A DNA stretch of 25,447 nucleotides from positions 1-25,447 of IMG/VR virus record IMGVR_UViG_3300042448_001664, one strand, 5' to 3'. Of this stretch, positions 1 through 25,447 are shown in pieces; position 1 is the stretch's first letter, and the number at the start of each line of letters is the position of its first letter. The notes below the pieces were generated by a model. It made no database searches and was not told the origin of the DNA. It saw only the letters and a list, made by a program, of their open reading frames with translations. Position numbers and translations under genes: made by a program. This DNA is from a virus.

Positions 1-2
1 TT

Positions 3-674
3 TCAAACCACCGCGATGCTGTGCAAGGGCTCGAAGATGATGAAAAGGGTGTCGCTATTGCCGACACCCTTGGCGGGGCTCAAAAGATTCAGACGATTTC
101 CGAGTCCGGCCTGTATGCCTTGATCTTCAAATCCCGCAAGCCGGAGGCGAAGGCTTTCCGCAAGTGGGTGACCGGCGAGGTGCTGCCTGCGATCCGGCGC
201 ACGGGCGGGTATGCGGTGCTCACCGGCATCGGCCGCATCCAGCAGGTGCTGGAACTGGCGATCTGCGATCTCTACGAGGGCCGCATGTCGGTGGAGAAGG
301 CCACGGCCATGGCTGGGCTCGTGGGCCAATACTACCGCAATGGCTGGAAGCTGGGCCAAGCCACCGAGACCACCCAAGCCCTCGAGGTGCTGGACGGGGA
401 GCACAAGGAATTTTCCGCGTTGGTGGCAGCTCTCTGGAGCCGCGACCAGGATAAGGAGTGGAGCAGCCTGGAGATGCGGCAAGTGGCCGTGGCTGAGGGC
501 CTCTTCTCCCCATGGCTCAAGACCAAGACAATCCTGAGCCCCTCCATCGCCTCCCGCTTCGGCCTGCTCTGTGACCGGCAGTGCAGCAAGGCCTTCGACG
601 GCATCCTCTTTCAACGCCACGGCAAGAACCGCGCCCGCGTCTTCACGCTCACCCAACTCGCTCAACCCGAATGA
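3..674 (+). CDS. Bro-N family phage antirepressor, 5'-truncated by the window edge
   Basis: The open frame already runs at the window edge, so the true start lies upstream; the GTG at 21 is probably internal. The first ~60 residues match the end of a Bro-N domain as I know it: LEDDEKGVAIADT, then a segment ending ISESGLYALIF, SRKPEAKAFRKWVTGEVLPAIRR and a GGY turn. Bro-N proteins are DNA-binding antirepressors or regulators of phages and large DNA viruses. The ~150-residue C-terminal part (helical, ending in QHGKNRARVFTL-like sequence) resembles the variable DNA-binding or KilA-C-like half of such proteins, but I cannot name it. The stop overlaps the next ATG (ATGA, 671-674), which implies coupled translation. 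Family call is firm; function is inferred from the family. Confidence 0.85.
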   Translation, partial: SNHRDAVQGLEDDEKGVAIADTLGGAQKIQTISESGLYALIFKSRKPEAKAFRKWVTGEVLPAIRRTGGYAVLTGIGRIQQVLELAICDLYEGRMSVEKATAMAGLVGQYYRNGWKLGQATETTQALEVLDGEHKEFSALVAALWSRDQDKEWSSLEMRQVAVAEGLFSPWLKTKTILSPSIASRFGLLCDRQCSKAFDGILFQRHGKNRARVFTLTQLAQPE

Positions 675-871
675 AAATCGCCGACCTCCAAAAAATCTTC
701 GTCGATGCGGACCACGCGGCCGAGCACGCCTCGGTGCTGTGGGATGCCTCGCTCGAGGAGGCTTATGCCGCCCTTCGTGACGCGTCGGCGGCCTGCCTCA
801 CGGCGCGCGGGCAGGATTCCCTCGTCGCCAAACTCCAATCCAACTCCACCCACCAGCCGACGCCGGTATGA
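671..871 (+). CDS. Small hypothetical protein, 66 aa
   Basis: The gene starts at the ATG overlapping the antirepressor stop and ends in another ATGA overlap with the next gene. The product (MKIADLQKIF start) is helical and Ala-rich, with a charged N-terminal half and no signal peptide, membrane segment or recognisable motif. The two 4-nt overlaps and fit to the local codon use are the reasons to call it. A longer version from 581 is possible in this frame but would lie inside the upstream gene, so the coupled start is preferred. Function unknown. Confidence 0.6.
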   Translation: MKIADLQKIFVDADHAAEHASVLWDASLEEAYAALRDASAACLTARGQDSLVAKLQSNSTHQPTPV

Positions 872-1023
872 AACGCCCAAGGCAATTCCTCTGCGAGGTC
901 ATCGACCCCGTGCGCGGCATCATCCGCTCGATCATCACGGCCTGCGGCTTCGGAGATGCCAAGACCAATTTTTTCAAAACCCACGGCATTCAAGCCACCC
1001 ACATCACACCCACAAAACAATGA
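868..1023 (+). CDS. Small hypothetical protein, 51 aa
   Basis: This is a short gene nested by ATGA overlaps on both sides (868-871 and 1020-1023). The peptide starts MKRPRQFLCEV and holds a hydrophobic stretch around residues 12-26 (DPVRGIIRSIITACGF) that is too broken to call a membrane helix. Nothing in it is recognised. The position in an unbroken chain of coupled mini-genes is the main evidence that it is translated. Confidence 0.5.
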   Translation: MKRPRQFLCEVIDPVRGIIRSIITACGFGDAKTNFFKTHGIQATHITPTKQ

Positions 1024-1139
1024 TAGATCCAAACGACCCCGCAGCCGTATGCCGCAGCATCGGCTATTTCATCCAATACCTCACCACCATGCTGCCGCTC
1101 GTCGGCCTCGCATGGGCAACCTGGAGGCTCGCCCGATGA
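1020..1139 (+). CDS. Small single-span membrane peptide, 39 aa
   Basis: The ATG overlaps the preceding stop and the stop overlaps the next ATG. The peptide has a polar N-terminus (MIDPNDPAAVCRS), one hydrophobic segment at about residues 17-35 (FIQYLTTMLPLVGLAWATW) and a short basic end (RLAR). That layout fits a one-pass inner-membrane peptide. Phage holins and superinfection-exclusion peptides can look like this, but no lysis gene sits next to it, so I assign no role. Confidence 0.5.
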   Translation: MIDPNDPAAVCRSIGYFIQYLTTMLPLVGLAWATWRLAR

Positions 1140-1396
1140 GATACTGGGCAATCGACACCGAAATCGAAGGCATCAACCTGGGAACCAAGAGCGTTTTTGG
1201 TCCGTTTCCGACCCGCAAGGATGCCGATGCGTTCATCTGCCGAGATTTTAAGAACTGGTGGCAGGAATCCGATGTGCCTCTCTGCAACCGCGATGCTCAG
1301 GCGTCTGGTGCGTGGATCATTCTTGAGGAAAAAGCCGTGGTCCGTCCGGTCGGCATCCACCAAGTGAAAGTCCAACTCGTGGAGGCCTCCAAATGA
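1136..1396 (+). CDS. Hypothetical protein, 86 aa
   Basis: The gene begins at the overlapping ATG at 1136 and reads MRYWAIDTEIEGIN. It is a soluble mixed alpha/beta protein rich in aromatic residues, with a charged central part (TRKDADAFICRDFKNWWQES) and a beta-like C-terminus (WIILEEKAVVRPVGIHQVKV). No catalytic motif is visible. Codon use matches its neighbours. Its place in the coupled operon makes it a convincing gene; the function is unknown. Confidence 0.65.
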   Translation: MRYWAIDTEIEGINLGTKSVFGPFPTRKDADAFICRDFKNWWQESDVPLCNRDAQASGAWIILEEKAVVRPVGIHQVKVQLVEASK

Positions 1397-1542
1397 GCGC
1401 CATTTTTGCCCTCTGCATCGCCGCGCTCACGCTGGGCTCCTGCATCGCCTCCTACTACCTCGGACGCGAGAGCATGCGCTCGGACATCCGAGATCACCAA
1501 GAACGCCGCCGACGCTGGCAGGAATGGGAGGACCAAGACTAA
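1393..1542 (+). CDS. Small membrane protein with charged tail, 49 aa
   Basis: It is coupled to the previous gene by ATGA and to the next by TAATG. Residues 2-24 form one hydrophobic span (SAIFALCIAALTLGSCIASYY), followed by an Arg/Glu/Asp-rich cytoplasmic-type tail (RRRRWQEWEDQD). The LGSC inside the span resembles a lipobox, but it lies in the middle of the span with no basic N-region, so lipidation is doubtful. It may be a small membrane-anchored regulator or exclusion peptide; there is no firm clue. Confidence 0.5.
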   Translation: MSAIFALCIAALTLGSCIASYYLGRESMRSDIRDHQERRRRWQEWEDQD

Positions 1543-1748
1543 TGAACCTCATCGACCTGCCCGAGTGCCAGCAAGGCACCCTCTGCAACATCTGTGGCGA
1601 TGGTGACGGCCACACACTGGCCGATCTGCAAGACCGCGACCTCGGCCCCCTCTGCCACGAGTGCTTCGCCCACGCCCTGCGCGCCACGGTGGCCCTGCGC
1701 TGGGCCGCCGCGACCACACAGCCACCCAACTTAAAACTTAATCCTTAA
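1542..1748 (+). CDS. Small putative zinc-finger protein, 68 aa
   Basis: The start overlaps the preceding stop (TAATG). Two Cys pairs are visible, CNIC at about residues 15-18 and CHEC at about 40-43, separated by 21 residues. This spacing suits a treble-clef or zinc-ribbon knuckle, so a small zinc-bound nucleic-acid or protein adaptor is likely. The C-terminus is low-complexity and encoded by the repeated CTTAAAACTTA stretch, so the last six or so residues may not be conserved. Family not recognised. Confidence 0.6.
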   Translation: MNLIDLPECQQGTLCNICGDGDGHTLADLQDRDLGPLCHECFAHALRATVALRWAAATTQPPNLKLNP

Positions 1749-1754
1749 AACTTA
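1730..1754 (+). repeat. Direct repeat CTTAAAACTTA x2
   Basis: CTTAAAACTTA occurs at 1730-1740 and 1744-1754, 14 bp apart, across the stop codon of the small zinc-finger gene. It is AT-rich in a GC-rich setting and sits just before the next gene (ATG 1767). It may be a regulator site or only slipped-strand duplication; nothing decides. Confidence 0.5.
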
Positions 1755-1766
1755 AGACTTCGACCC

Positions 1767-1955
1767 ATGACCCTCTCCGCCCACCTCGCCGCCGCCCGCC
1801 GTCACCTCGCCGCCGTGGACCGCCTCGCCCGCAGGCCATCCACCCCGCCGAAACGCGAAACATGGCCCCCGCAGCCCCCCGCCGGCGACCGCTGGTGCAC
1901 ACCGGAGGAAGTCGCGGAGGCATGTGCCGAGTTGCGCAAGCAGCTCAGGGATTAA
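1767..1955 (+). CDS. Small hypothetical protein, 62 aa
   Basis: It reads MTLSAHLAAARRHLAAVDRL and is Arg/Ala/Pro-rich, with a proline-rich middle and a helical end (CTPEEVAEACAELRKQLRD). No Shine-Dalgarno is seen, and the gene is separated from its upstream neighbour by 18 nt, unlike the tight overlaps before it. The stop codon TAA (1953-1955) is supplied by the start of the interspersed repeat at 1952-1984. The C-terminal helix looks coding; overall support is moderate. Confidence 0.5.
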   Translation: MTLSAHLAAARRHLAAVDRLARRPSTPPKRETWPPQPPAGDRWCTPEEVAEACAELRKQLRD

Positions 1956-1984
1956 CCACAGAGGACACGGAGAACACGGAGGAG
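1952..1984 (+). repeat. Interspersed CCACAGAGGACACGGAG-type repeat
   Basis: The sequence TTAACCACAGAGGACACGGAG followed by AACACGGAGGAG is a repeat type I know from intergenic regions of PVC and other environmental bacteria. A second, inverted copy lies at 12308-12329. Here it provides the stop codon of the upstream gene and the GGAGGAG Shine-Dalgarno (1978-1984) of the gene starting at 1991. Confidence 0.6.
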
Positions 1985-1990
1985 CAGGAA

Positions 1991-2563
1991 ATGAAGCCCA
2001 CGCCGCAAGAACTCGAGCAGGAAGCCCTGCTCCGAAACTGGCTCGACGGCCTCGAGCCGCTCAAGCGCGAGGAGGTATCTGCCGCCCTCGAGCCCGTCGC
2101 CGCTCTGCCCACGGTGGAGGATGAGTATCTGGAGACATTCCCCGACCCCGATCCATTCGATGTAGACAAGGACGAGTGGAAACTGGCCGAAAATCTGAAC
2201 CTCGGCCTCGAGGAGGCCACCCGCGTGCTGGAGTGGCACCAAGTCGCCGTGGCCCGCGAAGTGGACTGGGCCAAAGCCGAGCAGCTCAACCTCATCGTCT
2301 CCTTCCTGATCAAGCCGACCAAAAACCTCCGCGCCCTGGTGCGCGCCCTCGCCCTGGCAACCGGCCTCGCCGAACTCAACGGCACCCACTCCCAAGCCGA
2401 AGTAGCCCGCGAACTCGGCGTAACCCGCTCGCTCATTTCCTACTATGTCACCACTTGGGCCGACCTCCTCAAAATCGGCGTCTTCAAATTTCGCAAGGCC
2501 TCCAGCTCACGGGAGATCTACCGCGAAGCAGCAAAAACCTCGTGGGCAAAACGAAAGGCATAA
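1991..2563 (+). CDS. Helix-turn-helix protein, 190 aa
   Basis: The start at 1991 follows GGAGGAG by 6 nt, a strong ribosome site lying inside the repeat. The N-terminal half is acidic (PTVEDEYLETFPDPDPFDVD). The C-terminal ~60 residues carry a helix-turn-helix of sigma-70 region 4/ParB-like style: HSQAEVARELGVTRSLISYY at about residues 137-156, where SQAEVARELGVT is the first helix and turn, followed by WADLLKIG. It ends in a basic tail (AKTSWAKRKA) encoded by the first copy of a 17-bp direct repeat. It is likely a phage DNA-binding regulator; the target is unknown. The next ATG follows its stop with no gap. Confidence 0.75.
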   Translation: MKPTPQELEQEALLRNWLDGLEPLKREEVSAALEPVAALPTVEDEYLETFPDPDPFDVDKDEWKLAENLNLGLEEATRVLEWHQVAVAREVDWAKAEQLNLIVSFLIKPTKNLRALVRALALATGLAELNGTHSQAEVARELGVTRSLISYYVTTWADLLKIGVFKFRKASSSREIYREAAKTSWAKRKA

Positions 2564-2564
2564 A
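2548..2564 (+). repeat. 17-bp direct repeat, left copy
   Basis: AAAACGAAAGGCATAAA here is identical to 3415-3431. This copy forms the last codons and stop of the HTH gene and carries the AAAGG ribosome site for the DGQHR gene. The two copies are 867 bp apart and bracket the low-GC gene. Confidence 0.85.
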
Positions 2565-3412
2565 TGAAAACGAAAAATGAATCGGAAGAAATGGCGCTTT
2601 CCTTTGGAAGGCAATCAAAACAATCAAAAGTAGAGCGGTATAAGTGGACAACCAAAGACTCGCCTGGGGAGTATCAACTTATTGATAAAAACTTGTTACT
2701 GATTTCCCCTGAATATCAGAGGGAAAAGGTAACTCTGGATAAGGTGAGAATGGTAGCCCAAGACTGGTCATGGGTTGCCTGTGGAACAATAACTGTTGGC
2801 CTCCGGGCAGGCCAATACTGGGTCATCGATGGCCAGCACCGGGTGCTTGGGGCAAAGCGCAGAGCTGACATAGAATGCCTCCCATGTCTTGTTTTTGATA
2901 CCTACACGGTTCAAGAGGAAGCTAAGGGGTTTTTAAATGTAAACACTGGCCGCAAACCGATCACCAGCATCGATAAATTTCGCGCTGCTCTTGCTGCCGA
3001 CGATGAAATTGCAAGATTCGTTCAAGAAACATTTAACGAATTGGGCGTAGTAGCTAAAGCGACTGCAAATAATCCAAAGGAGATAAAGGCCTTAGATTGG
3101 GCAATAAAACGCGCCACAGAGAATAGGGTCGCTTTTTCACAGGTCTTATCCATGGCCGCTGAACTCTGTGAAAGCATGCCGATACAAAACATCCTTCTGG
3201 ACGGGCTTTATTACATTCATACCCATACTTCTGAAACGATTTACGATAAACGAATTTATCAAAAAATAAAGAAAATAGGGGCAAAAGGGCTTGTCGATGC
3301 GGCAAAGCGAGCCTCGGCATTTTTTGTATCAGGAGGCTCTACCGTGTGGGGCACAGGAATGTTGGAAGAAATTAACAAGGGTTTCCGCGAAAAAATTGCT
3401 TTTATCAAATAA
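2564..3412 (+). CDS. ParB-like DGQHR-domain protein, 282 aa
   Basis: The ATG abuts the previous stop and is preceded by AAAGG (2554-2558). The protein carries ISPEYQREKV at about residues 47-56 and VIDGQHRVLGAKRRADIECL at about 90-109. These match the ParB/DGQHR fold, in which the D-G-x-H-R loop binds nucleotide or phosphate; phage versions have been grouped as DUF6551-like. The rest is helical (TGRKPITSIDKFRAAL, and KKIGAKGLVDAAKRASAFF near the end). Possible roles are CTP-dependent DNA clamping, nuclease action or transcriptional regulation. DNA composition is clearly lower in GC than that of neighbours, and a 17-bp direct repeat brackets the gene, which points to recent acquisition. Confidence 0.8.
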   Translation: MKTKNESEEMALSFGRQSKQSKVERYKWTTKDSPGEYQLIDKNLLLISPEYQREKVTLDKVRMVAQDWSWVACGTITVGLRAGQYWVIDGQHRVLGAKRRADIECLPCLVFDTYTVQEEAKGFLNVNTGRKPITSIDKFRAALAADDEIARFVQETFNELGVVAKATANNPKEIKALDWAIKRATENRVAFSQVLSMAAELCESMPIQNILLDGLYYIHTHTSETIYDKRIYQKIKKIGAKGLVDAAKRASAFFVSGGSTVWGTGMLEEINKGFREKIAFIK

Positions 3413-3414
3413 CT

Positions 3415-3431
3415 AAAACGAAAGGCATAAA
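3415..3431 (+). repeat. 17-bp direct repeat, right copy
   Basis: This is the exact second copy of 2548-2564. It lies between the DGQHR gene and the next low-GC gene and supplies that gene's AAAGG ribosome site, 8 nt before ATG 3434. It is consistent with a duplicated insertion boundary or recombination scar. Confidence 0.85.
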
Positions 3432-3433
3432 AA

Positions 3434-3688
3434 ATGACAAGAAGATTAGCAGACATGACAGATGATTACGATGAATTGGTAAAAGATTACCAAGTAACAT
3501 CTACAGCCGCAGCTATTTTAATTTTAGCAGACGCTATTACCAGTTTAGGTAACTGCCCGTTCCAGCCAGCTATGCATGAATTTGGGCATGAATTAGCATT
3601 ATCATTAAAAAATGTTTTAAAAGAATCAGTTATTCAAACTGAAACTGAAATAAACGGAAATTTAGCCGTTACCGTTGAAAAACTATGA
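3434..3688 (+). CDS. Hypothetical low-GC gene, 84 aa
   Basis: The ATG follows AAAGG by 8 nt. The product is a small, mostly helical acidic protein: MTRRLADMTDDYDELVKDY, a hydrophobic helix (STAAAILILADAITSLGN) and a polar C-terminus. The hydrophobic helix is interrupted by D and T, so a membrane span is unlikely. Codon use is A/T-rich (TTA Leu, AAA Lys), like the DGQHR gene and unlike everything around, so both probably arrived together. The stop overlaps the next ATG (3685-3688). Function unknown. Confidence 0.65.
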   Translation: MTRRLADMTDDYDELVKDYQVTSTAAAILILADAITSLGNCPFQPAMHEFGHELALSLKNVLKESVIQTETEINGNLAVTVEKL

Positions 3689-4347
3689 CCAACAACGAAC
3701 TCACTCTACCGGAAGGGCTCTGCACATTTTCACGCGGGTCCCTTGTATTTACACGCACCCCGACCCAAGAGGAATGGGAGCAGATCGGCCGCTATGTCCA
3801 CGCGGCTCGAGGATCCAGCCTGCGATGGATGGCCGACTGGCGAATGGAGGGCAGGCGGCAATTCGGCGACTCCGTGGTGGAATCTGCGGAGAAGCAGTTG
3901 GAATTTGAATTTAAAGACCTAAAGGCTGCCGAGGCCCTGGAGAAACTCGATGGTGTGCACCCCGCCGCGCCTTCGGATGCCCACGCCTTCGTCGCCGCGA
4001 AGCTCTGTAAAGACTCCTACGAAGCACAGGATTGGCTCGAAAAGGCCCGAAACGAAAACCTCACGCCCGTGGAGCTGCAAAACAGCATCAAGGCCGGAGA
4101 GATCGTGCGCGAAGACCAGGAAGAGAAGCCCCGCCTGAACGCGAACGACCGCAGCGTGGGCCTCGTGACGATCGAGGGCGTCCACATGCAATTCAACCTC
4201 TGGCTCAAAAAAGTGCGCGAGGACGATGGCTTCCCTACCGAATGGGACGCCCGCCGCCTCCGCATGGTCCGCGACCTCCTCGCCCCGATGGCGGAAATCC
4301 GCAGCGACATCGGCGTGATGATTTTGGAAAAGGGGGGAGAGGTATGA
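3685..4347 (+). CDS. Hypothetical protein, 220 aa
   Basis: The gene is coupled to the low-GC gene by ATGA but has normal GC content, so the composition border lies at its start. The N-terminus (MTNNELTLPEGLCTFSRGSL) leads to TPTQEEWEQIGRYVHAARGS and a Trp-rich helix (SLRWMADWRMEGRRQFGDSV). The middle is a long helical region with AHAFVAAKLCKDSYEAQDWL, and the C-terminus is a basic helix with RRLRMVRDLL. The pattern of a short beta start and then helices resembles phage accessory proteins that act on DNA, but no family was recognised. The stop overlaps the following ATG (4344-4347). Confidence 0.7.
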   Translation: MTNNELTLPEGLCTFSRGSLVFTRTPTQEEWEQIGRYVHAARGSSLRWMADWRMEGRRQFGDSVVESAEKQLEFEFKDLKAAEALEKLDGVHPAAPSDAHAFVAAKLCKDSYEAQDWLEKARNENLTPVELQNSIKAGEIVREDQEEKPRLNANDRSVGLVTIEGVHMQFNLWLKKVREDDGFPTEWDARRLRMVRDLLAPMAEIRSDIGVMILEKGGEV

Positions 4348-4790
4348 GCTACCGAAACAACCAAGCCATAATCATCTCCAAGCTGAGGGAATACAATCAG
4401 TGGCGTAGGGGAGATGACGAAATCAAACAGCCAGATCCTTTTGAGATCGGTGCATACATAGACGACATCTGCGACATCGCTGAAAATCTAGAGCGCCAAC
4501 TCGACGAGGCCAAGGAGGATGTCAGCACGCTGCAAGACATTAAACGAAAACATGAGCATGAAGAGTTGGTCGCAGCGCAAGAGAATGACCGACTAAATCG
4601 CGAACTCGACGAGGCGAGGGCAAGGCTTCACCCGGATCGTGCATTGGAATGGCTGCGCGTTCATTACCAATCATGGTTCGGAGATCGCACGGAGTGGAGC
4701 GACGATATTGCAGATCGCTTTTACAAAGACACGGCAACGCTGACTTTGTTTTGCCAGAATTTTAAATTCTCCAAGGAGGCCGCGAAATGA
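4344..4790 (+). CDS. Hypothetical coiled-coil protein, 148 aa
   Basis: The start at 4344 follows a purine-rich AGGGGGGAGAGG and overlaps the preceding stop. Residues ~35-95 are strongly helical and charged with heptad-like spacing (IAENLERQLDEAKEDVSTLQ and LVAAQENDRLNRELDEARAR), a clear coiled coil. The C-terminal third is more globular with Trp and Tyr (LEWLRVHYQSWFGDRTEW). A structural or oligomerising phage accessory protein is a reasonable guess; no specific role can be given. It is coupled to the next gene by ATGA. Confidence 0.7.
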   Translation: MSYRNNQAIIISKLREYNQWRRGDDEIKQPDPFEIGAYIDDICDIAENLERQLDEAKEDVSTLQDIKRKHEHEELVAAQENDRLNRELDEARARLHPDRALEWLRVHYQSWFGDRTEWSDDIADRFYKDTATLTLFCQNFKFSKEAAK

Positions 4791-5107
4791 GCCGCCATCC
4801 CCGCACAGATGACATTGCGCGAGGCAACCATGTGGTGCCTGTAGAATTTGCGCAAGAGATGGAATCAGAGCTCCTGACCATGAGTCGCCTCTGCGACCAC
4901 CTCGCATTCTGCGCAAAGCACGAGCCGCTCTGGCGGTCGGTGGACGAAGACATGCCGGACGACGACCAGACAGTGATCCTCCACCTCCAAGGAGGCGAAG
5001 TCTGGACCGGCTTCCACGATGCTGGCCAGTGGCGATTCGTCTCGGCCGATCCGATCAACGAGCCCGTCCTGCACTGGATGCCATTCCCCACTCCACCCGA
5101 GCTATGA
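4787..5107 (+). CDS. DUF551 domain protein, 106 aa
   Basis: Residues ~47-102 match the DUF551 pattern common in phage and prophage early operons: PLWRSVDEDMPDDDQTVIL, then GGEVWTGFHDAGQWRFVSA and the ending VLHWMPFPTPPE. The family is normally recognised by W-x-S-V-x-E-x-x-P at the start and H-W-M-P-x-P at the end; both are present here. Its biochemical function is unknown. A ~45-residue helical N-terminal extension precedes the domain. The gene is coupled on both sides by ATGA overlaps (4787-4790 and 5104-5107). Confidence 0.8.
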   Translation: MSRHPRTDDIARGNHVVPVEFAQEMESELLTMSRLCDHLAFCAKHEPLWRSVDEDMPDDDQTVILHLQGGEVWTGFHDAGQWRFVSADPINEPVLHWMPFPTPPEL

Positions 5108-5370
5108 TGGATCAAGACCGGCTTTATTTTCCCTGCGAGATTGCCGAGGTGATCGGCCTATCTCTGCGGGAGATCGCTTATATGAAGGCTAAAGGCTGCC
5201 CCTTCTACGGCCGGAAGACGACGGTGCGGTGGGTGCGTGATTTTATAGCCCGGCAGGCGGGGGCACCAATGCCGCAGCCGCCTGAGCATCCGCAAAATTC
5301 AGCCGCGAGTAGATCAGGTGGACGAGACGAGTGGAGTGGTTTGTCAACCGCATCGCTTGCGACTCGCTGA
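5104..5370 (+). CDS. Small HTH protein, excisionase-like, 88 aa
   Basis: The start is the first of two tandem ATGs overlapping the DUF551 stop. The first ~50 residues look like a winged-helix/MerR-type DNA-binding unit: FPCEIAEVIGLSLREIAYMK, a turn (AKGCPFYG) and a basic strand (RKTTVRWVRDF). The Gly-x-Pro-x-Gly turn followed by a basic strand is typical of excisionase and terminase-small-subunit HTH domains. The last ~40 residues are Pro/Ser-rich and overlap the integrase gene antisense for 128 nt. A gene ending into int and carrying such a fold is a good excisionase or directionality-factor candidate, but that rests on position and fold style. Confidence 0.6.
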   Translation: MMDQDRLYFPCEIAEVIGLSLREIAYMKAKGCPFYGRKTTVRWVRDFIARQAGAPMPQPPEHPQNSAASRSGGRDEWSGLSTASLATR

Positions 5371-6277
5371 GCCCAGCCCTGTGACATCGAGTAATGAATG
5401 AGACGCGCAATGAATGGGAGGTGGCTCCGGTGGCTGCCTTGAGAGTTTTATTGAACTGGCGGTTGTGCTCTCCGCTCTTGTCGAGTGGCGGGGTGGTGCG
5501 GTCGCGCTTGTCGAATACGGCCTTGAGATGCGAGGCGAGTGTGTCGGGCAGTGGGACGCAAAAGCGTTTGCGCGGGTCGGTATCGTCACGCTTGGAATCC
5601 ACGAGAGTGACCATCTTTTTCTCAAAATCCACGGCATCGCGGCCAAGCTCAGACTCGGAGAATCGGCAGCCGAGATGCGAGCAGATCTCGAAGGCGGTGA
5701 GCATCCACGCGGCCCCGCTGCGCTCGGTGAATGCGGCGCGCGCGGCAATGAAGTCCTCGGGAGTGAGCTCCTTTTTTACCTTTGCCGCTTTGCGGGGAAC
5801 CTTCGCCAGGGCGAGGGGATTTTTCTCAGTCAGCTCACGGCGCATGGCCTCCTGCATGATGCTGGAGAAAAACTTGATCTCGAGGCGGGCGGTATTCTTT
5901 GAAGCGCCCTGTGCCGTGCGCCAGTCCAAAAAATCCTGCACATGCTCGAAGCGGACGGCTGCCGGATGCCTGACCCGCCGCAATCTCTGCCACTCGACGA
6001 TCCTCGCCCAGGCGAGCCGATACCGCTTCACCGACCTCTTATTCGTGTAGTGCCGCTCTATGAACTCAGGAACCCAAGCCACAAAATCCCCCTTTTCCGT
6101 CGGCGCGACCTGCGCCTCGCGGCGGGACTCCTCCTCAGCCATGCGCTGCGCCCGGCGGGTCGCCTTCGCATCGTCGGCATCGCACTTCGTGGACCTTTCC
6201 CTCCACTGCCCAGAATCAAGGTCTCGATACCTCAAAACCCAAAAGCGGGTCTTCTCGCTGCGAACCAAGTGTGCCAT
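5243..6277 (-). CDS. int: Tyrosine recombinase (phage integrase), 344 aa
   Basis: This enzyme would integrate and excise the phage at attP/attB. Numbering from the start at 6277, the catalytic set is complete: Arg205 in the box I segment GCRFSE, Lys229 in the beta-hairpin (DSKRDD), His288 and Arg291 in HSLR, His314 in NHST and the nucleophile Tyr323 in LIYSRL. The N-terminal ~60 residues look like an arm-binding domain (RFWVLRYRDLDSGQW), followed by a SAM-like core-binding region. I prefer ATG 6277 over ATG 6295 because GGGAG sits 9 nt before it; that GGGAG is part of the arm repeats. The 3' end overlaps the HTH gene on the other strand. Confidence 0.92.
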   Translation of the reverse strand: MAHLVRSEKTRFWVLRYRDLDSGQWRERSTKCDADDAKATRRAQRMAEEESRREAQVAPTEKGDFVAWVPEFIERHYTNKRSVKRYRLAWARIVEWQRLRRVRHPAAVRFEHVQDFLDWRTAQGASKNTARLEIKFFSSIMQEAMRRELTEKNPLALAKVPRKAAKVKKELTPEDFIAARAAFTERSGAAWMLTAFEICSHLGCRFSESELGRDAVDFEKKMVTLVDSKRDDTDPRKRFCVPLPDTLASHLKAVFDKRDRTTPPLDKSGEHNRQFNKTLKAATGATSHSLRVSFITRCHRAGLSESQAMRLTNHSTRLVHLIYSRLNFADAQAAAALVPPPAGL

Positions 6278-6348
6278 ATCGGCAAACTCCCACATGCTCC
6301 CACATGCGTCTATAAAAATATTGCAAACTGATGCAGGCTATTGCTGTA

Positions 6349-6361
6349 AATCAACAATTTA
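6349..6361 (+). promoter_or_regulatory. Putative IHF site within a hairpin sequence
   Basis: The 13 bases AATCAACAATTTA fit WATCAANNNNTTR exactly. The site lies inside the inverted repeat GTAAAT-CAACA-ATTTAC (6346-6362), which could alternatively be a recombinase core or a transcription terminator stem. Its position between arm pair and putative core matches the bending sites of lambda-like attP. Confidence 0.45.
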
Positions 6362-6362
6362 C

Positions 6363-6397
6363 GCGAGCGGGAGATTCTTACCATTACACCACAGGGC
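6363..6397 (-). other. tRNA 5'-half-like fragment, possible att core
   Basis: On the minus strand this reads like the acceptor and D-arm of a Gln/Glu-type tRNA (GCCCTGTGGTGTAATGGTAA and onward). The D stem does not pair well and no T-arm or complementary acceptor strand follows, so it is not a functional tRNA. It may be the identity block shared with a host tRNA gene used as attB. Confidence 0.3.
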
Positions 6398-6508
6398 AAG
6401 TTTAGTTCTTGATTTTGTTGCACTTGCGGGAGACTCCCACACGGCTCCCACAAATTTCTCTGGGGTTGCCGGTGTGCAACGGACGGCACTCTGCACGGGG
6501 AGGTCGCT

Positions 6509-7705
6509 GTGAGCAAGGAAAAAGTTCCGGTAGTGGAGCGGGCGCGCCGGTATGTCTCGAAGATTGGTCCGGCGATTTCTGGGGCTGGTGGGCACACGCA
6601 CACTTTGCTGGTCGCTAAGGCTCTTGTGAAGGGATTTTTGCTTCCGCATTCGGATGCGCTGGCGCTCCTCGAGCAGTGGAACCAGGGGAATGCTGATAAG
6701 TGGACGACGGGAGAACTCGAGCACAAGCTCCGGTCTGCTCTGAATGGTCCTGGGGCGGATGGGTATTTGCTCCAAGGGGCTGAGGCTCCGCAGGGGCAGC
6801 GCTTGGAGCAGCGGCCGGTCAGTAAACCTCGGCCGAAGCCTCAGTTTGATGTGGAGGCGCTGCGGCGAGTGGCTGGGGATTTGGCTGAGGCGGTTGATCT
6901 CCCTTGGCTGGCGAATCGCTCTGAGGTGGATCCGGCGACGGTGTCGGCTGAGGATTTCCTCGCTCGTCTCTATAATGCCTCCGCTGGGGAGCGTGTGGTA
7001 GTTTTTTCGGAGTATAAATCGCAAGGGCAGGCGATCTGGCCGGTGGAGCGGATCCCGACTCGGGGACCGGAGGGGATTTGGTTTCTCGCTCAGCCGGTGG
7101 ATGGTCAGTCTCGCCCGAATCCTCGCCTGGGGAAAATGTCGCGCCGATCGGAGGAGTCGGTGCTGGCTTGGCGCTGGATGGTTCTTGAGAGCGATGAGGC
7201 TCCGGTGCGTTTGTGGCTGGGGGCTTTGGCGCGGCTCGTGCCTAACATCGCGGCCGTTACGACTTCTGGCGGGCGCTCGGTGCATGCTCTGGTGCGCGTC
7301 GATGCCTCGACGAAGCGGGAGTGGGATGAGGCTAAGAGGGCTATCATAAATTTGGTGGTGACTGGGGCGGATCCGGGGGCTCTCTCGGCTGTTCGGTTGA
7401 CTCGACTGCCTGCGTGCTGGCGTGGGCAGAAGGAGCAGAAGCTCCTGTATTTCGCTCCATCGGCACCGGATTTGACGCTCGAGGACATCGTGCCTCGGCG
7501 GGATGTGCTGCGGAATTGGCGTGAGGAGGCCGTGCGTGTCTCAGCGGCAGCGGACAGGGATGGGCAGTATCCGCAACCGGATACGGCGAGGACGGCACAG
7601 GCGTGCCGGTTTTACGGAAAATTTGACGCTTGGCTGCATGACGCGGCGGGCGAACTGGAAAGGCAAATGAAAGGCAATGAGCAAACTGACGGATACAATA
7701 AATAG
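6509..7705 (+). CDS. Primase-like replication protein, 398 aa
   Basis: The start is GTG 6509, preceded by GGGGAGG (6498-6504). The N-terminal ~70 residues (VERARRYVSKIGPAISGAGG, then HTHTLLVAKALVKGF, LLEQWN and WTTGELEHKLRSAL) match the PriCT-like module usually found at the C-terminal side of archaeo-eukaryotic-type primases. Residues ~230-320 look like a RepB/AEP-like primase domain: SGGRSVHALVRVDA with His258, then GADPGALSAVRLTRLPACWR and LLYFAP. It probably primes phage DNA replication together with the helicase encoded next, which it overlaps by 29 nt. The domain order appears swapped relative to the usual one. The acidic metal-binding pair is not certain by eye. Confidence 0.7.
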   Translation: MSKEKVPVVERARRYVSKIGPAISGAGGHTHTLLVAKALVKGFLLPHSDALALLEQWNQGNADKWTTGELEHKLRSALNGPGADGYLLQGAEAPQGQRLEQRPVSKPRPKPQFDVEALRRVAGDLAEAVDLPWLANRSEVDPATVSAEDFLARLYNASAGERVVVFSEYKSQGQAIWPVERIPTRGPEGIWFLAQPVDGQSRPNPRLGKMSRRSEESVLAWRWMVLESDEAPVRLWLGALARLVPNIAAVTTSGGRSVHALVRVDASTKREWDEAKRAIINLVVTGADPGALSAVRLTRLPACWRGQKEQKLLYFAPSAPDLTLEDIVPRRDVLRNWREEAVRVSAAADRDGQYPQPDTARTAQACRFYGKFDAWLHDAAGELERQMKGNEQTDGYNK

Positions 7706-9299
7706 CAAACTGGCTGAATATGGGATTGTTCCTTCCCCAGAGGACAACAACGAAAAGAAGACCGAGGCGGCTGGGTTGCCTTACATCGAGCTTGTGCCGG
7801 TGATCTCGACGATGGCGAGGGAGATCGGCGGCGTGCTGTGCAATAATGGTGTTTTCGTCCGGCAGCGCTCGGCTATGACGATCTCGCAGGATGGCCGACT
7901 GGTCGAGATGTCGGCGCGGCGTTTCCGCACCTACTGCGAGGACCACCTGGTGACTTTCAAGTGGGATGCGACGAAGCCTAATGTGTTTGAGAAAAAGCCA
8001 CAGACGATGACGGTGGAGGCTGCTGCGACGATTCTGGAGAGTGACCAGTTCCTGGCGCGACAACGGGAGCTGATGCGGGTGGCCACGGTGCGGCAGCCGG
8101 TGAAGAGGAAGGATGGCCGGATCGAGTTGCTGGACTACGGATACGACCACGAGGCTCAGACATTCACGCAAAACTCTGGCGTGGAATATGAGATGGATAT
8201 GCCGCTCGATGAGGCTCAGACGATCCTGCGAAATTTCACAAAGGAGTTTCCTTTTGGTGACAGGAAGGCGGATGGCCGGTCGAGGAATGAGGCTATCGTG
8301 ATGACGGCGATGTTGGCGATGTATGCGGCTCCGCTTCTGCGGCCTTCGGCTCGTAGGCTTAATTTTATGTTCAGCTCGAACTCGGTGGGGTCGGGTAAGA
8401 CTCTCCTGGCTCAAATGGCGATCATCACGACCGTCGGGAGTTGCGATGTTCAACCGGTGCCACAGGCTGAGGAGGAGTGGCGGAAGATTTTGGACACGGA
8501 GAGCTTGGCAGGATCCCCTTATATTCTATTCGACGACTGCAATGGGTTTTTCAAAAGCCAGATTCTAAACGCATTCCTCACAGCTCCAACATGGAGCGGC
8601 CGCCGAATGCACAGCCAGCAGAAGTTCGCGGTGCCTAAGATCGCCAGTGTGTTTCTGACTGGTAACAACCTGGAGGTCTCGCCCGATGTGGCTCGCAGAT
8701 TTTTGCACTGCAAGATGATGACAGACGAGTCGGACCCTCAGGCGCGTCGGATCGAGAAGGTCATCTCAGATGAACACCTGGAGAAGCCTGAGGTGCGTGG
8801 GCAAATCCTCGCCGCCTTGTGGGCTGTGGTGCGGGAATGGGACGCCGCAGGCCGTCCGCAGGCAAACCGCTTGGTGCGTGGATATGAGCAATTCTGTCAG
8901 ATATTCGCGGGAATGGTTGAGTTCGCCGGGTTCGGAGATCCGATCGAGCCGCTGCCGGTCGAAGAGTCCGGCAACTCAGAACTCGCTGACATGATGGCTC
9001 TGGTGGCTGAGTTGGCAAAAGGAGTGGATGATGTGGCAGAGTTCTCCTTCCAAGATGTTGTCCAGGCAGCGCTCGACTGCAACTCATTCGTCTGGATGCT
9101 GGAAGGTAAGGAGGAGCGAGAAGGTAAGGACGGCCCTCGCCATTATGTTCTCACGGCAAAGGCCAAGAGCAAGTTCGGGAAGCTGCTTGCCGAGCAGTAT
9201 GGCGGCAAGAAGTTCACTTTGCCTACCGGACGTGTGGTCAAGTGGGGCCAGCAAGGAAAGAACCGCCAGCGCCTCTACACGCTCACCGTCCTTAACTAA
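7677..9299 (+). CDS. P-loop replication helicase/ATPase, 540 aa
   Basis: It starts inside the end of the primase gene. Motifs in order: Walker A SNSVGSGKT at about residues 234-242, Walker B YILFDDC at about 282-288, a sensor-1-like FLTGNN at about 325-330 and a likely arginine finger in DVARRF at about 336-341. This layout suits an AAA+/superfamily-3-like hexameric helicase of phage and plasmid replicons. The N-terminal 200 residues lack a clear motif, and the C-terminal ~100 residues (YVLTAKAKSKFGKLLAEQYGG and the final VKWGQQGKNRQRLYTLTVL) look like a winged-helix DNA-binding tail. With the primase gene it forms a two-gene replication module ended by the terminator at 9319. Confidence 0.8.
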   Translation: MSKLTDTINSKLAEYGIVPSPEDNNEKKTEAAGLPYIELVPVISTMAREIGGVLCNNGVFVRQRSAMTISQDGRLVEMSARRFRTYCEDHLVTFKWDATKPNVFEKKPQTMTVEAAATILESDQFLARQRELMRVATVRQPVKRKDGRIELLDYGYDHEAQTFTQNSGVEYEMDMPLDEAQTILRNFTKEFPFGDRKADGRSRNEAIVMTAMLAMYAAPLLRPSARRLNFMFSSNSVGSGKTLLAQMAIITTVGSCDVQPVPQAEEEWRKILDTESLAGSPYILFDDCNGFFKSQILNAFLTAPTWSGRRMHSQQKFAVPKIASVFLTGNNLEVSPDVARRFLHCKMMTDESDPQARRIEKVISDEHLEKPEVRGQILAALWAVVREWDAAGRPQANRLVRGYEQFCQIFAGMVEFAGFGDPIEPLPVEESGNSELADMMALVAELAKGVDDVAEFSFQDVVQAALDCNSFVWMLEGKEEREGKDGPRHYVLTAKAKSKFGKLLAEQYGGKKFTLPTGRVVKWGQQGKNRQRLYTLTVLN

Positions 9300-9318
9300 C
9301 CCCGGCTCCATACCTCAC

Positions 9319-9350
9319 AAGGCCCGCCAACTCGGCGGGCCTTTTTGTTT
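9319..9350 (+). terminator. Rho-independent terminator after replication module
   Basis: A perfect 10-bp stem, AAGGCCCGCC and GGCGGGCCTT with loop AACTC, is followed by TTTTTGTTT-type uridines. It lies 20 nt downstream of the helicase stop and separates early replication genes from the packaging region. Confidence 0.93.
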
Positions 9351-9707
9351 CCGCACAGGTCATGCGCAGGTCATCGCGCTTCCACTTCTTCATCACCCAT
9401 CCCACACCCTTTTTGATAGAGATTGCACGCGACCTATGCACCTACGCAGCACCTTGTCTCTTTAGCTGGCTCACAAGTTGTTTGCCAAGAGTTTCGTGCG
9501 TTTCTGTTCTGCAAGGTGGCATAGGTAGCATAGGTCTTCTGAGTTTTTTATTTATGGGTGTGGGTATCGTCAGAGAGAAAAGTTTTCGACCTGCGCACCT
9601 GTGCTTCGAGTTCTCCAAGTTCCGCGTGAAAGGAATCTCTTCGCGGGGTTCGAACATGCAGTTTGCCCGTCTCCCGTAATTTTTGAGAGAGCGCGCTTGA
9701 AACTATA

Positions 9708-9746
9708 CGGAACCGGAACCGAGGAACCCGTTCCGCTTCCGTTCCG
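9708..9746 (+). terminator. Hairpin just before the TTTGACAA element
   Basis: CGGAAC (9708-9713) and GGAA (9715-9718) pair with TTCC (9737-9740) and GTTCCG (9741-9746), with one bulged C. The hairpin ends exactly where TTTGACAA begins, so its short T run is the start of the late-gene element. Terminator function is uncertain because only three T residues follow. Confidence 0.4.
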
Positions 9747-9754
9747 TTTGACAA
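9747..9754 (+). promoter_or_regulatory. Late-gene element TTTGACA, copy 1
   Basis: TTTGACAA lies 21 nt upstream of the terS ATG (9776) and directly after a hairpin. It is the first of nine start-associated copies in the late region. Confidence 0.5.
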
Positions 9755-9775
9755 TTCGTCGTTCCGTAAACACCT

Positions 9776-10375
9776 ATGCGTCACGGAAGGGAACAAGCGG
9801 ACCTCATCAAGGCATGTGCGGCCAAGCACGGCGTGACAACTCGTGCCGTGCGCAAGTGGCGCGACTCGGCGGATCCGCGATGGAATGGATTTCTGGCTGA
9901 CCGGGCGGTCGCCGGGATGGTGCCGATGGGGGCAGCGGCACCGGCTCAGGCGGCGGCCGGTCCGGTAAGGGAGTGGACTGATGAGGAATTGGCGCTCGAT
10001 AACCAGGTGCGGAAGATGAAGGAGGCCACGGCCGACCTGCGGGAGCGGGCGGAACTTGCCAAGCTCACCGGCGACCTGGATGCGGAGATGGCGCTCAGGC
10101 GCATGTGGCTCCAGCATGCCGAGGCGTTGCGCCGGTTAGAAAAGGACGCGCCCTCGATCCAGCGGGAGTCTGGAGACATGGTGCCTCGCAAGGTTGCTAT
10201 CCAGCTCGTCATTCAATACTCGGCAGCCATCGCGGCTGCCGTCACAAATTTACCCGACCGGCTGCTCTCCCTGCTGCCGCAGGTGGGCGATGACATTGCC
10301 TCAAAGGTCCGCGCCGAGACCGATGAGATCATGCGCGCGGCGAAGGACATAAGACTCGATGCCCTCGCTTCTTGA
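9776..10375 (+). CDS. Terminase small subunit, Nu1-like by position, 199 aa
   Basis: The first ~40 residues form a basic helix-turn-helix (DLIKACAAKHGVTTRAVRKW), which would recognise the packaging site. An Ala/Pro linker follows, then long helices typical of oligomerisation (QVRKMKEATADLRERAELAK) and an amphipathic C-terminus that likely contacts the large subunit. It lies directly upstream of and overlaps a GpA-type TerL gene by 17 nt, as Nu1 precedes A in lambda. Its start codon overlaps the ninth ACCTRYGC box, so the protein may bind its own gene start. The family call rests on HTH, size and position. Confidence 0.8.
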   Translation: MRHGREQADLIKACAAKHGVTTRAVRKWRDSADPRWNGFLADRAVAGMVPMGAAAPAQAAAGPVREWTDEELALDNQVRKMKEATADLRERAELAKLTGDLDAEMALRRMWLQHAEALRRLEKDAPSIQRESGDMVPRKVAIQLVIQYSAAIAAAVTNLPDRLLSLLPQVGDDIASKVRAETDEIMRAAKDIRLDALAS

Positions 10376-12065
10376 AGAGCTCCAAGAGCAGCTCGACCGG
10401 ATCTGGGACCCCGGTCGCCGGCCGACCGCTTTGGAGTGGGCTCAGGAGAATGTCACTCTCGACAAGCGCTTCTCGCCACGACCTGGTCGCTACGATGCCG
10501 ACTACACGCCTTATCTCCGGCAGCTCCACTTGTGGTTCTCGGATCCGAAAATCCGTCAGCTCACTTTTGTGAAGTCCGCTCAGGTCGGAGGAACCACCTG
10601 GTTGGCGAACTGCCTCATGTGGGCGATCTCGGAAGACCCCGGCCCGATCTTGTATGTGACCAGCACCAACGAAAACGCAAAGTCGTGGTCCGAGCGCGAA
10701 CTCCATCCGCGCCTCCGCTCCTGCCAGGCGATCAAGCACCTGCTCCCTTCAAACGACGACGACTTCCGCAAGACCGAGATGCACTTCTCCACCTGCACGA
10801 TCAAGCTCGTCGGTGCCTGTTCCGAGGGTAATTTGGCAAGTCGCGCAATCCGCTACCTTTTCGCCGATGAGGTCGACAAATGGCCAGACGACTCATCCCT
10901 CGAGGCCCCAGCGCTCGAGCTTGCCATGGCTCGCCTCAATTTCTACCGGCGCGTCTCGAAGGCCTGCCTCACCTCCACACCTACCGTGGAGACCGGCGCG
11001 ATCTGGCAGCAATTCCTCGCCGGGAGCCAGCACCGCTTCCATGTTCCATGTCCCGAGTGTGGCCACGCACAAGCCCTGCGCTTCGAGCAACTCAAGTGGC
11101 CCGAGCACCACCGCGATCTCGCCGCCCAATGGGATCTCGCCGGGGTCGAGCGCGACACCACCTATGCCTGCGAGTCATGCGAAGCCCGCTGGCCTCAGTC
11201 CATGCAGAGCGACATCATCCGCCGTGGCGAGTGGGTCGCCTCAAATCCCCGCGCCCACGCCGACCACATCTCCTGCCACATCTCCGCGCTTTATTCCCCG
11301 CAGCTCTCCTGGGGCGACCTCGCCCGCATCTTCCTCCAAAAAAAAGAAACCCCCGGCGGCCTCCACGATTTCCACAATAACTTCCTCGGTATCCCGTGGG
11401 AAAACCGTGCCGCCACCGTCAAGGACGATGCCATCCTCGCCCTTCGCTCGCCGTACTACCGACTGCGCGAGCTCCCCGTCGAGCCACTCGTGCTCACCCT
11501 CTGCGCCGACCCCGGCGAACGCCAGACCCACTGGACCGTCGAGGCCCGGATCCAGAGCGGTGAGTCGTGGGTCATCGATTACGGCACCGTCCTCGCCATC
11601 GAGGACCTCATCTCGCCAGCGTTCCTCGAGGCTCGCCGCTACGCCTTTGGCGAAAAAATCTTCACCCCCCGCTTCGGCCTCATCGACTCCGGCTGGAGTG
11701 CCGAGCGTGTTTACTCCATCTGCTCCCGCAGCGGCGGCCTGTTCATCCCATCCAAAGGCTCCACCGCAGCCTTCGGCACATGGAACCAATCCGCCATCAA
11801 CGGCTACCCTGGCCTGCGCCTCGTCACCTACATCGACCACACCGCGAAGCTCGAGCTCTACCTCGAGCGCATCAATAAAAAGATGCCCCCACCGCTCCAT
11901 CTCCCTGCCGACATCGGCCAAGACTTCGTCTCAGGCCACAGTGGCCAACAACTCCTTCAAAACAAAAACTCCCGCCTAGCTCCCTTCTTCTGGAAAAAAG
12001 TCCCCGAAGATCACTACGGCGACTGCTCGAAACTCCACGGAGTCGCGTGGTGGGTCCTGAAATAA
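10359..12065 (+). CDS. Terminase large subunit, GpA family, 568 aa
   Basis: This is the ATP-driven DNA packaging motor and nuclease. Visible motifs: Walker A-like KSAQVGGTT at about residues 72-80, Walker B YLFADEVDKW at about 167-176, coupling motif STPT after it, and two Cys pairs (CPECGH near 230, CESCEA near 270) of the zinc insert typical of GpA. The C-terminal nuclease region shows acidic residues in CADPGE (~381) and LIDSGW (~440). Walker A has GGTT where many family members have GKTE, so the usual P-loop lysine is absent at that position. Length is near the lambda gpA norm of about 640. GpA terminases normally cut cos sites, which supports a cos in the upstream region. Confidence 0.93.
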   Translation: MPSLLEELQEQLDRIWDPGRRPTALEWAQENVTLDKRFSPRPGRYDADYTPYLRQLHLWFSDPKIRQLTFVKSAQVGGTTWLANCLMWAISEDPGPILYVTSTNENAKSWSERELHPRLRSCQAIKHLLPSNDDDFRKTEMHFSTCTIKLVGACSEGNLASRAIRYLFADEVDKWPDDSSLEAPALELAMARLNFYRRVSKACLTSTPTVETGAIWQQFLAGSQHRFHVPCPECGHAQALRFEQLKWPEHHRDLAAQWDLAGVERDTTYACESCEARWPQSMQSDIIRRGEWVASNPRAHADHISCHISALYSPQLSWGDLARIFLQKKETPGGLHDFHNNFLGIPWENRAATVKDDAILALRSPYYRLRELPVEPLVLTLCADPGERQTHWTVEARIQSGESWVIDYGTVLAIEDLISPAFLEARRYAFGEKIFTPRFGLIDSGWSAERVYSICSRSGGLFIPSKGSTAAFGTWNQSAINGYPGLRLVTYIDHTAKLELYLERINKKMPPPLHLPADIGQDFVSGHSGQQLLQNKNSRLAPFFWKKVPEDHYGDCSKLHGVAWWVLK

Positions 12066-12078
12066 AAAAAACCATTTT

Positions 12079-12090
12079 CCTGACGTCAGG
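12079..12090. promoter_or_regulatory. Perfect 12-bp palindrome CCTGACGTCAGG
   Basis: It sits 13 bp after the terL stop, flanked by TTTT on the left and GAAAA on the right, which extends the symmetry with one extra base. It may be an operator for a dimeric regulator, or a hairpin terminator (the RNA would end in GAAAA rather than U, which argues against termination on the plus strand). Confidence 0.5.
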
Positions 12091-12307
12091 GAAAAGGTAT
12101 CTGCCCGCCGCGCTTGTGTTCCACATTTGACTCTCCCGTAGTAGCATCACCCGTCACGCCTCTGGCTCGCCATGCGCAACTTGACAGTCTGAATCGACAG
12201 ATGAGGCTCAAGGACGCTTGGGAGTAGGGTTTTAATTTATATGGTCGGCGGATGAGGTCGGTGCGCTTTTAAACGCCCTTACCGATAATGCCGAGTTAAC
12301 CCGGCCA

Positions 12308-12329
12308 CCTCCGTGTCCTCCGTGGTCAA
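12308..12329 (-). repeat. Interspersed CCACGGAGGACACGGAGG-type repeat, inverted copy
   Basis: On the minus strand this reads TTGACCACGGAGGACACGG plus AGG, matching the copy at 1952-1984 in the opposite orientation. It lies 8 nt before a TTTGACAC element. Confidence 0.6.
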
Positions 12330-12336
12330 TCCACCC

Positions 12337-12344
12337 TTTGACAC
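12337..12344 (+). promoter_or_regulatory. Late-gene element TTTGACAC, copy 2
   Basis: It lies exactly 12 nt before the GTG at 12357. The spacer TCCGCCTCCGGC forms a CGCC/GGCG mini-stem reaching the start codon, and no Shine-Dalgarno is present. Confidence 0.55.
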
Positions 12345-12356
12345 TCCGCCTCCGGC

Positions 12357-12638
12357 GTGACCGCATCCGATACCGCCCGCGCAGGCTACAAGGCCTATCT
12401 TAAAGCCCTCGGCAAATCGAAGGCTGAGCTTCTCACCATGGCCGCCGCCGTTGAGTCCGGCATCGAGGAGACCATCATCACCAGCCTCTCGGGAGATGGC
12501 ACCGGCACCGGCGCGCAGGTCAGCGACCTTCCCAAGACCGCACGCCTCGCCGTGATCATGGAGGTCTATGCCGAAGGCAACTCGGCGCGCTCCCTGTGCG
12601 CCGTGGTGGACCGCTCCCTCTACGCCTCGCCTGTTTGA
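12357..12638 (+). CDS. Small protein in the gpW position, 93 aa
   Basis: It lies between TerL and portal genes, the place of lambda W (head-tail joining). The protein is helical in its first half (TARAGYKAYLKALGKSKAEL) with a Gly/Thr loop (SGDGTGTGAQ) and a helical end. I see no sequence match to gpW, so the role rests on position only. The start is GTG 12357, 12 nt after TTTGACAC. The stop TGA (12636-12638) is itself inside the next TTTGACAC element. Confidence 0.65.
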   Translation: MTASDTARAGYKAYLKALGKSKAELLTMAAAVESGIEETIITSLSGDGTGTGAQVSDLPKTARLAVIMEVYAEGNSARSLCAVVDRSLYASPV

Positions 12639-12641
12639 CAC
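12634..12641 (+). promoter_or_regulatory. Late-gene element TTTGACAC, copy 3
   Basis: It supplies the stop codon of the upstream gene and lies exactly 12 nt before the portal GTG (12654). The spacer is GCCGCAGCGGGC. Confidence 0.55.
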
Positions 12642-12653
12642 GCCGCAGCGGGC

Positions 12654-14099
12654 GTGCCGCAAATCAAACAAAATTCAAAAAAATCAAACCGAGGCGGAGC
12701 CCGCCCGGGTGCAGGTAGGCCCAAGGCCGCCGCTTACGAAGCCGCCGAGTTCTCGCGTAATCGCGGCCTCATCTTTCTCAACACCGTGGATCCTCAGCGC
12801 GAGGCCCCACCGCAGACCCGCATCGATCTGCTCAAAAAATCCCGCTGGCTCTACAATAATGTCGGCATCGCCGCCTACATCATCGAGCACCTCGCCCAGC
12901 GCGCCGTCGGCACCGGCATCGTGCCGCAGGCCCGCACTGCCGACGCCGCATGGAACCGCCGCGCTGAGCGGCATTTCGAGGACCGCGCCTGCGCTGAGGC
13001 GTGGGCATTCGATGCCGCTGCTCAGGTCAATTTCTACGGCGCGCAGTCCCTCATCCTCCGGCAGGTCGCCGTGGATGGAGACTTCTTCGGCCAGTTCCTG
13101 CAAACTCAAGGCGGCGGCACCCGTGTGCGATTCATCGGAGGCGAGGCCGTAGGCTCCACGGCCGACTCCAGCGACCGCGCTTTCGACGGCGTGCTCCTCG
13201 ACCGCTTCGGCGCGCCCGTCTCCTACCGCGTCATCACCGACCGGTCCGCCGGGAAATACCAGGATGTCCCAGCCTCCGACATCCTCCACTTCCGGCATGT
13301 CCGCCGGGCAGGCTACCCGCGCGGCATCTCCTGGCTGCATAATGCCATCATAAATTGCCAAGACCTCAGCGAGTTCATGGCCTACACGAAAGGCTCCGCC
13401 AAAGCCGCAAGCCAGATCGCCTTCGCCATCACCAGCAACGAAGCCGTGCGCCTCGGTGGCGGTCTCTCCAGCCTGCAAAGCGGCGACGCTGTGCCGCAGG
13501 ACATCACCACCGAGACCCTCTACAACGGGACGCTTATCCCCAAGCTCCGTCCTGGCGAATCCATCCAGAGCTTCAAAAACGAGCACCCCGGCCAAGCCTT
13601 CGAGCCATTCATCCGGCAGCTCATGGGCGAGATCGCCCGAGGCATCGGCCTGCCACCCGAGGCTCTCATGGTCTTCGTCGGCACCGCAGGCACCGAGTTT
13701 CGCGGCCTCCTCGAGGTCGCGCAAAATTTCCTCGAGCGGCTCCAGCAAATGCTCGTGGATCAATTCTGCCGCCCGCTGTGGAAATACTGGCTCTGGCAGG
13801 AAATCCAAGCCGGTCGCCTCCCTTACCCTGGCGAAGATTGGTGGAGGCACGACTGGGTCACGCCTCGAAAAATCACGGTCGATAATGGCCGCGACGGCCG
13901 CCTCTACGCCCAGCTCCTCGACTCCGGCTACATGTCTTGGGAGCGCTACTGCAACCTCCACGGCCTCGACGCCGAGGCTGAGGAAGACGACATCCTCCGC
14001 GCCTATATCCGCCGCCAGGAGAAGTGCGCCGCCCTTGGCCTCAACCCCGCCGATGTCTTCCCCTCGCATGAAACCGCCCGCACTCAAGCCCAACCCTGA
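12654..14099 (+). CDS. Portal protein, lambda gpB type (Phage_portal_2), 481 aa
   Basis: It forms the dodecameric ring at the capsid vertex through which DNA passes. The sequence follows the lambda-type portal pattern: DLLKKSRWLYNNVGIAAYII near residues 60-80, a conserved ILHFRHVRRAGYPRGISWL around 205-223, GEIARGIGLPPEALM near 325-339 and a WRHDWVTPRK end region. Length suits the family. An unusual N-terminus, GGARPGAGRPK at about residues 14-24, is a basic motif seen more often at the front of small terminases. The start is GTG 12654 after the TTTGACAC element; no other in-frame start lies near. Confidence 0.9.
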   Translation: MPQIKQNSKKSNRGGARPGAGRPKAAAYEAAEFSRNRGLIFLNTVDPQREAPPQTRIDLLKKSRWLYNNVGIAAYIIEHLAQRAVGTGIVPQARTADAAWNRRAERHFEDRACAEAWAFDAAAQVNFYGAQSLILRQVAVDGDFFGQFLQTQGGGTRVRFIGGEAVGSTADSSDRAFDGVLLDRFGAPVSYRVITDRSAGKYQDVPASDILHFRHVRRAGYPRGISWLHNAIINCQDLSEFMAYTKGSAKAASQIAFAITSNEAVRLGGGLSSLQSGDAVPQDITTETLYNGTLIPKLRPGESIQSFKNEHPGQAFEPFIRQLMGEIARGIGLPPEALMVFVGTAGTEFRGLLEVAQNFLERLQQMLVDQFCRPLWKYWLWQEIQAGRLPYPGEDWWRHDWVTPRKITVDNGRDGRLYAQLLDSGYMSWERYCNLHGLDAEAEEDDILRAYIRRQEKCAALGLNPADVFPSHETARTQAQP

Positions 14100-14244
14100 G
14101 CACCTGCCGTTTCTGAACGCCCAGCGCGCAAAGCTCGGGCGGCCGCTCCACAGCGTGCCGCCCGCTCCTCAGCCAAAGGCAGAGCCGCCAGTTCAACTGA
14201 ACCTCGCCGACTACATCCGGCAGCAGCGCCATGCAAAAGCGTAG
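14068..14244 (+). CDS. Small hypothetical protein, 58 aa
   Basis: It begins inside the 3' end of the portal gene (32-nt overlap) and reads MKPPALKPNPEHLPFLNAQR. It is Pro-rich with a helical, basic end (LADYIRQQRHAKA). Its stop region overlaps the next gene's ATG at 14231. Small genes between portal and protease are common in lambda-like phages. No family recognised. Confidence 0.5.
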   Translation: MKPPALKPNPEHLPFLNAQRAKLGRPLHSVPPAPQPKAEPPVQLNLADYIRQQRHAKA

Positions 14245-14467
14245 GACACGCGCACGAAAGTCCATCCACCTCGCCGATACGGCAGGCTGTCTGGAAATCA
14301 AAGAGCAGGCGTGGTGCGCGCGGCTGCGCGCCGATCTGTATCGTGCCGAGGCCTACTTCTGGGCTCAAACCGAGGAACGCCGCGAGATCCAGCGCCGGTA
14401 TCTGCTCGCCAAGCACCGCTTCGGCAAAGACTCCTTTTTCTTCGGAAAATCCAGCGCCGCCTTTTGA
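14231..14467 (+). CDS. Small basic helical protein, 78 aa
   Basis: The ATG lies within the end of the preceding small gene. The protein has a strongly basic start (MQKRRTRARKSIHL) and a long charged helix (LRADLYRAEAYFWAQTEERR). It could bind DNA or the portal, but nothing confirms this. The stop TGA (14465-14467) is part of the TTTGACAT element before the protease gene. Confidence 0.55.
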   Translation: MQKRRTRARKSIHLADTAGCLEIKEQAWCARLRADLYRAEAYFWAQTEERREIQRRYLLAKHRFGKDSFFFGKSSAAF

Positions 14468-14470
14468 CAT
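14463..14470 (+). promoter_or_regulatory. Late-gene element TTTGACAT, copy 4
   Basis: It supplies the stop of the upstream gene and lies exactly 12 nt before GTG 14483. The spacer GCCACCGGAGGC contains a GGAGG core very close to the start, the only 12-nt spacer with a Shine-Dalgarno-like string. Confidence 0.55.
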
Positions 14471-14482
14471 GCCACCGGAGGC

Positions 14483-15568
14483 GTGAACACCTGGTATGCC
14501 ATTTCTCCGAAAGCCGAGCTCAAGCAAACCGAAATCTCCATTTTCGACGAGATCGGTATGTGGGGCGTCAGCGCCAAACAATTTATCTCCGACCTCCAGC
14601 GCGTCCCTGCCGACCACTCCATCCTGCTCCGCATCCACTCTCCCGGCGGAGAAGTCTTCGACGGCAACGCCATCGCAAATGCGCTCCAGCGCCGTGGCAA
14701 TGTAGAGGTCCAGATCGAGGGCCTTGCTGCCAGTATGGCCACCGTCATCAGCCTTTCCGGGGCTCCGGTGAAAATGGCCGAGAACGGTTTCTACATGATT
14801 CACAACCCCTGGGGCATGGCCATGGGAGACGCCGCCGAGCTCCGCGACCAGGCCGAGCTCCTCGACAAAATCCGGCTGAACATGGTGAACGCCTACGCCG
14901 CCAAGTCCGGCCAATCCTCCGAGCAGATCACCGAGTGGATGGATGCCGAGACATGGTTTACCGCCGCCGAAGCCCAAGCCGCCGGATTCATTGACGAAGT
15001 CACCGACAGCATGGCCATCGCCGCCACAGCCAACAAATTTACCCGCCTCGCTCGGTTCAAGAACCCACCGGCCAATTTGACAGCCTCCGCTTCGCGTATG
15101 CAAATCGAAGCCGAAACCCAACCCGCTGCCGAGCCAGAGGTCACTGAGACCCCCGAGGCCACCGTCGTGAGCGAATCCGCTCCTGAGCCCCAGCCCGAAG
15201 TCGTGGCTGATGTCGCAGAGCCCGTCACCGAAGAGCCTGCCACGCCCGTGGCCATCGCCGCCGCCGACTCCATCCTGGCGAAATACAACGCCATCTCCGC
15301 CGAGCGCGACTCGCTCCGCGCCGAGCTCGTCGCCGCCAAGGGCCAACTCTCCCGCGAGCGCGAAGCCCTCGCCCGCCTCGAGGCCAGCCTCGGCCTCGCT
15401 CCCGCCCGCGTCGTCCCAGTCATCGAAAACGCCTCCCCCGAGGCCGCCGACCCCGTGGCCGAATACATCGCCGCCGTCGAAAGCGGCGACCGCAAAAAAG
15501 CCGCATCCCTTTTCGAAAAGCACAAGGCCGCCATCTGGTCTCACCGCAATAAAATTTCCAAGGCCTGA
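14483..15568 (+). CDS. ClpP-like head maturation protease with C-terminal scaffold domain, 361 aa
   Basis: It is a serine protease that matures the prohead, like lambda gpC. Residues 1-180 follow the ClpP/S49 fold: IHSPGGEVFDG at 51-61, nucleophile Ser84 in GLAASMAT, His107 in MIHNPWG, and DAETWFTAAEAQAAGFID at 154-171, where the usual acidic residue would be Glu156 or Asp154. Residues ~206-290 are an acidic, Pro/Glu/Val-rich linker and 275-310 a coiled coil (AERDSLRAELVAAKGQLSRE), the usual makeup of a fused scaffold. An in-frame ATG at codon 206 (15098) preceded by a TTTGACAG element suggests a second, scaffold-only product. Confidence 0.9.
   Translation: MNTWYAISPKAELKQTEISIFDEIGMWGVSAKQFISDLQRVPADHSILLRIHSPGGEVFDGNAIANALQRRGNVEVQIEGLAASMATVISLSGAPVKMAENGFYMIHNPWGMAMGDAAELRDQAELLDKIRLNMVNAYAAKSGQSSEQITEWMDAETWFTAAEAQAAGFIDEVTDSMAIAATANKFTRLARFKNPPANLTASASRMQIEAETQPAAEPEVTETPEATVVSESAPEPQPEVVADVAEPVTEEPATPVAIAAADSILAKYNAISAERDSLRAELVAAKGQLSREREALARLEASLGLAPARVVPVIENASPEAADPVAEYIAAVESGDRKKAASLFEKHKAAIWSHRNKISKA
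15076..15083 (+). promoter_or_regulatory. Late-gene element TTTGACAG inside the protease gene, copy 5
   Basis: It lies 14 nt upstream of the in-frame ATG 15098 at the protease/scaffold border. The spacer CCTCCGCTTCGCGT resembles those of copies 2-4. Confidence 0.45.
15098..15568 (+). CDS. Putative scaffold protein from an internal start, 156 aa
   Basis: The product begins MQIEAETQPAAEPEVTETPE, at the exact end of the ClpP domain and before the acidic linker and coiled coil. In lambda, Nu3 scaffold is made from an in-frame start within C. Here the same layout is combined with the TTTGACA element found before other late genes. Independent synthesis is an inference; no Shine-Dalgarno is visible before the ATG. 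Confidence 0.45.
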   Translation: MQIEAETQPAAEPEVTETPEATVVSESAPEPQPEVVADVAEPVTEEPATPVAIAAADSILAKYNAISAERDSLRAELVAAKGQLSREREALARLEASLGLAPARVVPVIENASPEAADPVAEYIAAVESGDRKKAASLFEKHKAAIWSHRNKISKA

Positions 15569-15605
15569 GCCGAGGAGAAACCAACCAACAAACCACCAAC
15601 ACAAT

Positions 15606-16460
15606 ATGCCAAATACATTCGATTCCGGCCTGGTTGCGGACTCCATCTCCGCACAGACCAAAACCGTCCTCAGCAACCGCCTCGCGGCTCTCAGCCTCTT
15701 CGCATCGGATTTCTCGAGCGATGTCAAGAAGCCCAAGGATACCGTCGTTGTGCCAATCGTTTCCGCGACCGGCGCGACACAAGTCAACCCCACCAACTTC
15801 GAGCCAGGCGGCGGCACCACCGTCACAAAGACGACTGTGACCTTGGATCACATCTTCCAGCCCTTCGCCATCACGGCCGCTGAGTTGGCTTCTGGTCACC
15901 GCCTCGAGCGCCTCATCCAGATCAATATCGACGCCCTTGCTGATAAAATCTGGGCCTTGGCAACGACTCCCATCACCGTGGCAAACTTCGGCGCAGCCGT
16001 TGTGACCAGCGCCGACCTCACCGGCAACAACTTTGCAAACATGAAAGCCCTCTGGGCCGCGCTCTCAAAGAGCGACCGCAAAGGCCTTGTTTTGAGCCCA
16101 TCGCTCTACAGCCAACTACAGCCAACCAACCTCCAAAGCATCCCGCTTTCCGCTGGCGCTTATGGATTCGATAACGGAATCTACTACGCCAACAGCTTCA
16201 GCGGTGAAGCAGGCATGGCAGGTTTCGCATGCGCGCCAGAAGCACTTGTCATGGCCGCCGCCGCTCCGGCGATCGATGACGCCGTGCGCAGCCAGTTCGC
16301 CATCTCCGAGATCGTGACCCTCGACCAGCTCGGCATCAGCGTTCAATACAATGTCTGGGGCTCAACAGCCAACCGCCAGGTCAACGCCTCGCTCGAGCTC
16401 ATGTTCGGCGCTGCAAAGGGCCTCACAGCAAGCACCATGGCGATCATCGACATCGCGTAA
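15606..16460 (+). CDS. Major capsid protein, 284 aa
   Basis: It is the first gene after protease/scaffold and is followed by a strong terminator, the normal place and setting of the major head protein. The protein begins MPNTFDSGLVADSISAQTKT and has alternating beta/Ala-rich segments, including DTVVVPIVSATGATQVNP and VLSPSLYSQL, like HK97-fold coats with an N-arm and P-domain. I do not recognise a named family motif. The start is ATG 15606 after an A/C-rich, G-poor leader (ACCAACCAACAAACCACC), with GAGGAG too far away (28 nt) to act as a normal ribosome site. No separate decoration gene is seen. Confidence 0.8.
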   Translation: MPNTFDSGLVADSISAQTKTVLSNRLAALSLFASDFSSDVKKPKDTVVVPIVSATGATQVNPTNFEPGGGTTVTKTTVTLDHIFQPFAITAAELASGHRLERLIQINIDALADKIWALATTPITVANFGAAVVTSADLTGNNFANMKALWAALSKSDRKGLVLSPSLYSQLQPTNLQSIPLSAGAYGFDNGIYYANSFSGEAGMAGFACAPEALVMAAAAPAIDDAVRSQFAISEIVTLDQLGISVQYNVWGSTANRQVNASLELMFGAAKGLTASTMAIIDIA

Positions 16461-16481
16461 TTCCCGCACACCAAGCCCGCA

Positions 16482-16524
16482 AACGCCCGGCCGGAAGCCT
16501 TTCCCGGTCGGGCGTTCTGCTTTT
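16482..16524 (+). terminator. Terminator after the capsid gene
   Basis: A 13-bp stem (16482-16494 with 16504-16516, one G-U pair) with a 9-nt loop is followed by CTGCTTTT. It lies 21 nt after the capsid stop. The final T residues are shared with the TTTGACAC element at 16522. Confidence 0.85.
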
Positions 16525-16529
16525 GACAC
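16522..16529 (+). promoter_or_regulatory. Late-gene element TTTGACAC, copy 6
   Basis: It begins in the T tract of the capsid terminator and lies exactly 12 nt before ATG 16542. The spacer is ATCCGCACAGGC. Confidence 0.55.
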
Positions 16530-16541
16530 ATCCGCACAGGC

Positions 16542-16868
16542 ATGTCGCTGGCATCGCAAATAGACCGCTTGAAACAACGCTCCGCTGAGGATCGAAATGC
16601 AGGGCATGGTTATCCTGCCACCTTTCGAGGGCAGAGCATCCGCGTCGGCCTCTCTGCCATTACGATCAGTATGGATCTCGAAATGGGAGGATACCGGCAG
16701 GGCGGCCAATTCATATGCCGCTTCTTGGCTTCTTCGTTGCAATCACCGCCGAGAGCAAACGAGCAGATTTTAATCAGCGGAAAGACATACACCATTTCCG
16801 TAGTCGCTGAAGCTCTCGGCACGCCCGTCGAGTATGTCGCCACCATCGTCCCCGGCTCCGCTTTATGA
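16542..16868 (+). CDS. Probable head-tail joining protein, 108 aa
   Basis: It is the first gene after the capsid and before the tail-terminator-like gene, the place of lambda FI/FII. After a helical N-terminus (MSLASQIDRLKQRSAED) the protein is beta-rich (SIRVGLSAITISMDLEMGGY, ILISGKTYTISVVAEAL), as expected of a small barrel-type head-tail adaptor. No diagnostic motif is visible. Its end overlaps the next ATG (16865-16868). Confidence 0.65.
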   Translation: MSLASQIDRLKQRSAEDRNAGHGYPATFRGQSIRVGLSAITISMDLEMGGYRQGGQFICRFLASSLQSPPRANEQILISGKTYTISVVAEALGTPVEYVATIVPGSAL

Positions 16869-17266
16869 ACGCAGCAATCGAAACATCCTTGCGCGAGTGG
16901 CTCCTCTCAACCGTCCCGTTCGCCGACTCCGCGATCCACACCGGCCAATCTGCTGAGACTATCCCAGGCGACCAGCCGGTTGTCTTTTGCGCCTGCGAGA
17001 CCGTCGAGCCGGTGGCCATGGGCTATTTCAAATTCACGGCGCAGATCATTGTTTCCACGCCGTGCGTGATTGAGGAAGCCTTGCCGACGCACCTGGCGCT
17101 TTCGGATGCACTCAAGGCCGAACTCTACGACATCGCGCCGCTTGTGGATTTCCTCCCCGCATCCATGCAACTCGCGGGCGTCACCATGAATGCCTTCGGC
17201 CAATCGCAGGCCAACGAGCGGTGGCTCACGACAGCCGAGGTCGTGCTCGGGGTCATCGAAATTTGA
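16865..17266 (+). CDS. Probable tail terminator/minor tail protein, 133 aa
   Basis: It is coupled to the previous gene by ATGA. Size, an N-terminal helix (AAIETSLREWLLSTVPFADS) and beta strands (FKFTAQIIVSTP, RWLTTAEVVLGVIEI) resemble gpU/gpZ-type tail terminator proteins, which sit between head-tail connector and tube genes. This is a positional and structural guess. The stop TGA is part of TTTGACAC at 17262. Confidence 0.6.
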   Translation: MNAAIETSLREWLLSTVPFADSAIHTGQSAETIPGDQPVVFCACETVEPVAMGYFKFTAQIIVSTPCVIEEALPTHLALSDALKAELYDIAPLVDFLPASMQLAGVTMNAFGQSQANERWLTTAEVVLGVIEI

Positions 17267-17269
17267 CAC
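17262..17269 (+). promoter_or_regulatory. Late-gene element TTTGACAC, copy 7
   Basis: It supplies the stop of the upstream gene and lies 28 nt before ATG 17298, the longest spacing among the nine copies. Confidence 0.45.
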
Positions 17270-17297
17270 GCGACTTTTTGCGTAACCCGCAACCAAC

Positions 17298-17669
17298 ATG
17301 GCACTCTCTCTCTACCGCTCTTCTCAAGTCGCTAACGCAACTTATGGCACGCCGGACATCTCTGGCTTGATCGTCACCTCGTTTTCTCTGAACGAAACCA
17401 CATCGCCTTCGGAGATGAAGGATGACCAGGGCAATATCATCGCCGTGGCGGTGCCAGATCCGATCAAGGAGATTTCCTTTGAAGGTATGCGCACAGGGTC
17501 GTTCTCGCAGACCGTTGGCGGCCTCCTCTCCATCACGATGCCAGCAGGGCTCACGCTGGGGGCCACCACGATTGTGACTGGCCTCACGACAAGTTTCGCC
17601 GCCGAGCAGTTTGAAAACATTTCCGGCACCGCCCGCTCTTACAGCACAGCGATGACCGCTGGCTCGTAG
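17298..17669 (+). CDS. Candidate major tail (tube) protein, 123 aa
   Basis: This is a Thr/Ser-rich beta protein (DISGLIVTSFSLNETTSPSE, then AVPDPIKEISFEGMRTG) encoded shortly before the frameshifted chaperones and tape measure, where the tail-tube gene normally lies. It is shorter than lambda gpV (246 aa) and similar to a single tube-type beta domain. Paired hydrophobic strands and the Thr/Ser-rich end support a structural role; the name rests on gene order. Confidence 0.55.
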   Translation: MALSLYRSSQVANATYGTPDISGLIVTSFSLNETTSPSEMKDDQGNIIAVAVPDPIKEISFEGMRTGSFSQTVGGLLSITMPAGLTLGATTIVTGLTTSFAAEQFENISGTARSYSTAMTAGS

Positions 17670-17683
17670 TCCCTCACCTCCTC

Positions 17684-17742
17684 GCCGGGGCAGTCCGTAG
17701 CGGCTCCCCGGCAGGCCCACCACGACAAATCACGACAAATCC
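17684..17742 (+). promoter_or_regulatory. Hairpin plus tandem CACGACAAAT repeat
   Basis: GCCGGGG (17684-17690) and CCCCGGC (17706-17712) can pair around a 15-nt loop. Two perfect tandem copies of CACGACAAAT (17721-17730, 17731-17740) end two bases before ATG 17743. This may attenuate or control translation of the next gene. Confidence 0.5.
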
Positions 17743-18135
17743 ATGACAGCTATTTTTTCCACCCGCGACCTCAAGCTCGCCTCGATCCTCACCACTCTCG
17801 GTTTTGAGTTCGAGAATCCCGCCGCTCCTGCCACACGCATCCGGCGTGAATCCGGCGAGGAGTCCACCGTCTTCCACTTCCTAGCGAATCACCCCACGAA
17901 CGGCCAAGCCGCCGATGAGGTCATGCGCGCCTTTGCTGCCGGGGAGGACTACATCGCCGCGCACCAGGATGAGCCGCTGGCCTACATGCTCGCCGTTCTG
18001 CGCAACCGCGATGAACTCGTCTCCGTGGTTAAGCAGACCCCGCGCCAAGTCGTCTTCGAGCGCAACGGGCGCATCATTTCCATCAGCGAAAACGCCACCG
18101 AGGCCGACAAGAAACGCTTCGCCAAATTCATGTGA
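17743..18135 (+). CDS. DUF5659-like small tail-module protein, 130 aa
   Basis: The N-terminus IFSTRDLKLASILTTLGF follows the pattern of DUF5659 (aromatic, T-x-D-L-x-L-A, L-x-x-L-G), a small family common in phages and mobile elements with no known function. The rest is helical (ADEVMRAFAAGEDYIAAHQD) and ends in VVFERNGRIISISENATEAD. Its position between the tube gene and the G/GT pair suggests tail assembly. The start follows the tandem repeat; no Shine-Dalgarno is seen. Confidence 0.65.
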   Translation: MTAIFSTRDLKLASILTTLGFEFENPAAPATRIRRESGEESTVFHFLANHPTNGQAADEVMRAFAAGEDYIAAHQDEPLAYMLAVLRNRDELVSVVKQTPRQVVFERNGRIISISENATEADKKRFAKFM

Positions 18136-18578
18136 TCCCCAGATCGCCAACGAAAAAATCAACGAAAGACCCAATGAAAAAGACACCCGAATCGACCGAT
18201 TACGAAACCGACGACGAAGCCCTCCGCGAAGCCGCATTCCGCGACGGCCCGCGCAAGGCAGGGAAATGGAAGCTCCGCCCGTGCGTTCCCGGCACGATCT
18301 CAATCATCCGCTCCAACATGCTTGAGAAGCGCGATGACTTTTGGTTTGTCGCCGCGTTTGCCTTCGTCCACATCGCCCCGATCGATGATGTCATCTCGGT
18401 GGATAACGACCCTATCGCTTTCAATAAAGCAGTCCGCCGCTGGCAGCTTGAGAACCTCACCACCCTCGAGGAGCAGAACGAACTCACCGCGCTCGTCTCC
18501 GCAGCATACGATCGCGTGAATGCCGCCGAGACCAAGGCCAAACACGCCTCCCCCGGAAGCACCGAGTCGGGAAAGTAG
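18132..18578 (+). CDS. Tail assembly chaperone, lambda G-like, 148 aa
   Basis: It is the zero-frame product of a frameshifted pair. The acidic N-terminus (PESTDYETDDEALREAAFRD) is followed by VPGTISIIRSNMLEKRDDFW and a helical end. It lies just upstream of the tape measure region, as G does in lambda, and binds the tape measure by analogy. The start may be ATG 18132, which overlaps the previous stop, or ATG 18174 (MKKTPESTDYE), 14 codons later. The zero frame ends at TAG 18576-18578, directly after the slippery GGGAAAG. Confidence 0.75.
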   Translation: MIPRSPTKKSTKDPMKKTPESTDYETDDEALREAAFRDGPRKAGKWKLRPCVPGTISIIRSNMLEKRDDFWFVAAFAFVHIAPIDDVISVDNDPIAFNKAVRRWQLENLTTLEEQNELTALVSAAYDRVNAAETKAKHASPGSTESGK

Positions 18579-18796
18579 CATCCCCCAACTGGCTCGCCTC
18601 CTATGTTTACAGACTCGCCAGTGTCACCGGTTGGGGGTTCCACGCCTGCATGTGGGAAGTCCCGTATGCTGCCGGGTTGCAAATCTTGGACGCCGATTCA
18701 TTCGCTCGCGGCATACCTCGCGTTTATCTCCGCGACAATCCGCAGGCGGATTTTGACTCGCTCGCTGCAATAGACGCCGTTTTGAAAAATCTCTGA
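18132..18796 (+). CDS. Tail assembly chaperone GT-like product by -1 frameshift, about 221 aa
   Basis: At G GGA AAG (18569-18575) a -1 slip changes reading from TCG-GGA-AAG-stop to GGG-AAA-GTA and opens a 76-codon extension to TGA 18794-18796. The extension reads ASPNWLASYVYRLASVTGWG, then FHACMWEVPYAAGLQILDAD and ends LAAIDAVLKNL; it has protein-like composition and the W-x-x-P pattern I associate with gpT-type domains. It has no start codon of its own near its beginning, so it can only be made by frameshifting. In lambda the G/GT ratio governs tape-measure assembly, and the same heptamer GGGAAAG is used. Confidence 0.82.
18569..18575 (+). promoter_or_regulatory. Programmed -1 frameshift site GGGAAAG
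   Basis: This slippery heptamer in phase X-XXY-YYZ (G GGA AAG) lies immediately before the TAG that ends the G frame. It is identical to the lambda G-T slip site. A stop codon right after the heptamer is expected to favour pausing. Confidence 0.85.
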
Positions 18797-18799
18797 GCC

Positions 18800-19630
18800 A
18801 TGCCGATCACCGTGAATGCCGACAACCTCAAAAGCGTGATGGAGCAATACGCCACCATCACCGGCAAAGGCATTCCCGAACTCATGCGAGCCAATGCCCG
18901 CCTGTGCGCCGTGGAGCTTGCTAACCGCACGCAGCCCTTCAGTGTCGGCAAAGGCGGCGGAACTAAGGCAAAGGCCGCAGGCGAGACGCGCACGGCCAAC
19001 GACATTGGCAAAGTCATCAAGACACGCGAGCGGTTGGATGAGATTTTCTCCAAAACGCAAGCGGCATCTCTGCGTGCCTCGCTGGAAAAACTCGCCGCAG
19101 CGGGCAGGTGGGGCGAGCTACGAGCGGTTTTGCAAAAAGTCGGATTCGGAGCGGTCGAGTTTGTTTCGGGGCAGGGGATTCGCGCTGCACACAAGGCAAA
19201 CCGAGCAAAGACAACCGGGCGCGCATTCAATAAGCCCTCCGCCCTCTACATCGCCACGAGCGGCCTTCCTGCCTACATCAAGGAAGTCGTGAAGCGCGTC
19301 GGTCTATCCAAGAGCGGCTGGGCAGACTGCGCCAAGCAGATAGGCGGAGTAAAAGGAGACGGCGCGCGCGGCATACCTGCCTTTGCCAAGCGGCACAACG
19401 CAGGCTTCGGAGATGTCACGGAGTCGATAAACGGCGCAAATACCAGCTTCACGATGGTGAACTCGATTCCCTGGGCGGACAAGGTCTGCCGCCCATCTGA
19501 GCAACGCACCGCGCTCACGATCGCCAAAAGCAAGATGATCGAGCAAATGCGCCGCGCCATCAAAGCCGCCTCCAAGCCAAAAACCAACGTGGAAAACATC
19601 ATTTCCCAAGAGCTTCAAAAAGCCGCATGA
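18800..19630 (+). CDS. Minor tail protein candidate, 276 aa
   Basis: It lies between the chaperone and tape-measure genes, 3 nt after the GT stop. The protein starts MPITVNADNLKSVMEQYATI, carries ANRTQPFSVGKGGGTKAKAA near residues 35-55 and is Lys/Ala-rich and helical through most of its length, with a beta-like centre (NGANTSFTMVNSIPWADKV). ANRTQPF and the basic glycine stretch remind me of tail-completion or HK97 gp10-like proteins, but this is weak. The stop overlaps the tape-measure ATG (19627-19630). Confidence 0.6.
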   Translation: MPITVNADNLKSVMEQYATITGKGIPELMRANARLCAVELANRTQPFSVGKGGGTKAKAAGETRTANDIGKVIKTRERLDEIFSKTQAASLRASLEKLAAAGRWGELRAVLQKVGFGAVEFVSGQGIRAAHKANRAKTTGRAFNKPSALYIATSGLPAYIKEVVKRVGLSKSGWADCAKQIGGVKGDGARGIPAFAKRHNAGFGDVTESINGANTSFTMVNSIPWADKVCRPSEQRTALTIAKSKMIEQMRRAIKAASKPKTNVENIISQELQKAA

Positions 19631-21774
19631 GCGACGTAAAAGTAAAATTCTCAGCCGAGGACCAAAACCTCTCAAAGACAGTCTCGAATCTCCAAAGGGA
19701 TTTGGAGCGTTTGGATTCTAAAAGCAAAGACGCCTCCAAAGGCTTTGACATGTCTTTTGGCAAGATCGGCCTCGCGGCCGGTGTCGCCGGTGTCGCTGTA
19801 AAGGCAGGCATGATGGCCGTGGAGGCCGCCACCGCAGCGGCAAGTGCTGTGGTGGCAGGATTCGGCCAGGCGATCGACCTTGGTGGGCAACTCACCGATC
19901 TCTCCTCCCGCACAGGCGAGACAGCCGGGAGCCTTCTCGTGCTGCAAAGAGCGTTTGAGAATACAGGCGTCGGTGCCGATAAGGTAGGTCCAAGTCTCAA
20001 CAAGCTGCAAAAATTTATAGCCGAGGCTTCAGCCGGCGGTGTGGATCAGACAGCCACGCTCAACGCCCTCGGCATCTCGATGGCTGACCTGGCAGGCAAG
20101 ACTCCTACTGAGCAAATGCAAATCTTTGCTCAAAAAATCGCCGCCATTTCAGACGATGCGCAGCGCACACGCGCAGCGGTTGATCTTTTTGGCAAATCTG
20201 GCGGTGAGCTTTTACCTGTGCTGCGAAATTTCTCAGGAGAACTTGACGCCGCAAAAGGTCAACTTGGCAGTTTCCCCGAAATAATGAGGAGAAGCGCCAG
20301 AGCATTTGATGACCTCGGCGACAATCTGGATGCTCTCAAAAAAAAGCCAATGGAGTTTGCCGCTGGATTTATCGAGAAGGCTCTCCCAGCGCTAAATGCT
20401 TTTACTTCATCTCTGAGTGGCATTGATGCCGCAGGGTGGGGGCAGGCACTCATGAAACAAGTCATGAGCGTGGCGGATTTCCTTATCGGAGCCTTTAAAG
20501 CTCCCATGCCAGCCATCGAGGCTATCGGGGCGGCGCTCTCTGCCGGTGTGCGCATTGCGGGCAATAACTATCTGAATTCCTTAATCGATGGCGGGAATTT
20601 TCTGAAAGCCTTCTTCACCTCCGATCTCCCCGGCCTCATCGCTGGGCAGCTCGGCAACGCTCTCATAAAAATGGGCGTCGATTTCGCTAAGGATTTCGTG
20701 GACCGCATCAACATCGTGGTCAAAACATTTGAGCAGTTTTTCGGAACTGCCATCCAAGGCATCGTTTCGTTTTTCTCAGATAGCTTCAACCGCATCGTCA
20801 ACGCCTTCGCGGCCGATTTCAAAAATGCTATGTCCGACCCCATCGGGTTCGTGACTGGCAAATTCAATAGCGCCCTTAGCGCCGTGACCAAAGACGGCGC
20901 GCTGACATTCCAGAGTTCATTCGACTCGGCATCTGGCAGCGTGCTCGACAAAGTGAGCGCGGGCCTCGGGTCTGTAAGCGATATGTATGGCGACCGCCTC
21001 AAGACCGGCACCGCAGCCATCCAAGACCAGTTCGGCAACCTTATCTCTGGCATCGAACCAAGCACAAAAGACTTCTTCGGAGCGGTTCCAGCATCTGCTG
21101 AAGCCGTGGAAAAAATGAAAGAAGTCGAAGCAACCGGCACCAAGCTCCGGGAAGATTTCTTGAGCGCGTCAGAATCCGCCGACAAAGCGAAGAAAAACAC
21201 ATCTGGCGCAGTGGCGGACGCTGATGCCATCGCGGGCAGCTTCAACAAAGCAGAAGGATCAACTGCTAAAATCAAAGAAACCCTTTCAACCTCCGCGAAA
21301 CTGATGAAAGACATCACCGATGCGCAGGCGAAAGACTCCGTGGACAAGGGCGGACGGCTGCAAAAGCAGGCGCAAAATCAAATCCAGCGCGGAGACTTTG
21401 AAGGCGCTCGGAAGACTGCGGAAAAGATCGCGCAGAACGAGGTGGATGCCAGCATCCGAGGCACGGGCAAAAATATGGACCGGCGGAGCATGGCCGAAAT
21501 CGGCAAAGATTTTGGCCTACGGCAGCAGCTCGGTGAAAGCGGCAAAGATTTCACTTCCCGCATCAAAGATGTGCGCGAAGGCCGCGCGGTCGCCGACAAG
21601 TTTGGCGACTCGACCAAGCTACCCGACCGCCCTGGCCAAGATGGCGCGAAGACCGCGCCAGGGGAGACGAGCGGCACGGCTACCAAGGGCGGCCTCGAAG
21701 GCATGGTGGATGCGATTAAAATTCTCCTCGAAAAAATCGAACCGCGTCTGCCAGTGGCAGCGCTCACCGCCTAA
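19627..21774 (+). CDS. Tail tape measure protein, 715 aa
   Basis: It sets tail length and is ejected with DNA. The N-terminal ~60 residues are charged and helical (VKFSAEDQNLSKTVSNLQRD), followed by hydrophobic Gly/Ala-rich segments (GLAAGVAGVAVKAGMMAVEA), the typical TMP pattern DLGGQLTDLSSRTGETAGSL near 95-114, and further hydrophobic stretches around 240-400. The C-terminal third is Lys/Ala/Asp-rich and helical. At about 0.15 nm per residue, the known TMP ruler value, 715 residues predict a tail on the order of 105 nm, hence a siphovirus. Contains the only TTTGACA in the late region not placed before a start (19749 area). Confidence 0.92.
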   Translation: MSDVKVKFSAEDQNLSKTVSNLQRDLERLDSKSKDASKGFDMSFGKIGLAAGVAGVAVKAGMMAVEAATAAASAVVAGFGQAIDLGGQLTDLSSRTGETAGSLLVLQRAFENTGVGADKVGPSLNKLQKFIAEASAGGVDQTATLNALGISMADLAGKTPTEQMQIFAQKIAAISDDAQRTRAAVDLFGKSGGELLPVLRNFSGELDAAKGQLGSFPEIMRRSARAFDDLGDNLDALKKKPMEFAAGFIEKALPALNAFTSSLSGIDAAGWGQALMKQVMSVADFLIGAFKAPMPAIEAIGAALSAGVRIAGNNYLNSLIDGGNFLKAFFTSDLPGLIAGQLGNALIKMGVDFAKDFVDRINIVVKTFEQFFGTAIQGIVSFFSDSFNRIVNAFAADFKNAMSDPIGFVTGKFNSALSAVTKDGALTFQSSFDSASGSVLDKVSAGLGSVSDMYGDRLKTGTAAIQDQFGNLISGIEPSTKDFFGAVPASAEAVEKMKEVEATGTKLREDFLSASESADKAKKNTSGAVADADAIAGSFNKAEGSTAKIKETLSTSAKLMKDITDAQAKDSVDKGGRLQKQAQNQIQRGDFEGARKTAEKIAQNEVDASIRGTGKNMDRRSMAEIGKDFGLRQQLGESGKDFTSRIKDVREGRAVADKFGDSTKLPDRPGQDGAKTAPGETSGTATKGGLEGMVDAIKILLEKIEPRLPVAALTA

Positions 21775-21777
21775 CCC

Positions 21778-22497
21778 ATGTCGCTCACACTCTACACCAC
21801 CACCGCCGCCGCAAGCGGCCTCATCCCGCAGCCCGGCCGCGCCGTGGATACCTTCCCGAGCGGCCTCGTGCGCGTCACGCAGACATACATCGGCCGCACG
21901 GCAAATGCCTCCGCGCACCGCGCCGCGCTCGCAGTCGGCAATAACATGCCGGGCGGCGATTCCTCCCCCTGCATCGACGGCCTCAAGATTTTCCCCGAAG
22001 CTCAAGAGCGCCGTCGCGAGGACGGGCTAACGGAATACATTGTGAGCGCCTACGGCCGCGCCAACTCCACCGGCAAAAATTTTAAGTCGATGGATGTCTC
22101 GACCGTGCAGGTGCCGACCTACCTCAACATCACCAATTTGCCAGAAGGCACGAACAACTCGACGACCCCGTTGCAGATGGCGGTAGTCGTAGCCACGATG
22201 GCTGTGACGCGCAGTGTCGTCGTGCCCGCCTCGGCCGCAAATAGCGCGATCCCGCTGCCCTCGGGCGATACCTCATTTACTATCATCTCTACGACTTTCG
22301 ACGCGATAAAGGCCTCGCTCAAGGGGCTTTACCCAAACGGCCAATTTACCCTCTGGAGCCTCACTGGAGCGATCTCTGTGACGGCCGAGCTCAAAGCGAT
22401 AACCCGGTCTGGATTTGGCTCGTTTGATGAGACCTCGGCGACATTGGTCGGCACTCCGAAGGTCATCAACTTTGCGACTATCACCGGCACCATATGA
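21778..22497 (+). CDS. Tail tip/minor tail protein candidate, 239 aa
   Basis: The gene starts 3 nt after the tape-measure stop. The protein is beta-rich and Thr/Ser-rich (LVRVTQTYIGRTANASAH; LTEYIVSAYGRANSTGKNF; VATMAVTRSVVVPASAANS) with no signal peptide. The first gene downstream of the tape measure normally encodes a distal tail or tail-tip component (lambda M/L position). No domain recognised. The stop overlaps the next ATG (22494-22497). Confidence 0.65.
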   Translation: MSLTLYTTTAAASGLIPQPGRAVDTFPSGLVRVTQTYIGRTANASAHRAALAVGNNMPGGDSSPCIDGLKIFPEAQERRREDGLTEYIVSAYGRANSTGKNFKSMDVSTVQVPTYLNITNLPEGTNNSTTPLQMAVVVATMAVTRSVVVPASAANSAIPLPSGDTSFTIISTTFDAIKASLKGLYPNGQFTLWSLTGAISVTAELKAITRSGFGSFDETSATLVGTPKVINFATITGTI

Positions 22498-22763
22498 CGC
22501 TCCCCGTCGATTTCGAGGCGCTCGCCCGCGCTGCAAAAAATGCCAGCGGCGGCGGCTATCCAGTGCAAATTTCCGCCGCAGACCTCATGCGGAATTTCAA
22601 TTTTGCCGCACTGGATGCCGACCCCTCGCTCATCGAGACCACCACCGGCGCAGGAGGCCATACAGCTCGCCGCTTGGCGATACCTGCACCGCCAGGCGGT
22701 GGCACTTTTGTCCTCGGCGCGGTGGGCGGCGCGCTGCAATGGATCGCCACGGAGGAGTGCTGA
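22494..22763 (+). CDS. Small tail-module protein, 89 aa
   Basis: It is coupled to the previous gene by ATGA. It reads MTLPVDFEALARAAKNASGG, then AADLMRNFNFAALDADPSLI and a Gly-rich beta end (PPGGGTFVLGAVGGALQWIA). A helical start and Gly-rich beta end suggest a small structural protein or one subunit of the tail tip. Nothing more can be said. GGAGG near its end (22751-22755) is the ribosome site of the next gene. Confidence 0.6.
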   Translation: MTLPVDFEALARAAKNASGGGYPVQISAADLMRNFNFAALDADPSLIETTTGAGGHTARRLAIPAPPGGGTFVLGAVGGALQWIATEEC

Positions 22764-22764
22764 G

Positions 22765-23322
22765 ATGACCCTCGGTCGAACATCCGCAGGCAAGATCAAA
22801 ATCAAGACCGACTCCCCCAAAGACCTCCGCGCGGTCGAGTGCGCGTGTTGCGATGTGCAGTGCGATGGGTGCGGGACGATTGAATCTAGGCTCGGCGATC
22901 AAGCGCCGTCATCGTTAGCAATCAGCGCTACCACGCCGTTTATTCTATATCCCGATGCTCCTCCGGTTCCGCCAGCTAACGGTAGCGGATCAACGGACGG
23001 GTGTGCTATTGGGGCAAGTAATTGTCCAGATGGTGACATGTGGTTGTGTTATGGAACCATAGGTATCATTTTAAATGCTTCGCTTAATGTTACCCCCCCA
23101 TCAGGCCAACCGTGTGGATTTTACATCGGAGTTGGTATGTCGGGCTATTGTGGCGCGTTTGGTGGGTGCTACGGGGGTGGAGTAATCGGGCCAATCCCCA
23201 AAGAAAGCGTCATAGGGACGCACACAGTAACGATGGATTTTGTTGCTACAATTTATGATCCAGAAACTGAAGAGACGACTACTTACACTACCGCCACCTC
23301 CGCCACCATCACCATCTCATGA
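22765..23322 (+). CDS. Cysteine-rich tail-module protein, 185 aa
   Basis: ATG 22765 follows GGAGG (22751-22755) by 9 nt. Residues ~28-38 hold a tight Cys cluster (CACCDVQCDGC) and more Cys follow (CAIG, CPDG, CYG, CGF, YCG, GGCYGGG). The end is Thr-rich and beta-like (DPETEETTTYTTATSATITI). Metal binding or disulphides in an exposed tail protein are both possible. From about 22900 to 23290 the DNA is visibly richer in A/T than its neighbours, with rarer codons, so the C-terminal two thirds may have been exchanged recently, as expected for host-interaction parts. Confidence 0.6.
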   Translation: MTLGRTSAGKIKIKTDSPKDLRAVECACCDVQCDGCGTIESRLGDQAPSSLAISATTPFILYPDAPPVPPANGSGSTDGCAIGASNCPDGDMWLCYGTIGIILNASLNVTPPSGQPCGFYIGVGMSGYCGAFGGCYGGGVIGPIPKESVIGTHTVTMDFVATIYDPETEETTTYTTATSATITIS

Positions 23323-23729
23323 CCTGCTCGCACGCCACGCCGATCTCTGCCCACGCAAACTCCTGCGCCCTCGGCCTGCATGGCGGGCGCCCCAGCAAAG
23401 GCGTATGCGCCCGCTGCATGGAGCGTGGCGAGAACACGCCCGAGCACGCCGCTCAGGTCAAAGCCTCGCCTCCAACCCTCCCGCAACAAGCCGCCAGCCT
23501 CGGCAAGTCCCTCCTCAACTGGACCGCCTCGGGCTTTACCGCCACACCGCCAGACATCCTTGCATCCCGCGAAGCGACCTGCCGAGCGTGTCCAGAGTGG
23601 GACGCTAAGGCTCTGAACAACACCGGCCGCTGCCGGATTTGCAAATGCTCGACCTGGGCAAAACTCCGCATGGCGACCGAGCGCTGTCCGCTGGGCAAGT
23701 GGGAGAGTTTGACACCACGCCAGCAATAG
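23319..23729 (+). CDS. Phage zinc-ribbon-like Cys-rich protein, 136 aa
   Basis: It is coupled to the preceding gene by ATGA. Cys/His sites include MTCSH, CARC near residues 30-33, CRAC near 88-91 and CRICKC near 107-112, ending in CPLGKW. The ending, with CxxC, GRCRICKC, K-L-R-M-A and CPLGKW, is one I know from small cysteine-rich proteins near phage tail genes, presumably zinc-binding, of unknown function. TTTGACAC at 23708 lies inside its last codons. Confidence 0.7.
   Translation: MTCSHATPISAHANSCALGLHGGRPSKGVCARCMERGENTPEHAAQVKASPPTLPQQAASLGKSLLNWTASGFTATPPDILASREATCRACPEWDAKALNNTGRCRICKCSTWAKLRMATERCPLGKWESLTPRQQ
23708..23715 (+). promoter_or_regulatory. Late-gene element TTTGACAC, copy 8
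   Basis: It lies within the final codons of the zinc-ribbon gene, 20 nt before ATG 23736. Confidence 0.5.
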
Positions 23730-23735
23730 CCCGCC

Positions 23736-24629
23736 ATGCTGGTCGATGGGTTGGACCGACAAGTGACCTCGTGGTCTGCGAGCGGCCTGCCAGCAGGGTT
23801 AAGTATTAACGGCTCGACGGGCCTCATCTCCGGCACCGCGACGGTGAAGGGGCAATTCTCCGCGACCATCACAGCCACGAATCCAGACGGCTCCTCTACC
23901 GAGACCGTTCAGTTTATCGTGCAAAGTGCCATCCCGATCTTTGCTGGAGCACTCCGCGCTACGGCCATCTACGCCGGAGCGGCGGCTGCAAGAGCGATCT
24001 ACTACGGTGCAAAAAAGCTGTGGCCTGCACCGGAGCACCACGAAATTCTGGAATCCCTGGCGACAATAAATCCGGCAGACGGCTCGCGCGGGTATTCGAA
24101 ATTTTTAGATACCGGTTTGAATCTGGCCGCGTCGAATCTGTCCCGAATTGGATTTAAATTTGGAGGCGCGGTGCGGATAAAAAATGCAACGATCACAACT
24201 CCCGCAGGCACCTATTCTTTCGGAGTGGCGACAAATTGGAATCTCGTAAAATATTTCACCTCGCACGATCTCACAATCACTGCTAACGGCATCGGCCGGT
24301 CAGGATCAGGCAATTTCGGCGGCGGGTGGCAACACGATGTCTGCGGCTTTTGGGTAGACATCCCAGCATCCAGCCTCACTTCCGCAGACAAAATCACCGT
24401 AGATTATGAATACATCGGAGACTCTCCAGGAAAACATGGAGTCTGTTTTTGGGATGCTACCACCACGGCCGGGGGAACTGTAGAATCGTATATCGGCACA
24501 TGGGGTAACAATCCACTCGCCAGGTTCCCCACAACCGTAGATCTCCCGCTCATCGTAGTAACAAATCAATCCTCTCTGATTTCAAACACCCTCTGCCGTC
24601 GCAGAGTCATTATTCGCAATAATCCGTAG
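23736..24629 (+). CDS. Tail adhesin candidate with putative Ig (He_PIG) domain, 297 aa
   Basis: Residues ~10-65 follow the He_PIG/Ig-like pattern: SASGLPAGLSINGSTGLISG, then ATVKGQFSATITATNPDGSS. Next comes IFAGALRATAIYAGAAAARA with a second IYYGAKKLWP, an IY-x-G repeat of the kind used as linkers in tail and surface proteins. The remaining ~190 residues are beta-rich and aromatic with GSGNFGGGWQHDVCGFWVDI, like a carbohydrate- or surface-binding jelly-roll. A receptor-binding role is plausible from domain style and place, not proven. The start may miss a first Ig strand, so an upstream non-ATG start cannot be excluded. Confidence 0.7.
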   Translation: MLVDGLDRQVTSWSASGLPAGLSINGSTGLISGTATVKGQFSATITATNPDGSSTETVQFIVQSAIPIFAGALRATAIYAGAAAARAIYYGAKKLWPAPEHHEILESLATINPADGSRGYSKFLDTGLNLAASNLSRIGFKFGGAVRIKNATITTPAGTYSFGVATNWNLVKYFTSHDLTITANGIGRSGSGNFGGGWQHDVCGFWVDIPASSLTSADKITVDYEYIGDSPGKHGVCFWDATTTAGGTVESYIGTWGNNPLARFPTTVDLPLIVVTNQSSLISNTLCRRRVIIRNNP

Positions 24630-24639
24630 AACCCCTCCG

Positions 24640-24660
24640 CACCGCTCCTGATGCGGTGAT
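24640..24660 (+). terminator. Short hairpin before the tail-fibre gene
   Basis: CACCGC (24640-24645) pairs with GCGGTG (24653-24658) around a 7-nt loop, followed by A and TTTGACAC. It could be a weak terminator after the adhesin gene. Confidence 0.5.
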
Positions 24661-24667
24661 TTGACAC
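24660..24667 (+). promoter_or_regulatory. Late-gene element TTTGACAC, copy 9
   Basis: It follows the short hairpin by one base and lies 19 nt before ATG 24687. The spacer contains GCCGC/GCGGC, able to form a 5-bp stem that ends at the start codon. Confidence 0.55.
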
Positions 24668-24686
24668 CTTGCCGCGTCGTAGCGGC

Positions 24687-25447
24687 ATGAAGCTCTATAT
24701 CGACCTCGCAACCCGGCGGTTCGTGCGCGGCCAGGGAGGCACGAGCACCGCTCTTTCGCGCCTTACTTTTAAGCGGCGCGATGTCATCGCGTTGGACATC
24801 GATTTCTTGCAGCGAGGGGAAGTCGTCCCGACCCCAGCAGGCACAACGATCATCGCCGCACTGAAAAGCAAATTTTCCGACGGCGAGTTTTTGGCGGTTG
24901 CCGACTCCGCTGGGACGCTCGACCTCTACACGCAGCCGGTCGAGGATCTCTTCGTCGGCAACACGGCCAGCGTCTCCGCACTCATCGAGGTGAAATGGAG
25001 CGCTCCTGGCGAAGCCATGCGCACCGCCACGCTCGCCGTGGAGCTGCAAAACTCCGTCATACTCGGCGACGAAGGCATCCCTGCCTCGGTGCCAAGCCTC
25101 AAGGCAACCCTCGCCGAAGCCGAAGCAGGCACCTCGAATGAAAAGTGGATGACGCCGCTTCGCGTCTGGGACGCCATCCGCAAGTCGGCCAGCGCGGCCG
25201 TCACCTGGGCAACCCTCGCGGGCAAGCCCTCAACCTTCCCGCCAGATACGCACACGCACACGACCATCCAGATCACGGATTTACGCGGCGGTGGAAATAT
25301 CGCGTCGAATACAGCCCTCGGGCCTTCCGCACTTGCAAACAATACGACTGGCGACAAAAACACCGCGCTAGGCCCCTCCGCCCTTCAAGCAAACACCACG
25401 GGGTCAGGCAACACCGCCATCGGCCCATCCGCTCTTGCATTGTCCAA
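24687..25447 (+). CDS. Tail fibre protein, 3'-truncated by the window edge
   Basis: The open frame from ATG 24687 runs through the window end (253 codons seen). The N-terminal ~130 residues form a beta-rich attachment-type domain (MKLYIDLATRRFVRGQGG start). Then come the linkers known from many tail fibres, AGTSNEKWMTPLRVWDAI and VTWATLAGKPSTFPPDTHTH, the latter with alternating His. From about residue 210 a repeat of roughly 17-18 residues begins (NTALGPSALANNTTGD, then NTALGPSALQANTTGS, then NTAIGPSALA). Such repeats usually form a trimeric shaft and often end in an S74 endosialidase-type chaperone; that part would lie beyond the window. Confidence 0.85.
   Translation, partial: MKLYIDLATRRFVRGQGGTSTALSRLTFKRRDVIALDIDFLQRGEVVPTPAGTTIIAALKSKFSDGEFLAVADSAGTLDLYTQPVEDLFVGNTASVSALIEVKWSAPGEAMRTATLAVELQNSVILGDEGIPASVPSLKATLAEAEAGTSNEKWMTPLRVWDAIRKSASAAVTWATLAGKPSTFPPDTHTHTTIQITDLRGGGNIASNTALGPSALANNTTGDKNTALGPSALQANTTGSGNTAIGPSALALS

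Follow-up and report, generated by a model that had tools for sequence, protein, structure and literature searches.

The window analysed here comprises the 25,447 nucleotides of the viral record IMGVR_UViG_3300042448_001664 in IMG/VR, and carries on its plus strand a primase gene, a helicase gene, a block of short repeated boxes and the two terminase genes in succession. The primase gene (6509-7705, 398 aa) matches PHROG 2597 'DNA primase' (E 5e-13) and is followed by a helicase gene of 540 aa (7677-9299; PHROGs 10537, 29234 and 19930), the product of which is a proposed self-loading initiator and the candidate binder of the boxes. An intrinsic terminator on the plus strand (9319-9343), made of a 10-bp stem and a subsequent T run and kept in most relatives, closes this early operon. 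Downstream lie terS (9776-10375), encoding a small terminase subunit of 199 aa that is recognized by a weak PHROG 57 match and by its position before TerL, and terL (10359-12065), encoding the large subunit (PHROG 15, E 3e-108), whose earlier assignment to the GpA family agrees with its Pfam matches to GpA_ATPase (E 2e-56) and GpA_nuclease (E 3e-18). The first box starts approximately 54 bp past the helicase stop codon. The first-pass annotation had described the boxes as situated in a non-coding block between a strong terminator and terS; the terminator is the one mentioned above, and the region from the helicase stop to terS indeed looks non-coding, as constraint in relatives is confined to the boxes and the cos elements. 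Rfam and tRNA searches yielded no RNA structure or tRNA match.

Re-scanning of the window recovered the nine previously reported ACCTRYGC boxes, all with correct coordinates and orientations. The window contains 13 exact matches to this motif compared to 2.6 expected, a number reached in none of 100 shuffles, and eight boxes are concentrated inside 260 bp, a span in which Markov shuffles (n=500) never placed more than 3; the matches elsewhere in the window (6108, 11160, 12513 and 20214) are at chance level. Boxes 1-8 are organized, as proposed, in four close pairs on alternating strands (- + - +), each pair being a direct tandem repeat with a spacing of 11, 8, 9 and 8 bp for pairs 1 to 4, respectively. 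Pair 1 (9353-9371, minus strand) and pair 4 (9589-9604, plus strand) both consist of ACCTGCGC and ACCTGTGC, and the mirrored variants that had been noticed in these two pairs are genuine: the two pairs share both variants, in identical order on opposite strands. Pair 2 (9432-9447, plus strand) consists of ACCTATGC and ACCTACGC followed by a degenerate third copy, and pair 3 (9519-9535, minus strand) of two copies of ACCTATGC with a degenerate third copy just to its left. The outer pairs are of a G-type and point outward, the inner pairs are of an A-type and point inward, and the array as a whole has a near mirror symmetry about position 9480 (pair midpoints 9362, 9439.5, 9527 and 9596.5). The stretch between pairs 3 and 4 (9536-9588) is richer in A+T than the window (62% vs 41%) and is a candidate unwinding element.

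A protein search with TerS retrieved 35 viral contigs, and the region upstream of terS could be aligned in 17 distinct sequences. Comparison of the block across these related phages, which had been put forward as a check on the boxes, revealed that boxes 1-8 are kept in register throughout the 17 sequences, pairs 1 and 4 included, with a column identity of 93% in the boxes vs 72% between them (p 7e-13). Pair 3 is the most conserved pair, the block 9519-9538 being 97% identical over the 17 sequences, and the third copy beside pairs 2 and 3, degenerate in the window, is complete in some of the relatives, namely L008, L029, L030 and L129. The 135 aligned boxes give ACC[T/C]NYGC as consensus; hence the single consensus initially proposed for all nine boxes describes exact matches in the window, but the relatives favour this broader form as the better fit. 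Box 9 (9772-9779, plus strand), which had been counted as a member of the array, overlaps the terS start codon, reaches 66% identity and is not kept in the relatives. It was excluded from the array on account of this lack of conservation, and its match to the motif is coincidental.

The termini of metagenomic contigs allowed the location of a cos site next to the boxes. Thirteen contigs have an end no more than 250 bp upstream of terS, and nine of them start at one identical base, TGCA^GTTTG, equivalent to window position 9661; two further contigs from a distant group start at this same base, bringing the number of left ends to 11; these contigs stem from different metagenomes. On the other side, the ends of contigs L056 and L104 both fall precisely 12 nt beyond this base, at GTTTGCCAGTCG. 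As end repair fills in 5' overhangs, the cohesive sequence of a 5' cos phage turns up at either end of its contig, and genome ends of this kind are put by assemblers at contig limits (PMC5557969). The shared left-end base together with the two right ends 12 nt further thus indicates a lambda-like cos with 12-nt 5' cohesive ends (GTTTGCCCGTCT), placed in the window by homology at 9661-9672, with the cut at 9660/9661 and, by inference, at 9672/9673. The complete cosN, TGCA^GTTTGCCCGTCT, spans 9657-9672 on the plus strand. No single contig was found to carry the terminal repeat at its two ends; the contigs tested have one cos end each.

The elements flanking this cosN follow the lambda layout cosQ-cosN-cosB (PMC4669245, PMC5557969), and it is by analogy with lambda that cosQ and cosB roles are proposed for them. 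A conserved AAGGAATCTYTT is present 20 bp left of the cut, in the position of cosQ; the cosQ-like element AAGGAATCTCTT (9629-9640, plus strand), equally 20 bp left of the cut, is kept in the relatives, in box-less distant relatives and in Akkermansia phage Moulinsart. The position of cosB, from the cut to terS, is occupied by CGGAAC/CGTTCCG repeats (9705-9768, plus strand), and the segment 9705-9747 is 92% identical over the 17 sequences. In the distant group, which has a different TerS, CGTTCAATA repeats take the place of CGTTCCG between cut and terS. Given that L089 possesses CGTTCAATA and not CGTTCCG, the repeats vary along with TerS, and the CGTTCCG repeats are probably the sites to which TerS binds; in lambda, the TerS sites are located in cosB within 120 bp of cosN (PMC4669245). 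The window thus resembles lambda in its 12-nt 5' cohesive ends, its GpA-family TerL, the conserved element approximately 20 bp left of the cut and the repeats from cut to terS. It differs from lambda in an unrelated cosN sequence, in having CGTTCCG as cosB-like repeat and in the proposed origin directly on the cosQ side.

Distant relatives dissociate the boxes from this cos site. The cos core (AAGGAATCTTTT, GTGCAGTTTGCCAGTCG and neighbouring positions) is present in L077, L089, L100 and L104, but none of the four has boxes near it, and their DNA left of the cos core looks coding. Where sequence is available, the TerL of this group is 37% identical to that of the window, and their TerS has no detectable relationship to it. 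L089, the one among them with a long upstream sequence, has no detectable homologue of the window primase or helicase there. Since the box-less L104 is, together with L056, a contig that stops exactly at the right terminus, cleavage at cos needs no boxes. The reverse arrangement is seen in L150 (helicase 72%), in which box pairs 1 and 2 are present directly 3' of the helicase gene and are followed by another open reading frame; the 330 bp that remain up to the contig end contain no cos. Across genomes the array follows the helicase gene and not other modules: both primase and helicase are directly upstream in every box-bearing relative whose sequence extends that far, and the array is absent from relatives that have the same cos and another replication module.

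An AlphaFold model of the helicase was of modest confidence (pLDDT 63.5). Its best PDB matches in Foldseek were SaPI5 PriRep1 with dsDNA (7pds, E 1.6e-5), the NrS-1 helicase (6lrb) and the SaPI5 primase-helicase (7ola), with E-values ranging from 1.6e-5 to 5e-4 and a low TM-score of approximately 0.27, which is informative on the level of family and not of detail. At that level, the predicted structure resembles the SaPI5 PriRep1 and NrS-1 helicases and may be of the D5/SF3-like initiator fold; sequence searches of Pfam and PDB gave no meaningful match and did not find the SaPI family. The Rep helicases of SaPIs (S. aureus pathogenicity islands, with self-loading Rep/PriRep) use their C-terminal domain to recognise iterons that immediately follow the helicase gene, and seem to act as two hexamers (PMC7581432); the origin of the archaeal plasmid pRN1 is located just 3' of its primase-helicase gene, past a terminator (PMC4234260). 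The window shares with the SaPI and the related SCCmec Cch2 origins the short iterons directly 3' of the helicase gene, and with SaPIs also a primase gene adjoining the helicase gene; a fold like that of SaPI5 PriRep1 is a possible further common feature, and two hexamers, as described for SaPIs (PMC7581432), would suit its facing box groups. Unlike SaPIs, the window belongs to a tailed phage of Verrucomicrobiota and its array adjoins cos; moreover, its iterons are ACCYNYGC in four alternating groups, the proteins lack detectable sequence homology, and binding in the window is proposed by analogy. As for the origins of phage P4 (alpha protein, iterons) and pRN1, in both of which a primase-helicase recognises its own origin, the 3' arrangement of the window matches that of pRN1. 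P4 alpha, however, is a single polypeptide whose primase is of the bacterial type, whereas primase and helicase are separate genes in the window, and pRN1 has a stem-loop where the window has iterons.

A parallel array was found in L089, which may serve by analogy as a model for such arrays in a phage that shares the cos core of the window. The primase-helicase of L089 belongs to the P4 family, matching the P4-family primase model TIGR01613 as well as Pfam D5_N, DUF5906 and PriCT_2; profile comparison of this enzyme with the window helicase detected no homology. Nine 9-bp iterons begin approximately 20 bp past its stop codon, 3.3 kb from cos, in groups of two minus and two plus, then three plus, and finally two minus, arranged around DNA of 65-68% A+T. 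A k-mer array scan found this array and missed that of the window because of its degenerate letters, and was not used for counting; most of the 74 matches of a pattern search are attributable to chance. The array is present downstream of the primase-helicase gene in 17 relatives of the L089 family (L179-L195), in which nearly all iterons within a genome change jointly, to GCCGG, GCGGG, GCAGG or GCGGC. Out of 137 variable columns of the protein, residue 787, near the C-terminus, is the sole one to match iteron type perfectly (17/17; K, N, I and S). In a tree of residues 1-745 the iteron types are interleaved, requiring at least seven changes for both type and residue, and proteins 99.6% identical over these residues can differ in iteron type. 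Iteron type is matched less closely by the columns nearer to the array (799, 803 and 808), an argument against linkage alone. The association comes from 17 sequences whose tree has poor support, from few independent pairs and from a site close to the array, and that residue 787 sets the iteron type is thus a strong lead from these sequences, in which linkage may still have some share. An AlphaFold model of the C-terminal domain of the L089 enzyme, a possible winged helix, had a pLDDT of 37.5 and was discarded.

Taking these comparisons together with the analogy to known systems, we consider it likely that boxes 1-8 (9353-9604) are the iterons of a phage replication origin, bound by the helicase of the adjacent gene and separate from the cos beside them. 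The helicase, whose gene ends at 9299, would bind boxes 1-8, probably via its C-terminal domain, for which the covariation of residue 787 in the L089 family offers indirect support, and two facing hexamers would assemble on the mirror-symmetric array; the A+T-richer DNA between box groups (9536-9588) would then melt and the partner primase (6509-7705) would start synthesis. The GpA-family terminase would cut at these two positions, 9660/9661 and 9672/9673, to generate the 12-nt 5' cohesive ends. Because the cos cut lies between the boxes and terS, the origin would be situated in virion DNA approximately 70-320 bp from the right end, with terS at the opposite, left end. The first-pass annotation had left the choice between a cos/pac site and an origin: a lambda-type cos does adjoin terS, but the cut lies outside boxes 1-8, and it is the origin alternative that the relatives support for these boxes. 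A GC-skew switch, suggested earlier as a test for an origin, turned out as a plus-to-minus flip at the block, which is the sign of a terminus and the opposite of that of an origin, and weighs against the origin reading. The GC skew of phages often follows gene content.

The boxes might alternatively belong to the packaging site, as an enlarged cosB/cosQ located beyond cosN whose alternating pairs TerS would bind. They lie upstream of terS, with the mapped cut 57-308 bp away; a weak wHTH-like match (MerR) was obtained for TerS, and within the family of the window itself boxes and TerS are found together. Distant relatives, however, keep the cos core and a GpA TerL without boxes, which leads us to conclude from these alignments that the boxes are not the packaging site, and in L150 they adjoin the helicase gene and are separated by a further open frame from any cos there may be. 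Moreover, cosB of lambda, with its TerS sites, is on the Nu1-gene side of cosN, a side on which the window has conserved repeats of its own that differ when TerS differs. We consider the packaging explanation improbable, and hardly less so the possibility that the array, be it an origin or a regulatory array, is bound by the short HTH protein encoded at 1862-2563 and not by the helicase, which is unlikely as well. The C-terminal half of this protein, containing its HTH, is kept in 14/14 box-bearing genomes tested, and no match to it was found in the box-less L089. On the other hand, its gene is 7 kb away from the boxes, the array sequence in the L089 family tracks a residue of a primase-helicase, and in documented relatives of the helicase fold it is the C-terminal domain of the helicase itself that binds the downstream iterons (PMC7581432).

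Still more improbable, to the point of being far-fetched, is a function as operators of a transcription switch for the late genes, acting via a conserved TTTGACA element before terS. The position of the boxes upstream of terS and of this element would fit such a role, but they are 145-400 bp from TTTGACA and are separated from it by cos in virion DNA; furthermore, a promoter scan predicted no sigma-70 promoter in the block, and TTTGACA, or an element resembling it, persists in relatives that lack the boxes. The boxes are a real and well-conserved feature, for which the most likely interpretation is a replication origin of a generally known type in a new form, adjoining a cos that this analysis has located. 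A broader proposal, which we put forward as a tentative one with the odds against it, is that one C-terminal helicase residue sets which iteron is read, that nearly the whole array switches with it, and that in the window lineage this origin has become fused end to end with cos as one block. The result on the L089 family predicts a one-residue code for origin recognition at position 787 of its primase-helicase, with K, N, I and S for CCGGA, CGGGA, CAGGA and CGGCA, respectively. If true, a switchable origin address would turn near-identical phages into incompatible replicons, and switching might offer an escape from origin-targeting nucleases or parasites; Odn, for example, acts against PLE iterons (PMC8263062).

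The literature yielded no described origin for this phage group, and the present analysis provides a concrete origin candidate and cos for phages known from metagenomes and two Verrucomicrobiota genome bins alone. Two elements of the approach are reusable: metagenome contig ends mark genome ends, and an array that tracks one gene and not its neighbours points to its likely binding partner. A search with the helicase led to a Chthoniobacter flavus bin that has this layout and to a Spartobacteria bin that contains the helicase gene, and on the basis of these matches the host is probably a member of the Verrucomicrobiota; the assignment of L150 to a 'Burkholderiaceae' bin is likely a misbinning. 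In L150, the open reading frame after box group 2 is on the minus strand at 9759-10096. By TerL, the nearest named phage is Akkermansia phage Moulinsart (L045, ON453896.1; 36%), which has AAGGAATCTCTT at 317-328, approximately 180 bp before the gene in terS position, and short tandem repeats upstream of it at 151-209; its record is cut at att sites, and its cos is probably near its AAGGAATCTCTT. Contig IMGVR_UViG_3300043424_000660 (L167/L174), whose start coincides with a cos left end, has another cos of different sequence approximately 35.1 kb later and probably results from the joining of two related phages. A ParB-like/DUF6551 protein (window 2564-3412) was ruled out as box binder, as it is absent from 12 of the 14 box-bearing genomes; occurring in the other two only, it is probably an accessory gene. 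Finally, the window encodes at 21-674 a protein of the Bro-N/anti-repressor (Ant) family, which suggests a temperate lifestyle.
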